Positions 1-64,000 of a stretch of DNA of 64,000 nt are shown here, piece by piece. The stretch covers positions 868,001 through 932,000 of the forward strand of contig WGMB01000003.1 in the NCBI GenBank assembly GCA_016125275.1, given 5' to 3'. Below the pieces are notes generated by a model. That model ran no database searches and had not been told where the DNA came from. It was given only the letters and a program-made list of their open reading frames with translations. Within the stretch, counting starts at the first letter, position 1. Every line of letters begins with the position of its first letter. Origin of the DNA: Acidobacteriota bacterium. Lineage in GTDB: Bacteria > Acidobacteriota > Terriglobia > Bryobacterales > UBA6623. A program made the translations under genes and the position numbers.

Positions 1-195
1 GGCAAACCGAATGATCCCCGGCGGGTGGCGATGATCGAGCAGCACAACCCGACCGAGGGCCTGCACGTGGCCCAGAAGTGCTACCTATGGGCTCTGGAGG
101 ACTACCGCATCGCGGCCTGCAACTCCGAGATGATCAACCTCGAGCTGGTCGAGCAGAACGTGCCGCTGGCCTTCAAGAAGAGCCTGGGCGCCTAG
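1..195 (+). CDS. C-terminal fragment of an unrecognised protein
   Basis: An open frame runs from the window edge to a TAG at 193-195 and gives the last 64 residues of a protein. The tail is soluble and mixed in charge, with two cysteines and no membrane segment, and it ends in KKSLGA. I do not recognise the family. Its stop overlaps by four bases the stop of the convergent DUF3891 gene, the tight packing usual for real genes here. Function cannot be assigned without the upstream sequence. Confidence 0.55.
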   Translation, partial: GKPNDPRRVAMIEQHNPTEGLHVAQKCYLWALEDYRIAACNSEMINLELVEQNVPLAFKKSLGA

Positions 196-1061
196 CGCTG
201 GGCCGTCAGCTCGATCGGCCGGGCTCGCCGCGGCAGCCCGTAGCGCCGCTCGGCGTAGTCGATCGGCGTCTCCTCGTCTCGGACCGCCGTCTCCCAGCAG
301 GCGACGCACAACGGGTCTTGATCGAACGGATAGGGATCGAGGGCGTAGCGGTCGTCGCCCAGCGGCCGCAGCTCCAGGTCGACGCGATCGTCCCAGCCCG
401 CCCGCGGCGCGCCGAGCATTCTGCGCGGCTCCGGGGTCCGCGCGCACAGCAGCAGCGAGAGGGCGTCCACGATCTGCAGCAGGCGGACCGACGACCGCAG
501 GATCGCCGGTTCCAGCGCCTCCCGCCCGAAAGGCTCCTCCCGCAGTTTCTCCAAACAGCGCTCTTCCGCCGCCCGCAACCCTTCCAGGAAACGCACGATC
601 GCACGGCCCTCGGCTGAGTCAGCCTCCTTGGGGGGAACGGCGGCGGTCAACAGCGGAAAGCGAAAGGCGGGGTCGGAGTGCGGATCGACCTGCGCCGCGT
701 AGAGCCAGTAGGCGTGCCGGCCGATCAGCAGCGCCGCCCACGGCCGCTGCTCGGCGAAGCGCGCCACGCCGCGCTGCCAGCGGATGAAGTGGTCGTCGCC
801 GTGGGCTTCCAGAAAGTGTAGCGGCAGGCCGTCGCGCGGGTCGATGCGCGGGTCGGCCTCCCACTCCCACCAGCCGTTGTCGTGCTCGGCAATGCCGAAC
901 AGCGTCTGCCGCCGCAGCTGCTCCGGCTCCCGGCACGGCCCCCAGGCTTCCGGCCGCGCGAACGAGGCGTTGCCCCAATGCGCCGCCAGCGCGCCGCTCA
1001 GGGCGGCGTGGTCGGGCTGCGCGATGAGCCGGACCTCGCCGCCGCTGCGGTGTTTGAGCAT
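192..1061 (-). CDS. DUF3891 family protein
   Basis: This 289-residue soluble protein matches the DUF3891 pattern: an N-terminal block LIAQPDHAALSG followed by AHWGN, then a HDNGWWEWE motif near residues 59-67 and a DPRDGLP segment. The conserved His/Asp residues resemble a metal-dependent phosphohydrolase (HD-like) helical bundle, but the family has no established function that I know of. It starts 13 bases after the stop of the xylose isomerase-family gene on the same strand, so the two are probably co-transcribed and it may act in the same carbohydrate route. The ATG at 1061 is the first start in frame. Confidence 0.75.
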   Translation of the reverse strand: MLKHRSGGEVRLIAQPDHAALSGALAAHWGNASFARPEAWGPCREPEQLRRQTLFGIAEHDNGWWEWEADPRIDPRDGLPLHFLEAHGDDHFIRWQRGVARFAEQRPWAALLIGRHAYWLYAAQVDPHSDPAFRFPLLTAAVPPKEADSAEGRAIVRFLEGLRAAEERCLEKLREEPFGREALEPAILRSSVRLLQIVDALSLLLCARTPEPRRMLGAPRAGWDDRVDLELRPLGDDRYALDPYPFDQDPLCVACWETAVRDEETPIDYAERRYGLPRRARPIELTAQR

Positions 1062-1074
1062 CGGCCCGGAAGCC

Positions 1075-2307
1075 TCAGACCGAGAAGGTGCGGCCCTTGT
1101 GCTGCCCGATCAGGATCTGGAAGATCCGGTGCGAGATCAGCTCGTGCAGCGACAGCAACTCCTTGTTGGCCTCGACGATCGACTGCAGGTCGCCGCCCGT
1201 GGCGCCGCCGCCCGCCTTCAGCGCCGCGGTCGCCTCGTTGAGCACGGAGTCCTCGGCGACCTCGCCGGCGATCTCCCACAGGGTGATGAAGCGGTCGACG
1301 GCGGTGGGGAAGCTCACCTTCCAGACGCCGTAGTTCGACGTCGTCCGCGGCGGCTTGTAGTCCAGATTGAAGGGGCCTTCGTAGCCGTGCGTGCGCAGCA
1401 GCACCAGCACGTTCAGCCAATCGAGCGGATTGACCAAGCCCACGCCCAGGTCCACGTCATGCTTGAGCGGGTAGCCGTCGTTGATGTCGAAGTGCCACAG
1501 CTTGCCCGCCAGCAGGGCCCTCGCCAGCACGGCCCGCACCGCCCCGCCCCACATCAGCTCGTGCAGGTACTCGGGGTTCAGGCCCACCATCTCGGGATGC
1601 GTCAGCAGGCCGGAGCCGATGAAGGCCATCATGGCGTCCGAGGTCGGCAGAATGATCTGCGCCTGCGGCTCGAAGGGCTTGGCCTCCAGGCAATGCTTCA
1701 GCGTCGGCCGCCCCTTCTGCTGGGCGACCTCGATGTCGCGCTCGCAGGCGGCGTTGAGGCCGTCGGCGAACCAGCGCAGCGTCTGGGTCTCCTCGATGGC
1801 GCCCTGCACCATGTAGCCCAGCGTGCCGGGCCAGTAGACGGCGAACTGCGCGCCCAGCTCGTGGCCGATCTCCACGGTGTTGCGCAGACGCTTGGCGGCG
1901 TACTCGCGCACCTCCGGCGCCTCGGCCGCCGCGCTGCCGGCGAACACAGGGTGATGGAAGGTCTCGCAGGTGACCATCGAGCACTTCACGCCGTTCTGCT
2001 CGAGGGCTCGCGAGATCGCCCCGACCACTTCCCACTGCCGGTCGGTCAGCAGCACGTCAGTCGCAATCACGTCCGAGTCGTGCGTGGTCCAGTACGGGAT
2101 GCCGATCTCGCCCAGGTGGCGGATGACCTCCTCGAACGACACCGGTTCGCGAGTGGGCGCGTGAAACAGCGCGTGCCCCTCGTAGGCGCCCGCCCACTGC
2201 GGGCCGGAGATGAAGTATTTGCGGCGCTGCTGGGGCGTGTAAGCCCCCCCGCAGAGATCCGTCAGCCGGCCGACGAGGCCTTGTTGCTGTTCGCGCGGAA
2301 TCGACAT
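1075..2307 (-). CDS. xylA: xylose isomerase-family sugar isomerase
   Basis: A 410-residue TIM-barrel isomerase like the short class of D-xylose isomerases, which interconvert D-xylose/D-xylulose (and glucose/fructose) using two divalent metals. Family landmarks appear in order: THDSD with the early His, TFHHPVF, EAKPFEP with a metal-binding Glu, NPEYLHE, AGKLWHFDIND and a C-terminal DYKPPRT. The start at 2307 is chosen because the longer open frame upstream has no similarity and GAAGG lies just before this ATG. Xylose isomerase is the best call, but divergence from the classical enzymes leaves room for another aldose. No xylulokinase is adjacent. Confidence 0.75.
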   Translation of the reverse strand: MSIPREQQQGLVGRLTDLCGGAYTPQQRRKYFISGPQWAGAYEGHALFHAPTREPVSFEEVIRHLGEIGIPYWTTHDSDVIATDVLLTDRQWEVVGAISRALEQNGVKCSMVTCETFHHPVFAGSAAAEAPEVREYAAKRLRNTVEIGHELGAQFAVYWPGTLGYMVQGAIEETQTLRWFADGLNAACERDIEVAQQKGRPTLKHCLEAKPFEPQAQIILPTSDAMMAFIGSGLLTHPEMVGLNPEYLHELMWGGAVRAVLARALLAGKLWHFDINDGYPLKHDVDLGVGLVNPLDWLNVLVLLRTHGYEGPFNLDYKPPRTTSNYGVWKVSFPTAVDRFITLWEIAGEVAEDSVLNEATAALKAGGGATGGDLQSIVEANKELLSLHELISHRIFQILIGQHKGRTFSV

Positions 2308-2435
2308 TGCCTTCAAGTAGACCGTTTGCGCCGGGGACTCGTCAAGCCGCCGGCCGGAGGGTAAAAAGAAGGCGGACGCCTGGGAGACGCCCGCCATGGA
2401 ACCGACACGCAGAGAGTCGGTCCCGGGGGAAGAAC

Positions 2436-4757
2436 TCAATCCAGGGAGGCCGAGGCGCGCTCCTGATCGGTCATGGTCAGGTGGTGCGAGCTCAGGCTCC
2501 CCACGTAGCTTTCGATGCCCTCGAACAGGAACTCGGCCACCTGCTGGCGGTACTTCGAGCCCTGCATCAGCTTCTCGTCGGTCGGGTTGCTCAAGAACCC
2601 GATCTCGGCCAGGATCGCCGGCATCTTGGCGCCGATGAGCACCGTGAACGGCGCCTGCCGCACGCCGCGGTTGCGCAAGCCCTTGGTCGTGCCCGCCAAC
2701 CCGTCGTACAGGGAGCCCTGCATGCGCGTGGCGAACTCGCGCGACTCGTCGATCTTCTCTTTGAGCGCGATCTTCGACAGCAGATCCTGCAGCTCGTGGA
2801 CCGAGTTGTCCGACGCGGCGTTCTCGCGCGAGGCCACCTTCAACGCCCACGGGTCGGTCGTAAAATTGAGGTAGTAAGTCTCCACGCCGCGCACCGAACG
2901 GGTGCTCGAAGCGTTGGCGTGGATGGACACGAACAGATCCGCCTGCGCTTGGTTGGCCACGGTGGTGCGCTTGCGCAGGTCGAGGAACTTGTCGCCGTCG
3001 CGCGTGTAGAGCACCTCGGAACCCAGCCGCTTTTCGATCATCGCGCCGAGGCGCTGGGCGATGTCCAGGACCACGTCCTTCTCGCGCAGCCCGCTGGGGC
3101 CGATCGTTCCGGTGTCATGGCCGCCGTGGCCGGCGTCGATGACGACCTTGCCGACCTTGAGGCCCAAGGCGCGGATCAGCGTGGGCGACCCCTTGGCGGG
3201 CGTTTCGGCCGGCTTGGGCGGCGCCATCTTCAGCGTCGCGGGGGCCGGCGCGGGCTTCTCGAGCTTCGCCAGCACCACGGGTTCCGGCTCAGGCTCCGGG
3301 GCCGGTTCAGGAGCCTTTTCGGCTGCCTTCGCCGGGACTTCCTCGGCGACCTGCTCGGAAACGGCCGGGGCCGGTTCCGGGGCCTTGGCGGCCTCGGCCT
3401 TCGGTTGCGGGGCCGGCGGCGGCGGCTTCACGGGCTCGGGCTCGGGCTGCCGTTGCGGTTCCGGCTTGTGACGCGGCTCGGGGGCCGCGTTGCGAGTCGT
3501 CCGACGGCGCGGTCCGTCGCCGCTGAGCGCGCGGAAGGCTTCCGCAAAGGTCATCGGCTCCGGTTCCGGCTCCACCCGGCCCATCACCTCCGGCGCGGGC
3601 TGCTCCAACACCGCCGCCAGTTCGGCCTCTTCGGCTTCCTCGCTCTCCTCGGCCGGCTCAGGCTCCTCGGCCACCGCCACGACCTCGGCCGCTGCGGGCT
3701 CCTCCACGTCGACCGGCGCCGGCTCCGGCTCTTCCTGTCGCGCCAGGGTCTGGCGCAGAGCCGTCTTGGCCCGCAGCTCGATCATCAACCGGGGCGGGTT
3801 GGTCAGCCAGGAGATGTCATACGAAACCTCGTCATTGAGGTCCATCACCAGCCGCGCCTTGTTGCTGCGGTTCATGGCGATCCGCAGTCGCTCCACCGCG
3901 CGATCTCCGATCTCATGATTGGCGCCGCGAATCAAATCGCCGGACAACTGGGCCGAGAACAGGTCGAAGTAGACCCGACGCGGCCGCGCCAGGAACTCGA
4001 ACTTGTAGGGCGCGTAGTCGTCCAACTCCAGGGCGATGCGGGTGTATTCCGGAGTGCTCCAGTAACGCAGGCCACGGATGTCGGCCAAACCTTTGTGGAG
4101 CCGGGCCGGGGTCTCGGCCGCGCGGTTCTCCAGCGGGTTGACGGAAGAGGTCGAAACCGCGACGACTTGCGGGGCCGCAGCCTCCTTCGCCGGAGCGGCC
4201 TTGGCCGGCTCTTCCCGGGCCGGAGCGGGCTTGGATTCCTTGGCGGCGCGCTGAACAGGTTCGGCCGGAGCCGGAGCGGGCTCGGCGCGGCTCACCGTCG
4301 GCGGCTCGTCGTCCTCCGCCTTCGGGCGCTTCACTTGGCTGAGGGTCTGCTTCTGCCCGGACTCGAGCCGCGCGAGAGCTTTTTTCGCCTCGTCGAGCAG
4401 CTTGCTGTGCGGGTACTCGCGGATCAGGAAGCGGTAGCCGTCGATGGCTTTGTCGCGGTAGCCGTCGTCGCCGAAGCGGTCGTTCATCTCCGCGTACAGG
4501 TCGGCAATCGACAGCAAGGCGTCGTCACAATAGCCGCTGGCCGGGCTCGAGCGCTGCACGCCCCGGAACGCTTCGATGACGAGTCCGTACTGCTTCTTGC
4601 CGAGCTCCAGGCGCGGCACCGCGCGCAAATCCTCCAGCAGCTCCTGCGCGCGCTGGTAGTGTTGCGCCGCCGCTTGTCGGCCCGTCGCGGCCGTCAACGA
4701 CACCGCAAAGGTCGCAGCCAAGCAGGCCGCCATCATGTTACGGACGAGCTCTTTCAC
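2436..4757 (-). CDS. amiC: N-acetylmuramoyl-L-alanine amidase with AMIN domain
   Basis: A 773-residue exported cell-wall amidase that cleaves the MurNAc-L-Ala bond to split septal peptidoglycan. Order of parts: signal peptide (1-31); a TPR-like region (about 32-135) with an ALLSIADLYAEMND helix; a Pro/Ala/Lys linker; an AMIN domain (about 228-335) that would target septal wall; a long Pro-Glu-Ala linker (about 340-530); and a C-terminal Amidase_3 domain with zinc-site motifs DAGHGG, SIHANA and the catalytic Glu in ILAEIGF. It is much longer than E. coli AmiC (about 417 aa) because of the TPR part and linkers. The start at 4757 is GTG with a distant GGAG; an ATG at 4736 is the alternative. Confidence 0.88.
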   Translation of the reverse strand: MKELVRNMMAACLAATFAVSLTAATGRQAAAQHYQRAQELLEDLRAVPRLELGKKQYGLVIEAFRGVQRSSPASGYCDDALLSIADLYAEMNDRFGDDGYRDKAIDGYRFLIREYPHSKLLDEAKKALARLESGQKQTLSQVKRPKAEDDEPPTVSRAEPAPAPAEPVQRAAKESKPAPAREEPAKAAPAKEAAAPQVVAVSTSSVNPLENRAAETPARLHKGLADIRGLRYWSTPEYTRIALELDDYAPYKFEFLARPRRVYFDLFSAQLSGDLIRGANHEIGDRAVERLRIAMNRSNKARLVMDLNDEVSYDISWLTNPPRLMIELRAKTALRQTLARQEEPEPAPVDVEEPAAAEVVAVAEEPEPAEESEEAEEAELAAVLEQPAPEVMGRVEPEPEPMTFAEAFRALSGDGPRRRTTRNAAPEPRHKPEPQRQPEPEPVKPPPPAPQPKAEAAKAPEPAPAVSEQVAEEVPAKAAEKAPEPAPEPEPEPVVLAKLEKPAPAPATLKMAPPKPAETPAKGSPTLIRALGLKVGKVVIDAGHGGHDTGTIGPSGLREKDVVLDIAQRLGAMIEKRLGSEVLYTRDGDKFLDLRKRTTVANQAQADLFVSIHANASSTRSVRGVETYYLNFTTDPWALKVASRENAASDNSVHELQDLLSKIALKEKIDESREFATRMQGSLYDGLAGTTKGLRNRGVRQAPFTVLIGAKMPAILAEIGFLSNPTDEKLMQGSKYRQQVAEFLFEGIESYVGSLSSHHLTMTDQERASASLD

Positions 4758-4810
4758 AAGAATCCCGCTTCTCCCCGGGGTTTGCCCTCCACGGGTTCCC
4801 CAAGATGGCC

Positions 4811-5614
4811 CTACTCCGTTTCAAAAACCAGCGATCCGTCCAATCCTTCCACCGCCCGAATCCTCGGTTTGGGAACGATCGACTGCGTCACTGCCTCCGA
4901 ATCGGCTCTTGCCACGAGACCGTAAGCCTGCGTGATCCGACCTACGTAATCGACGGTTTCGCGATACGGCGGCAAACCGCCGTATTTCTCCACCGCCCCC
5001 TCGCCGGCGTTGTACGCCGCCAAGGCTAGGTCCAGATCACCCTGGTAACGGTCCATCAACTGCCGTAGGAGCTTTGCTCCTCCGAGGACGTTTTCGGCGG
5101 GATCGAAAACGTCCTGTACCCCCAGCCTCTTCGCCGTCTCCGGCATCAACTGCATCAACCCTTGCGCTCCCTTGCGGGAAACGGCCAGCGGGTTGAAGCC
5201 GCTTTCCTGCCGCATGACGGCCCGAATCAGCTCCGGGTCAACGTCATGACGCCGTCCAGCCTCTTGCACCAGGGACTCCAACTCGACCGAACCCGGGCTC
5301 TTCCCCGCTGATTCGGACGAGAGGACTTGGACGCCCTCCAATCCTGCTGCAACAGTCGCGGACCGCGCCGCCGGAACCGTCCGAACCTTCCGACCGGCGT
5401 TGACTCGAACGAGCCGACCGGTCTTCGGATCCTCGCGAATCCCGTACCTTCGAACAGCCACGGAAATCTCCGCCGCCTCCTGCGCCGCGGGCTCTCGGAC
5501 GCCGATCACCAGACCGCCGTCCTCCCCCTTGGTCGCCATCGGCTCGGCCCCCAGCAACGATGCCGCCGCCAGGACAGCCAAGCAGAGCTTTCCCAAGCTA
5601 TTCAACCAGACCAT
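4811..5614 (-). CDS. lytic transglycosylase (SLT domain)
   Basis: A 267-residue exported peptidoglycan-cleaving enzyme that yields 1,6-anhydro-MurNAc ends. The start at 5614 gives a clear signal peptide (MVWLNSLGK then a hydrophobic stretch); the upstream extension to 5671 would spoil it. The C-terminal half is a soluble lytic transglycosylase (Slt70-type) domain: catalytic Glu in MRQESGFN, then [35 protein letters not shown] and a Tyr-rich end. It sits between amiC and anmK on one strand, so release of anhydro-sugars and their recycling are encoded side by side. No good SD is seen. Confidence 0.88.
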
Positions 5615-5725
5615 ATCACACGACACGAGGGCGGGCAAATGTTTTCCACACAAGGAGTTCCCGCCCCTCATGCAGGTCTAGACGCAGGGTGTCACAAAAA
5701 AGACGACCGCCGCAGCCCGCCCCGC

Positions 5726-6880
5726 TCAACTCTTCGGCGGGGGATGTGCGATTTTGCCCAGGATGGCGGCGCCCTTGGCGCCTGTGGCCGAGGGCAGGCT
5801 GGCGGCGCGCCCGTGCCAGGTCTCGTGCGCCAAAATCGCGAACGCCATCGCTTCCTTGGCATCCGAGTGTACGCCGAAGTCGTCTGACGCCAACACTTTG
5901 GCGTCCGGCAACTGCGATTCCAGCCGCCGCATGATCTCCGGGTTCTTGACCCCTCCGCCGGAGACGATCAGCTCGTCCAGGTGCATCCGCGGGGAAACGA
6001 AGCGGTCGATCGAGTCGGCGATGCTGGCGGCGGTAAAGGCCGTGACGGTCGCCACCAGGTCGGCCGCCGGCAAATTCTCGGCCAGCAGAGCGGCCACGAC
6101 CTCGGCTCCGTACTGTTCCCGACCACAGCTCTTGGGAGGGCTGCGGCGCAGGTACTGGTCGGCCAGTAATTCCTGGAGCAGCTCCGGGCGTACGGTTCCC
6201 GAGGCGGCCATGCGGCCGTGGCTGTCGTAGCGCTGCACCCCGCGCGAGAACTGCGACACCAACTGGTCGATCAGCATGTTGCCCGGCCCGGTGTCGAAGG
6301 CCAGCACATCTTCGGGCTTGGCGCCGGGAGGGATCGCCGTCAGGTTGGCGATGCCGCCGATGTTCAGCGCCGCGCGGCCGCGGTGGGGCGAGCGGTAGAG
6401 CAGATAGTCGACGTAGGGCACCAGGGGAGCGCCTTGGCCGCCCAGGGCCATGTCCGCCGGCCGGAAGTCCGCCACCGTCGGAGCCCCTGTCAGCGCGGCG
6501 ATGTAGGCCGGCTCGCCGATCTGCAGGGTGCTGGCGATGAGCCGTCCGCCGAAGCGTGTGGGCGTGGCCTGGTGATAGATGGTCTGGCCGTGGGAGCCCA
6601 CCAGCTCCACCTCCCGCACGTCCACGCCGTGGCGGCGGCAGGTCTCGAGCACTGCTTCGCCGAACAGAATCCCCAGCGCCGCGTTGAGCTGGCTCAGCGT
6701 CGCGGTATGCGTGGCGGCGTTCGAGGCCGCCAGCGTCTGGCGCCGAATGTCGGTCGGGTACGGAATCGTCTCGAAGGCCAGCAGCTTCACCCGCTGCTCG
6801 AAGCCCTCGCCTTCGATCTGGGTCAGGGCGACATCGATGCCGTCCACTGACGTGCCGCTCATCAAGCCTGCGACGAGCAT
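5726..6880 (-). CDS. anmK: anhydro-N-acetylmuramic acid kinase
   Basis: A 384-residue cytoplasmic kinase that hydrolyses and phosphorylates 1,6-anhydro-MurNAc to MurNAc-6-P in wall recycling. The N-terminus carries the diagnostic GLMSGTSVDGIDVAL; later blocks GSHGQTIYH, NIGGIANLT, FDTGPGNMLID and SGGGVKNPEIM are those of the family, and the length is normal. The start ATG at 6880 overlaps the mutS TGA (TGATG), which argues for translational coupling and for this start over the upstream frame. No murQ etherase lies in the window. Confidence 0.93.
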   Translation of the reverse strand: MLVAGLMSGTSVDGIDVALTQIEGEGFEQRVKLLAFETIPYPTDIRRQTLAASNAATHTATLSQLNAALGILFGEAVLETCRRHGVDVREVELVGSHGQTIYHQATPTRFGGRLIASTLQIGEPAYIAALTGAPTVADFRPADMALGGQGAPLVPYVDYLLYRSPHRGRAALNIGGIANLTAIPPGAKPEDVLAFDTGPGNMLIDQLVSQFSRGVQRYDSHGRMAASGTVRPELLQELLADQYLRRSPPKSCGREQYGAEVVAALLAENLPAADLVATVTAFTAASIADSIDRFVSPRMHLDELIVSGGGVKNPEIMRRLESQLPDAKVLASDDFGVHSDAKEAMAFAILAHETWHGRAASLPSATGAKGAAILGKIAHPPPKS

Positions 6881-9495
6881 CAGTTGCGGCCCGCCTTGGC
6901 GAGCTTGGACTTCCACTCGTGCAACAGCGTGAGCGCTTCAATGGGGCGCAGCTCGTCGACGTCGAGTCCGCGCAGCTCGTCGAGCACGCCGGAGGAGTCC
7001 TCGAAGATCAAGCCCTGGACCGGCAGCGGCCGCACGCCCGCCGACAACTCCTCGGACACCGACACTTCGCGCTGCTCATGCTTGCGCAGCACCGCCCGAG
7101 CCCGCTCGACCACGGCCATCGGCAGCCCGGCCAGCCGAGCCACCTCGATGCCGTAGCTGCGGTCGGCCTTGCCCGGCTCCACCTTTCTCAAAAACACCAC
7201 CCGATCGCCTGCTTCCTTCACGCCAACGTGCAAGTTCACCACTCCCGGCAACAGATCCGCCAACTCCGTCAACTCATGGTAGTGCGTCGCAAACAGCGTC
7301 TTGGCGCGCGTCTTCTGGTGGATGTGCTCCACCACGGCCCAGGCCAGCGAAAGCCCGTCGAAAGTGGCCGTGCCGCGGCCGATCTCGTCGAGCAGCACCA
7401 AGCTGCGCGGCGTGGCCGTGTTGAGGATCTGCGACGTCTCGGTCATCTCCACCATGAAGGTCGACCGGCCCAACGCCAAGTTGTCGCTGGCGCCGATGCG
7501 CGTGAAGACGCGATCGATGATCGGCAGGATCGCCCGCTGCGCCGGCACGAACGAGCCGATCTGGGCCAGGATGGCGATCAACGCCGTCTGCCGCAGATAG
7601 GTCGACTTGCCGCCCATGTTGGGGCCGGTGATCAGCGCCAGCAAATGGTCTGCGCCGTTCAGGTAGACGTCGTTGGGAATGAACCGCTCGGCCCCGTCTT
7701 CCTCGGCCAAGCGCTCGATCACGGGGTGCCGGCCGGCGATGATCTGGATCTCGCCGTTGTCGGTCATCTCCGGCCGGGCGTAGTCGCCCTCGGCCGCCGT
7801 CAACGCCAAACCCTGCAACACGTCGAGCTCGGCGACGGCCGTCGCCGATTGCTTGATGCGGGGAGCTTCGGCCGCCACCGCCAAGCGTACCTGCTCGAAG
7901 AGCTTCCGCTCGAGCGCCTCGATGCGGTGCTCGGCCTGAAACACCTTCTGCTCGTAGTCCTTGAGCTCCGGCGTGATGAAGCGCTCGGCGTTGACCAGCG
8001 TCTGCTTGCGGTCGTAGTCGTCGGGCACGTGCGCCAGGTTCGCCTTCGACACCTCGATGTAGAAGCCGAACACGCTGTTGTGCTTGACCTTGAGCGACTG
8101 GATGCCGGTCCGCTGCCGCTCGCGAGCCTCCATGCGGGCGATGACCTTGCGGCTGTCGCGGCTGATCTCCCGCAGCTCGTCGAGCTCCGGGTCCACGCCG
8201 GGCGCGATCACGCCGCCGTCGGAAAGCGCCGCCGGAGGGTTCTCGCTCATCGCGCCGAGAATGCGCTCCCGCACATCGGCCAGCTCGTCCATGCGCTCCA
8301 GCAGGCTCTGCATGCGGGCGGACTTGAGCTGCCGCACCAGCCCGCGCAGCATCGGCAGGCAGCGCAGCGATGCGCCCAAACCCGCCACGTCGCGCGGCGA
8401 AGCCGAGCCGAGCGTCACCCGGGCCAACAGCCGCTCGATGTCGAGCACGTGCTGTAGCTCCCGCCGAATCTCCGTGCGCGGAATCGTCTGGTTCACCAGC
8501 TCTTCCACGCCGCCCAGCCGCGAGTCGATCTCGACACGGTCCAGCTCGGGCCGCAGCAGCCACTGCCGCAGCAACCGGGCGCCCATGGCGGTCTCGGTGC
8601 GGTCGATCGTCTTGAGTACCGTAGACTTGGCCGGTCCGCCGAACAGCGGCTCCACCAGCTCCAGGTTGCGGACCGTCACAGGGTCCAGGAGCATCCACTC
8701 GCGCTGGCGGAAGAACCGCGGCGGCTCCACGTGGCCCAGGGCCGCGCGCTGGGTGTCGCGCAGATAGTGCAGCAGCGCGCCGGCGGCGCAGATGGCGGCC
8801 TCGCGCCCGGCCGCGCCCAAGCCGTCCAGCGTGTGCAGCCTGTAGTGGTCGCGCAGCAGCCGCTCGGAGTAGTCGTGGTCGAAGACCCAGGCTTCCACCT
8901 CGGTGTGCAGCCGCCGCTGGGCGTGTCCGTTGCGCGACGCGGTGGGGAACAGAGGGCCGGCCGAAGGGATCAGCACCTCCCGCACGCCCAGATTCTCGAG
9001 CAGCGGTTCGACCTCTTCCGGGGCCAGCTCGGTCATCCGAAACTCGCCGGTCGAGACGTCCACGTAGGCCAGCCCGGTCGAGCCGCGGCGCTCGGCCACG
9101 GCGGCCAGGTAGTTGTTCTGCCCCGAGCGCAGCAGGTTCAGGTCGCTGGCCGTGCCCGGCGTGACGATGCGCGTCACCTCGCGCCGCACCAGCTTCTTTC
9201 CCGGACCCGGCTCTTCCACCTGCTCGCAGACGGCCACACGGTGCCCTTTCTCGATCAACTTGGCGATGTAGCCGTCGACCGAGCGCACCGGCACGCCGCA
9301 CATCGGCACCGGATCGCCGCGCTCCTTGTTGCGCGACGTCAGCGTAATCTCGAGGTCCCGCGCCGCCACGATGGCGTCGTCATAGAACAGCTCGTAGAAG
9401 TCACCGAGATGGAAGAACAGCAAAGCTCCGGGAACCTGCTCCTTGAGCGTGTGGTACTGCCGCATCAGGGGAGTCGTCGAAGATCCCTTGGCCAT
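6880..9495 (-). CDS. mutS: DNA mismatch repair protein MutS
   Basis: An 871-residue mismatch-recognition ATPase. The Phe-x-Glu mismatch wedge is F33-Y-E35 in GDFYELF. Connector, lever and clamp regions follow, then the ABC ATPase with Walker A GPNMGGKST, Walker B LLDEIGRGT and ATHYHEL. The start at 9495 (MAKGSS) has GGGGG five bases upstream; an in-frame ATG at 9507 and a long upstream extension are possible, but the extension has no MutS similarity. A TACAAT box lies at 9511-9506, so the transcript leader would be very short. The gene is first in a unit with anmK; no mutL is present here. Confidence 0.95.
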   Translation of the reverse strand: MAKGSSTTPLMRQYHTLKEQVPGALLFFHLGDFYELFYDDAIVAARDLEITLTSRNKERGDPVPMCGVPVRSVDGYIAKLIEKGHRVAVCEQVEEPGPGKKLVRREVTRIVTPGTASDLNLLRSGQNNYLAAVAERRGSTGLAYVDVSTGEFRMTELAPEEVEPLLENLGVREVLIPSAGPLFPTASRNGHAQRRLHTEVEAWVFDHDYSERLLRDHYRLHTLDGLGAAGREAAICAAGALLHYLRDTQRAALGHVEPPRFFRQREWMLLDPVTVRNLELVEPLFGGPAKSTVLKTIDRTETAMGARLLRQWLLRPELDRVEIDSRLGGVEELVNQTIPRTEIRRELQHVLDIERLLARVTLGSASPRDVAGLGASLRCLPMLRGLVRQLKSARMQSLLERMDELADVRERILGAMSENPPAALSDGGVIAPGVDPELDELREISRDSRKVIARMEARERQRTGIQSLKVKHNSVFGFYIEVSKANLAHVPDDYDRKQTLVNAERFITPELKDYEQKVFQAEHRIEALERKLFEQVRLAVAAEAPRIKQSATAVAELDVLQGLALTAAEGDYARPEMTDNGEIQIIAGRHPVIERLAEEDGAERFIPNDVYLNGADHLLALITGPNMGGKSTYLRQTALIAILAQIGSFVPAQRAILPIIDRVFTRIGASDNLALGRSTFMVEMTETSQILNTATPRSLVLLDEIGRGTATFDGLSLAWAVVEHIHQKTRAKTLFATHYHELTELADLLPGVVNLHVGVKEAGDRVVFLRKVEPGKADRSYGIEVARLAGLPMAVVERARAVLRKHEQREVSVSEELSAGVRPLPVQGLIFEDSSGVLDELRGLDVDELRPIEALTLLHEWKSKLAKAGRN

Positions 9496-9823
9496 GAAGA
9501 CCCCCATTGTAGCTGCGTTGGAGGCTGTTTCCGCGACGTTACAGCGCCCGAAGACGCGCTCTGTTCGAACTGTTTCGGCCGCTCCAGGGACCCCGGAATC
9601 AGAGCCGCCGGGTTTCGATTCGGTGACTTTCTCCTCCCCTTCGCCGTCCTCCGGCGGACGCCTCCCGGCGCCAAGTGATTGAGCGGAAAAGCCCCGCCGC
9701 CGAGCGGCCGTCCACGGCGCGACGGAAGCCCGTGCGTCGCGGAGACGCCCGCGAAAGTCGGCGGGGCCGACCTTCAAAAATTCCCTTGACTCTATAGCAG
9801 ACTCCAGACTCTACAATGAGGCC
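9496..9823. other. intergenic region between divergent mutS and merR
   Basis: About 330 bases with no supported gene. Short frames on both strands (for example 9443-9682 plus and 9465-9674 minus) have arbitrary composition and no recognisable product. It holds a mutS -10-like box at the left end and the MerR-type promoter at the right end. Confidence 0.6.
9786..9817 (+). promoter_or_regulatory. MerR-type promoter/operator with 20-bp spacer
   Basis: TTGACT (9786-9791) and TACAAT (9812-9817) are separated by 20 bp, the over-long spacing typical of promoters that MerR proteins activate by DNA distortion. The spacer holds an imperfect dyad: ACTCTATAG (9789-9797) and CTCCAGACT (9802-9810), six of nine positions symmetric. 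The first half-site resembles those I recall for Pb/Cd/Zn-responsive MerR proteins. Transcription would start at or next to the GTG of the regulator (9824). Confidence 0.75.
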
Positions 9824-10275
9824 GTGAGCAAGCGTCTACGCATCGGAGAAGTCTCCCGCCGCTCCGGCGTCGCGGTCGAGACCCTGCGCTTCTACGAGAA
9901 GAGCAGCCTGCTGGAACCCGCCGGTCGCACTGACGCCGGCTATCGGCTCTACGACGAAGGCGTCTTCGAGCGCCTCGAGTTCATTCGCAAATCGCAGTCG
10001 GTGGGCTTCACGCTCGACGAGATCGCCCGCTTGATTCGCGAAGCCGAAGCCGGCCGGCGGCCTTGTGAAGAGGTGCGCCGGCTCGCCGCGGAGAAGCTGG
10101 AGGCGCTGGAGAAACGCATCGCCGAGCTCACGCGCTTTCGCGCGGAGCTGCGCGAGACGCTCGACGCCTGGGATCGGGAAGGCGCCGCGGACGGCCATGT
10201 CTGCGGCCTGATCGAAGGCCTGGAAGCCGGCCGACCCCACGCTCCCCGCCCGCACACGCCGCATTCGGAGGCTCT

Positions 10276-10279
<4 letters not shown>
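9824..10279 (+). CDS. MerR-family metal-responsive regulator
   Basis: A 151-residue MerR regulator: winged-helix DNA-binding domain ([19 protein letters not shown], about residues 7-25), dimer helix (about 81-115) and a short metal-binding loop. Cysteines are at 81 (RRPCEEV, aligning with MerR Cys82) and 127 (HVCGLIE, aligning with MerR Cys126); the equivalent of MerR Cys117 is missing. A Cys at the first position is typical of sensors of divalent ions, while Cu+ sensors such as CueR have Ser there. The start is GTG without an SD, six bases after the -10 box, so it is probably leaderless. It overlaps copA by ATGA and likely regulates both genes. Confidence 0.88.
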
Positions 10280-12834
<2,555 letters not shown>

Positions 12835-12851
12835 GCCTTCCGGCCGTCGGG

Positions 12852-14072
12852 CTACCAGTTCGTGATCGAGCCGTCCGGCCGCTGGAACAGCGGAATCGGC
12901 CGCGACTGCTCGGTCACCTCCAGGATCAGATCCGCCTTCGAGGGGTCGAACTCCACGCCCAGGCCGGGCCGCTCGTTCGGCCACATCTTGCCGTCGCGGA
13001 AGTCGTACACCGCCGGCAGGTGCGGATACTGCTGGGAGCCGTCGCCGGTCATCTCCATGAAGGCCGGCCCGGGCGAGGCGGCGATGCAGTGCACGCATGA
13101 AGCCTCGGCCACAGGCCCGGTGAAGTGCGGCACCAGGCCCACGTAGTGCGTCTCACACAGCGCCGCCAGCTTCATGTACTCGGTGATGCCGCCGGCGTTG
13201 GGCAGCGTCACCCGGGTGTAGTCGATCAACTGGTTCTCGATGAGCATGTTCGAGTCCCAGCGGTCGCCGAACTGCTCGCCCACCGCGATCGGAATCTTCA
13301 CCATGGGCCGCAGGGTGCGGTAGACCTCCGGGTTCTCCGAACGCACCAAGTCCTCGCAGAACAGCGGACGCAGCGGCTCGAGCAGCTCCGACAGGCGCAC
13401 GGCGTCGGAGAAGTCGAAGCGCGTGTGGTAGTCAATGGCCCAGTCGCCCTTGTCGCCCACGCCCTCGTAGATCTCCTTGCAGCGCTGGAACGTCTCATCC
13501 ACCTGGCTGCGCGAGCGGAAGACGCCGTCGCCGGCGTCAGAGCCCGCGCCGGTCCGGAAGGCGCGGAAGCCGGCCTCGATGCAGGCCCGCGCGGTCTCGC
13601 GCAGCGAGCCCTGGTTGGGGTAGCCGGTTGAGTAGCACTCCACATAATTCCGGGTGAGCCCGCCCAGGAGCTGGTACACCGGCACGCCCAGGGCCTTGCC
13701 CTTGATGTCCCACAGCGCCAGGTCGATGGCGCCGAGACCGTGCACCTTCTCCCGTCCCGGCGGATAGAAGTAGTGCCGGTACATGAGCTGCCACAGGTGC
13801 TCGGTGCGGAACGGGTCCTCGCCGATGATCAGGCCGGCGAGCTGCTCGATCATGTCCTTGGAGCCGCCCTCGCCGATGCCCGTGATCCCTTGGTCGGTCT
13901 CCACGGTCACGATGTGCGAGGACTGGTTGAAGATCGGGCGCGAGCTCGCCACGCGGTAGTAGCGAATACGGCGGATCTTCATCTTCGAAGGAGCGGCGGC
14001 GGTAGGAACGGCCGACGGAGCCGCGGCGGCGGCGCCCAGGGGGAGGGTCTTCAGCAAGGAACGACGGGTCAT
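12852..14072 (-). CDS. exported enolase-superfamily sugar-acid dehydratase (galactonate dehydratase-like)
   Basis: A 406-residue mandelate racemase/muconate lactonizing family enzyme. A Tat-like leader (MTRRSLLKTLPLG then Ala-rich) precedes the domain at about residue 30. Barrel residues fit the D-galactonate/D-mannonate dehydratase branch: AIDYHTR (Asp-x-His), CEDL, AVGEQFG, NAGGITE and VPHFTGP with the late catalytic His. The likely role is dehydration of an aldonic acid to a 2-keto-3-deoxy acid; the exact sugar cannot be read. A close paralogue with the same C-terminal RPDGSITNW lies at 38144-39367. TACAAT at 14088-14083 sits ten bases before the ATG and there is no SD. Confidence 0.82.
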   Translation of the reverse strand: MTRRSLLKTLPLGAAAAAPSAVPTAAAPSKMKIRRIRYYRVASSRPIFNQSSHIVTVETDQGITGIGEGGSKDMIEQLAGLIIGEDPFRTEHLWQLMYRHYFYPPGREKVHGLGAIDLALWDIKGKALGVPVYQLLGGLTRNYVECYSTGYPNQGSLRETARACIEAGFRAFRTGAGSDAGDGVFRSRSQVDETFQRCKEIYEGVGDKGDWAIDYHTRFDFSDAVRLSELLEPLRPLFCEDLVRSENPEVYRTLRPMVKIPIAVGEQFGDRWDSNMLIENQLIDYTRVTLPNAGGITEYMKLAALCETHYVGLVPHFTGPVAEASCVHCIAASPGPAFMEMTGDGSQQYPHLPAVYDFRDGKMWPNERPGLGVEFDPSKADLILEVTEQSRPIPLFQRPDGSITNW

Positions 14073-14192
14073 GCAGCCAGCGATTGTAGCGCAGCGCCGG
14101 CCCTCGGCTCGGAGGGCCGCCCGCCGCGTCGGCGCCAATGCAAAAGCTGGCTCGAAGGCCGGCTTTGTCCAACGATTCGCGCGCTGCGGCGG

Positions 14193-14741
14193 CTAGGAGC
14201 TGACCGCGCGCTGGGCCCGGTGGTCGGCCTCGCCGCGCTCGGAGCGCACGCCCTTGCGGACGTCGACCTTGGCGGTCAGCCGCTCGACCTGGTCGGAGAT
14301 GCAGACGCCGATCAGCGGCTGCTTGGCGTTCTTGAGGATGTCGACGATCGTGCGGTGGTTGCTCTCGAGGTAGAGGTTCTCGCCGTCGGTGAGCAGGTGC
14401 ACCTCGCCGCCGTCCTGGGAGGCCTCGACGAGCCCGCCGCCCAGCTCATCCTTCAGGAAACTCAGCACCTTGCGAATCTTCTGCAGCGAAATCCCCTTCA
14501 GACGCAGCTCGGTGATCAACGCCACCTCGACCACCTCGTGCATCTGGTACATCCGGCGATGCCCGCGCTGCACGGGCGACACCGCGCCCTGCTCGTCCCA
14601 CCACTGCAACTGCCGCAAGCTGACGCCGGTCATCTTGGAGACCTCTTGACTGCTGTAGGTCTCCCCGGCGCGGCGAGCGTCTCGACGGTGGGATTGGAAC
14701 GTTTCAGGCATCTTGAACATGGGGGGCTGCGGGAGAATCAC
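14193..14741 (-). CDS. MerR-family transcriptional regulator
   Basis: A 182-residue MerR-like regulator. The DNA-binding region YSSQEVSKMTGVSLRQLQWWDEQG is followed by RMYQMHEVVEVALITELRLKGISLQKIRKVL, the two halves of the MerR domain (about residues 28-95). The C-terminal half has no metal-site cysteine cluster and is of the uncharacterised kind. The GTG at 14741 is used here; ATGs at 14720 and 14711 are alternatives, and the conserved part begins well after all three. A TACAAT box ends three bases before the GTG, so the RNA may start near the start codon. Target unknown. Confidence 0.78.
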   Translation of the reverse strand: MILPQPPMFKMPETFQSHRRDARRAGETYSSQEVSKMTGVSLRQLQWWDEQGAVSPVQRGHRRMYQMHEVVEVALITELRLKGISLQKIRKVLSFLKDELGGGLVEASQDGGEVHLLTDGENLYLESNHRTIVDILKNAKQPLIGVCISDQVERLTAKVDVRKGVRSERGEADHRAQRAVSS

Positions 14742-14805
14742 TGAATTGTACGACAGCGGCGGCGGGCTTGAATAGCCTTTTCTATGGGCTTGAAAAACCG
14801 TGCAT

Positions 14806-15060
14806 TTACCCGCCGCCCACGAAATGAACGACCTCTACAACGGCCCCCGGAGCCAGCTCCCGAGCCGCCCATTCGTCGCGGCGCACGATCCGCCGATCGA
14901 CCTCCACCGCGACCCGTTCCACGCCCAGCTCCAGCGCGTCGAGCAGGTCCCGGACGGTCGAACCGGGCGCGATTTCGTACGGATCGCCGTTGAGAAAGAT
15001 TCGGCGCGGCTGCGATCCCGCTTCGTTAACGCGTTCAGGATGAACGATTTGGGATTCCAT
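14806..15060 (-). CDS. thiS: sulfur carrier protein ThiS
   Basis: An 84-residue ubiquitin-fold sulfur carrier. The protein has FLNGDPYEI, the STVRDLLDALEL helix, AVEVDRRIV and ends VVHFVGGG; the terminal Gly-Gly is the adenylated/thiocarboxylated end used for thiazole synthesis. About 18 extra N-terminal residues precede the domain. GGAG lies six bases before the ATG and a perfect TATAAT lies upstream (15083-15078). No thiG, thiF or thiE is adjacent, so it is an orphan here. Confidence 0.85.
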   Translation of the reverse strand: MESQIVHPERVNEAGSQPRRIFLNGDPYEIAPGSTVRDLLDALELGVERVAVEVDRRIVRRDEWAARELAPGAVVEVVHFVGGG

Positions 15061-15414
15061 TGCGACTCCAGGTGATCATTATAACGTGCTGTTGTTGCGA
15101 GCTTCCCCCAGGCTCGGAGCGGCCAATGGCGGAACGCGACCTGGGAACGCTAAGATAGTGATTCGCCCAGCCTTGAAACTGGGTCGCCGTTGGAACATTG
15201 CCGTATACCGCTGCGCCTGACGAGTCCCTTCCAACGCCGGAAGGGAGATTGGCTCTTCGTGTATTTGCGGCGCCGCAGAGTCATGGAGAGGAGACGAGCT
15301 GAGACGTCCGCGAGCGGTTTGCGACACTGATACAAAACTGCGGCCGGCGAGTCTCGCCGAAGTCGCGACCAGAACGCTCGATCGTGCGGCTGAGTTCAAC
15401 TCGTGTGAGCTGGC
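15061..15414. other. divergent intergenic region thiS/nqrA
   Basis: 354 bases with no supported gene. The thiS -10 box (TATAAT on the minus strand, 15083-15078) is clear, although its -35 is poor. For nqrA I see only weak candidates, such as TGATACAAA near 15332 as an extended -10 without a matching -35. No riboswitch or terminator was recognised. Confidence 0.5.
15078..15083 (-). promoter_or_regulatory. -10 box of thiS
   Basis: A perfect TATAAT on the minus strand, 17 bases before the thiS ATG, leaves a leader just long enough for the GGAG SD. No good -35 is seen at 16-18 bp. Confidence 0.55.
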
Positions 15415-16785
15415 ATGAGTCGATACACCATCAAAAAGGGGCTGGATCTGCCCATTGCGGGAGATCCCGTCCAAAGCATTGAAGACGCGCCGCAGCCCAC
15501 AAGGGTTGCACTCATCGCCGATGACTACATCGGCATGAAGCCCACCATGCAAGTGCAGGTCGGTGACGTCGTTCGCCGCGGGCAACTGCTGTTCGAGGAC
15601 AAGAAGACGACGGGCGTGCGCTACACGGCTCCAGGGGGCGGCGAGGTCGTCGCCGTTCATCGCGGAGACCGGCGCGCGCTGCTGTCGGTGGTCATCGAGC
15701 TCGACGAAACCGAACGCTCCGGCGGTCACAACTGCGTTTCCTTCGCGTCCTACACCGGCAAGGCTCCCAGCGAGCTCAGCCGCGACGAAGCGCAAGCCCT
15801 GCTCATCGAGTCCGGCCTGTGGACCACGCTGCGCCAGCGGCCGTTCAGCCGCGTGGCCGACCCGGCCGAAACGCCGGCGGCGATCTTCGTCACCGCCGCG
15901 GACACGAACCCGCACGCGCCCTCGGTGGACGTGGCCATGAAGGGCCGCGAAGCCGACTTCGAGCGCGGCGTGATCGCGCTGACCAAGCTCACCGAAGGGC
16001 CGGTCTACGTCTGCAAGGGAGCGGACTCGTCGGTGCGGGCCCCTTCGAGCGGCAAGGTGCAGACCGAGGAGTTCTCGGGACCGCATCCGGCCGGCACGGC
16101 GGGACTCCATATTCACTTCCTCAAGCCGGTGAGCCGGCTGCGCACGGTTTGGTACGTCGGCTATCAAGACGTCATCGCCATCGGCAAGCTGTTCGGCGAG
16201 GGCGTGCTCGACGTCGAGCGCGTGATCTCGCTGGCCGGCCCGGGCGTCAAGAACCCACGGCTGCTGCGCACGCGCGTCGGCGCCTCGGTCGACGATCTCA
16301 CCGCCGGCGAGCTCAAAGAGGGCGAGATGCGCCTGATCTCCGGCTCCGTGCTTTCGGGCCGCCGGGCCGCCGGGCCGCAGGTCGGCTACTTGGGCCGCTA
16401 CCATCTGCAGATTTCCGCGCTCGCCGAAGGGCGCAAGCGCGAGGTCTTCGGGTGGCTGGGCTTGGGTCTGGACAAGTACTCGACCATCAACGCCTACCTG
16501 GGCGGAGTGATTCCGGGCCTGAAGTTCAACTTCACCACGACGACGAACGGATCGGACCGCGCCATGGTTCCGATCGGCATGTACGAAGCCGTCATGCCCA
16601 TGGATATCATGCCGACGTTCCTGCTGCGGGCCCTGCTGATGCAGGACATCGAACGCTGCGAAGAGCTCGGCGTGTTGGAACTGGACGAAGAAGACTTGGC
16701 GCTGTGCACCTTTGTTTGCCCGGGCAAGAGCGACTACGGGCCTCTGCTGCGCAAGCTGCTGACCACCATCGAGAAAGAGGGGTAA
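15415..16785 (+). CDS. nqrA: Na+-translocating NADH-quinone reductase subunit A
   Basis: A 456-residue peripheral subunit of the sodium-pumping NADH:ubiquinone oxidoreductase. The N-terminus [11 protein letters not shown]-like block ([13 protein letters not shown]), the [16 protein letters not shown] segment and a biotinyl-lipoyl-like [13 protein letters not shown] are typical of NqrA, and the length is normal. It is the first gene of nqrABCDEF on the plus strand. It has no cofactor motif, as expected for this subunit. The ATG at 15415 has only a weak SD. Confidence 0.95.
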
Positions 16786-16798
16786 ACAACCACGCGTC

Positions 16799-18010
16799 AT
16801 GAGCAACCCTTTGGATCCGGAGAAGCTTTTTGGCAAGGGAGCGCCGCTCGAGCGGCTCTATCCCTTGTTCGAAGCGACTGAAACCATCGTATTGACCCCG
16901 GGCAAGGTCACGCGCGGCGCTTCGCACGTCCGCGACGCTCTGGACCTCAAGCGGATGATGATCACCGTCGTCGTCGCGCTGGTTCCAGCCATCCTGTTCG
17001 GCATCTACAACATCGGCTATCAAGCGCACTGGGCCATTGAGCACGGCGCCGAGCCGCTCGACACTTGGCAGACGCAGCTCTTCCAGCTCATCGGCCTGCA
17101 ACTGCGTTCCGACAGCATCCTGTCCTGCTTCACCCACGGCCTGCTGTACTATTTGCCGGTGATGATCGTCACCGGCGCGATCGGCGGCAACCTCGAGGCG
17201 CTGTTTGCGATCATCCGCAAGCACGAGATCAACGAAGGCTTCCTGGTCACCTGGATGCTCTTTCCGCTGATCCTGCCGCCGACGATTCCGCTCTGGCAGG
17301 TCGGGCTCGGCATCGCCTTCGCCGTGATCATCGCCAAGGAAATCTTCGGCGGCACGGGCATGAACATCCTCAACGTGGCCCTGGCCGGGCGCGCCTTCCT
17401 GTTCTTCGCCTATCCGGCGCAGATGTCGGGCGACAAGGTCTGGATCGCGGCCGATACGCGCGTTGACGGCGTCAGCGGCGCCACGGCGCTGGCCAACGCC
17501 GCCGTCGGTGGGCTGCAGGCGCTGCAGACCGGCACGGTCACCTGGTGGGACGCCTTCCTGGGCTTCATCCCCGGGTCGGTCGGTGAGACCTCGACGTTGG
17601 CGGCCCTGCTCGGCGCCGTCGTTCTGATCGCCACGGGCGTCGGCTCCTGGCGCATCATGGCCGGCGTGGTCCTGGGCACGATCTTCTCGTCGGGACTGCT
17701 GAACCTGATCGGATCGTCCACCAATGCGTTCTTCGACGTGCCGTTCTGGTGGCACATGGTGCTCGGCGGCTGGGCCTTCGGCATGGTCTTCATGGCGACG
17801 GACCCGGTTTCGGCGGCGCACTCGCTCACCGGCAAGTACGTGTATGGATTCTTCATCGGGCTGCTGGTGGTGCTGATCCGCGTGGTCAACCCGGCCTACC
17901 CGGAAGGCATGATGCTGGCGATCTTGTTCATGAACCTGTTCGCCGCCTTCATCGACTACTGGATCGTCCAGGCCAACATCAAGAGGAGGGCCGCCCGCTA
18001 TGCAGCGTGA
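16799..18010 (+). CDS. nqrB: Na+-NQR subunit B (FMN-bearing, membrane)
   Basis: A 403-residue integral membrane subunit, homologous to RnfD, with about ten hydrophobic helices. The covalent FMN site is in DGVSGATAL (Thr near residue 226), modified by ApbE. NqrB carries riboflavin/FMN and part of the sodium path. It begins 13 bases after nqrA and its end overlaps the nqrC start. Confidence 0.95.
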   Translation: MSNPLDPEKLFGKGAPLERLYPLFEATETIVLTPGKVTRGASHVRDALDLKRMMITVVVALVPAILFGIYNIGYQAHWAIEHGAEPLDTWQTQLFQLIGLQLRSDSILSCFTHGLLYYLPVMIVTGAIGGNLEALFAIIRKHEINEGFLVTWMLFPLILPPTIPLWQVGLGIAFAVIIAKEIFGGTGMNILNVALAGRAFLFFAYPAQMSGDKVWIAADTRVDGVSGATALANAAVGGLQALQTGTVTWWDAFLGFIPGSVGETSTLAALLGAVVLIATGVGSWRIMAGVVLGTIFSSGLLNLIGSSTNAFFDVPFWWHMVLGGWAFGMVFMATDPVSAAHSLTGKYVYGFFIGLLVVLIRVVNPAYPEGMMLAILFMNLFAAFIDYWIVQANIKRRAARYAA

Positions 18011-18788
18011 TAGCGTGACCTACATCGTCGGATTCGCAGCGGTGGTTTGCATCGTCTGCGGACTGATGGTTTCCAGCGCGGCGGTGGCGCTCAAGACGCA
18101 GCAGACCGCCAACGCGGCGTTCGACAAGCAGCGCAACGTGCTCTACGCCACCGGCTTGGCTTCGCCGGCCGCGGGCCTGAGCCGCGAGCAGCTCGAGACG
18201 ATCTACGACGAGCGCGTCAAGCCCGTCGTGATCGACCTCAAGAGCGGCGACGTGGTCGACAGCCCCAGCTTCGACCCGGCGACCTACGACATGGACAAGG
18301 CCGCCGACGGCGCCGACACCGGCATGCCCGCTCCGGAGAACAGCTCGTCCATCCAGCGCCTGCCCAAGGAAGCCGTGATCTACCAAGTGACCGGCGAAGG
18401 CGGCGAGGTCGAGATGATCGTGCTGCCGATCAAGGGCTACGGCCTGTGGTCGACCCTCTACGGCTTCCTGGCCCTCGACAAGGACACCACGACCGTACGG
18501 GGCATCACCTACTACAAGCACGGGGAGACCCCCGGACTGGGCGGCGAGGTCGATAATCCGAACTGGAAAGCCAAGTGGCCCGGACGCAAGGCCTACAATG
18601 ACCAGTGGCAACCCGCGCTGCAGGTCATCAAGGGCCAAGCCGGACCGCCCTCGTCGGCGCCGCACCAGGTGGACGGCCTCTCGGGCGCCTCGATCACGAG
18701 CCGGGGCGTGAGCAACATGCTCCACTTCTGGCTGGGAGACGGCGGCTTCGCTCCCTACCTTGCGAAATTCCGCGAGCAACATAGCTGA
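18000..18788 (+). CDS. nqrC: Na+-NQR subunit C (FMN-bearing)
   Basis: A 262-residue subunit with one N-terminal membrane anchor (about residues 6-30) and an FMN-binding domain facing the periplasm. The flavinylation site reads DGLSGASITS, so the acceptor is Ser231 where well-studied NqrC proteins have Thr (SGAT). The rest (YGFLALD, GLGGEV, FWLGDGGF) is conserved. It overlaps nqrB by 11 bases and has GAGGAGGG ten bases before its ATG. Confidence 0.94.
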   Translation: MQRDSVTYIVGFAAVVCIVCGLMVSSAAVALKTQQTANAAFDKQRNVLYATGLASPAAGLSREQLETIYDERVKPVVIDLKSGDVVDSPSFDPATYDMDKAADGADTGMPAPENSSSIQRLPKEAVIYQVTGEGGEVEMIVLPIKGYGLWSTLYGFLALDKDTTTVRGITYYKHGETPGLGGEVDNPNWKAKWPGRKAYNDQWQPALQVIKGQAGPPSSAPHQVDGLSGASITSRGVSNMLHFWLGDGGFAPYLAKFREQHS

Positions 18789-18806
18789 GCGCAGGAGACA
18801 CATTCC

Positions 18807-19436
18807 ATGGCGACAAACATGAAAAGCACGCTTTTCGACCCTCTGTTCGAAAACAACCCCATCGCCTTGCAGGTCCTCGGCATCTGCTCGGCCCTGGCCG
18901 TGACCACGAAGATGGAGACGGCCCTGGTGATGGCCGCGGCGGTCACCCTGGTGACGGCTTGCTCGAACTTTGCGGTCAGCCTGCTCCGGAACATGATTCC
19001 GTCGAGCATCCGCATCATCGTCCAGCTCACGATCATCGCCTCGTTGGTGATCGTGGCCGACCAGGTCCTCAAAGCCTACGTCTACGACATCTCCAAGCAG
19101 TTGTCGGTGTTCGTCGGCCTGATCATCACCAACTGCATCCTGATGGGACGCGCTGAAGGCTTCGCGATGCAGAACCCGCCCGTGCTGAGCTTCGTGGACG
19201 GCATCGGCAACGGCCTGGGCTACAGCATGGTCCTGGTCTGCGTGGCCTTCATCCGCGAGCTGCTGGGCTCGGGCAAGCTGCTGGGCCACTCGCTGATCCC
19301 GACCGTCAACGAAGGCGGCTGGTACCAGCCCAACGGCCTGATGGTGACCTCCGCCGCGGCGTTCTTCATCATCGGCATCTTCATCTGGGCGTTGCGTTCC
19401 TGGAAGCCCTACCAGATCGAGAGCGACGAGGCTTAG
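18807..19436 (+). CDS. nqrD: Na+-NQR subunit D
   Basis: A 209-residue membrane subunit with six helices, homologous to RnfE. It has [20 protein letters not shown] and [12 protein letters not shown], containing the two conserved cysteines (near residues 29 and 111) that, with NqrE, hold the intramembrane iron-sulfur centre. AGGAGA lies nine bases before the ATG. It is mid-operon, between nqrC and nqrE. Confidence 0.95.
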
Positions 19437-19443
19437 GAGAGAG

Positions 19444-20052
19444 ATGGAACACTATCTGAGTCTTGCCGTCAAATCGATCTTCGTCGAGAACATGGCCCTG
19501 GCCTTCTTCCTGGGCATGTGCTCGTTCCTGGCCGTCTCCAAGAAAGTGAAGACGGCGATGGGCCTGGGCGTCGCGGTCATCTTCGTGCTGGCCGTGACCA
19601 CGCCGATGAACAACCTGCTGCTGCAGTACGTGCTCAAGCCGGGCGCGTTGGCCTGGGCGGGCCTGGGCGACATGGACCTGTCGTTCCTGGGCTTCCTGGC
19701 CTACATCGGAACCATCGCGGCCATCGTGCAGATCGTCGAGATGACCCTCGACAAGTACGTGCCGGCGCTGTACGCGGCGCTGGGCGTGTTCCTGCCGCTG
19801 ATCGCCGTTAACTGCGCCATCCTCGGCGCATCGCTGTTCATGGTCGAGCGCGACTACAACCTGGGCGAGAGCATCGTGTTCGGGCTCGGCTCGGGCATCG
19901 GCTGGGCGCTGGCGATCGTGGCCTTGGCCTCGATTCGCGAGCGAATGCGCTACTCGAACGTGCCGGGCCCGCTGCGCGGCTTGGGCATCACCTTCATCCT
20001 GACGGGCCTGATGGCCATCGGATTCATGGCCTTCGGCGGCATCCAGCTCTAA
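19444..20052 (+). CDS. nqrE: Na+-NQR subunit E
   Basis: A 202-residue membrane subunit with six helices, homologous to RnfA. Conserved cysteines are in [12 protein letters not shown] and [12 protein letters not shown], the partners of the NqrD cysteines. The seven-base gap after nqrD and GGAG five bases before the ATG indicate tight co-translation. Confidence 0.95.
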
Positions 20053-20094
20053 GGGACGACCGCCGCCGGCAACGAAAGGAGTCACGCGACCATC

Positions 20095-21318
20095 ATGGAA
20101 ACAATTCTACTTGGCGTAGCAATGTTCACCGTCTTGATTCTGGCGCTGGTCGCCGTCTTGACGGTGGCCAAGAACAAGCTCGTAGCGAGCGGTGAGATCA
20201 ACCTCGTCATCAACGACGAAAAGACGCTCAAGGTGCCCACCGGCGGCACGCTGCTCGGAACCCTGGCGAACAACAAGATCTTCATCCCGTCGGCCTGCGG
20301 CGGCAAGGGAAGCTGCGGCGTCTGCAAGGTGGATGTGATGGAAGGCGGCGGCGCCATGCTGCCGACCGAGACCGGCCACATCTCGCGCGGCGAAGCCCGC
20401 GAGGGCTGCCGGCTGTCCTGCCAGGTCAAGGTCAAGCAGGACATGAAGATCCATGTCCCGCCGGAAGTCTTCGACGTGAAGCGCTGGATGTGCACGGTGC
20501 GCTCCAACGACAACGTCGCGACCTTCATCAAGGAGTTGGTGCTCGAGCTGCCTGCCGGCGAGAGCGTCCCGTTCCGCGCCGGCGGCTACATCCAGATCAA
20601 GCGGCCCGCCGGCACGCACGTCAAGTTCAAGGACTTCGACGTAGCGCCGAAGTACCGCGACGACTGGGACCGCTTCAAGCTCTGGGATCTCGAGTCCCAC
20701 TGCGACGAAGACGTCGAGCGCGCCTACTCCATGGCGAACTACCCCGAGGAGTACGGCATCATCATGCTGAACGTCCGCATCGCCACTCCGCCGCCGCGGA
20801 CCACGGGCATTCCTCCCGGGCTGATGTCGTCGTTCATCTTCAACCTCAAGCCCGGCGACAAAGTCGAGATCGCGGGTCCGTTCGGCGAGTTCTTCGCCCG
20901 CGAGACCAAGAACGAGATGTGCTTCATCGGCGGCGGCGCCGGCATGGCGCCCATGCGCTCGCACATCTTCGACCAGTTCAAGCGCCTGCGCACCGATCGC
21001 AAGGTGACCTTCTGGTACGGCGCGCGTTCGCTGCGCGAGGCCTTCTACGTGAAGGACTTCGACTCGATCTCGGCCGAGTTCCCGAACTTCACCTGGCACA
21101 TGGCGATGTCGGACCCGCAGCCGGAAGACAACTGGACCGGCTACAAGGGCTTCATCCACCAGGTGCTGTATGACGAGTACCTGTCGAAGCACCCGGCGCC
21201 GGAAGACGTCGAGTACTATCTGTGCGGTCCGCCGATGATGCTGCAGGCGGTCTTCAAGATGCTCGACAGCCTGGGCGTTGAGCCGGAGAACATCCTCTAC
21301 GACGACTTCGGCAGCTAA
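20095..21318 (+). CDS. nqrF: Na+-NQR subunit F (NADH-oxidising)
   Basis: A 407-residue electron-entry subunit. It has one N-terminal membrane helix; a 2Fe-2S ferredoxin domain (about residues 35-125) with [10 protein letters not shown] and a later Cys in RLSCQV; an FAD domain with RAYSMANYP; and an NADH domain with [12 protein letters not shown] and CGPPMM. Electrons pass NADH to FAD to 2Fe-2S and on to NqrC/NqrB flavins. The gene ends the nqr operon and is followed at once by a strong hairpin terminator. Confidence 0.96.
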
Positions 21319-21344
21319 GCCGCAGCCGTCGGGACGTCTCACAG

Positions 21345-21383
21345 GCCGCGCCATCTCCCCCGAGATGGCGCGGCTTTTCCTTT
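21345..21383 (+). terminator. Rho-independent terminator of the nqr operon
   Basis: A perfect 13-bp stem (21345-21357 with 21362-21374) with a CCCC loop is followed by TTTTCCTTT. It lies 27 bases after the nqrF stop and before apbE, so apbE needs its own promoter or read-through. Confidence 0.9.
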
Positions 21384-21409
21384 GCGGCTCCCCTCCCGCC
21401 CCTACGATC

Positions 21410-22462
21410 ATGCGAATCCCACGCCCGCCCCGCCCCGCCCCGCGCGCCTTCGCCGCCGCTCTCGCCGTCCTTCTCCTGCTGCACGCCTGCGGCGGCTCTG
21501 CGCCCTCCGAGCAAGCCTTCGCCGGCGAGGCGATGGGCACCACCTGGTCTGTCAAGGTGCGGTCGTCGCAGCCGATGACCGAAGAGGCGGCGGCCACCCT
21601 GCAGGCCTCGATCGAGCTGGCCATCGAGCAGGTCAACCAGAAGATGTCCACCTACCTGGCGACATCCGAGCTGTCTCGCTTCAACGACCTGCCCGGGCCC
21701 GCGACGATGGAGGCCTCCGCCGACACGATCGAGGTCTTCGCCGAGGCGCGGCGCATCGGCGGGCTCTCCGACGGCGTCTTCGACATCACCGTCGGCCCGC
21801 TGGTCAACGCCTGGGGCTTCGGCCCCGGCGACCGGCGCGAGGATCTCGACGACGCCGAGCTGGCCCGCCTGCGGGCGCTCACCGGCTGGGACAAGATCGA
21901 GATCGACACCGCCGCCAAGACCCTGCACAAGACCATCGACGGCGTGTACTGCGACCTCTCGGCCATCGCCAAGGGCTACGCGGTGGACAAGGCGGCCGAG
22001 GCGCTCGAAGGCGCCGGCCACGCCGACTACATGGTGGAGATCGGCGGAGAGGTCCGCGTGCGAGGCGTCAACCGCAGCGGCGAGCCCTGGCGCATCGCCG
22101 TCGAGAAGCCCGACCCGGCCGGCCGCACGATCCAGCGGGTGCTGCCGCTGCACGACATCGCCATGGCCACTTCGGGCGACTACCGCAACTACTTCGAAAA
22201 GGACGGCGAGCGCTACTCCCACGAGATCGACCCGCGCACGGGCCGCCCCGTCGGCCATCGCACGGCCTCTGTGACGGTGCTGGACCCGAGCTGCGCCACC
22301 GCCGACGCCTGGGCCACGGCGCTGATCGTGCTGGGCGAAGAGGCGGGCTACGGCAAGGCCGTGGAGCTGGAGCTCCCGGCGCTGTTCCTGGTGCGCGAAG
22401 GGGAAGCCTTCGTGGAGAAGCCGACGCCGGCGTTCGAGGGGCTCTTCCCCGAGCCGCAGTAG
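21410..22462 (+). CDS. apbE: FAD:protein FMN transferase
   Basis: A 350-residue lipoprotein enzyme that transfers FMN from FAD to Thr/Ser of target proteins, here surely NqrB and NqrC just upstream. The N-terminus is a basic region, a Leu-rich helix and LLLHACGG, a lipobox with Cys near residue 27. Catalytic-domain motifs are AMGTTWSVKV, FDITVGPLVNAWGFG, DLSAIAKGYAVD, YMVEIGGEVR, ATSGDYRNY and ATADAWATAL. The ATG at 21410 is preferred; the open frame reaches back to 21278 inside nqrF but that would bury the signal peptide. The nqr terminator separates the two. Confidence 0.93.
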   Translation: MRIPRPPRPAPRAFAAALAVLLLLHACGGSAPSEQAFAGEAMGTTWSVKVRSSQPMTEEAAATLQASIELAIEQVNQKMSTYLATSELSRFNDLPGPATMEASADTIEVFAEARRIGGLSDGVFDITVGPLVNAWGFGPGDRREDLDDAELARLRALTGWDKIEIDTAAKTLHKTIDGVYCDLSAIAKGYAVDKAAEALEGAGHADYMVEIGGEVRVRGVNRSGEPWRIAVEKPDPAGRTIQRVLPLHDIAMATSGDYRNYFEKDGERYSHEIDPRTGRPVGHRTASVTVLDPSCATADAWATALIVLGEEAGYGKAVELELPALFLVREGEAFVEKPTPAFEGLFPEPQ

Positions 22463-22488
22463 CGCCGGACCTTCCTATCCGGCCGCCG

Positions 22489-23433
22489 CTATGCGTCCCA
22501 CTTCGGGATGCGGTAGATGCGTTGCGCGTTCTCCCAGGTGAGCTTGCGGAAAACCTCCGGCGTGGTGGAGCGCTTGAGCACGGTCAGGGTTTCGCGGGCC
22601 ACGCACTTGCCGCTGAGGCGCTTGGCCGCGGGATTGCGATCTTGGGAGACACCCGCCCCGTGGCCGTCCGCGCAGGAGCAGTCACTGCCGAACATCAGCT
22701 TGTCCTGGTGGCGCTTCAAGAAGTCCTTGGTGAACTCCGGGTCGCGCGACAGCGCGTTGTTGCCGGAGTTGGCCGACATGTCGCCGTACATGTTCTCGTA
22801 GTCCGACAGCAGCTTGTCGGTCACGCCGCCCGGCTTGATCGGACCAGAGGGGTAGGCCTCCTGGTTGGCGTAGTCGGCGCTGATGTTGGCCCAGAAGGCG
22901 TCGGCGTGGCCCACGAAGCGGGTCTTCGGGTAGGTTTCGAGCATCCGGGCGAGCTTCTTGATGCCGGTGGCGTAATTGGTCTCGCCTTCGTAGTGTGGGA
23001 ACTCCTGGAAATGGATCAGGATGGGCACGTCGAGCTCGGCGGCGAGGCCGTAGAGGCGTTGCAGCTCCGGCCCGTTGGCCGTGACGTTGGACTTGAGCTC
23101 GCCAAAGCCGATGGCGCCCTTCTTGACGGCCTCGGTGAGCAGCCTCGACGCCAGGTGCTGCGTGACGTCGACCGAGGAGGACCACACGAAGCGATGCGGG
23201 TACTTGGCCTGCATGGCGTGGATCTGCTCCACCGGGGCGCCGCGGCTCAGCAGCAGCGCGTGGGAGACGCCGCAGCCGTCCATATGCATGGCGTTGCCGT
23301 CGTTGTCCCGGCGCAGGTGCGAGTGGATGTCGATGACATTGCCGCCCCAGAGGTCCTCCAGGGGCTGCGCCGCCGCGGACGCGGCGGTGAGTGCGAGGGT
23401 GGAGGCGAGGAACTCTCGACGGTTGAGCGACAT
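22489..23433 (-). CDS. exported amidohydrolase-2 family metal-dependent hydrolase
   Basis: A 314-residue TIM-barrel hydrolase/decarboxylase-type protein with a Tat-like leader (MSLNRREFLASTLALTAASAAAQ). The metal-site HSH is in VIDIHSHLRR; further residues lie in ILIHFQEFPHYEG, FVGHADAFW and a late MFGSDCS Asp. The C-terminus TWENAQRIYRI is typical of amidohydrolase-2 proteins. Substrate unknown. TAGCAT (23449-23444) sits ten bases before the ATG and there is no SD. It is convergent with apbE. Confidence 0.8.
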   Translation of the reverse strand: MSLNRREFLASTLALTAASAAAQPLEDLWGGNVIDIHSHLRRDNDGNAMHMDGCGVSHALLLSRGAPVEQIHAMQAKYPHRFVWSSSVDVTQHLASRLLTEAVKKGAIGFGELKSNVTANGPELQRLYGLAAELDVPILIHFQEFPHYEGETNYATGIKKLARMLETYPKTRFVGHADAFWANISADYANQEAYPSGPIKPGGVTDKLLSDYENMYGDMSANSGNNALSRDPEFTKDFLKRHQDKLMFGSDCSCADGHGAGVSQDRNPAAKRLSGKCVARETLTVLKRSTTPEVFRKLTWENAQRIYRIPKWDA

Positions 23434-23567
23434 GGCGGTAGTGATGCTACCGGGTCGCCGACCGGAAGGCAAGAACGATCTCGATGGCGACCGTCAACGC
23501 AGCGATGGGGCTCACGCGTCGCCGTGAGCCCCATCACAATTGGGTCAAGACCTAGCCCGGCCGATTC

Positions 23568-24605
23568 TTACCGCTGCACGCGGCCCGAGCCGCCGCCCTT
23601 CATCAGCGCCACCACGTCCGCCGTCGGGAAGCGGTTGTAGTCCCCCGGCACCGAGTGCTTCAGGCAGGACGCCGCCACGGCGAACTCGAGCGCCGACTGC
23701 GGATCGTCCGGGTAGTGGTGCAGGCCGCCGATCAGGCCGCCGGCAAAGGAGTCGCCGCCGCCCACGCGGTCCACGATGTCGGTGATCTCGTACTTCTGCG
23801 ATAGGAAGAAGTCCTTGCCGTCATACAGGCACGCCGACCAGCCGTTGTGCGACGCCGAGATCGACTCGCGCAGCGTGATCGCCTGCTTCTTCAGGTTCGG
23901 GAACTCCTGGAACATCTTCTCGGCCAGAGCCTTGTACTTATCGGTGTCCAGGTGGCCTTCTTCCACGTCCACGTCCACCGAGACGCCGATCGAGAGCTGG
24001 CAGTCCTCTTCGTTGGCGATGCCCACATCCACGAACTTCACCAGTTCGCGCATCACTTCCGGCGCGGACTTGCCGTAGTTCCACAGCTTCTTGCGGAAGT
24101 TGTAGTCGCACGACACCGTCAGGCCCTTCTCCTTGGCCTTCTGCACGGCTTCCATCGAGAGGTCCGCCGCGCCCTGGCTGATGGCCGGGGTGATGCCGGT
24201 GATGTGGAACCAAGTGGCGCCGTCGAAGATCGCATCCCAGTCGAAATCGCCCGGCTTGGCCAGCGAAATCGAGGAGTAGTCGCGGTCATAGATGACCTTG
24301 GAGGGCCGCTGGTTGGCGCCGTGCTCGAGGTAGTAGACACCCAGGCGTCCGCCCTTGGTGCGCTTGACCTGATCCACGGAAACGCCCAGCCCGCGCAGCT
24401 CGGCGAGGCAGGAATCCACGATCTCGTGCTTGGCCGGCAGAGCCGTCACGAACGAGGCCGGCAGGCCGTAGTTGGCGCACGAGACGGCCACGTTGGCCTC
24501 GCCGCCGCCAAAGGTCGCCACGAACATCGGGGACTGCAGTTGCCGCTCCAAATTCGGGGGGCAGAGCCGCAGCATGATCTCGCCAAAGGTCACAATCTTC
24601 GCCAT
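23568..24605 (-). CDS. kdgK: 2-keto-3-deoxygluconate kinase (PfkB family)
   Basis: A 345-residue ribokinase-fold sugar kinase. It begins [13 protein letters not shown], has [16 protein letters not shown] near residue 35, [22 protein letters not shown] and the catalytic block [20 protein letters not shown] with the base Asp. This pattern is that of KDG kinases, which phosphorylate 2-keto-3-deoxygluconate to KDPG. It would take up the product of the sugar-acid dehydratases elsewhere in the window. AGGA lies upstream of the ATG at 24605; the open frame continues to 24827 without similarity. Confidence 0.85.
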
Positions 24606-24735
24606 GTTTCGAATCGTCCTTCTTTTCCCGGCTCCAAGGCCCGGAAGCAGTTGTGAATACAGCAGGATATCAGACTCCGGCCGGGTCTCGCGGCGGTCTT
24701 GAAACGGGGGCGGGAGGGCTCGTGTCCACCCAGTG

Positions 24736-25260
24736 ATGAGAAAAATCACACGATTTGAAGGAGTTTCTTGGATGAGCCTGGTGGGTGCGGCGGCGGTCTT
24801 ACTGCTGCTCGATTCCGGTTGCGGCAAGGTCTACCAGCCGGAAGAGATGGTGCGAGCCATCGAGCTGCCGGCCGGCACCGAGCTGATGGTGACTCCGGCC
24901 GAACCGATCGATCTCGAAGAGATGGAGACCGGCGCGCAGTTCGCCGGCACGCTCGAGCTGCCTCTAATCCGAGACAACGTGGTGATCGCACCGAAGGGCG
25001 CCCCGGTGGGCGGCGAGTTCGTCGTCGACGCGCAAGCCGAGGATGAAGGCGTGCTGCCGCTCGGCATCCGGCTGACGAGCCTGATGATCCACGGCGGGCA
25101 GGAAGCCTCGCTGACGACGGCCCCGGTCTTCCCCGAAGCGCGGGCGGAGGCGGTGAGCAAGCCCGAGGTTCGCGAGGACGCCGTGCTGATGTTCGTGCTG
25201 ACCGAGCCGACGCAAGTGAGCTGGTCCATGGACGCCGCTCCGGGCGTTCACCCGAGCTAG
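24736..25260 (+). CDS. putative lipoprotein of unknown function
   Basis: A 174-residue protein with a basic start (MRKITRF), a hydrophobic stretch and LLDSGCGK, a lipobox with Cys near residue 28. The mature part begins [10 protein letters not shown] and contains [25 protein letters not shown], a small beta-rich domain that I recall from other acidobacterial secreted proteins but cannot name. An alternative ATG at 24772 has a better SD (AAGGAG eight bases before) but loses the basic n-region. It is divergent from kdgK. Confidence 0.65.
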
Positions 25261-25316
25261 AGCCCTCGTGCATGCGCGAGAGAGGACGGATAGCCTCGGT
25301 CGGCCCCGGCCTCTCG

Positions 25317-25364
25317 CAGGTTCTTGTTCCCCAACCTGTGAGGGAACAAGGGCATCGAAACCTG
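25317..25364 (+). promoter_or_regulatory. leader with mutually exclusive hairpins
   Basis: Just upstream of the serine hydrolase gene, CAGGTT (25317-25322) can pair with AACCTG at 25333-25338 or at 25359-25364, while CTTGTTCCC (25323-25331) pairs perfectly with GGGAACAAG (25342-25350). The first and second pairings exclude each other. No U-run follows, so this is not a normal terminator. A regulatory role is only suggested. Confidence 0.4.
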
Positions 25365-25407
25365 CGTACCGCTGATCATGACCCCTCTCTTTGAGGCGGC
25401 GCGCGGG

Positions 25408-26892
25408 ATGAAGGCCGCAGGGATTGCCCTGTGCTTCTTGCTGATCCCCCTTGGCGCGTCCGCTCAGCAGACCAACACCGCGGCAATTCAACGGATCGAG
25501 TCGGGTCTCTTGTTCCCGGTCGCCGTCGCCGGCGAACCTGTCCCGCAAAAGAACATTCGGGGCCGGATGGAGCGCTATGGCGCGCCGGCTGTCAGCGTCA
25601 CTGTGATCGACCAGCACCGGATCGCTTGGTCCCGTGCGTACGGCGCCATTCGGGAGGACAAAACGCCGGCGACGCCGGAAACCCTCTTTCAGGCCGCCTC
25701 CATCAGCAAGCCCGTCACCGCTGCCGCCGCACTGATGCTCGTTTCTCGCGGAACCCTCGACCTGGACGTTCCGGTCGACCGATATCTCTCCTCGTGGAAG
25801 ATCCCGGAATCGGCGCTGACCGCAACCTCTCCCATCACGCTACGAGAACTGCTGTCTCACTCGGCGGGGATCTCCGTGCACGGCTTTGACGGTTACGAAG
25901 TAGGCGCCCCCGTGCCGACACTCCAGCAGGTGCTGAGCGGCGCTCCGCCCGCCAACTCCCTGCCAATCCGTGTCGAACAGGAACCGGGCAAGTCCTGGCA
26001 GTACTCCGGCGGCGGCTATACGATCGTCCAGCAGATCCTCGAAGACGTGACCGGCAAACCCTTCCATCAACTGATGGCCGAGCTGGTGCTCGATCAGCTT
26101 GGAATGGCGTCCAGTACCTTCTTGCAACCCCTGCCGGAGCGGCAGGCGCAGAGGGCGGCCACGGGTTATGGCGACGACGGACGGCCTGTGGCCGGCCGCT
26201 GGCACGTCTACCCGGAGCAAGCCGCCGCAGGCCTCTGGACGACCGCATCGGATCTGGCCGAATTCGCACTGTGGGTGATGGCGGACGGCAATCCTCCCGG
26301 CATGAGTCAGGACCGGGAAGCAGCCCGACTCTTGATCGCGCGACAACCCGACCTGGTGAACCGCTACGGAGGCATGGGCCTCGGCTTTTTCGTGGGCGGT
26401 GAAGGCGCAGCCAAGCACTTCCTCCATGGCGGAGGAAACGCCGGGTTTCGCTGCTACATGATCGGCTTTCCGGCCACCGGGCAGGGCGTCGTCATCATGA
26501 CCAACTCAGATTCCGGGATCCCGCTGGCGCTCGAGATCACGCGCGCCGTGGCGAGCGAGTATCAATGGCCCGAGCGCTTCCAGCGAGTCATCACCGCCCA
26601 GCCTGTTGACGCAGCCCAACTCGCAGCGTACGAAGGCTCGTATCGCGAGGGTCCCGCCTCCGCCGACAAGATGTCCATCGAGGCCGTTCCAGAAGGGCTC
26701 GCGGCGCGACTCAACACCGCACCGGCCGTCCTCCTGCGGATGGAAGGCGAAGATCGATTCGTGGACCCCGAGAGCGGTACGGAGTACATCTTCTCGTCTC
26801 CCGCTGACGGAGAAGCCAAGACGCTTCTGGTCCAGCCCGAAAGAGGCAATACGAGGACGATGACGCGCCAAGTCGTTTCTAACGGCCAATGA
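25408..26892 (+). CDS. exported serine hydrolase, beta-lactamase family
   Basis: A 494-residue class C beta-lactamase/DD-peptidase-like hydrolase. The signal peptide is MKAAGIALCFLLIPLGASA; the upstream ATG at 25378 would add ten residues before it. Catalytic motifs are Ser-x-x-Lys in ASISKPV (about residue 90) and the Tyr motif in QYSGGGYTIV, followed by FLHGGGNAGFRCYM near the end. Such proteins are usually esterases, peptidases or amidases, not resistance determinants. A second member follows 71 bases downstream. Confidence 0.85.
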   Translation: MKAAGIALCFLLIPLGASAQQTNTAAIQRIESGLLFPVAVAGEPVPQKNIRGRMERYGAPAVSVTVIDQHRIAWSRAYGAIREDKTPATPETLFQAASISKPVTAAAALMLVSRGTLDLDVPVDRYLSSWKIPESALTATSPITLRELLSHSAGISVHGFDGYEVGAPVPTLQQVLSGAPPANSLPIRVEQEPGKSWQYSGGGYTIVQQILEDVTGKPFHQLMAELVLDQLGMASSTFLQPLPERQAQRAATGYGDDGRPVAGRWHVYPEQAAAGLWTTASDLAEFALWVMADGNPPGMSQDREAARLLIARQPDLVNRYGGMGLGFFVGGEGAAKHFLHGGGNAGFRCYMIGFPATGQGVVIMTNSDSGIPLALEITRAVASEYQWPERFQRVITAQPVDAAQLAAYEGSYREGPASADKMSIEAVPEGLAARLNTAPAVLLRMEGEDRFVDPESGTEYIFSSPADGEAKTLLVQPERGNTRTMTRQVVSNGQ

Positions 26893-26963
26893 GAGAACGC
26901 CCAGCAGGACGCTCTCCTGCAGTTCCATTCTTGCGGCCGAAACCGAATAGCTCACCAACAATC

Positions 26964-28058
26964 ATGCACAACCGTTTCACAGTACTCCGCCCCTGGGCTC
27001 GTACCGCTCTCATGGCGATTGGAACAGCCGTCGTCTCTTGGGCCCAGGCTTCCCCCGCCGTTCTGGAGCAGGACGCAAATCGTCTCCTCGCGGAGCACAA
27101 CATTCCAAGCGTCTCGATCGCACAAATCAAGGACGGTCGGATCGTGCTTACGACCGCCTACGGCCGAAGCAGCTCCACTGCAGCCCCGACGCCGGACACG
27201 CTTTACAACATCGCCTCGCTGACGAAGCCGATCAGCGCCGAGGTTGCCCTGCGACTCATGTCGAAAGGCGCGATCGCCCTGGACGAACCGATGTATACGT
27301 ACTGGACGGACCCGGACATCGAAAGCGATGAGCGACGGAAGCTGTTGACCCCGCGGATCTCCCTGAGCCACCAGACCGGCTTTGCCAACTGGCGGTCGGA
27401 AACAGGCAATGTCCTCACCTTCAGAAACGATCCGGGCGCGGGATTCGGCTATTCCGGCGAGGGGTATGAATATCTGTCGCGCTTCATCGAGAAGAAGACC
27501 GGAAAGAATCTTGAAGAGCACGCCCGCGAGCTCATTTTTGGGCCCGCCGGCATGGAAGACACCGCCTATACGCGCCAGCCGTGGTTCGAGGGGAGAGTCG
27601 CCGTCCCCGCGGACGCACAAGGCCAGTGGCTCAAACCGACCTTTGCCGACCGGCCCGTGGCGTCCGATCTCGCGTATACGACCGCAGCGGACTACGCCCG
27701 TCTTTTGCTGCAAGTGATGGAAGACAAAGGAATCAGCGCGGACCTTGCCAAAGAGAGGAGCAAGGTTCAGGTCAGCCTGAGAGAGAAGATGTGTCAGGCA
27801 ATCCCAAAGGAAGTCTGTCCGGACGACTTGGGCATGGGACTTGGGTGGCAAGTGCTCCGGTTCGGGAGCAAGACCATTCTGATGCACACCGGCCGGGACC
27901 CTGGACTCTACACGTACGCCTACCTATGCCCCACGACCGGATCGGGCGCGGTGATCCTGACCAACGGCCAGAACGGCAACAAGATCGTACTTCCGCTTCT
28001 CAAAGATCTCGAGGCCGAGCCCGAGTTCCTCGACTTCCTCGCCAAGGCCATGCGGTAG
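26964..28058 (+). CDS. exported serine hydrolase, beta-lactamase family
   Basis: A 364-residue member of the same superfamily as its upstream neighbour but clearly diverged. The ATG at 26964 gives a signal peptide (MHNRFTVLRPW then AL-rich, ending near SWAQA). Ser-x-x-Lys is in IASLTKPIS, the Tyr motif in FGYSGEGYEYL, and MHTGRDPGLYTYA forms the late His-x-Gly-like motif. Together the two genes look like a small operon of envelope hydrolases followed by an AraC regulator. Substrate unknown. Confidence 0.85.
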   Translation: MHNRFTVLRPWARTALMAIGTAVVSWAQASPAVLEQDANRLLAEHNIPSVSIAQIKDGRIVLTTAYGRSSSTAAPTPDTLYNIASLTKPISAEVALRLMSKGAIALDEPMYTYWTDPDIESDERRKLLTPRISLSHQTGFANWRSETGNVLTFRNDPGAGFGYSGEGYEYLSRFIEKKTGKNLEEHARELIFGPAGMEDTAYTRQPWFEGRVAVPADAQGQWLKPTFADRPVASDLAYTTAADYARLLLQVMEDKGISADLAKERSKVQVSLREKMCQAIPKEVCPDDLGMGLGWQVLRFGSKTILMHTGRDPGLYTYAYLCPTTGSGAVILTNGQNGNKIVLPLLKDLEAEPEFLDFLAKAMR

Positions 28059-28108
28059 TCCGTCTCGAGTCAGCGAGCGCATTCGAAGGCGAAGGCTATG
28101 ATGAGCGG

Positions 28109-28933
28109 GTGCCTTGGGAGCTGGTTCGGCGCATCCCTCACCCGGCGCTGCGGCCTTACGTGGCGGAGTATCAGGGCTACCGGGAGTCCGGCGGGCAGTC
28201 CATCGTGCGGCGGGAGCCGGCGACATCCGAGATCCCTCTGATCCTCAACTTCGGCGAGCCTTTTACGATCGACGGAAGCTACGCTGCGGGCGGCGGCCCG
28301 CAGCCCTTCCACAGCTTCGTGGCCGGCATGGGCGACTCGTTCGCCGTCGTCGGCTCGGCTGGCTCGGCCTACTGCATGCAAGCGAATTTTTCGCCGCTGG
28401 GGGCCTATCGCATCCTACGCTTGCCGATGCACGAGATCGCGGCCAAGGTAGCGGATCTGGAGCTGCTCTGGGGACGCTCCGCGCAGCGCCTGCTCGACCG
28501 GCTCTACGCAGCCCCGGGATGGGAACCGCGGTTCGAGCTTCTCGACCGCTTCCTGCTGGATCGGCTCGCCCGAGCGCGCCCGGCGGCTCCGGAAGTCGAG
28601 GCGGCCTGGGAGCGGCTGAGGACATCGCACGGCGCGCTGCCGGTGGACGAGCTGGCGCGGGAGCTGGGCTGGAGCCGCCGCCACCTGGCCCGGCGCTTTC
28701 AGCAGCAGCTCGGGCAGCCGCCCAAGACCGTGGCCCGCATTCTACGGTTCGAGCGCGCCCGACGCAGAGCCCTCGATCGGCCACGAGCGGCCTGGAGCGA
28801 GATCGCCCTCGACTGCGGCTACTCCGACCAAGCCCACCTGATCCGGGAGTTCCGCAGCCTCTCCGGCCTCACGCCGCCCGAGCTCGACCGCCGCACCGAC
28901 AGCGACGGCGGCGGCGTGCTGGAGCCGCTGTAG
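28109..28933 (+). CDS. AraC-family transcriptional regulator
   Basis: A 274-residue regulator. The N-terminal half (HPALRPYVAEYQGYRE, EIPLILNFGEPF) is a cupin-like sensing domain of the DUF6597 type; the C-terminal half has two helix-turn-helix units (LPVDELARELGWSRRHLARRF and WSEIALDCGYSDQAHLIREF) ending GLTPPEL. No ATG lies in frame at the right place; the start is taken as GTG at 28109, six bases after TATGAT (28097-28102), a leaderless arrangement. It may regulate the serine hydrolases just upstream or the downstream genes. Confidence 0.82.
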   Translation: MPWELVRRIPHPALRPYVAEYQGYRESGGQSIVRREPATSEIPLILNFGEPFTIDGSYAAGGGPQPFHSFVAGMGDSFAVVGSAGSAYCMQANFSPLGAYRILRLPMHEIAAKVADLELLWGRSAQRLLDRLYAAPGWEPRFELLDRFLLDRLARARPAAPEVEAAWERLRTSHGALPVDELARELGWSRRHLARRFQQQLGQPPKTVARILRFERARRRALDRPRAAWSEIALDCGYSDQAHLIREFRSLSGLTPPELDRRTDSDGGGVLEPL

Positions 28934-28985
28934 CATGTCCCATTCGTTCAATTCACGGCCGAACCCGGCGCGATAGGCTACTCGC

Positions 28986-29420
28986 ATGGACGTTCAACCG
29001 CCTCGCATCTACCCTTGCCTACGCTACGAAGACGCGCCCGCCATGATCGAATGGCTCGTGCGGGCCTTCGCGTTCGAGAAGAATGCGGTCTACGCCGCCG
29101 ACGACGGCTCCATCGCCCACGCTCAGCTGAGCTTCGGCTCGGCGATGATCATGCTGGGCTCGGGCAAGAATTCCGACTCGGAGCTCGACAAGGTCTTTCG
29201 AACCCCTCGCGAGGCCGGACCGCTGAGCAGCCAGACCATCTACATCGCCGTCGACGATGTGGACGCGCACCACAACCGAGCCAAAGCGGCCGGCGCGGAG
29301 ATCCTGATGGAGCTCACCGACCAGCCGTACGGCAGCCGCGACTACATCTGCAAGGACCCCGAAGGCAACGTCTGGTGCTTTGGGACGTATTGGCCGAAAG
29401 TCGGCGAAGAGCCGCAGTAG
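28986..29420 (+). CDS. VOC-family (glyoxalase/bleomycin-resistance fold) protein
   Basis: A 144-residue single-domain protein of the PhnB-like VOC group: IYPCLRYEDAPAMIEWL at the start, HAQLSFGSAMIML, IYIAVDDVDAHHNRAKAAGAEI and the final YGSRDYICKDPEGNVWCFGTY. Such proteins bind metal or small ligands; the reaction cannot be read. TAGGCT ends six bases before the ATG. Confidence 0.82.
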   Translation: MDVQPPRIYPCLRYEDAPAMIEWLVRAFAFEKNAVYAADDGSIAHAQLSFGSAMIMLGSGKNSDSELDKVFRTPREAGPLSSQTIYIAVDDVDAHHNRAKAAGAEILMELTDQPYGSRDYICKDPEGNVWCFGTYWPKVGEEPQ

Positions 29421-29444
29421 GCGCCGGTGGTAAGCTGAGCGCTG

Positions 29445-29960
29445 ATGGGCGTTGTCAAAGAGCTGGTTTCGCTCGAAGACTATCTGTCGATGAGCTTCGA
29501 TGGCGTCGACGCCGAGCTGATTGACGGGGAGGTCGCCGAGCGCCCAATGCCGAATGACGCCCATTCGCTCGCCCAGCAAGTCCTGGCTGAGGCTTTCGGC
29601 CCGGCAAGAAAGGCGGGGAAGATCCTAGCCAGGCCCGAGCTTCGGGTTCAGGTCGATCCCAGAACGGTTTTCGTCCCGGACTACTGCGTCTTTGCCGGCG
29701 CCACGCGCGACCCGCGATCCACCAACCCGCCATGGCTCGTGGCCGAGATCATCTCGCCCAGTGATGTGTATTCCCGCCTCGTTTACAAGCTCGATCACTA
29801 TCGAGCCTGGGGCGTCGAGCACGTCTGGGTCATCGATCCCGAGCAGCGCCGCCTGAGCGTCTACCGGCAAGAAGGGCTGCTGCGCGTGAGCAAGCTCGAG
29901 CTCCCCGATCTCGGCGTGAGCCTCGAGCCGGCCGACCTGTTCGACGAGCCCGCAGCGTAG
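29445..29960 (+). CDS. Uma2-family (DUF820) putative endonuclease
   Basis: A 171-residue PD-(D/E)xK-fold protein. The N-terminal LEDYLSM and ELIDGEV, the core FVPDYCVF with the catalytic Asp, LVAEIISPSD with the Glu, and the YRAWGVEHVWVIDPEQRRLSVYR tail are all Uma2 features. Members are abundant in cyanobacteria and some other phyla and their targets are mostly unknown. TAAGCT ends eight bases before the ATG. Confidence 0.85.
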   Translation: MGVVKELVSLEDYLSMSFDGVDAELIDGEVAERPMPNDAHSLAQQVLAEAFGPARKAGKILARPELRVQVDPRTVFVPDYCVFAGATRDPRSTNPPWLVAEIISPSDVYSRLVYKLDHYRAWGVEHVWVIDPEQRRLSVYRQEGLLRVSKLELPDLGVSLEPADLFDEPAA

Positions 29961-29991
29961 CCCGTCGCGTTCCGGCTATCATGATGGGCCG

Positions 29992-31479
29992 ATGACGCTG
30001 ACTCGCCGCCAAATCCTGCTCTCTTCCCTCGCCGTCGCCGCCGGCCCCGTCGCCGCGCAGCAGCGCCGCCCCAACATCCTGTTTTGCATCGCCGACGACT
30101 GGGGCTGGCCGCACGCCGGAGCCTATGGGGCGGGCGATTGGGTCAAGACGCCGGCCTTCGACCGCCTCGCCCGCGAAGGGGTTCTGTTCACCAACGCCTT
30201 CACGTCAAACCCCAAGTGCAGCCCGTGCCGCGCCACCATCCTGACCGGCCGCAACACCTGGCAGCTCGAGGAGGCGATCAACCACTTTGGCGTGTTTCCT
30301 CACAAATGGAAGGTCTTTCCTGAAGTGCTGGAGGACGCAGGCTACCACGTGGGCTTCACCGGCAAGGGCTGGGGCCCGGGCGACTACGAGGCAGGAGGCT
30401 TCGACCGCAACCCGGCCGGGCCCGAGTTCTCGAAGATCAAGCTCGACCCGCCGTACCGCTTCATCAGCCCCACCGATTACGCCGCCAACTTCGCGGACTT
30501 CCTCTCCAAGCGCCCCTCGGGAGCGCCGTTCAGCTTCTGGCTCGGCGGCCACGAGCCGCATCGCGCCTACGAAGACGGCGCCGGCGAGAAGGCCGGCAAG
30601 GACTGGCGCAAGGTCGAGGTCCCCAAGTTCTACGCGCAGAACGACGAGACCATCAAGCGCGACATGACCGACTACGCCGTCGAGGCCGAACACTTCGACT
30701 CCCACGTCGGCAAGGCCTTGAAGAAGCTCGAAGAGATCGGCGAGCTCGACAATACGCTGGTCGTGATGACGTCCGACCACGGCATGCCCTTCCCCCGCGT
30801 CAAGGGCCAAATCTACGAGATGGGCTTCCACCTGCCGATGGCCGTGCGCTGGGGAGGCATGCAGGGCGGCCGCAAGATCGACGACTTCATCAACGTCCGC
30901 GACCTGATGCCGACGTTCCTGGAGCTGGCCGGCGTGCCGATTCCGAACACCGTCACGGGCAAGAGTTTCTTGGGCGTGCTGAAGTCCAACAAGTCCGGCA
31001 CGGTGGACTCGACCCGCAACCGCATGATCGTCGGCAAGGAACGCCACGACCTGGGCCGTCCCGACGACGCCGGCTACCCGGTGCGCGCCATCCGCACGCC
31101 GGACTTCCTCTACGTCCGCAACTACGAGCCCGACGCCTGGCCGGCCGGCAACCCGGAGACCGGCTACCGCAACGTCGACGACTCGCCGACCAAAGGGAAG
31201 ATCCTGGGCAGCTTCAACGAGTGGTACCGGCTAAGCTTCGGCAAGCGGCCGGCCGAGGAGCTCTACAACGTCAGCGAAGACCCGGCCTGCGTGAACAATC
31301 TAGCCGACAAGCCGGAGTTCTTCCAGATGAAGACGCAGCTCCGCGACGAAATGCAGAAGACCCTCGAGGCCGAAGGCGACCCGCGGGCGCTGGGCCACGA
31401 AGAGGTTTTTGAGACCTACCGCTACACCGGCCGGCGCACGCACTCCTACGAGAGCTGGCTGGAGAACCAGAAGCAGTAG
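29992..31479 (+). CDS. exported sulfatase
   Basis: A 495-residue formylglycine-dependent sulfatase with a Tat-like leader (MTLTRRQILLSSLAVAAGPVAAQ). PNILFCIADDWG supplies the first metal Asp pair; KCSPCRATILTGR is the Cys-x-Pro-x-Arg site whose first Cys becomes formylglycine; VVMTSDHGMPFPR supplies the later Asp-His. The family resembles heparan N-sulfatase-type and choline-sulfatase-like enzymes acting on sulfated glycans. No sulfatase-maturing enzyme is seen in the window. TATCAT lies nine bases before the ATG. Confidence 0.9.
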   Translation: MTLTRRQILLSSLAVAAGPVAAQQRRPNILFCIADDWGWPHAGAYGAGDWVKTPAFDRLAREGVLFTNAFTSNPKCSPCRATILTGRNTWQLEEAINHFGVFPHKWKVFPEVLEDAGYHVGFTGKGWGPGDYEAGGFDRNPAGPEFSKIKLDPPYRFISPTDYAANFADFLSKRPSGAPFSFWLGGHEPHRAYEDGAGEKAGKDWRKVEVPKFYAQNDETIKRDMTDYAVEAEHFDSHVGKALKKLEEIGELDNTLVVMTSDHGMPFPRVKGQIYEMGFHLPMAVRWGGMQGGRKIDDFINVRDLMPTFLELAGVPIPNTVTGKSFLGVLKSNKSGTVDSTRNRMIVGKERHDLGRPDDAGYPVRAIRTPDFLYVRNYEPDAWPAGNPETGYRNVDDSPTKGKILGSFNEWYRLSFGKRPAEELYNVSEDPACVNNLADKPEFFQMKTQLRDEMQKTLEAEGDPRALGHEEVFETYRYTGRRTHSYESWLENQKQ

Positions 31480-31522
31480 GCGCTTGACGCGGCGGCGCCG
31501 TGTGTCCGACGCTACGGCTCGC

Positions 31523-32041
31523 ATGGACGGAAAGCCCAAGATCACCCGCCGCGGCTTCGTGGCGGCTTCCGCGCTGGCCGGGGCCGCCGCGGAAACGCTC
31601 GGCGCCCAGCAAGCCGAGTTCTTCTCCGCCGACAACGCCAAGCTGGCCGCCGCGCTCGCCGACACGATCATTCCGCCGGACGACGAGTGGCCCGGCGGCG
31701 CCGAAGCCGGCGTCGTGTCCTATCTGGAGAAGCAGTTGCGCGGCCCGCTGTCGCGGTTCGCACCGCTCTACCTGATCGGGCTGCCAGCGCTCGACGCCAC
31801 CGCTCTCCGGCTGGCCGGCAAGAGCTTTCCAGACCTAAGCCCCGACGAGCGAACAGCGCTGCTACAACAGTTCGAAAAAGGCGAAGCGGAAGGGCCGGAG
31901 TGGCCGGACTTCTCCGCGCAGACGTTCTTGGCGCGGGCAGTGGAACACGCCATGCAGGGCTTCTACGGCGCGCCGCATCACGGCGGCAACCGCGGCGGCG
32001 TGAGCTGGCGCATGCTCGGCATCATGGACGTGATGCACTGA
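31523..32041 (+). CDS. gluconate 2-dehydrogenase subunit 3-like protein (Tat signal)
   Basis: A 172-residue protein with a Tat leader (KITRRGFVAASALAG) followed by the small-subunit domain: LAAALADTIIPPDDEWPGG, GVVSYLEKQL, ARAVEHAMQGFYGAPHHGGNRGGVSWRMLG. In FAD-dependent glucose/gluconate dehydrogenases this gamma subunit carries the Tat signal and brings the signal-less flavoprotein across the membrane. The GMC flavoprotein lies nine bases downstream, which fits. The longer upstream frame starting inside the sulfatase is rejected because the Tat motif would be internal. Confidence 0.88.
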   Translation: MDGKPKITRRGFVAASALAGAAAETLGAQQAEFFSADNAKLAAALADTIIPPDDEWPGGAEAGVVSYLEKQLRGPLSRFAPLYLIGLPALDATALRLAGKSFPDLSPDERTALLQQFEKGEAEGPEWPDFSAQTFLARAVEHAMQGFYGAPHHGGNRGGVSWRMLGIMDVMH

Positions 32042-32050
32042 GGCTCGGCG

Positions 32051-33706
32051 ATGAAGCTGCCCAAGACAGACGCAGTGATCGTGGGCGCCGGAGCGGCCGG
32101 CGGCGTGGTCGCTTACGAGCTCGCCAAGGCCGGGCTGCACGTCGTGCTGCTCGAGCGCGGGCCGCGACTGGAGTTCTCTGACACCGGCCACGACGAGCTG
32201 CGTTCGCAACGCACCTGGGTGCTCGGCAGCGCCTTCGGGCCGGACGACGAACGCCACATCCGTCTGATCGGCTCGGGCGACCCGCCGGTCTTCCGCCGGA
32301 CGCTGCCGTCGGACTCCGGCTACAACCACGTGGCCGCCTGCGTGGGCGGCGGCACCAAGAGCTATGGCGCGATGGCCTGGCGCTTCCTGCCCCAAGACTT
32401 CCAAATGCGGTCGACCTACGGAACCGTGGAGGGTTCCACGCTGGAAGACTGGCCGATCCGCTACGAAGAGCTCGAGCCGTACTACGAGAAGGCCGAGTGG
32501 GAGATCGGGGTCTCCGGCGACGCGGGGTCCAACCACTTCGAAGGGCCGCGCAAGAAGGGCTATCCGACGCCGGCGCTGCCCTTCAACAAGGAGGCGCGCT
32601 TCCTGGCCGACGCCGCCAAGCGCCGCGGGCTGCATCCCTTCCCGATCCCCATGGCGATCAACTCGGAGCTCTACGCCGAGCGCCCCTGCTGCATCGCCTG
32701 CCCGCACTGCGTGGGCTTCGCCTGCGAGGTGCACGCCAAGAGCTCCACGGCCGACACGGTGATTCCGCGCGCCGAGAAGACCGGCAACTGCGAGCTGCGG
32801 ACCGAGTGCGTCGCCAAGGAAGTGCTGACCGACGCGCGCGGGCGGGCGACCGGCGTGGCCTACTTCCAGGGCCGAGAGCTCATCGAGCAGCCGGCGGACG
32901 TCGTGATCGTCTCCTGCTCGGCCACCGAGTCTCCGCGGCTTCTGCTCAACTCCAAGAGCAAGCTGTTCCCTCAGGGCCTGGGCAATCGCAACGACTGGGT
33001 CGGCCGCAACCTGCAAGGCCACGCCTACTCCGGGGCGGCGGCGGTGTTCGACGAGGAGCTGTTTGACGGGACCGGCCCGGCCGCCCGCGTGGCGCTGTGC
33101 GATTACAGCCACGGCAACCAGGGCGTGGTGGGCGGCGCCATGCTGGCGAACGAGTTCATCCGGTTGCCCTACCTGTTCTCCCAGCGAGGCCCCACGCCCA
33201 CGGTCGGGCGCTGGGGCGCTGCTCACAAGGAGTTCATGCGGAGCTACTACAAGCGCTCCGCCGGGCTCAAAGGTCCTGTGCAGGAGATGCCCGTGTTCGC
33301 CAGCCGCGTGGAGGTCGACGACTCGCTCAAGGACTACTGGGGGATTCCGGTGGCCAAGATCAGCGGCCATCGCCACCCGCAGGACCGCGAGACGGGCCGC
33401 TTTCTGGCCGAGCGGGCGGCGGAGATCCTCAAAGAGGCCGGCGGCCGGGACATCAGCCTGAGCCTGCCTGGGCTCGGGGTCTCCGGCGGCCAGCACCAGG
33501 CCGGCACGTGCCGTATGGGCGACGACCCCAAGACCTCGGTCACTACCAAGCACGGCAAGCTGCACGACGTGGACAACGTGTTCGTCATCGACGGCAGCCT
33601 GCACGTGACCAACGGCGGCTTCAACCCCTCGCTGACGATCCAGGCGCTGGCGTTCTGGTGCTCGGAGTATCTGGTGCGGGAGTGGAAGGGGACGCGGTTC
33701 CGGTAA
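32051..33706 (+). CDS. GMC-family oxidoreductase (sugar/alcohol dehydrogenase flavoprotein)
   Basis: A 551-residue FAD enzyme without its own signal peptide. The dinucleotide motif VIVGAGAAGGVVAYELAKAG is at residues 10-29; GGGTKSYGAMAWR is the FAD-stacking region; the C-terminus has GTCRMGDDP and the catalytic His/Asn part in NGGFNPSLTIQALA. A cysteine cluster (RPCCIACPHCVGFAC, about residues 212-226) resembles the iron-sulfur site of bacterial FAD-glucose dehydrogenase large subunits, though the spacing differs. The likely role is periplasmic oxidation of a sugar with the upstream gamma subunit. No cytochrome c subunit is adjacent. Confidence 0.88.
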   Translation: MKLPKTDAVIVGAGAAGGVVAYELAKAGLHVVLLERGPRLEFSDTGHDELRSQRTWVLGSAFGPDDERHIRLIGSGDPPVFRRTLPSDSGYNHVAACVGGGTKSYGAMAWRFLPQDFQMRSTYGTVEGSTLEDWPIRYEELEPYYEKAEWEIGVSGDAGSNHFEGPRKKGYPTPALPFNKEARFLADAAKRRGLHPFPIPMAINSELYAERPCCIACPHCVGFACEVHAKSSTADTVIPRAEKTGNCELRTECVAKEVLTDARGRATGVAYFQGRELIEQPADVVIVSCSATESPRLLLNSKSKLFPQGLGNRNDWVGRNLQGHAYSGAAAVFDEELFDGTGPAARVALCDYSHGNQGVVGGAMLANEFIRLPYLFSQRGPTPTVGRWGAAHKEFMRSYYKRSAGLKGPVQEMPVFASRVEVDDSLKDYWGIPVAKISGHRHPQDRETGRFLAERAAEILKEAGGRDISLSLPGLGVSGGQHQAGTCRMGDDPKTSVTTKHGKLHDVDNVFVIDGSLHVTNGGFNPSLTIQALAFWCSEYLVREWKGTRFR

Positions 33707-33710
33707 ATTT

Positions 33711-33777
33711 CGACGGACAGGAATGTCCGTCTCCACCAGCGCCGCAGCCTCAGTGGGGCCGGACATTCCTGTCCGGC
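33711..33777. repeat. hairpin-forming dispersed repeat, copy A
   Basis: A 67-base element whose arms are perfect inverted repeats (GGACAGGAATGTCCG against CGGACATTCCTGTCC); each arm is itself a small palindrome. It sits between two convergent stop codons (33706 and 33783). A second, 72-base copy with the same arms and centre is at 39403-39474. Confidence 0.8.
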
Positions 33778-33782
33778 CTCTG

Positions 33783-34577
33783 CTACCCGCGCCGGAACGG
33801 ATACGCCATCTGGCCCCAAAAACCGTCCGGCACGGCCGCCTCCGGCGCGCCCAGCTCCCGCGGCAGCTTGCCTTCCGGCATGTAGTACGTGCCGAACACG
33901 ATGTCCCACAGCGGCAGCAGCCCGGCCAGGTTCTTGCCCTCGGCCTCCGGCTCGGCGCTGTGATGCCAGCGGTGGAAGACAGGGCTCGAGACGACCTTCC
34001 GCAGCGGTCCGAAGGTCCAGTCCACATTCGCGTGCAGCAGAATCCCGTGGAACGTCAGGAATGGGATGTAGCCGGCGATGACGGTCGGCGAGAAGCCCAG
34101 CAGCACGAACGGAACCGCCCGCAACGTCCTCGACAGCACGTCGTTCACCGGATGCAGCCGCACTGACGACAGCCAGTCCAAATCCTGCGAGCTATGGTGG
34201 ATGGCGTGGAACTTCCACAGCGCCGGCGAGTGGAACCAGCGGTGCGTCCAGTAGCCGACCAGGTCGCCCGCCACCAGGACGACCGCGACCTGCGCCGCTA
34301 CGGGCAGGTCCGCCACCGGTCCCCAGCCGGCCGCCAGGGCTTCTTTCTCAAGCGAGCGTCCGGTCAGCAACAGCAGCGGAACCAGGGCGACGAGCGGGAC
34401 GATGCGGCTGAGCCCGCGCGTAACCAGCGGGGTGAAGAACCAGTAGAAGACGTCCGTTCGGAAGCCCCGCCGCAGCCGCTTCTGCGCGGGAATTCCCGGC
34501 CAGCGCAGCTCGATCGTCCAGAACAGCAGCGTCAACAACACGAAGCCGATCAACAGGCCAAGGATTCGCGCGCTCAT
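33783..34577 (-). CDS. sterol desaturase/fatty acid hydroxylase family membrane protein
   Basis: A 264-residue membrane protein with four to five hydrophobic helices and the histidine boxes of di-iron hydroxylases: HRWFH, HAIHHSS, and HRWHHS in SSPVFHRWHHSAE, spread over residues about 128-220. These bind two irons for C-H oxidation of lipids. The substrate is probably a membrane lipid such as a hopanoid, sterol or acyl chain, but cannot be read. The gene stands alone, convergent with the GMC gene. Confidence 0.87.
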   Translation of the reverse strand: MSARILGLLIGFVLLTLLFWTIELRWPGIPAQKRLRRGFRTDVFYWFFTPLVTRGLSRIVPLVALVPLLLLTGRSLEKEALAAGWGPVADLPVAAQVAVVLVAGDLVGYWTHRWFHSPALWKFHAIHHSSQDLDWLSSVRLHPVNDVLSRTLRAVPFVLLGFSPTVIAGYIPFLTFHGILLHANVDWTFGPLRKVVSSPVFHRWHHSAEPEAEGKNLAGLLPLWDIVFGTYYMPEGKLPRELGAPEAAVPDGFWGQMAYPFRRG

Positions 34578-34758
34578 CGCTGTTGCACCCTACGAAAATC
34601 GTATGGGATCGGTTCCCCTGAGGCCAGGGCGATCAAAACTTTCTATCCCTGCTACAGCCGTCGGGATGGAAAAAACGCTGTGATATGATTCCAACTCCGG
34701 TGGTGTCGCCGAGCCCCGTCAGCCCCGAAAATCTCTACTGTTTACCCTTGGAGGAACT

Positions 34759-36180
34759 ATGAGCGTTTCACGCACCCCCGCGGACGTCATCCAGTTCGCT
34801 AAAGAGAACGACGCCAAGATCCTGGATCTGCGCTTCGCGGATCTGCCCGGTCTGTGGCAGCACGTCTCCTACCCGATCAACATGCTCGAAGAGGACAGCT
34901 TCGAGGATGGTTTCGGGTTCGACGGCTCCTCGATTCGCGGCTGGCAAGCGATCTCCGAGTCGGACATGCTGATCATGCCCGACCCGAACATGGTCTTCAT
35001 GGACCCGTTCACCGAGACGCCGACGCTGGTCATCATCTGCAACATCGTCGACCCCATCACCAAGCAGCACTACGAGCGCGACCCGCGATGGATCGCCCAG
35101 AAGGCGGAGAAGTACCTGCTCTACACCGGCTTGGGCGACACGGCCTTCTTCGGCGCCGAGGCGGAGTTCTTCATCTTCGACAACATCCGCTTCGACCAGG
35201 CCCCCAACTACGGCTTCTACTACATCGACTCCGAAGAGGGCCGCTGGAACTCCGGCCGCGCCGACCACAACCTCGGCTACCGCCCGCGCTACAAAGAGGG
35301 CTACTTCCCGGTACCGCCCACCGACCATCACATGAACATCCGCACTGAGATGGTGCAGTTGATGGAAGCCTGCGGCCTGAACATCGAGTGCCACCACCAC
35401 GAGGTCGCCACCGGCGGGCAGTGCGAGATCGACCAGCGCTTCGACACGCTGGTGAAGTCCGCCGACAACATGATGCTCTACAAGTACATCGTGCGGAACG
35501 TGGCCTTCGCCCACGGCCGCACGGTGACCTTCATGCCCAAGCCGCTGTGGAACGACAACGGCAGCGGCATGCACACGCATCAGTCGATCTGGAAGGACGG
35601 CGAGCCGCTGTTCGCCGGCGACCAGTACGCGGGCTTGTCGGAGATGGCCTTGCACTACATCGGCGGCCTGCTCAAGCACTCGGCCGCGCTGGCCGCGTTC
35701 TGCGCACCGACCACCAACAGCTATAAGCGCCTGGTGCCCGGCTTCGAAGCCCCGGTCAACCTGGCCTACTCGCGCCGCAACCGTTCGGCCGCTTGCCGCA
35801 TTCCGATGTACTCGCAGAGCCCGAAGTCCAAGCGCGTGGAGCTGCGCTACCCCGATCCGGCGTCGAACCCCTACCTGGCCTTCTCGGCGATGATGATGGC
35901 CGGCGTGGACGGCATCCTCAACAAGATCGATCCGGGCGAACCGCTCGACAAGGACATCTACGATCTGTCGCCGGAAGAGCTGCGCAACGTGCCGGCGCTG
36001 CCGACCTCGCTCGACGGCGCGCTGATGGCGCTCGAGGAGGATCACGAGTTCCTTACGCGGAACGATGTGTTCACCGAAGAGCTGATCGCCAGCTACATCG
36101 ACTACAAGATGTCGGCCGAGGTGGACGCCGTCCGCCAGCGCCCGCATCCGTACGAGTTCAGCCTGTACTACGACATCTAG
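34759..36180 (+). CDS. glnA: type I glutamine synthetase
   Basis: A 473-residue cytoplasmic enzyme, ATP + glutamate + ammonia to glutamine. Landmarks: [34 protein letters not shown], the ATP-binding [23 protein letters not shown] and NRSAACRIP. Tyr401 in DIYDLSPEE aligns with the adenylylated Tyr of E. coli, so it is of the regulated beta type. Length is standard. GGAGGA lies five bases before the ATG, one of the best SDs in the window. No sigma-54 -24/-12 motif was seen upstream. Confidence 0.97.
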
Positions 36181-36220
36181 GACGGCGAACGGAGACCCCT
36201 CTCACACCGACGGCAGCAGA

Positions 36221-36247
36221 ACCCCAGGCCCCGGCCTGGGGTTTTGC
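36221..36247 (+). terminator. Rho-independent terminator of glnA
   Basis: ACCCCAGGCC (36221-36230) and GGCCTGGGGT (36233-36242) form a long stem followed by TTTTGC. It lies 41 bases after the glnA stop and 17 bases before the next gene. Confidence 0.85.
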
Positions 36248-36263
36248 TATTCTCCCAAGCTGT

Positions 36264-37550
36264 ATGACCCGCCGCGATTTCTTGCGCTCCTCGCTTGCCC
36301 TGGGCGCCGCCTTCCCCGCCCTGTACGCCGCCGAAACCAAGATCGGCGTCCCGCTGAAGATCACCAAGGTCGAGCCCGTCATCCTGCGCTCGCCCGCCGC
36401 GCCGGGCCGCTCCGAGGATGAGTTCGTCTCCATGACGCCCCTCGGCGGCATGACCACCGGCAAGGGCTTGTGGAACCGCCTGGAGCGCGGCGAGACCGTC
36501 CGCCAGGGCGGCTACCAGCAGACCGTGCTGGTGAAGATCACCACCGACCAGGGGATCGTCGGCTGGGGAGAGTCCCACGCCGTGATGACGCCCCGCGCCG
36601 TCGCCACCATTCTGACCGACCTTTTCGCGCCGATCCTGATCGGCGAGGACGCCCGCCGCATCGAGCCCATCTGGGAGAAGATGTACTCCACCCAGCGGCT
36701 GCGCGGCTACGGCACCGGCTACTTCACGCGCGCCATGGCGGGCGTCGACATCGCCTTGTGGGACATCGTCGGCAAGGCCTCCGGGCTGCCGGTCTACCAG
36801 TTGCTGGGCGGCAAGTTCCGCGACAGCATCCCCACCTACCAAGGCGTCGGAGGCGGGCCGCCGGAAGAGGTCGCCGAGAAGGTCCGCGAGCTGCTCGAGA
36901 TCGGCTACACCGTCCAGAAGATGAGCCTCGCCAAAGGGCGCGGCGAGCAGATTCGCGACGTCAACCGCGTGGTGGCCGCCGCCGACGTGCTCAAGGGCCG
37001 CGGCGAGATTCTGGTGGACTCGCTCGGCGGCTACACCCTGGCCGAGGCCACCCGCGTCGGCCGCATTCTGGACGCCCAAGGCAACGTCGGCTGGTGGGAA
37101 GACGTGCTGATGCCGGAGGATTTCGAGGGCATGGCGATCCTGGCGGACAAGCTGGACATGCCGATCTGCGCCGGCGAGCAGTATTCCAACCGCTTCCAGT
37201 TCGCCGAGCTTTTCGATCGCCGCGCCTGCGACATCATCAACCCGGACACGGCGCGCATCGGCATCACCGAGACCAAGCGAATCGCCATCATGGCCGACGT
37301 GAAGAACATCCTGTTCTCGCCGCACTCCTCGATGGGCTCGGCGCCGTACAGGGCTTCGGCCATCCACCTGTGCGCGTCCACGGTCAATTCGGTGATTCTG
37401 GAGGGCGGAGAGAGCTACAAGGGGGCCTTTGGGGACCAGATCCTCTCCCAGCGCCTGCCGTACTCGCCCGGGTCCGTCGAGGTTCCCGACGCGCCGGGGC
37501 TGGGCTTCGAGTTTGACGAGAAGGAGCTGGCGAAGGTGACCGTCGCATGA
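36264..37550 (+). CDS. exported enolase-superfamily (mandelate racemase family) enzyme
   Basis: A 428-residue enzyme with a Tat-like leader (MTRRDFLRSSLALGAAFPALYA). The capping domain runs to about residue 160 and ends AMAGVDIALWDIVGKASG; barrel residues are QKMSLAKG, LVDSLGG (Asp), WWEDVLM (Glu), AGEQYSN (Glu) and SPHSSMG (His). It belongs to the same superfamily as the genes at 12852 and 38144 but to a different branch. Probably a sugar-acid dehydratase or racemase; substrate unknown. The stop overlaps the start of the acetyltransferase gene. Confidence 0.82.
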   Translation: MTRRDFLRSSLALGAAFPALYAAETKIGVPLKITKVEPVILRSPAAPGRSEDEFVSMTPLGGMTTGKGLWNRLERGETVRQGGYQQTVLVKITTDQGIVGWGESHAVMTPRAVATILTDLFAPILIGEDARRIEPIWEKMYSTQRLRGYGTGYFTRAMAGVDIALWDIVGKASGLPVYQLLGGKFRDSIPTYQGVGGGPPEEVAEKVRELLEIGYTVQKMSLAKGRGEQIRDVNRVVAAADVLKGRGEILVDSLGGYTLAEATRVGRILDAQGNVGWWEDVLMPEDFEGMAILADKLDMPICAGEQYSNRFQFAELFDRRACDIINPDTARIGITETKRIAIMADVKNILFSPHSSMGSAPYRASAIHLCASTVNSVILEGGESYKGAFGDQILSQRLPYSPGSVEVPDAPGLGFEFDEKELAKVTVA

Positions 37551-38053
37551 GCGAGCCGTTGGTGCGCGAGTCGGCGGAGGCGGACATCGCCGCCATCGCC
37601 CGCATCTACGGCCATCACGTGCTGCACGGCAGCGCCACGTTCGAGCTGGAGCCGCCCGACGAGGCCGAGATGGCGCGCCGCCGGGCGGCGATCCTGGAGG
37701 CGGGGCTGCCGTATCTGGTCGCGGAAATCGACGGCCGGGTCGTGGGATACGCCTATGCCGGCGCCTACCGGCCGCGGCCGGCCTACCGCTTCACGGTCGA
37801 GGACTCGGTCTACGTCGACCCCGCCTGCATCGGGAAAGGCTGCGGCAAGGCGCTGCTGGGCGCCCTGATCGAGCGTTGCGAGCAGGGGCCGTGGCGGCAG
37901 ATGATCGCGGTGATCGGCGACAGCGGCAACGCGGCCTCGATCGGTCTGCATGAGCGGTTCGGGTTCCGCCACGCGGGGACGCTGCTGAAGGTGGGCTACA
38001 AGTTCGAGCGCTGGGTGGATACGGTGCTGATGCAACGCGAGCTGGGCTCGTAG
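37547..38053 (+). CDS. GNAT-family N-acetyltransferase (phosphinothricin acetyltransferase-like)
   Basis: A 168-residue acetyl-CoA-dependent transferase of the PAT/methionine-sulfoximine group: IARIYGHHVLHGSATFE at the start, YAYAGAYRPRPAYRFTVEDSVYV, the acetyl-CoA loop GKGCGKALLGALI, and IGLHERFGFRHAGTL. The family acetylates glutamate analogues; whether that is the real role here is unknown, although a glutamine synthetase gene lies just upstream. Its ATG overlaps the preceding stop (ATGA). Confidence 0.87.
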   Translation: MSEPLVRESAEADIAAIARIYGHHVLHGSATFELEPPDEAEMARRRAAILEAGLPYLVAEIDGRVVGYAYAGAYRPRPAYRFTVEDSVYVDPACIGKGCGKALLGALIERCEQGPWRQMIAVIGDSGNAASIGLHERFGFRHAGTLLKVGYKFERWVDTVLMQRELGS

Positions 38054-38054
38054 C

Positions 38055-38122
38055 GCACGCCTCCGGCGTGCCGGGTCGTCGGTCCCCGACGACCTCCGGA
38101 ACGGAGGCCGGGACGGCCTCCG
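38055..38122. repeat. cluster of hairpins between convergent genes
   Basis: Three successive perfect stems: 38055-38061/38065-38071 (7 bp, loop TCC), 38074-38082/38086-38094 (9 bp, loop TCC), and 38102-38109/38115-38122 (8 bp) with an alternative 38093-38098/38102-38107. No U-run follows. It resembles REP-type intergenic palindromes and lies between the convergent stops of the acetyltransferase and the enolase-superfamily gene. Confidence 0.65.
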
Positions 38123-38143
38123 CTGCTCGCCTGGAGGCGCGCG

Positions 38144-39367
38144 CTACCAGTTCGTGATCGAGCCGTCGGGGCGCTGGAACAGCGGGATCGGCCGCGACTG
38201 CTCCTTCACCTCCAGCACGAGCTGCGCCTGCGACGGGTCGAACGTCACGCCCAGGCCCGGCTTGTTCACCGGGTACAGCTTGCCGGCGCGAAAATCGTAC
38301 ACCTCCGGCAGGTGCGGCGCTTCCAGCTTGCCCAGCCCGCGCATCTCCATCAGATGTGGCCCCGATGACGCCGCCAGGCAATGCACCAGCGAGGCCTCGG
38401 CCAGCGGCCCGGTGAAGTGCGGCACCAGGCCGATGTAGTGCGTCTCGCACAGCGCCGCCAGCTTCATGAACTCCGTGATGCCGCCGGCGTTCGGCAGCGT
38501 CACCCGCGAGAAGTCGAAGAGCTGGTTCTCGATGAGCATGTTGGCGTCCCAGCGGTCGCCGTAGTGCTCGCCCACGGCCAGCGGAACCTTCACCATCGGG
38601 CGGAAGGTGCGGTAGACCTCGGGGTTCTCCGAGCGGATCGGGTCCTCCACGAACAACGGCCGCAGCGGCTCGATCAGGCCGCACAGGCGCACGGCGTCGG
38701 GCAGGTCGAGGCGCGTGTGGAAGTCGATGGCCCAGTCGCCGTCCTCACCCACGCCTTCGCGGACCTGGCGGCACATTTCGGCCGCGCGGTCGACCTCGCG
38801 GCGCGCCTTGTAGCCGTCCGGGCCGGCGTCGGCGCCGTGGAAGCGGTAGGCGCGATAGCCGAACTCGATGCAGGCGCGGGCGCTTTCCTTCAAGCTGCCG
38901 CGGTCGGGGAAGCCCGTCGCGTAGCACTCCACGAAGTTGCGCGTGAGGCCGCCGAGCAGCTCGTAGACCGGCACGCCCAGCGCCTTGCCCTTGATGTCCC
39001 ACAGCGCCAGGTCGATCGCGCCGAGGGCGTGGATCTTCTCGCGTCCCGGCGGATAGAAGTAGTGCCGGTACATGAGCTGCCAGAGGTGCTCGATGCGGGA
39101 AGGGTTCTCGCCGATGATGAGGCCGGCGAGCTGCTCGATGGAGTCACGATGGCCGCCCTCGCCGATGCCGGTGATGCCGGCGTCGGTCTCGACGACGACG
39201 ATCTCGCTGGACTGGTTGAAGATGGGGCGGGTGTCGCCGCCGACGTGATAGTACTTCACGCCGGTGATCTTCATCTTCGGCAGGGCGGCATGGGCGGAAC
39301 GGGGGCCGGGGAGGACAGCGGCGGCCAGGCCGGCGGGCAGCGCTTTCAACAGGGAGCGACGACGCAT
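38144..39367 (-). CDS. exported enolase-superfamily sugar-acid dehydratase (paralogue of the 12.9-kb gene)
   Basis: A 407-residue galactonate dehydratase-like enzyme with leader MRRRSLLKALPAGLAAAV. It shares long blocks with the gene at 12852-14072 (IFNQSS, LWQLMYRHYFYPPGREK, LPNAGGITE, THYxGLVPHFTGP, SRPIPLFQRPDGSITNW). Differences near the active site include AIDFHTR for AIDYHTR, VEDPIRSEN for CEDLVRSEN and GEHYGDRW for GEQFGDRW, so the substrate may differ. TACAAT at 39379-39374 ends six bases before the ATG, with no SD: a leaderless candidate. Confidence 0.83.
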   Translation of the reverse strand: MRRRSLLKALPAGLAAAVLPGPRSAHAALPKMKITGVKYYHVGGDTRPIFNQSSEIVVVETDAGITGIGEGGHRDSIEQLAGLIIGENPSRIEHLWQLMYRHYFYPPGREKIHALGAIDLALWDIKGKALGVPVYELLGGLTRNFVECYATGFPDRGSLKESARACIEFGYRAYRFHGADAGPDGYKARREVDRAAEMCRQVREGVGEDGDWAIDFHTRLDLPDAVRLCGLIEPLRPLFVEDPIRSENPEVYRTFRPMVKVPLAVGEHYGDRWDANMLIENQLFDFSRVTLPNAGGITEFMKLAALCETHYIGLVPHFTGPLAEASLVHCLAASSGPHLMEMRGLGKLEAPHLPEVYDFRAGKLYPVNKPGLGVTFDPSQAQLVLEVKEQSRPIPLFQRPDGSITNW

Positions 39368-39402
39368 CAGCGGATTGTAGCGCCATTGCCGGCCGGCAAG
39401 AT

Positions 39403-39474
39403 CGACGGACACGAATGTCCGTCTCCACCAGGACGACGGAGCAGCCTCGGTGGGGCCGGACATTCCTGTCCGGC
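39403..39474. repeat. hairpin-forming dispersed repeat, copy B
   Basis: A 72-base relative of the 33711-33777 element. It shares the arms (here ACACGAATGTCCG and CGGACATTCCTGT), the TCTCCACCAG and GTGGGGCC inner parts, and GCAGCCTC at the centre, with five extra bases. Inner CCACC and GGTGG can extend the stem. Unlike copy A it lies between two divergent start codons. Confidence 0.8.
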
Positions 39475-39514
39475 TCGCGGGAACACCGTGGAATCAGCTA
39501 TCGTGGCGGGCGCT

Positions 39515-40273
39515 ATGCAACAGAAACCGCTCCACGGCAAAGTCGCCGTCATCACCGGGGCCGGGCGCGGCATCGGGCGCGCCATTGCCGAGGCCTACGC
39601 CGCCGCCGGAGCCGCCATCGTCTGCGCGGCCCGCAGCGAAGCCCAGCTCGCCGAGGTCGTCGCCGCCATTCAAGCCGCCGGCGGTCGCGCCATCGCCGTT
39701 CCCACGGACGTTACCCGGCTCGAGCCCGTCGAGCGGCTTTACCAGCGCGCCGTGGAGGCGTTCGGCGGAGTCGATATCGTGGTCATCAACGCCGGCGGCA
39801 ACATGGACCGCATGCCCATCGAGACCGGCGACCCGGCCGCCTGGCTCGCCACCGTCGAGCTCAACCTCAACGGCGCCTACCTGACGCTCAAGTGCGCCCT
39901 GCCGCACCTGCGGGCGCGCGGCGCGGGCAAGATCATCGCCATTGGGTCGGGCCAGGGGCGGCGCGGCTCGCCGGGCGCCTCGTCATACTCGGCGGCCAAG
40001 GCCGGGCTGTCGCTGCTGGTGCGGGTGGCGGCGCAAGAGCTCGGCGAGACGAACATCACCGTCAACGAGCTGATCCCCGGGCCGGTTCGCACCGCCCTGA
40101 CGGCCGACGTCGAGCGCCGCGCGGCCGCGTCCGGCGGAACCACGCCGTTCACCAATCCGGTGGAGTGGATCAAACAGCCGGAAGACGTCGCGCCGCTGGC
40201 GCTGTTCCTGGCGACCCAGCCCGACCGCGGGCCGACCGGCCAAACCTTCAGCTTGATGCGCCGCGACATGTAA
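39515..40273 (+). CDS. SDR-family oxidoreductase
   Basis: A 252-residue short-chain dehydrogenase. The cofactor motif is ITGAGRGIGRAIA (about residues 14-26), then CAARSE, NAGGN, catalytic Ser in IAIGSGQG and YSAAK; the C-terminus contains PGPVRT and GPTGQTFS. The family resembles FabG-type ketoreductases and sugar-acid/gluconate dehydrogenases. Context (threonate-type dehydrogenase, hydroxyacid dehydrogenase) favours a sugar or hydroxyacid substrate. TATCGT lies ten bases before the ATG. Confidence 0.87.
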   Translation: MQQKPLHGKVAVITGAGRGIGRAIAEAYAAAGAAIVCAARSEAQLAEVVAAIQAAGGRAIAVPTDVTRLEPVERLYQRAVEAFGGVDIVVINAGGNMDRMPIETGDPAAWLATVELNLNGAYLTLKCALPHLRARGAGKIIAIGSGQGRRGSPGASSYSAAKAGLSLLVRVAAQELGETNITVNELIPGPVRTALTADVERRAAASGGTTPFTNPVEWIKQPEDVAPLALFLATQPDRGPTGQTFSLMRRDM

Positions 40274-40282
40274 CAACGGAGC

Positions 40283-40300
40283 CGCAGCCGTGAGGCTGCG
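40283..40300. repeat. intergenic stem-loop between convergent genes
   Basis: CGCAGCC (40283-40289) pairs with GGCTGCG (40294-40300) across a GTGA loop. There is no U-run. It lies between the SDR stop and the convergent dehydrogenase stop and could act as a weak bidirectional barrier or be a REP-type unit. Confidence 0.5.
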
Positions 40301-40329
40301 ACCACCGAGGCCCGGAGGCCGCCGTGGCC

Positions 40330-41238
40330 TCAATCCTGGGTCGGCAGCTCGATCCCCGCCAGCTTCTGATACACCCGCACCACCGAGGCGTCGTCATCGC
40401 GGCCCATGCCCGCCGCGGCCGCCATCAGGAACATCTGCATCGCGGCCCCGGCGATCGGGACCGGGAACTGGTTGGCGCGCGCGGAATCCACCACGATCCC
40501 CAAATCCTTGGTGAAGATGTTGACCGCGCTGCGCGGCTGGTAGTCGCCTTCCAGGATGTGCGGCACGCGGTTCTCGAACATCCACGAATTGCCCGCCGAA
40601 GCCGTAATCACTTCGTAGACCGTGGGCAGATCCAGGCCCAGCTTGGCGGCCAGCGCCATCGCCTCGGACGCGGCGGCGATGTGCACGCCCGCCAGGAGTT
40701 GGTTGATCAGCTTGACCGCCGAGCCCGGCCCCGGGCGGTCGGCGATACGAAAAACCTTTTCGGCGACGGCCGCAAGCGCGGGCTCGGCCGCCGCGAAGGC
40801 TTCCGGGGCTCCCGCGCCCATTACGGTGAGCCGGCCCGCGGCGGCCTTGACTGCCCCTCCGCTGATGGGGGCGTCGAGATAGAGCACGCCTCGCTCGGCC
40901 AGCCGCGCGGCCGTCTTCGGAGGATAGGCCGGGTCAACGGTGCAGCAGCTCACAAAGACCGTCCCCGGAGCCATCGCCTCCGCGGAGCCGCCTTCGCCAA
41001 ACAGGACGGCGTCGTTCTGGGCGGCGTTGACCACCACGGAGAACACCGCCGATGCTCCTTCGGCCGCTTCGCGGGGCTGAGCCACGGCGCGGCCTCCGGC
41101 TTGGCGGAAGCGTTCGCGCTGCGCTTCGACGACATCCGCGCCGGCCACGTCAAAGCCCTCGCGCAGCAGCGACTGGGCTATGCCTATGCCCATCGAGCCG
41201 AGACCGATCACGCCGACCCGCTTGTTGTTTTGCGCCAT
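40330..41238 (-). CDS. ltnD: L-threonate dehydrogenase-like (3-hydroxyisobutyrate dehydrogenase family)
   Basis: A 302-residue NAD-dependent beta-hydroxyacid dehydrogenase. GVIGLGSMGIGIAQSL is the Rossmann motif; LDAPISGGAVKAAAGRLTVM is the substrate loop; KLINQLLAGVHIAAASEAMALA has the catalytic Lys, and AGNSWMFENRVPHI and FTKDLGIV follow. These blocks match LtnD proteins, which oxidise L-threonate at C2, better than HIBADH or GarR. The usual partners otnK, otnC and otnI are not in the window. TACAAT ends seven bases before the ATG and there is no SD. It is divergent from the hydroxyacid dehydrogenase gene. Confidence 0.8.
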   Translation of the reverse strand: MAQNNKRVGVIGLGSMGIGIAQSLLREGFDVAGADVVEAQRERFRQAGGRAVAQPREAAEGASAVFSVVVNAAQNDAVLFGEGGSAEAMAPGTVFVSCCTVDPAYPPKTAARLAERGVLYLDAPISGGAVKAAAGRLTVMGAGAPEAFAAAEPALAAVAEKVFRIADRPGPGSAVKLINQLLAGVHIAAASEAMALAAKLGLDLPTVYEVITASAGNSWMFENRVPHILEGDYQPRSAVNIFTKDLGIVVDSARANQFPVPIAGAAMQMFLMAAAAGMGRDDDASVVRVYQKLAGIELPTQD

Positions 41239-41293
41239 GCGCCGAATTGTACCGCCGAGCCCGCGGGCCGCGGCCTTTGCTACCATCGCGCCG

Positions 41294-42295
41294 ATGAAGA
41301 TGGTGATTTTTCCCGATGTGGACGCCGAGCGGCTGGCGAAAATCGAGCAAGCCGCCGGCTCGATGCAGGTGGTCAACTGCGCTGACGAGGATAAGGCCGC
41401 CGGCCACATCGCCGACGCCGACTGCTTCTTCGGCAAGCTGACCCCGCGGCTGCTGGGCGCGGCCACCAAGTTGCGCTGGGTGCAGTCGCCGACCGCCAGC
41501 CTGGAGCACTACGTCTTCCCCGCCCTGGTCGACCATCCCTGCAAGCTCACCAACATGCGCGGGCTGTTTTCGGACGTCATCGCCGATCAAGTCTTCGGCT
41601 ACATCCTCTGCTTCAGCCGCCACTTGCTGACCTACATCCGGCGGCAGCACGAGGCGAGCTGGGCGCCGGTGGGCGGCGAGCAGGGGCGGCCGAGCTTTGC
41701 GACCGGACCGGGCCAGATCGGATCCATCGACCGCGCGCACCGTTGCCTGGCGGACCTGACGCTGGGCGTGTTCGGCTTCGGCTACATCGGCGAGGAGATC
41801 GGCCGGCGCGGCGCGGCGTTCGGCATGCGCGTCATCGGCATGGACCCGCTCAAGACCGAAGCGCCCGAGGGCGTGGAAGCCATCTGGCCTCCGGAGAAGC
41901 TCGACGAGCTGCTGGCCGTGAGCGACTTCTTCGTGATCGCCGCCCCGCACACGCCGGAAACCGAGCGCCTGTTCCGGCTCGACAAGCTGCGCAAGATGCA
42001 GCCGTCGGCGGTGCTCATCAACATCGGCCGGGGCGTGATCGTGCCGCTCGACGACCTGGTGGAGGCTTTGCGCGAAGGAGTGATCGCCGGGGCCGCGCTG
42101 GACGTCTACGAGACCGAACCGCTGCCGGCCGAGCATCCCTTGTGGCGGATGGACAACGTGATCCTCACGCCGCACGTGGCCGGCTTCTCGCCCCGCATCG
42201 CCGAAAGGCACCTCGGCGTAGTGCTCGACAACGTGCGCCGCTTCGTCGCCGGGGAGCCCCTGCGCAACGTCGTCGACAAGGCCAAATGGTTCTGA
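41294..42295 (+). CDS. D-2-hydroxyacid dehydrogenase family protein
   Basis: A 333-residue NAD-dependent enzyme. The cofactor site is LGVFGFGYIGEEIGRR (about residues 155-170); INIGRGVIV holds the substrate Arg region, ETEPLPAEHP the Glu, and LTPHVAGFS the catalytic His. The substrate domain at the N-terminus has LRWVQSPTASLEHYVFP. The family oxidises or reduces 2-hydroxy acids; substrate unknown, though the divergent ltnD-like gene suggests sugar acids. TACCAT (41281-41286) ends seven bases before the ATG with no SD. Confidence 0.87.
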   Translation: MKMVIFPDVDAERLAKIEQAAGSMQVVNCADEDKAAGHIADADCFFGKLTPRLLGAATKLRWVQSPTASLEHYVFPALVDHPCKLTNMRGLFSDVIADQVFGYILCFSRHLLTYIRRQHEASWAPVGGEQGRPSFATGPGQIGSIDRAHRCLADLTLGVFGFGYIGEEIGRRGAAFGMRVIGMDPLKTEAPEGVEAIWPPEKLDELLAVSDFFVIAAPHTPETERLFRLDKLRKMQPSAVLINIGRGVIVPLDDLVEALREGVIAGAALDVYETEPLPAEHPLWRMDNVILTPHVAGFSPRIAERHLGVVLDNVRRFVAGEPLRNVVDKAKWF

Positions 42296-42299
42296 GTCG

Positions 42300-43196
42300 T
42301 TAGAGCGAGCGGCGGGCGTTGACCAGGTCGCCGATCAGGCCCATGCCGAAGAACAGCGCTCCGGTGATGGCCAGCGCCGCCGTAGGCACTTGCGCCACCG
42401 AGCCCCAAGCCGCCCAGGTGCCGAACGCCGCCGCGACCGAAGACAGCAGCAGCGCCACGGCGATGGTGCTGAAGACCCGGAAGGCCCGGAAGTAGGCCAC
42501 GGTCCGAAACACCTGCGAGAAGATGCGCACGGTGTCGGAGATCGGGCGGATCGAGCTCTTGCCGACGCGCGGCCGGTAGTCGATCGGCACATACACCACC
42601 CGCAGATGGCTCAAGTGCATCGCCAGCGTGATGGTGGTGGTGAAGCTGAAGCCTGCCGGCAGCATGAACCAGAACTGGCGCACCCAGTTCACGCGCATTG
42701 CTCGCAATCCGCTGTTGATGTCGGCGATCTGGGCGCCGGAGAGCAGCCGACCGAAACGCAGCAGCACGCCTTTGACGAAGGTGCGGATCCAACTGTCGCC
42801 GCCGGCGCCCTGGCGCGCGCCCACGGCCATATCGGCGTCGTCGAGCAGCTTCACCAGCTCCGGAATGCGCTCGTTGGGGTAAGTGCCGTCGGCGTCGGTG
42901 ATGACGATGCGGTCGTAGCGGGCGCCCTCGATGCCGGTCTTCAGCGCGGCGCCGTAGCCCCGGTTGAGGGTGTGGCTGAGCGAGCGGAACAGGTCGGAGC
43001 CGGCGGCGAGAGCCTTCAGGCGCTCCGCGGTGCCGTCCGCGCTGCCGTCGTTGACGAAGATCACCTCGACCGGAAGGTCCAAACGCGCCGCCGCCTCGGA
43101 CAAGGCCTTGCCGGTGGCCTCGATCGAGCGCTCCTCATTGAAGCACGGCACGATGATCGAGACGCCGCGCTCCGGCTGGCGATCCAACCGCAACAT
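42300..43196 (-). CDS. family 2 glycosyltransferase, membrane anchored
   Basis: A 298-residue DPM1/ArnC-like enzyme: SIIVPCFNEERSIEAT at the start, VIFVNDGSADGT, TDADGTYPNE (metal-binding Asp-x-Asp) near residue 100, and NSGLRAMR. Two C-terminal membrane helices (about 235-290) follow. It probably transfers a sugar from a nucleotide donor to polyprenyl phosphate or a lipid. It lies 104 bases after the small basic-protein gene on the same strand and may be co-transcribed with it. Confidence 0.88.
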   Translation of the reverse strand: MLRLDRQPERGVSIIVPCFNEERSIEATGKALSEAAARLDLPVEVIFVNDGSADGTAERLKALAAGSDLFRSLSHTLNRGYGAALKTGIEGARYDRIVITDADGTYPNERIPELVKLLDDADMAVGARQGAGGDSWIRTFVKGVLLRFGRLLSGAQIADINSGLRAMRVNWVRQFWFMLPAGFSFTTTITLAMHLSHLRVVYVPIDYRPRVGKSSIRPISDTVRIFSQVFRTVAYFRAFRVFSTIAVALLLSSVAAAFGTWAAWGSVAQVPTAALAITGALFFGMGLIGDLVNARRSL

Positions 43197-43300
43197 TCTG
43201 TCTATCTTGAACGAGTCAGGGAGGGCAGAGGTAGGGGGCGGGCCTGTGGAAACGGACCCGACCGTATCCGGTGCATCGGGTCCGCGTCCAGAAGAGCGAG

Positions 43301-43549
43301 TTACTCGGCTTGCAGCGCCGGATCGAACCGCTTGCGAATGTTCTCGGGGAGTCGATTCTCCTCCGAACGAAGGTGCTCGAGGTCCGGCAGGCCCAAGTCG
43401 GCCGGATCGACGACTTCGATGGGAGGACCGCCCGTACCGGCGTCTTTCTCCATCTTGCGCTCTTCGCGGCGCGCTTCTTTCTCGCGCCTCTTCTCGAGGC
43501 GTGCAATTTCTTTGCGACGTTTTTGGTAGCTAACGCTGGGTCTGGCCAA
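43301..43549 (-). CDS. small highly basic protein of unknown function
   Basis: An 82-residue protein whose first half is almost wholly Arg/Lys/Glu (QKRRKEIARLEKRREKEAR), predicted to be a single charged helix, with an acidic second half (VVDPADLGLPDLE). I do not know its function; similar short charged proteins occur in related bacteria, to my recollection. It starts with TTG at 43549, which is strongly supported by AGGAGG exactly five bases upstream. No ATG is in frame nearby. Confidence 0.75.
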   Translation of the reverse strand: MARPSVSYQKRRKEIARLEKRREKEARREERKMEKDAGTGGPPIEVVDPADLGLPDLEHLRSEENRLPENIRKRFDPALQAE

Positions 43550-43618
43550 TCAAACCTCCTGTCGAAGCTGGTTTTCAAAGAGTGGCGTCACACGCGCAAC
43601 GCCTTTGCTCTTACTTTA

Positions 43619-43654
43619 CCATATATGGCGTACTCTTTTCAGACCCTAGGGTCT
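43619..43654. promoter_or_regulatory. two palindromes in a divergent promoter region
   Basis: CCATATATGG (43619-43628) and the perfect 14-base palindrome AGACCCTAGGGTCT (43641-43654) lie in a locally AT-rich 168-base gap between divergent genes. They are the size of operators for dimeric regulators. The regulator is not known. Confidence 0.45.
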
Positions 43655-43717
43655 TATTTACAAGACCTTGCCGAGGGCGTCCGCCCTGCTACGCTGAGGG
43701 ATAGGAGAACTGAAGCC

Positions 43718-43954
43718 ATGGCAGATCGAGAGCTTGGATACTTGTGCCTGGGCGTCGTCCTGGGAACGGCGCTGGGAGCGGCCGCCGCGTTGCTGACGGC
43801 CCCTCACTCGGGCCGCTACACGCGCCGGCTGCTGCGCCGCACCGGCGAGCAACTCCAGGATCAGGCTCTGGAACTGGGCGAGGAACTCGCCGAGCGCGGG
43901 CGCGGCTTGGCCGCCGAGGCCGAGCGCAAGATCCGCCGCGCGACGGCCTCCTAG
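43718..43954 (+). CDS. YtxH-domain small membrane protein
   Basis: A 78-residue protein with one N-terminal membrane helix (LGYLCLGVVLGTALGAAAALLTAP) followed by the typical SGRYTRRLLRR and an amphipathic charged helix. This is the YtxH pattern, often linked to stress-induced envelope proteins. GGAG lies ten bases before the ATG. Its stop overlaps by four bases the stop of the convergent HTH gene. Confidence 0.8.
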   Translation: MADRELGYLCLGVVLGTALGAAAALLTAPHSGRYTRRLLRRTGEQLQDQALELGEELAERGRGLAAEAERKIRRATAS

Positions 43955-44301
43955 CCGTCGCTTTGCGAGGCGGCCACCGACGGCGCGACGTACCGCAGGA
44001 ACGTCGTCGCCGCTTGGATGCGCGCGGCCGTTTCCGCCGTGCGGTCCTTCATGATCTCCTGCAGCACGGACAGGGCCTCGCCGGAAAGATGGTTCGTGCG
44101 GGCGCGGGTGGCGCCGAGCGGATCGTCCTCGGCCTCCTCCAGCTTGGCGCGAAACTCGCGCTGCGCCATCCAGCGATAGACGGTCCGCTCGGGGACGTGC
44201 ACGGCCTGCGCCGCCGCCCTCACCGAGGGGTAGACGACCAAGGCTCGCAGCGCCTGCTCCTGCCGCACAGTCAGCTTTCGATTGTTCTTGAATCCCGCCA
44301 T
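43951..44301 (-). CDS. small HTH protein resembling phage terminase small subunits
   Basis: A 116-residue protein. The N-terminal LTVRQEQALRALVVYPSVRAAAQAVHVPERTVYRWM is a helix-turn-helix of the terminase small-subunit/transposase type; the rest is helical (FRAKLEEAEDDPLGATRAR, AARIQAATTFLRYVAPS). No large terminase, portal or other phage gene is near, so it is more likely a chromosomal DNA-binding protein than part of a prophage. Function unknown. Confidence 0.65.
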   Translation of the reverse strand: MAGFKNNRKLTVRQEQALRALVVYPSVRAAAQAVHVPERTVYRWMAQREFRAKLEEAEDDPLGATRARTNHLSGEALSVLQEIMKDRTAETAARIQAATTFLRYVAPSVAASQSDG

Positions 44302-44426
44302 GGCAGCCTCTCTTCCAGGCTACCGGGCGGGACCAAGCCGAAGGCTGCCAAAAGCAGCCATCGGCTTGAAAACAAAGCGCTCGAAATTCCCGCACGGCGC
44401 CGGTAGACGCGCCGCTATCCGGCGGG

Positions 44427-46289
44427 CTACTGGCGCGGCACGATTCCCGCCGGCAGCGTCAGGTCCGGCCGCCGCACGTAGCGCTCCATCGCCAGCTCGA
44501 CCTTGGCGCCGGCGCCCGGCGCCAGGTGTACGCGCAAGGTGTTGCCCTGCACGGCGCGGCGGCGTCCGCCGACCGTGGCGCCGATGAAGACGTGCTCGCC
44601 GTAACCGCCGGCCTGCACCAGCACTTCCCGCGACTCCACGGGGTCCAGGTTCACCAGTTGCACCGTCACGCTGTCAGAGGTCAGCTTCTCGACCAGCGCG
44701 CCCACGTCCTTCGGCAGGCCGGGCCGGCCGCGGGAAGGGTCGAAGTAGCGCAGCCGGGCGTGCAGCGCCCACAGCTTGCTGTTGCCGAAGTAGCCGCCGA
44801 GCGTGAGCTGGGTCAGGTTGTCGGTGGCCGCCGGAGACAGGCCCAGCAGATAGTCCGCCAGACGGGTGTCCGGGCTGGTCGGGTCGTGCCGGGCCTCCTC
44901 GACCTTGCCGCGCACCGAGGCCAAGTCGCGGCGCAGCGCCTCGACCGGGAAATTGGGGTTGTTGCCTTCGAGAAATCCGATCCAGCCCTTCTTCGTGTCC
45001 AACCGCGCCAGGTCGTTGCGATCCATCGACCACAGGTAGATCTGCGTCAGCTCGCTCTCGTGCAGGTTCGGGCTGTACTGGTAGAACTCAGGCTTGCCGT
45101 TGGACTTGTAGCCCTTCGGGTCGCCGTACATGGTCGGCAGCAGCGTCTTGCCGCCCTCCACCTTCTTGTTGTCGTAGAGGATGTCGATCTGTTTGCGCAG
45201 CACGTCCACGTACTTGCGGTCTCCGGTGAGCAGGTAGGCCACGCCGAAGCCTGCGTAGGGCCCGGAGGAGTAGGTGTTGCGGCTGGCCACCTGCTCGATC
45301 TCGCCGTCATAGATGGTGAAGTTCCAGCCGTAGGTGCCCTTCCACCACTGGCCGTTGTACTCGCCGCCGGGCTCGCCGTCGAGGCCGACGTTGGTGGGGA
45401 TCATGCCGCCGGCCTTGGCGATGCGCTCGGCCCAGGCGTCCACGTATTCCAGAACCCACTGGCGGTACTTGTTCTCGCCGCTGAAGGCGTAGGCGTTGAA
45501 GCCCAGCAGCGTCGCGCCCAGGTTGAGCGGGTTGTCGCCCACTGAATCCAGATAGTCCTGGCAGTGCGCCAGCATCTTCGGGTACCAGGACATCAGGTCG
45601 AGCATCTCGCCGCGTCCGGCCGAGTTGTGCAGCAGGTGGAAGGTTCCCGGCGTCGGATCGCCGACCCAGTCATACGTCGTGGCCTTGTGGAGCATGGGCC
45701 CCATGGAGCCGGTCCAGATGCTCTTGATCAGCTTCTTCTCGGGGTCGTAGTTCTGCTCCGGCAGGTTGGGGTCGTGGCCCATGTACATCTCGGCGAAGCG
45801 CTTCATGCGCTCCTGGTACAGCGGGTTGTAGGGCGCCGCCAGGCCGTAGAGCATGAAGCCGCGCATGCCCTCGCCGGTGTGGAACCAGTCCGACTGCGTG
45901 ATGAACTCGCGATGGTAGGCCCCGTTGCGCGCCAGCTCGGTGAGCTTGGTGCGCATCTCGCCGTACTGCAGCAGGTGCCCGTCCAGGCCCTTGTCGTAGA
46001 GCTTCAGCGCGGAATCCGCGCCGCCGAGGGCGTACAGCAGCGTCCAGTTGAAGTAGGTCTCGACGGCGTCGTCGGGACCATCCAGCGTCCCCCAGCGCGG
46101 CGTGTGCAAAAGGTATCCGCGGGAGTCCACATACTTGGCCGCAAAGGCTTCGACGGCGTCGGAATTCGCCTCGAGCAGAGCCCTTTCGAGCAAGGCCCAC
46201 TCCGGCGGATCCATGGGAGTCTCGATAACGATGGCGGACTGAGCCAACAGTCCGGCCGGAAGCAACAAAGCGAGGAGGAGTCTGTTCAT
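44427..46289 (-). CDS. large exported protein of unknown function, tandem copy 1
   Basis: A 620-residue protein with a signal peptide (MNRLLLALLLPAGLLAQ). The mature part is rich in aromatic residues and helices (LLERALLEAN, FNWTLLYALGG, QSDWFHTGEGMRGF, NLGATLLGFNAYAFSGENKYRQWVLEYVDAW), which suggests an alpha/alpha-toroid like those of glycoside hydrolases and polysaccharide lyases. The last 120 residues look beta-rich (VTVQLVNLDPVESREVLVQAGGYGEH). I do not recognise a named family. The start at 46289 is the one with a signal peptide. A close paralogue lies 68 bases upstream on the same strand. Confidence 0.72.
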   Translation of the reverse strand: MNRLLLALLLPAGLLAQSAIVIETPMDPPEWALLERALLEANSDAVEAFAAKYVDSRGYLLHTPRWGTLDGPDDAVETYFNWTLLYALGGADSALKLYDKGLDGHLLQYGEMRTKLTELARNGAYHREFITQSDWFHTGEGMRGFMLYGLAAPYNPLYQERMKRFAEMYMGHDPNLPEQNYDPEKKLIKSIWTGSMGPMLHKATTYDWVGDPTPGTFHLLHNSAGRGEMLDLMSWYPKMLAHCQDYLDSVGDNPLNLGATLLGFNAYAFSGENKYRQWVLEYVDAWAERIAKAGGMIPTNVGLDGEPGGEYNGQWWKGTYGWNFTIYDGEIEQVASRNTYSSGPYAGFGVAYLLTGDRKYVDVLRKQIDILYDNKKVEGGKTLLPTMYGDPKGYKSNGKPEFYQYSPNLHESELTQIYLWSMDRNDLARLDTKKGWIGFLEGNNPNFPVEALRRDLASVRGKVEEARHDPTSPDTRLADYLLGLSPAATDNLTQLTLGGYFGNSKLWALHARLRYFDPSRGRPGLPKDVGALVEKLTSDSVTVQLVNLDPVESREVLVQAGGYGEHVFIGATVGGRRRAVQGNTLRVHLAPGAGAKVELAMERYVRRPDLTLPAGIVPRQ

Positions 46290-46357
46290 GGTACGACCTG
46301 CGGTATCCCACCAAGAGCTTCGGCCTGCCTGCCGAAGCCCTGTTCTGCGGACTGGTC

Positions 46358-48233
46358 CTACTGCCGGGGTCCGACCCAGCCGCGGTTCCACGGTTGCGCC
46401 AACGTGGGCGGGTTCACATAGCGATCCATCGAGAGCTCGAGCGTGGCTCCGGCGCCGGGGGCCAGCCGGACGTTGATCCAGCCCGCGTCGAGCGCCGTGG
46501 ATTGCCCACCCATTTTGACACCCTTGAACTGGTGCTCGCCGTAGCCGCCGGCCTGCACCTGCACATCCCGCGCCTCCACCTGGTTGGTGTTGACCAGAGT
46601 GACCGTCACCGAGTCGGCGGTGAGCTTGTGGACCAGGGCCGCCACGTCCTCGGGCATGCCGCTGCGGCGGCGCTCCGGATCGAAGTAGCGCAGCCGGGCG
46701 TGCAGCGCCCAGATCTTGCCGTGCGCGAAGTAGCCGCCCAGCATCAGCTCGGTGAGGTGATCGGTGGCCGGCGGCACGATCCGCAGCAGATAGTCGGCCA
46801 GACGGGTGTCCGGCGAGGTGGGATCGTTGCGGATCGCCTCGACCTTCTCGCGCACGGACTCGAAGTCCCGCTGCAAGGCCTGCACGGGGTAGGCGTCATT
46901 CTTGCCTTCCAGATAGCCCAGCCAGGGCTCCTGCTCCAGCGGAATCCGCTCCAGGTCCTTACGCTGCATCGACCACAGGTAGATCTCCGCCAGGCGGTCG
47001 CTGTAGGTCACCGGGCGGAACTCGTACCACTCCGGCTTGCCGTTGTGCTCGTAGCCCTTCGGGTCGCCGTACATGGTCGGCAGCAGCGTCTTGCCACCCT
47101 CCACCTTCTTGGCGTCGAAGATCAGGTCCATCTGCTTGCGCAGCACGTCCACGTAGGACTGGTCGCCGGTGAGCAGCAGGCCGTTGGCGAAGCCTGTCCA
47201 GGAAGCGGCGGTGAAGTAGTTGCGGTGGGCGATCTGTTCGAGCTCGCCGTCGTAGATGGTGAAGTTTCCAGCCGTAGGTGCCCTTCCACCACTGGCCGTT
47301 GTGCTCGCCGCCGAGCTTGCCGTCCAGGCCCACGTTGGAAGGAATCCAGCCGCCGGTCTCAGCCGCCCGGCGCTTCCAGGCGTCGAGGTAGCCGACCGTC
47401 CAGTCCTTGTACTTCTGCTCGCCGGTCAAGGCGTAGGCGTTCAGGCCCAGCAGGGTCGCGCCCAAGTTCAGAAAGTTGTCGCCGGCTGAATCGAGATACC
47501 CCTCGCAGTGCGCCAGCATCCGCGGGTACCACTTCATCAGGTCGAGCATCTCGTTGTCGCGCGCCGGGTTGTGCAGCAGATGGAAAGTGCCGGGGACCGG
47601 GTCGCCGACCCAGTCATACACCGTCGCCTGCCGAATCATGGGGCCTCGCGAGCCGGTCCAGATCGACTTGATGATCTTGTGCTCGGGATCGTAGTTCTTC
47701 GCCTCGGGGTCTTCATCCATGTACATGCCGGCGAAGCGCTTCATGCGGTTCACCAGCAACTGGTCGGTCGGGTCGGCAAAGCCCATCAGCAGGAAGCCGC
47801 GCATGCCCTCGCCGGTGTGGAACCAGTCTGACTGGGTGATGAACTCCTTGTGATAGGCCCCGTGGGCGGCGATCTCGGTGAGCTCGGTGCGCAGCTCGTT
47901 GTACTGCAGCAAGTGGCCTTCGAGGCCCTTCTTGTAGAGCTCCAGCGTGGAGTCGGAGCCGCCCAGGGCGTGCAGCAGGGTCCAGTTGTAGTAGGTCTCG
48001 ATGGCGTCGTCGGGGCCGTCCAGAGTGCCCCAGCGCATGGTGTGCAGCAGATAGCCGCGCTCGTCGATGTAGCGGTCGGCAAATTCCTCCACCGAGCGGG
48101 AATTGGCGTCGAGCAGCGCGCGCTCCAGCAGAGCCCAGTCCGGCGGCGTCATCGGCGTGTCGACGCGGACGGTCGGTTGCGCCGGCAGGACCAAGGGCAG
48201 CGCAAGCAGAACGAGGGGGGTCAGGGAGCGCAT
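46358..48233 (-). pseudogene. tandem copy 2 of the exported protein, frameshifted
   Basis: A paralogue of the 44427-46289 gene, intact in sequence but split between two frames. The N-terminal part (signal peptide MRSLTPLVLLALPLVLPA, then the same domain) reads from 48233 to GTYGWK near 47265; the rest continues in another frame to the stop at 46358. Comparison with copy 1 shows one extra T in a TTT run at 47265-47267 (copy 1 has TT in the same context near 45325). No other damage is visible, so this is either a recent mutation or a sequencing/assembly error. If corrected, the product would be about 624 residues. Confidence 0.75.
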
Positions 48234-48318
48234 GGCGCCGAATATCATCGCACAGCAAGCCCGAGGAATCGGGAATCGAAGGATCGCTTCCGGCAAAAAT
48301 GGTCCGCCTTTTCCGCCC

Positions 48319-49161
48319 TCAACGGGACGCCGGCGATCCCTCGTCTTGGCGGCCCCGCACGATGCGCCTGCCGGCCGTCGGCCCCCAGTGGCTGGTAATG
48401 ACCGTATACTGCCGCTCGCCGCAGCCTCCGTCGCAGTGCAGCACCACCCAGTCCCTGGTCGCGCCGAGCTGGTGAGCGCGGGCCGTGTTGGAGAACAGCG
48501 CCGTGTAGTGGCGTTCGCCGCGCTGGGTGTGCAGAACCGGCAGCCAGGCTTCGTGGCCCGGGTTGAACCGCCGCGGGGCGATGCGGCGCAGCTCGCCGGC
48601 GGCGGCGCGGTCGCGGTACTCTCGGTCCACGTCGAGCAGCTCGCTCACCGGCGGCTCGGCGTCCGCCGGCGCCCTCTCTCCGCCGCGAACGGCGCCCAGG
48701 CGCGCCTGCAGGGAATCGACGATGCCGCCGAGCCGCTTCTTGCCGATGCCCAAGATGTCCGCCAGCCGGCCGTCGTGCGCGGCGACCTCCAGCTCCTCCA
48801 GGGTGTCGATATCGAGGTCGTGGTGGATGCGTTCGGCGGTGATGCGGCCGATGCCGGGGACGGTCCGCAGCAGCGCCACCGGGTCGGCCTCGCCGCGCAA
48901 GCGGTCGAGCATCGGCAGCCGTCCCGTCACGGCCAGGGCGAAGATCGACCGCGCCAGGCTCTCGCCGACGCCGGGCAGCTCGCGCAACCCCTCCATGCCC
49001 CGCGCCTCGGCGAGCTCGCGCATCGAACGGGGGTGGCTGCGGACGGTCTCGGCCGCCCGCCGATAAGCCCGCGCGCGGAAGGGGTTGGCGCGCTGCTCTT
49101 CGAGCAGATCGGCCGTCTCCTCCAGGCGGCCGGCGATGCGGACGTTGAGCGGATGGAGCAT
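48319..49161 (-). CDS. helix-hairpin-helix protein resembling the N-terminus of PolX
   Basis: A 280-residue protein. The first about 160 residues match the 8-kDa and HhH part of family X DNA polymerases: NVRIAGRLEETADLLEEQRANPFRARAYRRAAETV, RELPGVGESLARSI, RTVPGIGRITAERIHHDL and ADILGIGKKRLGGI, three HhH hairpins. No palm nucleotidyltransferase or PHP domain follows. The C-terminal 120 residues (PVLHTQRGERHYTALFSNTARAHQLG, WVVLHCDGGCGERQYTVI) form an extra domain. Probably a DNA-binding protein without polymerase activity. Confidence 0.8.
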   Translation of the reverse strand: MLHPLNVRIAGRLEETADLLEEQRANPFRARAYRRAAETVRSHPRSMRELAEARGMEGLRELPGVGESLARSIFALAVTGRLPMLDRLRGEADPVALLRTVPGIGRITAERIHHDLDIDTLEELEVAAHDGRLADILGIGKKRLGGIVDSLQARLGAVRGGERAPADAEPPVSELLDVDREYRDRAAAGELRRIAPRRFNPGHEAWLPVLHTQRGERHYTALFSNTARAHQLGATRDWVVLHCDGGCGERQYTVITSHWGPTAGRRIVRGRQDEGSPASR

Positions 49162-49185
49162 CGGCGCCGCCCTGCCTGAAAACCC

Positions 49186-50541
49186 TCAGCCGCGGCCGTT
49201 GGCGAGCGGAAAGCGGTCCGAATCCACGTGAGCCTGCTGGAAGACGCGCTTCACCTGCTCGACGACCTCCGGATGCTGTTGCGCAACGTCATGGCGCTCG
49301 GCCAGATCCTGCGACAGATCGTAGACCTCCACCGGCTGGTCGAGCGCCTTGCGAACGCCCTTCCACTTGCCGACGCGCGCCGCCTGCATGGCGCCGGACG
49401 GCATGGCGATCTCCCAATAGAAGTAGTCGTGCTGGGGCTGCTTCTTGCCCAGCAGGGTCGGCAGGAACGAGATGCCGTCGGTGGGCGGCGGCGTCACACC
49501 GGCCAGCTCGCAGGCCGTCGGCATGAAGTCCCAAAAAGCCCAGGGCTGCTCGGAGACCGCGCCGGCCTTCACCTTGCCCGGCCAGCGGGCGATGGCCGGG
49601 ACCCGGATGCCGCCTTCGTAGAAGTCGCGCTTGATGCCGCGCAGCCCGCCCTGGCTCTCAAAAAACGCCGGGCTGTGGCCGCCTTCCTTGTGCGGGCCGT
49701 TGTCGGACGAGAACAGGATCAGCGTGTCCTGGTCGACGCCTTTTTCCTTCAGCAGATCGAGCACGCGGCCCACGTCGCGGTCCATGCGCGTGATCATCGC
49801 GGCGAAGCCCTTCTCGACGTCCGGCCAGGGCTCTTGGGCGTAGGGGCCGAAGTCTGGCACGGGCTGGCCGTTGCCGGTGTCCGCGCCGAGCTCGTTGTCG
49901 GCGTGCGGCGTGGTGAAGGCGAGGTAGCAGAAGAAGGGCCGGCCGGCGACCTGGCCCATCCAGTCCAGCGCCGCCTCGGCGATCAGGTCGTGCGAGTAGG
50001 CGTTGTGGCGGGCGCCGCGGTTTTCGCGCAGCAGCTCGTAGGTCTTGTTCCGCCACAGGTGCGTGGGGTAATAGGTATGGGCGTGCGTCTGGCTGTAGTA
50101 GCCGAAGAACTCGTCGAAGCCCTGGTCATTGGGGATGCCGGGAGTCTGCGCCTCTCCCAAGGCCCACTTGCCGAAGGCGCCGGTGGCGTAGCCGGCCTTC
50201 TTGAGCATTTCGGCCACGGTGACGTCTTCGTCCAGCGGCGGCCGGTTGCCGTTGCCGCGCACCAGGGCGTGGCCGGTGTGGAAGCCCGTCATCAGGCAGC
50301 AGCGCGACGGCGCGCAGACCGTCGAGCCGGCGTACGTACTGGTAAAGCGCATGCCCTCGGCGGCCAGGCGGTCGATGTTCGGGGTCTGGATCCGCTGCTG
50401 GCCGAAGCAGCCGAGGTCGCCGTAGCCGAGGTCGTCGGCCAGGATGAACACGATGTTGGGCTTTTTCGGCTGCTGCGCGGGGAGCAGCGCGGGAGCGGCC
50501 AGCGTGGCGAGAAACGCGCGGCGGGAGAGCGAGTCAGGCAT
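49186..50541 (-). CDS. exported arylsulfatase-type sulfatase
   Basis: A 451-residue formylglycine sulfatase with leader MPDSLSRRAFLATLAAPALLPA (Tat-like). PNIVFILADDLGYGDLGCFG gives the metal Asp pair; VCAPSRCCLMTG is the classical Cys-x-Pro-Ser-Arg modification site near residue 81; ILFSSDNGPHKEGG holds later metal ligands. It resembles arylsulfatase A / N-acetylgalactosamine-sulfatase-type enzymes that desulfate glycans. The start at 50541 is set by the leader; the open frame continues upstream without similarity. It is the second sulfatase in the window. Confidence 0.9.
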   Translation of the reverse strand: MPDSLSRRAFLATLAAPALLPAQQPKKPNIVFILADDLGYGDLGCFGQQRIQTPNIDRLAAEGMRFTSTYAGSTVCAPSRCCLMTGFHTGHALVRGNGNRPPLDEDVTVAEMLKKAGYATGAFGKWALGEAQTPGIPNDQGFDEFFGYYSQTHAHTYYPTHLWRNKTYELLRENRGARHNAYSHDLIAEAALDWMGQVAGRPFFCYLAFTTPHADNELGADTGNGQPVPDFGPYAQEPWPDVEKGFAAMITRMDRDVGRVLDLLKEKGVDQDTLILFSSDNGPHKEGGHSPAFFESQGGLRGIKRDFYEGGIRVPAIARWPGKVKAGAVSEQPWAFWDFMPTACELAGVTPPPTDGISFLPTLLGKKQPQHDYFYWEIAMPSGAMQAARVGKWKGVRKALDQPVEVYDLSQDLAERHDVAQQHPEVVEQVKRVFQQAHVDSDRFPLANGRG

Positions 50542-50588
50542 CGTCGCTCGCGATCGTAGCACGCAGTCCCGGGCCCGCGGCCCTCGCT

Positions 50589-51593
50589 TCAGGCCGCCGA
50601 GACCCTTCGTCGTAGCAGCCCGGGCGAGGTTTGCGACAGCCCCAGCAGCCCCCACAGCAGAAACACCGCGTACGACAGCGCCTGGAACAGCAGGATGAAC
50701 GCGATCGCGTCGCTCTGCTCGAACCCGAACGGCGTGAGCAAGCTCACTGCCACGAACTGATAGATGCCCACGTAGCCCGGCGTGGACGGCAAAGCGCTGC
50801 CCAACCCCAGCCCCACCACCAGCAACATCGCCACCGACCAAGGCATCCACAGGCCGATCGAGCGCGAAGCCACCATCATCACCAGGCCGTCGAGCGCCCA
50901 GATGGCGGCGGTCAGCACGATGTAGACCACCAGCCGCTGCGCCGAATGCAGGCTGCGCATCCCCTTGAGGCCCTGCTCCAAGGTATGCTCGGCCACCGTC
51001 CGCAGCCGGTCCGGCAGCGGCAGCCGGCGGATCACCCGTTCCCAGAACGGTTCGAACAGCGGCACGACCACCAGCCCGGCCACGCCGATCGCGCCTCCCA
51101 CGGCCAGCGGCCGCGCCGTCACTTCCAGCCATTGCGGCAGCTTCGGTAGCCACAGCAGGATGCCGGCGCCGATCGCCAGCAACGAGACGGCGTCCACCAG
51201 CCGCTCACACAGCACCGTCATTAGGACGAACGTCTTGGTCAGGCCCGAGGCGCGGCTCACGATCACGGTGCGCAGCAGCTCGCCCGCCCGCGCCGGCAAG
51301 AAGCTGTTGCCCAGATAGCCGACGGCGGTCGCCCAAAAGACCGCCACGGGCGAGAAATCCGCGCCCGAGAGCAGCAGCACGCGCCAGCGCAGCGACCGCA
51401 ACACCAGCGCCAGCGACATCACGCCGAAGGCGGCGCTCACGTAGGTCAGGCGGGCCTGCCCCAGCAGCTCGACCACCCGTCCCCAGTCGACGCCGCGCAG
51501 GGAGTAGTACAGCAGCGCGGAGGCCAAACCCAACGCCGCCAGCCAGTACAGACCTTGCCGCGCGGCGCTCGTGGGCTTCGGCTCGGACTCCAC
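50589..51593 (-). CDS. flippase-like integral membrane protein (LPG synthase TM domain family)
   Basis: A 334-residue protein with about eight hydrophobic helices. It matches the lysylphosphatidylglycerol synthase TM-region/UPF0104 family: LYYSLRGVDWGRV, LRSLRWRVLL, GYLGNSFLPARAGELLRTVIVSR, CERLVDAVSLL and SALPSTPGYVGIYQ. The family acts in lipid translocation; no catalytic MprF domain is present. The start is taken as GTG at 51593 because no ATG precedes the first helix in frame; the upstream open frame has no similarity. Confidence 0.8.
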   Translation of the reverse strand: MESEPKPTSAARQGLYWLAALGLASALLYYSLRGVDWGRVVELLGQARLTYVSAAFGVMSLALVLRSLRWRVLLLSGADFSPVAVFWATAVGYLGNSFLPARAGELLRTVIVSRASGLTKTFVLMTVLCERLVDAVSLLAIGAGILLWLPKLPQWLEVTARPLAVGGAIGVAGLVVVPLFEPFWERVIRRLPLPDRLRTVAEHTLEQGLKGMRSLHSAQRLVVYIVLTAAIWALDGLVMMVASRSIGLWMPWSVAMLLVVGLGLGSALPSTPGYVGIYQFVAVSLLTPFGFEQSDAIAFILLFQALSYAVFLLWGLLGLSQTSPGLLRRRVSAA

Positions 51594-51722
51594 CCTTTGA
51601 GGGTCGCACGATCGGCCGCCCGTACGGCGTCGGCCCGCGCAACAAACTCCCGAAGAAATCCGTTGCGGCGAGGGCGGCTTGGGCCTACCATTCCAGCAGC
51701 TCAGTTCATGGGAGGTGAAGCC

Positions 51723-52154
51723 ATGAAGCTCACGAAAGGGTTGATTGGACTGTTGGCATTGACGGCGACGCTCGCTTGGGCCGCCTTTCCGCGCTTGGTG
51801 TCGGTGGAGCCGACCGCGGCGCAGCCGGGCGGCGAGGCGACCGCCAACGGCCAGAGCTTGGACGCGGCCAACGTGACCAAGCTCTTCCTCACGGCCGGAG
51901 GCAAGGATGTAGAGGTCGAGATCCGCGAACAGACCGCCGAGACGATCCGTTTCGTCATTCCCGCCGACACGGCCATGGGTTCGTACAACCTCATGGTCCA
52001 GACCGGCGGAGACGCGCCGACGTTGATGGAGCAGCCGGTGCAACTGGAGGTGGCGGACGCCGCCACGGTCGCCAGTCGCGCCAAGGAAGAACAGAAGCTG
52101 ACCGAGGCCGCGCCGCCGGCCGAGGCCGAGCCGGCCGCCGCGCCGGTCCCATAG
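51723..52154 (+). CDS. exported IPT/TIG-like domain protein
   Basis: A 143-residue secreted protein with signal MKLTKGLIGLLALTATLAWA. The mature part has PRLVSVEPTAAQPGGEATANGQSLD, VTKLFLTAGGKDVEVEI, TIRFVIPADTAMGSYNLMV, the beta-sandwich pattern of IPT/TIG domains that bind other surface proteins or sugars. The tail is Ala/Pro/Glu-rich. GGAGG lies seven bases before the ATG. Role unknown. Confidence 0.75.
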   Translation: MKLTKGLIGLLALTATLAWAAFPRLVSVEPTAAQPGGEATANGQSLDAANVTKLFLTAGGKDVEVEIREQTAETIRFVIPADTAMGSYNLMVQTGGDAPTLMEQPVQLEVADAATVASRAKEEQKLTEAAPPAEAEPAAAPVP

Positions 52155-52195
52155 TTGCGGGCCGCCGGCGGTCCTCGAGGGCCCTGCGGGGCCGG

Positions 52196-52217
52196 GGGCG
52201 CTCCCGTACGGGCGCCC
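52196..52217 (+). terminator. possible terminator hairpin after the TIG-like gene
   Basis: GGGCGC (52196-52201) pairs with GCGCCC (52212-52217), with an inner CCCGTACGGG palindrome, followed by a GC-rich stretch and ATTGTT. The U-run is poor, so this may be a factor-dependent or non-functional hairpin. Confidence 0.35.
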
Positions 52218-52308
52218 GGGGGATTGTTCTGTCCCGCCGGCGCCGGGCCTGCTACAATGCCGCCGACGCATCGTTTCGATCGTCGAAGAGTCGTTCCGGA
52301 GCCTCGCT

Positions 52309-53262
52309 ATGTCCTTCACACGCCGCAGCTTCCTCGCCGCCGCCGCGCCGCTGGCCCTGTCCGCCGCAGCCCCCAAGGGGGGCGCGGGCGACCGCCGCCC
52401 GCTGTTCATCGTGGCCGCCTTGGCGCCGCTCGATCGGACGCGCCGGATCGATGAGGGGCTCACCAAGGAGTACCTAGCCTACCTGCGCGATAACGGCGTC
52501 GACGGCGTGCTGGTCAACGGCAGCACCGGCGAGTTCGCCTCCTTCTCGACCGAGGAGCGCAAGCGCAACCTCGAAGTCTTTCTCAAACACAAGGGCTCGC
52601 TGGCGATGATGTGCCAGGTCGGCAGCTCCAATCAGCCCGAGGCGCTGGAGCTGACCCGCCACGCTCAAGGCGCCGGCGCGGACCAGTTGCTGCTGCTGCC
52701 GCCGTTCTACTTCTCCCAGCCGTCCGACGACGGTCTGGCGGCGTTCATGGAACCGATCCTGGACGCCTCCGAGCTGCCCGTGCTGCTCTACAACATTCCG
52801 CAACTCAGCGGCGTCCAGATCACGCTGGGGCTGGTGCGCAAGCTCTCCGGCCACCCGCGGCTGTTCGGCGTCAAGGACTCCTGGGGCAAGCTCGACAACA
52901 CGCTGGGCTACATCCACGAGAAGGCTGACCTGCACGTGTTCACCGGGGCTTCGGCGCAGATCCAAGTCGTGCTGGAAGCCGGCGGAGCGGGCGCGCTGAC
53001 CGGCAACGGCAACGTGTTTCCGGCCGAGACCGCCGCCATCGTCAAGGCCTTCCGCGAGCGCGGCGATGTGGCCGCGGCACAGAAGAAGCTCGACGAACGG
53101 GCCGCGATCCTGAAGGGCTACGCCGCCGCGGAGTCCCAGAAGGCCTGCCTGGAAGCCAAGGGCCTGGGCCGCATGTACGTGCGTCCGCCGTTCGTGGACC
53201 TCACCGACGCCCAGCGCGCCGACCTGAAAGAGAAGATGCGGGCGGTCGGGGCGCTGAGCTAG
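52309..53262 (+). CDS. exported DapA/KDG-aldolase family lyase
   Basis: A 317-residue class I aldolase-type TIM barrel with an unusual Tat-like leader (MSFTRRSFLAAAAPLALSAAA). Key residues: NGSTGEF (phosphate/carboxylate loop), Tyr161 in LLYNIPQ and Schiff-base Lys189 in GVKDSWG, followed by FTGASAQI. These are shared by dihydrodipicolinate synthase, N-acetylneuraminate lyase and 2-keto-3-deoxy-acid aldolases. Export makes lysine synthesis unlikely and a sugar-acid lyase more plausible. TACAAT (52253-52258) and GGAG eight bases before the ATG indicate a normal leader. Confidence 0.82.
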   Translation: MSFTRRSFLAAAAPLALSAAAPKGGAGDRRPLFIVAALAPLDRTRRIDEGLTKEYLAYLRDNGVDGVLVNGSTGEFASFSTEERKRNLEVFLKHKGSLAMMCQVGSSNQPEALELTRHAQGAGADQLLLLPPFYFSQPSDDGLAAFMEPILDASELPVLLYNIPQLSGVQITLGLVRKLSGHPRLFGVKDSWGKLDNTLGYIHEKADLHVFTGASAQIQVVLEAGGAGALTGNGNVFPAETAAIVKAFRERGDVAAAQKKLDERAAILKGYAAAESQKACLEAKGLGRMYVRPPFVDLTDAQRADLKEKMRAVGALS

Positions 53263-53273
53263 ACTAGCTGCCG

Positions 53274-54002
53274 ATGTCAACCGTTCAGCCGCCGGCCGTG
53301 GAGCTTCCGCCCGTCTCGACGAGGGCCTGGAAGAAGAACCCCGGTTCCGATATCGTTCTGCCGATCGCGGAGAAACGCCGCTGGGTGCTGGGCGTCTGGG
53401 GCGCCTGCATCGCCTACGCGATCCTGCGCTACAACATCTTCGGCCCGGTGGAATGGATCCACCTGCCGTCCTTCGTCATCAACAAGTCGTTCGGGCTGGG
53501 CGCGGTCGTCTTCCTGTCCTGCTCCTACCTGGTCGGCAAGTGGATCAAGGCCTATCCCAGCGATCCCAAGCGGCGCCGCTCGCTGGCGAAGTTCCTCGGC
53601 TTGACGGGTTTGTACTTCGCCGGGCTGCACATCATGCTCTCGCTGGCGCTGCTGTCGCCGGCGTATTACGGCAAGTTCTACATCGACGGCGGCAAGATGA
53701 ACCTGATGGGGGAGGTGACCTTCCTGTTCGGGGCGCTGGCGATCGGCTTCCTGATGTTTCCCGCTATCACCACCCTCCCGCTGATGTATGAAGCCCTGGG
53801 CGGCGAGCGCTGGCAGAGGATGCAGCGGATGGGCTATTGGGCCCTGGCAATGCTGGCGGGCCACACCTTCACCATGGGTTGGAGCGGCTGGCTCGAACCC
53901 GCCGGCTGGCATGGCGGCATGCCGCCGATCAGCGTCTGGGCGTTCGCCTTCGCCGTCGCGGCGCTGGTCGCCAAGGCCGTCAGCAAGCCCAAGGCGCGCT
54001 GA
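53274..54002 (+). CDS. multi-pass membrane protein, possibly ferric reductase/MsrQ-like
   Basis: A 242-residue protein with about six hydrophobic segments. Histidines inside helices (YFAGLHIMLSLALL and AMLAGHTFTMGW) and FPAITTLPLMYEALGGERWQRMQRMGYWA recall the heme-binding ferric reductase-like membrane domain, where TS...W..LHRL precedes a heme His. The match is partial and the assignment tentative. It begins 11 bases after the lyase stop, with TAGACT eight bases before the ATG. Confidence 0.6.
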   Translation: MSTVQPPAVELPPVSTRAWKKNPGSDIVLPIAEKRRWVLGVWGACIAYAILRYNIFGPVEWIHLPSFVINKSFGLGAVVFLSCSYLVGKWIKAYPSDPKRRRSLAKFLGLTGLYFAGLHIMLSLALLSPAYYGKFYIDGGKMNLMGEVTFLFGALAIGFLMFPAITTLPLMYEALGGERWQRMQRMGYWALAMLAGHTFTMGWSGWLEPAGWHGGMPPISVWAFAFAVAALVAKAVSKPKAR

Positions 54003-54026
54003 GCCGACCGCGTCCCCACAGCGACC

Positions 54027-54722
54027 TCAACGCCTGCGCGGAGGCGGCGGCGGCCGGGGAGGCGGCGGCTGATCGGCCAGATCGGACAGCTCGCCCAGCA
54101 TCTCCAACTCGTCGCCGGAGAACTTCTTCGTCAGCCGATCGTCGGTCAGAGCGCCGTCACGCTCTTCCGGCGTCAGCCCGCGCAGCCGCTGCAGCGCCTT
54201 CGTCATCGCCGTCCGCCGTTCCCTCGGCATCTTGGACCAGCGCTGGTACAGATCCCGCGCCAGGTCCTGCTGTTCGGGCCGCAGGCGCGCGAAGAGCTGA
54301 TAGCGCTGGATCAGCAGCTCGCGCTCTTCCTCGGGCATGGCGTCGAACTGACGCAGCCGATCCATCAGACGCTCGCGCTGGTCCGACGGCAGGTTCCGCA
54401 GCCGAGGGTTGTTGCGCAGCATCTCGCGGCGCTTCTCGGGCGGCAACTGCATCAGCCGCACCACCATCTGGTTGAGGCCGTCGGGCCGGTCCTGCGGACG
54501 TCCCCCAGGCCCCGGAGGACCTCCGGGGCGCCGGCCGGGCGGTCCGCCCGGACCTCCCGGCGGAAGCGGCGCGATGCCCTGCCCGGGCGGCCCGGCCTGC
54601 GCCAGCTCCGCCCAGCCGCCCCCCCGCGGGCCTCTCTGCGCGAACGCGGCGGGCGTAAGCAGTCCCGACCACGCCAGCCAAGCCAGCGTCGCCAAGCTTC
54701 CGGCTCGGGCGACACAACACAT
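54027..54722 (-). CDS. DUF3106 domain protein, exported
   Basis: A 231-residue protein with an N-terminal hydrophobic leader (about residues 7-30), a Gly/Pro-rich segment (about 35-80), then a helical domain with repeated LPPEKRREMLRNNPRLRNLPSDQRERL and MPEEERELLIQRYQLF units, which is DUF3106. It ends in a Pro/Arg run. It is the third gene of a sigma factor/anti-sigma operon. AGGAG eight bases before the ATG at 54722 fixes the start; a TTG two codons earlier is less likely. Function unknown; possibly a periplasmic sensor, as similar repeats occur in metal/stress sensor proteins. Confidence 0.78.
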   Translation of the reverse strand: MCCVARAGSLATLAWLAWSGLLTPAAFAQRGPRGGGWAELAQAGPPGQGIAPLPPGGPGGPPGRRPGGPPGPGGRPQDRPDGLNQMVVRLMQLPPEKRREMLRNNPRLRNLPSDQRERLMDRLRQFDAMPEEERELLIQRYQLFARLRPEQQDLARDLYQRWSKMPRERRTAMTKALQRLRGLTPEERDGALTDDRLTKKFSGDELEMLGELSDLADQPPPPRPPPPPRRR

Positions 54723-54734
54723 TCGCAAGGCTCC

Positions 54735-55223
54735 TTAGGACCGGTCCTCGACGGCTCCGGGCGCGAAGGCGTCGAAGTCCACCAGCATATCCACATCGTC
54801 GAGCGCCTGGTCGAGCGCCTCGATGTATTCGACCTCGTCGCCGCTCAGCGCGGCCTTCTCCACCGGCTGGGGCTGCATACGGGCCTCGGGATGGGGCCAC
54901 AGCACCGCCAGCGCCAAGGCCGCCGCCAGCGCCGCCGTCGCCAGCGAGAAGCGCGGGGCCAGCAGACCGAATAGACGCTGCCGCCAGCTCGTCCGGCTTT
55001 CGGCTTCCTCGGCGATCCGGCGATACAGCGCCGCGTCAAAGCCCTGGGAAGGCTGCGGGTCGGCCCACTCGTCCAGCACGGCGAACAAAGACTGCTGCTG
55101 CTCGAACTGCTCGCGAAGCTCGGGGTCGCTGTCGAGCCAGCGCTCCAGGGCCCGCCGTTCGGCGGCGTCCCGCGGCAACCCGCGGGGGTCGTGAATCCTC
55201 TCCAACGCTTGTTCGCGAGTCAT
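54735..55223 (-). CDS. probable membrane anti-sigma factor
   Basis: A 162-residue protein with a cytoplasmic N-terminal part (about 1-90: LERWLDSDPELREQFEQQQSLFAVLDEW, FDAALYRRIAEEAE), one membrane helix (about 94-111, LATAALAAALALAVLWP) and an acidic periplasmic tail. It begins two bases before (in the minus direction) the sigma gene's stop region, with GGAGGA eight bases before its ATG, so it is translated with the ECF sigma gene. No zinc HxxxCxxC motif is seen; the call rests on topology and gene order. Confidence 0.7.
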   Translation of the reverse strand: MTREQALERIHDPRGLPRDAAERRALERWLDSDPELREQFEQQQSLFAVLDEWADPQPSQGFDAALYRRIAEEAESRTSWRQRLFGLLAPRFSLATAALAAALALAVLWPHPEARMQPQPVEKAALSGDEVEYIEALDQALDDVDMLVDFDAFAPGAVEDRS

Positions 55224-55853
55224 TTAAGCATTTCCTCCGTCGAGGATCGCCCTGTCGGCCTTCGGGCTGGTCGCCAGATGCGCCAGCCTCTCTCGCAGGG
55301 TCTCATAGGCTCGAAACAGGAGAGACTTGACGGCCGACACCGAGCACCCCAGGGCGTCGGCGATCTGCTGATAGTCCATCTCCTGGTATTTGTGCATCAG
55401 CACGGCGGCGCGCTGCTTGTCCGGCAGTTGCGCAATCGCCTCGCGCACGGCCGACAGCCTGGCGTCGGCCAGCATCTGCTGCTCCCGGTTGGCCCGCCCG
55501 TCGACGGCTTCGATCACCGGACGGCCGTCGAGCTCTTCATCCAGGCTGCGCTTGCTCTTCTCGTGCCGGTGATCGCGCAGCGCGTTGAGCGCCAGGCGCG
55601 TGGCGATGCGATACAGCCACGTGGCGAAGCGAGCCGTCGGCTCATAGGTTTCCCGCGCGCGGTAGACGCGTAGAAACACCTCCTGCGCCAGCTCCTCGGC
55701 CCAGGCCGGATCGCGCACCATGCGCCCGAGATATCCGATCAGCGGCCCACGATATTTGACGAGCAGCAGCTCGAAGCTGGCCGTGTCCCCGGCCCGAACC
55801 TCGAGCATCCGTCGTGCATCGGGCTCCAAAGCGATTTCCGCTCCCACGCCCAT
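55224..55853 (-). CDS. ECF-type RNA polymerase sigma factor
   Basis: A 209-residue sigma-70 family factor. Region 2 is FELLLVKYRGPLIGYLGRMVRDPAWAEELAQEVFLRVYRARETYEPTARFATWLYRIATR; region 4 is LPDKQRAAVLMHKYQEMDYQQIADALGCSVSAVKSLLFRAYETLRERL. Region 3 is missing, as in ECF sigmas. The ATG at 55853 is preferred; a GTG three codons upstream is possible. It is first in an operon with a membrane anti-sigma and a DUF3106 protein, so it probably responds to an envelope signal. Confidence 0.92.
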   Translation of the reverse strand: MGVGAEIALEPDARRMLEVRAGDTASFELLLVKYRGPLIGYLGRMVRDPAWAEELAQEVFLRVYRARETYEPTARFATWLYRIATRLALNALRDHRHEKSKRSLDEELDGRPVIEAVDGRANREQQMLADARLSAVREAIAQLPDKQRAAVLMHKYQEMDYQQIADALGCSVSAVKSLLFRAYETLRERLAHLATSPKADRAILDGGNA

Positions 55854-55916
55854 AAAGAACACCGCGGCGCGCTGAAGGTTGCGGCCGCGGCGTCAAATAA
55901 TTGTAAACCCGAGCAG

Positions 55917-56519
55917 TTAGACGCGTCCGACCAGCGTCGGCCGGGCGCCGACCTCGACCGGTTCGGCCACCTGCAGGAACGGGAACTCGGCCACCCGGCG
56001 ATAGACCGGACCGGCGTCGGTGACGGTGCTCTCGAACAGCGTGAAGCGGTCGGGATTCAGCGTTCCGAACTCACGGCTCGGCAACTCCTCGACGGCGTTG
56101 TGCAGCTCGTCGAGCGACTCGCCGTCGAAGACCCGGCCCAGCGTCAGGTGAGGCTGGTAGGGCCGCACCTCCGGAACCACGCCGAGCGGCGCCAAGGCGG
56201 CGTCGACGTTGCTGGCCAACTGGCGCAGGGGAGCCGTGTTCTCGGCGCCGACCCAAAAGACTCGCGGCCGATCGAGGCTCGGAAAGTAGCCCAGGCCGGC
56301 CAAGGGCACGGCGATCGGCTGGGTCACGCGAACCTCTGAGAGGTTGCGCAACAGGACGTCGAGGCGCGATTCGGGCCAATCCCCGACGTACTTCAACGTG
56401 ACGTGCATGTTCTGAGGATGGACCCACCGCACCGGGGCGACGGGACGGAGTCGTCGCACGAGCTCGGTGAGGTTGGCGACAACTTTGGAGTTCAATTCGA
56501 GCGCAGTAATGAGGCGCAT
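55917..56519 (-). CDS. thpR: RNA 2',3'-cyclic phosphodiesterase
   Basis: A 200-residue 2H phosphoesterase. The paired motifs are NMHVTLKYVGD (about residue 39) and QPHLTLGRV (about residue 122), with the usual YFPSLDRPRVFWVG between. The enzyme opens 2',3'-cyclic phosphates and in vitro ligates tRNA halves. Length is normal. It lies downstream of the Cna-like gene on the same strand. Confidence 0.9.
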   Translation of the reverse strand: MRLITALELNSKVVANLTELVRRLRPVAPVRWVHPQNMHVTLKYVGDWPESRLDVLLRNLSEVRVTQPIAVPLAGLGYFPSLDRPRVFWVGAENTAPLRQLASNVDAALAPLGVVPEVRPYQPHLTLGRVFDGESLDELHNAVEELPSREFGTLNPDRFTLFESTVTDAGPVYRRVAEFPFLQVAEPVEVGARPTLVGRV

Positions 56520-56594
56520 ACAGTGGCAGCCTGCCTTTTTCTTCGGGGTGTGACGGGGTGGGGGAACCCGGTCGGTGAGAACCTCTCCGCCCTC

Positions 56595-57002
56595 TTACTT
56601 CTGGTCCTTCGTGTGAACAGAGAACTGTTTCTGGGGTGGTTTCAGGGTCACCGTATACTCTTGCTCGACGCCGCTGAGCTCAATCTTGCCGCCGTAGGTC
56701 TGGTAACCGGTGCTGATCACCTGCACCATGTACCAACCTTGCTCGAGCGGCGGCAAAGGAGCCGAACCCTGCATGCTCGTCTTGAGCTGCAACGGACGGC
56801 CCTTCATCTTGCGGCTGTCTTCCTTCTTGAGTCGTCCAATCACCACGCTGGCGCGCGGCACGGGCTTGCCTTCCTCGTCGACCACCAGAATCCGCAGGCT
56901 CGTCAGGTCCGCAGCGAGAAGCGCGGGCGACGAGAGGGCGGCCAAGGTAAACGTCTGAGTCAGGATCGAACGGCGCGTCAGCTTAGTGTTAAGAAACGAC
57001 AT
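56595..57002 (-). CDS. small exported protein with carboxypeptidase-regulatory/Cna-B-like domain
   Basis: A 135-residue protein with a Tat-like leader (KLTRRSILTQTFTLAALSSPALLAA). The mature part LRILVVDEEGKPVPRASVVIG, PLPPLEQGWYMVQVISTGYQTY is a seven-stranded CarboxypepD-reg/Cna-B-type sandwich. Its ATG overlaps the TAA of the upstream beta-barrel gene (TAATG), so the two are coupled and probably work together at the cell surface. Function unknown. Confidence 0.78.
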   Translation of the reverse strand: MSFLNTKLTRRSILTQTFTLAALSSPALLAADLTSLRILVVDEEGKPVPRASVVIGRLKKEDSRKMKGRPLQLKTSMQGSAPLPPLEQGWYMVQVISTGYQTYGGKIELSGVEQEYTVTLKPPQKQFSVHTKDQK

Positions 57003-58759
57003 TAGAACACAAAATTCAGCGATCCGCGATAGCTGCGGACCGATTGGACCAAATAGACCGTACGACCGTCCTGCGTCTGGATCGGGATGTAGCCGGCCTC
57101 CAGCAGGTTGCGGACGTCGGCGGTCACCTCGAAGCGGCCCGAACCCGCGCCGAAAGGCAGCGGCTGCCGCACGAAGAAATTCAGCCCGGGGTTGGAGCGG
57201 GAGGCAAACTCATTATAGAGGTCCGCCGCGATCGCCGAGCGCCGGTTGAGCCATTGGTAGCTGGAGATGATCGAGGTTTCCGTGCCGGGCAGCTTCGCCG
57301 ACAGCGAAGTCGTGAGCATGTGGGCCCGGTCGACCTCCAACCGGTCGCGCAGGCTCGCGGCGTCCACCTTGCCCTCGCCGTCTTCGCGGTAGTCCAGCGC
57401 GCCGGTGTTGCCGTAGCCCAGCGCGGCCTCGATCCGCTCGTTGACCTTGCGGGCGTAGGAGACCCGGTAGCCGCGAATCAAGTGGCGGCCGCCGTTGACC
57501 GTGGCCGCCTGCGAGAACAGGTCCGGCAGAATGTTCGCCCCGTCGAAGAAGCTGCCCGGCGCGAGCGCGCTCAAGGCGGCGTCGGTGATCAGGTCCTGAT
57601 ACACGCCGGCCTCGAACAGTCCCTTGCCCAGCTCCTCGCGATAGGCCGCTTCCATGTGCTCGGTCCGCTGCACCGTGGCGCGGCCGTTGAGCAGCGAGAC
57701 GCGCGGAAACATGCCCAGCGCCGACAGGCTCTGCCGCAGTTGCTCCTGCTTGGCCGAGTCGGCGTCGGGCCGCGGCGCCCCGGAGGAGTAGCGCAGCTCC
57801 ACGCTGCGGCGCGGCGTGATCTCATGGGTCAGCTTGGCGAACGGGCTCACGTAGTCGAGCCGGTCGATGAAACGTACCGATTCGTACAGGAAACCGTACT
57901 TGAGCTCGGTGGAGGCGCCGATCTTCGTGCTGTCGCGGAAGCCCAGCGACAGCGTCTGGAGCGACGGCATCGACGAGCTGCCCTGCATCGGGTCGAACAG
58001 CGCCCGGCCGGCCGCCGCCGAGGTCTGCAACTGACGCACCGTGAGGCTCACCTCCGGCGCCGAAAAGCCGAGCTCGCGCTTGAAGCTGCCGCGGAAGCCC
58101 GTCGTCGGCGTGTCTCCGGCGATATTGTTCCCGAAATTGCCGCTCACCGTCACGTCGTTGTTGCCGAACACCGACGTCGCCAGCGCAAAGCTCGTGCCCA
58201 GATCGGACTCGTTGGCCAGGGCCGTCGAGCGCACCCCGCCGCCGCCGCTGAGCTTCGCCAGCCCCTGCGTTTCACTGAACGCGCCGGAGAGCTTGCGCAT
58301 CACCCGGCGGGTCTCGGCGACGTCCTCGTTGGGCGCCAGGCGCAGCACCGGCCGCGTGGTGTGCGTCGCGCGCAGCACCCACTTCCAGTCGTCGGTCATG
58401 TCGCGGACTTGGCCGCGACCCGGATAGGCCAACTGCATCGAGGAAAACAAGCCGCGCAGCCCGACGTCGAGCACTACGCTGCGGCCGGCCTCGACCTTCA
58501 CGCCGTTTTCGGTCAGCGGCAGGAAGCGGTTCAGGGTCACCCGCAGGGCGTACTCGCCGGGGAACAGATCGGTGAGCACGAACGAGCCGCGATGGTCGGT
58601 GAAGACCCGCTTCAGCATTACGCCGTCCGGCGACAGAGCGGCCACGGCGGCGCCCATCTGGGGCGTGCCGCGGTCGTCCTTCACCCAGCCCTGGATCGAG
58701 CCCAGCAGCAAGTTCTGGGCCGGCGCGGCGGCCGTCAGGAGCAAAAAGCCGGCCGTCAC
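57002..58759 (-). CDS. TonB-receptor-like outer-membrane beta-barrel with carboxypeptidase-regulatory domain
   Basis: A protein of at least 585 residues. After a signal peptide come a CarboxypepD-reg domain (GSIQGWVKDDRGTPQMGAAVAAL, FVLTDLFPGEYALRV, about residues 18-100) and a long beta-rich region of alternating strands ending YRGSLNFVF; the final Phe is the usual outer-membrane barrel signal. There is no clear TonB plug. The first standard start is GTG at 58759, which leaves no basic n-region; an in-frame CTG at 58810 with AAGGAG upstream would complete the signal peptide. It lies between the GWxTD and Cna-like genes in one operon. Confidence 0.78.
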   Translation of the reverse strand: MTAGFLLLTAAAPAQNLLLGSIQGWVKDDRGTPQMGAAVAALSPDGVMLKRVFTDHRGSFVLTDLFPGEYALRVTLNRFLPLTENGVKVEAGRSVVLDVGLRGLFSSMQLAYPGRGQVRDMTDDWKWVLRATHTTRPVLRLAPNEDVAETRRVMRKLSGAFSETQGLAKLSGGGGVRSTALANESDLGTSFALATSVFGNNDVTVSGNFGNNIAGDTPTTGFRGSFKRELGFSAPEVSLTVRQLQTSAAAGRALFDPMQGSSSMPSLQTLSLGFRDSTKIGASTELKYGFLYESVRFIDRLDYVSPFAKLTHEITPRRSVELRYSSGAPRPDADSAKQEQLRQSLSALGMFPRVSLLNGRATVQRTEHMEAAYREELGKGLFEAGVYQDLITDAALSALAPGSFFDGANILPDLFSQAATVNGGRHLIRGYRVSYARKVNERIEAALGYGNTGALDYREDGEGKVDAASLRDRLEVDRAHMLTTSLSAKLPGTETSIISSYQWLNRRSAIAADLYNEFASRSNPGLNFFVRQPLPFGAGSGRFEVTADVRNLLEAGYIPIQTQDGRTVYLVQSVRSYRGSLNFVF

Positions 58760-58852
58760 CGCCGCTCTCAGGGCAGTGCGTTGGATTCCGGCGATCGACG
58801 ACTCGAACAGTCTCTTGCTCTCCTTGGCGCCCGGCGGCCTCGCGGCCCGCCC

Positions 58853-60505
58853 TTAGATCACCTTGAACTTCGTGGTCGGCGTCAGAACCTCGTTGCGGAC
58901 CCGGTCAGTGACCTTGAGCGTGAGCTGATACTCGCCCGGCTCCAAGTGCAGAGCCTCCAGCGGCAACAGCTTCTCGATGGTCACCTGCGTGAGCGAAGCG
59001 CCGCGGATGTCCGCGAAGTCTTCGGTCACATCCAACAGCAGATCTCCGGGAGAGCCGGCCCGGGCGATCTGGTAGTTGATCTCGCCGTCCGGAATGTCCT
59101 CCCCTTCGGGCTCCCCGAGATTGTAGATCTCCATGTAGATGCCCATCCGCTCGTCCTTCTTGAACTCCTCGGTGATGCGCGGACGCACCTTCGAAGCGCC
59201 CAGCACGAACTGTCCGGCGCCGAGCGAACGCGTCGGAACGCGCTCGATCTTGTCGGCCAGAATCAGCGTGCTCATGCCGAGGGCGTCATCGGGGAACTCG
59301 GGCACCTTCAGCGCCGTGCGATAGGTGCTCATCGTCTCGCCGATGATGTCCTTCACCACCAGCTCCAGGCGGTACATGCCCGGCTTGAGCGGCAGCGGCT
59401 TGTTGTAGATCGAAGAGCGCTCGGCCTCGGCCGCCAGCCGGTCCGGCGTGGTGTTGATGCTGACGGTGTCCTCGAAGAAGGTCTCCACCCGGCGCGTCAC
59501 CGTGGTGATGCGGCCGTAGATGTTGACCACGGCCTTGTGCAGACCGTCTTCCTGCTTGAACATCAGGTCCTGGTTGTCGAGCTGAACGGTGATGCCGGTC
59601 AGCACCGAGCTGTCGGTGATCCGGACGTAGCTCATCTCCACCTGGAACGGCAGCGTGTTGAACTCGATCGTCGAGTCGACCACCGCCTCCAAATCCTTGA
59701 ACTTGACCACCGGCGGTTTCTGGATGTTGGCGTAGAGCTGCAACCGCTCGAACTGGTTGTAGCGCATCGACTGCTGGCCGCCGATCGGCGTACCCATGCG
59801 GGTGCCGTCCGTACGGGTAAAGCGGTCGCGCTTGTCCGCCAGGCCCATCTGCTCGGCGATCGTCAGACCGGCGCCGGGCACGTACAGCAAGGCGTCCTTT
59901 TCCGACGGGTCCATCGTCATGCGGTACTCGCCGGTCATCGTCGGGTCGACGAACTCGAGCAGAATGTCGCTGCCGATGCCTTCGATCCAGCGGTAGCGCC
60001 AGATCTCGAACGGGAACGTGGAGGTGAAGCCGCCGCCCTCGTTGTAGGGGCGCTGGTACATGCCGCCCGAGGGATGCGATTCGATCTCATCCGGCGGGCC
60101 GTAGGCGATGTAAACCCGGCCGCGGTCGGTCTTCCAACCGGGGATGCCGGAGGCGTAGCGCTCGCTGGCGTAGGCGATGCGGCGGTAGTGCTCTTCGCGG
60201 TACTCGTTCTCGAGCGAGTCCGGCGTGGGATCACGGCGCAGCCAGAAGCCCTGAATGAACTGTTCGCGCTCCTCGTCGGTCGACATCTGCAGGAACGCCT
60301 TCCGCTCGTCCGGCGTGATGATGTACCGGACGTCCTCGTCGAGCCACTTCTTGAAGGGCCCTTCGAGCTCTTTCCGCAACTCCTTGAGACGACGGCGTTC
60401 CTCGCTCTTCGACAGGCCCCCGGAGGGCTCCTGCGCGAACGACGGAGTCGCGACCGCCCAAAGCGCCGCCAAGGCGCAACAGCTAATCCAGATTCGGTTC
60501 GACAT
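58853..60505 (-). CDS. GWxTD-domain protein
   Basis: A 550-residue exported protein (leader MSNRIWISCCALAALWAVATPSFA). The GWxTD domain lies about residues 40-210, with WLDEDVRYIITPDERKAF, FWLRRDPTPD, PGWKTDRGRVYIAYGPPDEIES and WRYRW; the C-terminal half is beta-rich. The domain is common in Acidobacteriota and some Bacteroidota and has no settled function. ATG at 60505 is preferred to TTG at 60514. A sigma-70 promoter with 17-bp spacing lies upstream. First gene of the envelope operon. Confidence 0.88.
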   Translation of the reverse strand: MSNRIWISCCALAALWAVATPSFAQEPSGGLSKSEERRRLKELRKELEGPFKKWLDEDVRYIITPDERKAFLQMSTDEEREQFIQGFWLRRDPTPDSLENEYREEHYRRIAYASERYASGIPGWKTDRGRVYIAYGPPDEIESHPSGGMYQRPYNEGGGFTSTFPFEIWRYRWIEGIGSDILLEFVDPTMTGEYRMTMDPSEKDALLYVPGAGLTIAEQMGLADKRDRFTRTDGTRMGTPIGGQQSMRYNQFERLQLYANIQKPPVVKFKDLEAVVDSTIEFNTLPFQVEMSYVRITDSSVLTGITVQLDNQDLMFKQEDGLHKAVVNIYGRITTVTRRVETFFEDTVSINTTPDRLAAEAERSSIYNKPLPLKPGMYRLELVVKDIIGETMSTYRTALKVPEFPDDALGMSTLILADKIERVPTRSLGAGQFVLGASKVRPRITEEFKKDERMGIYMEIYNLGEPEGEDIPDGEINYQIARAGSPGDLLLDVTEDFADIRGASLTQVTIEKLLPLEALHLEPGEYQLTLKVTDRVRNEVLTPTTKFKVI

Positions 60506-60945
60506 CACTGGCAAAGAACCTCTTCTCGTCGGAGCGGCCGAGGCAACCGTTCGGGCGCTCCACCCCGTCTCGATTCTAGGACCTGGCCCGAGCTAGGTCA
60601 AGGCGGAGCCCTTAGCCGGCGGCGATCCGGCGGCCGTGCCGTGCGCCTCCGCACAGCGGCCGCCCCGGCCGAGACAGCGGCTCCAGGGTTGAACCCGGTC
60701 CTTTCTCCGAGGATACGACCGGGCGGCGCGACGCGTTTCAGAAATCCGCCGACCGAGAAACCTACGAAAAGCGGAAGAGAACCTTCCTAAATGCGTATTT
60801 TCTAACGGCAACCCGACAAAGAACGGGTGCGCTTCGGTCTTGAATCTGCGACATTTAGCAGAGGACGGCTCTCCGCCGCGAGTGGCCCCTCGCGTGCTGT
60901 AACAGACTGTTCTTCTGCCGGGTCATTTGACGCGGCTGGGGTGAA
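60506..60945. other. divergent intergenic region GWxTD operon/histidine kinase
   Basis: 440 bases without a supported gene. It holds the GWxTD promoter and several GC-rich inverted repeats (for example GCCGGCGGCG next to CCGGCGGC near 60613-60634). For the kinase gene I see GGGG four bases before the ATG but no convincing -10/-35 pair. Confidence 0.5.
60573..60601 (-). promoter_or_regulatory. sigma-70 promoter of the GWxTD operon
   Basis: On the minus strand TTGACC (60601-60596) and TAGAAT (60578-60573) are separated by exactly 17 bases. Transcription would start near 60566 and give a leader of about 60 bases before the ATG at 60505. Confidence 0.75.
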
Positions 60946-63811
<2,866 letters not shown>

Positions 63812-63819
<8 letters not shown>

Positions 63820-64000
63820 CGCCCAGAACCGGCTCGACTCCCGCGGCCGCATCCTCATCATCGACGATGAAGAGGTCATTCGCGACAGCCTGGAGACCCT
63901 CCTCGGTCTCGAGCGCTTCGAGGTCCATACGGCCGTCGACGGCGCCAAGGGTTTGGCGGCGCTGGGCAACCGCGCCTACGACTTGGTGCTGCTCGACCTG
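63812..64000 (+). CDS. response regulator, N-terminal part (runs off the window)
   Basis: Sixty-three residues of a receiver domain: ILIIDDEEVIRDSLETLL contains the acidic pair, and the phosphorylated Asp is Asp62 in DLVLLDL at the window edge. It overlaps the kinase gene, so the two form a two-component pair. The output domain is outside the window; an NtrC-type regulator is common in this setting but cannot be seen. Confidence 0.88.

Follow-up and report, generated by a model that had tools for sequence, protein, structure and literature searches.

A predicted exported family of helical-toroid proteins, common in Bryobacterales, that may act on glycans

Background

The helical toroid is a fold shared by many sugar-active enzymes, and toroid glycosidases hold their active site at the inner helices of the ring. 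A toroid followed by a beta-sandwich is found in GH127, the catalysis of which requires a zinc-bound cysteine, and a toroid with a C-terminal beta-sandwich is also the overall plan of lyases like PL8, PL15, PL17 and PL21, in which the beta-domain is much larger than approximately 100 residues. Enzymes of the AGE type (N-acylglucosamine and cellobiose 2-epimerases) are toroids that employ several histidines of later inner helices in catalysis, and a signal-like start is unusual among them. For the GH88 enzyme UGL, Asp88, Asp149 and His193 are given as functional residues (PMC4528949).

The window analysed here is a stretch of 64,000 nucleotides from an Acidobacteriota bacterium of the order Bryobacterales (assembly GCA_016125275.1, contig WGMB01000003.1, positions 868,001 to 932,000). 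A first-pass annotation, made from the letters of the window, described two duplicated exported proteins of about 620 residues with no recognised function, which could be a new carbohydrate-active or polysaccharide-binding family. The follow-up describes a real family of toroid proteins that lacks a Pfam or NCBIfam name; the kind of protein, that of the toroid sugar enzymes, is already known, and no new kind of system is proposed.

Results and discussion

Layout and ancestry of the two genes

44427..46289, minus strand: gene A, intact, 620 aa, with a signal-like start (open reading frame and sequence, relatives, and a structural model with pLDDT 94.9)
46358..48233, minus strand: gene B, a paralog of gene A split into two frames
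47271..48233, minus strand: N-terminal open piece of gene B, 321 aa
46358..47266, minus strand: C-terminal open piece of gene B, 302 aa plus stop

The description of two exported proteins of about 620 residues holds for gene A and fails for gene B, which is frame-shifted and in two pieces. Gene A occupies a single open frame of 620 codons on the minus strand, from an ATG at 46289 to a stop at 44427; its N-terminus is hydrophobic and by eye resembles a signal, which bears out the export-type start, and its product is predicted to be exported. Gene B adjoins gene A upstream (48233-46358), and its frame shifts near 47,266-47,271: positions 47271-48233 (321 codons) and 46361-47266 (302 codons) are open in different frames, each without a stop, and a search of the genome itself likewise recovers gene B in two pieces. 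The best or near-best intact matches to both halves are L155 and L152, with 73-76% identity to the first half and 68% to the second; against the C-terminal half, L020 scores higher than L160 but lower than L155 and L152. Because L155 and L152 match both halves, gene B looks like a single gene carrying a frame change, either a true lesion or an assembly or sequencing error. A programmed frameshift is unsupported, since L152, L155 and L160 align across both halves in one frame.

The N-terminal part of gene B is 69.6% identical to gene A. In a FastTree tree of 68 rows, built from 313 N-terminal columns, gene A clusters with L151, a gene from a second genome of this bacterial family (support 0.877), and gene B clusters with L152, L155 and L160 (support 0.987). 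Because each gene groups with its own orthologs in the tree, the two are read as old paralogs that would have split before these genera diverged, though the genes are adjacent here; the same separation of orthologs leaves a recent tandem duplication unsupported. Thus the pair is duplicated in the sense of being paralogous, but its members are not fresh copies and one is frame-shifted here. The source genome has two further members, L029 (49%, same contig) and L031 (37%, C6). Tandem pairs also occur at L164, L165 and L015.

Distribution of the family

Bryobacterales are widespread and mainly uncultured, and the family is common among them: profile searches found it in 80 of the 200 genomes sampled from the order, compared to 11 of 396 sampled across the phylum (the source genome being counted both times), with up to nine matching stretches per genome when pieces of one gene are tallied separately. 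A contig scan with six short gene A peptides as queries gave 31 candidate stretches, 26 of which encode relatives: 21 labelled as Acidobacteriota types and one as Acidimicrobiia, while three alphaproteobacterial genomes supply the other four. The alphaproteobacterial members (L023-L026) have twin-arginine-like N-termini. A search with the beta-domain only in 297 genomes, taking the best candidates of each genome up to 15, found at least 21 places in nine genomes; all of the 21 listed lie in open frames of at least 588 aa or in the C-terminal piece of gene B, as judged by the length of the open frame.

Sequence and profile comparison with known families

Gene A and both pieces of gene B have no match in Pfam or NCBIfam at E values up to 1. 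Among the 59 rows of a wide alignment of the family, none matches NCBIfam at E up to 0.01, and Pfam yields TAT_signal in a single row, at E 0.01, besides two isolated weak matches to unrelated models; the 59-row profile has no match by sequence in the PDB at E up to 1. Several other PDB matches were taken as chance, namely 4gbj with gene A alone (E 0.009 over 68 beta-domain residues), two matches of the first profile (0.097 and 0.44), and HTRA1 and ribosomal L2 with a beta-domain profile (0.16 or worse). The absence of a recognised function is therefore upheld as the absence of a Pfam or NCBIfam family and of a convincing PDB sequence match, and no clear match to a characterised family emerged from Pfam, NCBIfam, the PDB or six family profiles. 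The proteins that are here called unnamed may belong to a CAZy family that has no Pfam model. The literature, at the level of listings and abstract openings, contained nothing attributable to the family.

Profile-profile comparison with the six toroid and lyase families gave probabilities of at most 8%. GH127 (PF07944; 20 proteins), with no Pfam match, reached 7.8% over 91 columns (reversed control 0.1%), and the heparinase II/III type (PF07940, comprising PL12/15/17/21; 19 rows, L250 being excluded as probably in the wrong frame), also with no Pfam match, reached 4.6% over 25 columns (reversed control 0.3%). No Pfam match in 59 rows was found for AGE (PF07221; 24 proteins, 2.0%, reversed control 0.1%), GH76 (PF03663; 6 proteins kept out of 17 listed loci, the 11 weak ones being excluded, 0.3%, reversed control 0.0%) or DUF2264 (PF10022; 8 proteins, 0.1%, reversed control 0.7%), and 0 of 59 rows matched GH88/GH105 (PF07470; 24 proteins, 0.4%, reversed control 2.1%) at E up to 0.01. 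The reversed control exceeded the true score for GH88 and DUF2264, whereas for AGE, GH76, GH127 and the lyases the true score was the higher. PL8, PL2, GH47 and linalool dehydratase had no match in the Pfam scans of the 59 rows. The known toroid families find each other only partly (AGE-GH127 94.5%, GH88-GH127 85.2%, GH88-AGE 38.5%, AGE-GH76 34.6%, GH88-GH76 7.4%, GH76-GH127 2.3%), and so a weak profile score is compatible with very remote kinship; there may be such a link, to GH127 above all.

Predicted structure

44790..46208, minus strand: toroid domain of gene A, approximately residues 28-500, with about seven outer/inner helix pairs in DSSP order
44475..44777, minus strand: C-terminal beta-sandwich of gene A, approximately residues 505-605 (DSSP strands 513-602 and conservation)

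A helical toroid with a beta-rich C-terminal domain, as first proposed, is borne out by the model of gene A from the 59-row alignment (pLDDT 94.9, pTM 0.93), which supersedes an earlier model from 22 rows (pLDDT 79.5). In the DSSP string, outer and inner helices alternate before the sandwich strands at 513-602, and the count of about seven pairs is our own reading of that string; at clan level, the model has the ring of outer and inner helix pairs of the toroid glycosidase-like fold. Fold matches from a second structure aligner cover residues 33-537 of gene A. The highest are the AGE epimerase 3wkf (Z 14.8, rmsd 4.9, 300 aligned), GH76 6y8f (Z 14.7, rmsd 4.8, 280 aligned) and GH88 1vd5 (Z 14.7, rmsd 4.9, 305 aligned), the best Z of 14.8 being close to the Z of 14 that the aligner states as its typical best when a helical model has no clear match. 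The 50 matches listed range from Z 14.8 to 12.7, at 4-6 A over approximately 260-330 residues; they are mainly AGE, GH76 and GH88 and include AprG, and most are helical-toroid enzymes that act on sugars, although a non-sugar protein, the phage tail protein 7tkv, is also among them. The best Foldseek E values, about 1e-4, belong to an AGE-family protein and GH76 (4d4c, E 1.1e-4); GH127 (7exw, E 3.2e-4) and GH47 are also matched, PL2 (2v8j, E 1.1e-3) is at rank 31, and the TM-scores are low, not exceeding 0.35 by query length or 0.53 by target length. Because AGE, GH76 and GH88 are tied and Z is near the baseline of 14, the matches to the model identify the fold class but no particular family; the fold search suggested by the first-pass annotation thus recovered the toroid class of enzymes without separating its families.

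Invariant residues

46059..46073, minus strand: gene A residues 73-77 (DDAVE), with D73, D74 and E77 unchanged in 57/57
45870..45908, minus strand: gene A residues 128-140 (EFITQSDWFHTGE), with E128, D134, W135, H137 and E140 unchanged in 57/57

Conservation was assessed in 57 full-length members with identities to gene A as low as 33%, obtained from 91 members by dropping those more than 88% identical. Twenty-two polar or aromatic residues are invariant in all 57 (W31, D73, D74, E77, E128, D134, W135, H137, E140, R161, N180, D182, S195, D252, N256, Y282, W286, W315, W322, N547, Q559, E565), of which nine are acidic and 14 are carboxylates or tryptophan; D207 is conserved in at least 90% of members. 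In the beta-domain, N547, Q559 and E565 are unchanged, as is H566 in 56 of 57. H137 is the sole histidine of the toroid unchanged in 57/57, and no cysteine is conserved in the 57 members, the single column in which cysteine is commonest having it in 28. By our helix count, residues 128-140 extend into the second inner helix, and six of the nine invariant acidic residues (D73, D74, E77, D134, E140, D252) sit within inner helices or immediately ahead of them. Conserved acidic residues in a predicted cavity had been proposed as a check; nine were found, and the helix order of the model would place six of them at a cavity. The invariant residues may face a single pocket, and the invariance of all 22, nine of them acidic, in such diverse members speaks for an enzyme.

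Set beside the named toroid systems, the family resembles each in part. With GH88/GH105 it has in common the helical toroid, with approximately 300 alignable residues, and an aspartate that opens inner helix 2 by helix order: D134 and D207 begin inner helices 2 and 3 by this order, and Asp88 of UGL presumably begins the second inner helix like D134. It differs in having an extra beta-sandwich, no profile similarity, and no invariant toroid histidine beyond H137, whereas UGL has His193. The GH76 alpha-1,6-mannanases have the toroid, but the present proteins are longer, with a beta-domain, lack profile similarity to GH76, and carry their invariant DD pair (D73/D74) on the first inner helix by our count. 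The GH127/GH146 beta-L-arabinofuranosidases share both toroid and beta-sandwich and gave the highest of the weak profile scores, but their zinc-bound catalytic cysteine cluster is not matched, there being no conserved cysteine column.

Gene neighbourhood

49189-50700: sulfatase domain protein, in the window
38144-39463: enolase-superfamily protein, in the window
52309-53262: DHDPS-like protein, in the window

The location of the pair in a region rich in sulfatases and sugar-acid enzymes had been offered as a sign of function, and this fails against control loci. Twenty family loci were compared with 20 arbitrary loci in eight of the genomes that hold them; these control loci were chosen manually at round coordinates and are unmatched per genome, and the models were built from family-side genes. 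Eight neighbour types were compared; the dehydratase, SDR, aldolase and 6PGDH-like types of the window stand outside this one-by-one count. Sulfatases were found at 4/20 family loci versus 6/20 control loci, DUF1501 genes at 5/20 versus 5/20, PSD1-type genes at 5/20 versus 7/20, beta-barrel proteins at 2/20 versus 7/20, the MR_MLE type at 0/20 versus 2/20, and amidohydrolases at none of either. Only BNR genes (3/20 versus 0/20) and an ABC ATPase (4/20 versus 1/20) were commoner beside the family. The recurrent sulfatase, DUF1501/PSD1 and beta-barrel neighbours suggested by a first clustering, which also pointed to BNR genes, were thus rejected, the control loci holding as many or more. Immediate neighbours vary between family loci. 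GH78 and GH95 genes lie approximately 4-7 kb from L014.

One divergent branch (L163, L161, L154 and L015, including the C6 copy of the source genome; support 0.998), only 35-38% identical to gene A, has a constant partner: a Sortilin/BNR propeller gene lies directly 3' of the toroid gene in 12 of 12 members checked (the four in the tree and eight more genes with scores in the same range, taken from the matches listed and outside the tree), which span four genera with eight from one genus, compared to 0 of 8 genes checked in neighbouring branches. By sequence, the BNR partner has its best PDB match in a GH74-type oligoxyloglucan cellobiohydrolase (E 1.9e-18), and it also matches Ycf48 propellers. 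At L015, the toroid/propeller pair follows a toroid gene of the main group in one tight row. A thirteenth candidate of the branch, G406, sits at a contig end. The alphaproteobacterial loci L024 and L025 have the order cytochrome c, toroid, NHL propeller, although in L025 the toroid and the propeller are separated by one extra gene; downstream in L157 and L159 is a protein with 25% identity to this propeller.

Possible functions

The explanation that we favour, at slightly under an even chance, is that the family consists of exported toroid glycosidase-like enzymes. Gene A, and gene B before its frame change, would encode an exported enzyme in which helix pairs form a ring, the beginnings of the inner helices line an acidic pocket, and a small beta-sandwich lies behind. 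The most likely reaction would be cleavage of glycosidic bonds, probably of oligosaccharides near the chain end, with acid/base chemistry by invariant carboxylates, for which the candidates are D73/D74/E77 of the first inner helix, E128/D134/E140 around the second and D252 before the fourth; H137 may act as a helper, and W135, W315 and W322 may stack on the sugar. Activity on carbohydrates, and hydrolysis of a glycan substrate in particular, are suggested with help from the fold class and from the GH74-like partner gene of the one divergent branch. Against the glycosidase reading, neither sequence nor profile comparison links the family convincingly to a known glycosidase, the structure matches are tied across families of differing chemistry, and the BNR partner resembles Ycf48 too and belongs to a branch distant from gene A.

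A polysaccharide or oligosaccharide lyase like PL8, PL15, PL17 or PL21, performing beta-elimination on a uronate-containing chain with tyrosine, asparagine, histidine and arginine of the toroid and a histidine of the beta-domain, is unlikely: the invariant N180, N256, Y282, R161 and H137, the near-invariant H566, the PL2 match and the order of toroid and C-terminal beta-sandwich are as a lyase would have them, but carboxylates and tryptophans make up most of the invariant polar or aromatic set, the heparinase II/III-type comparison was weak over few columns, and the beta-domain here has approximately 100 residues. It is quite improbable that the proteins are sugar isomerases or epimerases of the AGE type, or some other toroid enzyme, such as a dehydratase, that merely shares the fold; AGE proteins are among the top matches of both structure programs, but the profile comparison is low, the start is signal-like, and there is no second invariant toroid histidine beside H137. 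A non-catalytic exported protein that binds glycans or serves at the surface on a former enzyme scaffold would fit the many copies per genome and the restriction of a fixed enzyme partner to one branch, but is highly improbable, because acidic residues unchanged over 57 divergent members would be unexpected in a pseudo-enzyme. The preferred glycosidase-like reading can be extended to a more specific proposal, which is possible but doubtful: the proteins may found a glycoside hydrolase (or lyase) family with a new catalytic arrangement, in which the acid-rich pocket of the first two inner helices (D73/D74/E77 and E128/D134/H137/E140) would be completed by Q559, E565 and H566 of the beta-domain, with many paralogs in Bryobacterales and one branch in a fixed pair with a GH74-like propeller acting on the same complex glycan.

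If the proteins are enzymes, an unnamed, multi-copy family of export type would be a sizeable blind spot in predictions of glycan use by Bryobacterales. Given the invariant residues and a propeller partner specific to one branch, a small number of purified proteins would be enough to test its function directly.

Gene neighbourhoods of the toroid family

In the divergent branch of the toroid family, a Sortilin/BNR propeller gene follows the toroid gene at all of the loci checked (12 of 12: L163, L161, L154 and L015, among them the C6 copy of the window's own genome, and the eight further members L269-L276). At two alphaproteobacterial loci (L024, L025), the toroid gene has a cytochrome c gene on one side of it and a gene for an NHL propeller on the other.

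L163:8919-11800, fixed pair of divergent toroid protein, then Sortilin/BNR propeller
L024:8915-12962, cytochrome c / toroid / NHL-propeller stretch
L025:8992-13795, cytochrome c / toroid / NHL-propeller stretch

Genes for a GH78 rhamnosidase and GH95 lie 4-7 kb from the family member at L014 (stretch L014:3-5179), and genes labelled, from translations only, as a putative LacI-like regulator and an inositol (iol) operon lie directly downstream of the family gene at L004 (11991-19288) and L013.

Other proteins of the window

38144-39463, minus, enolase-superfamily sugar-acid dehydratase-like protein
52309-53262, plus, DHDPS/KDG-aldolase-like protein
48319-49161, minus, protein with PolX-type N-terminal HHH domains (HHH_8, HHH_5; Pfam)

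The first two carry apparent twin-arginine-like export signals, judged by eye, which would be unusual in enzymes that belong to sugar-acid pathways of the cytoplasm. Pfam found no polymerase domain in the third.

Taxonomic assignment of the L001 contig

The Acidimicrobiia title of contig VFZE01000043.1 (locus L001) is probably wrong, because L001 is base-identical, across the 4.8 kb compared, to L066 of genome G513, which is filed in the window's own order.
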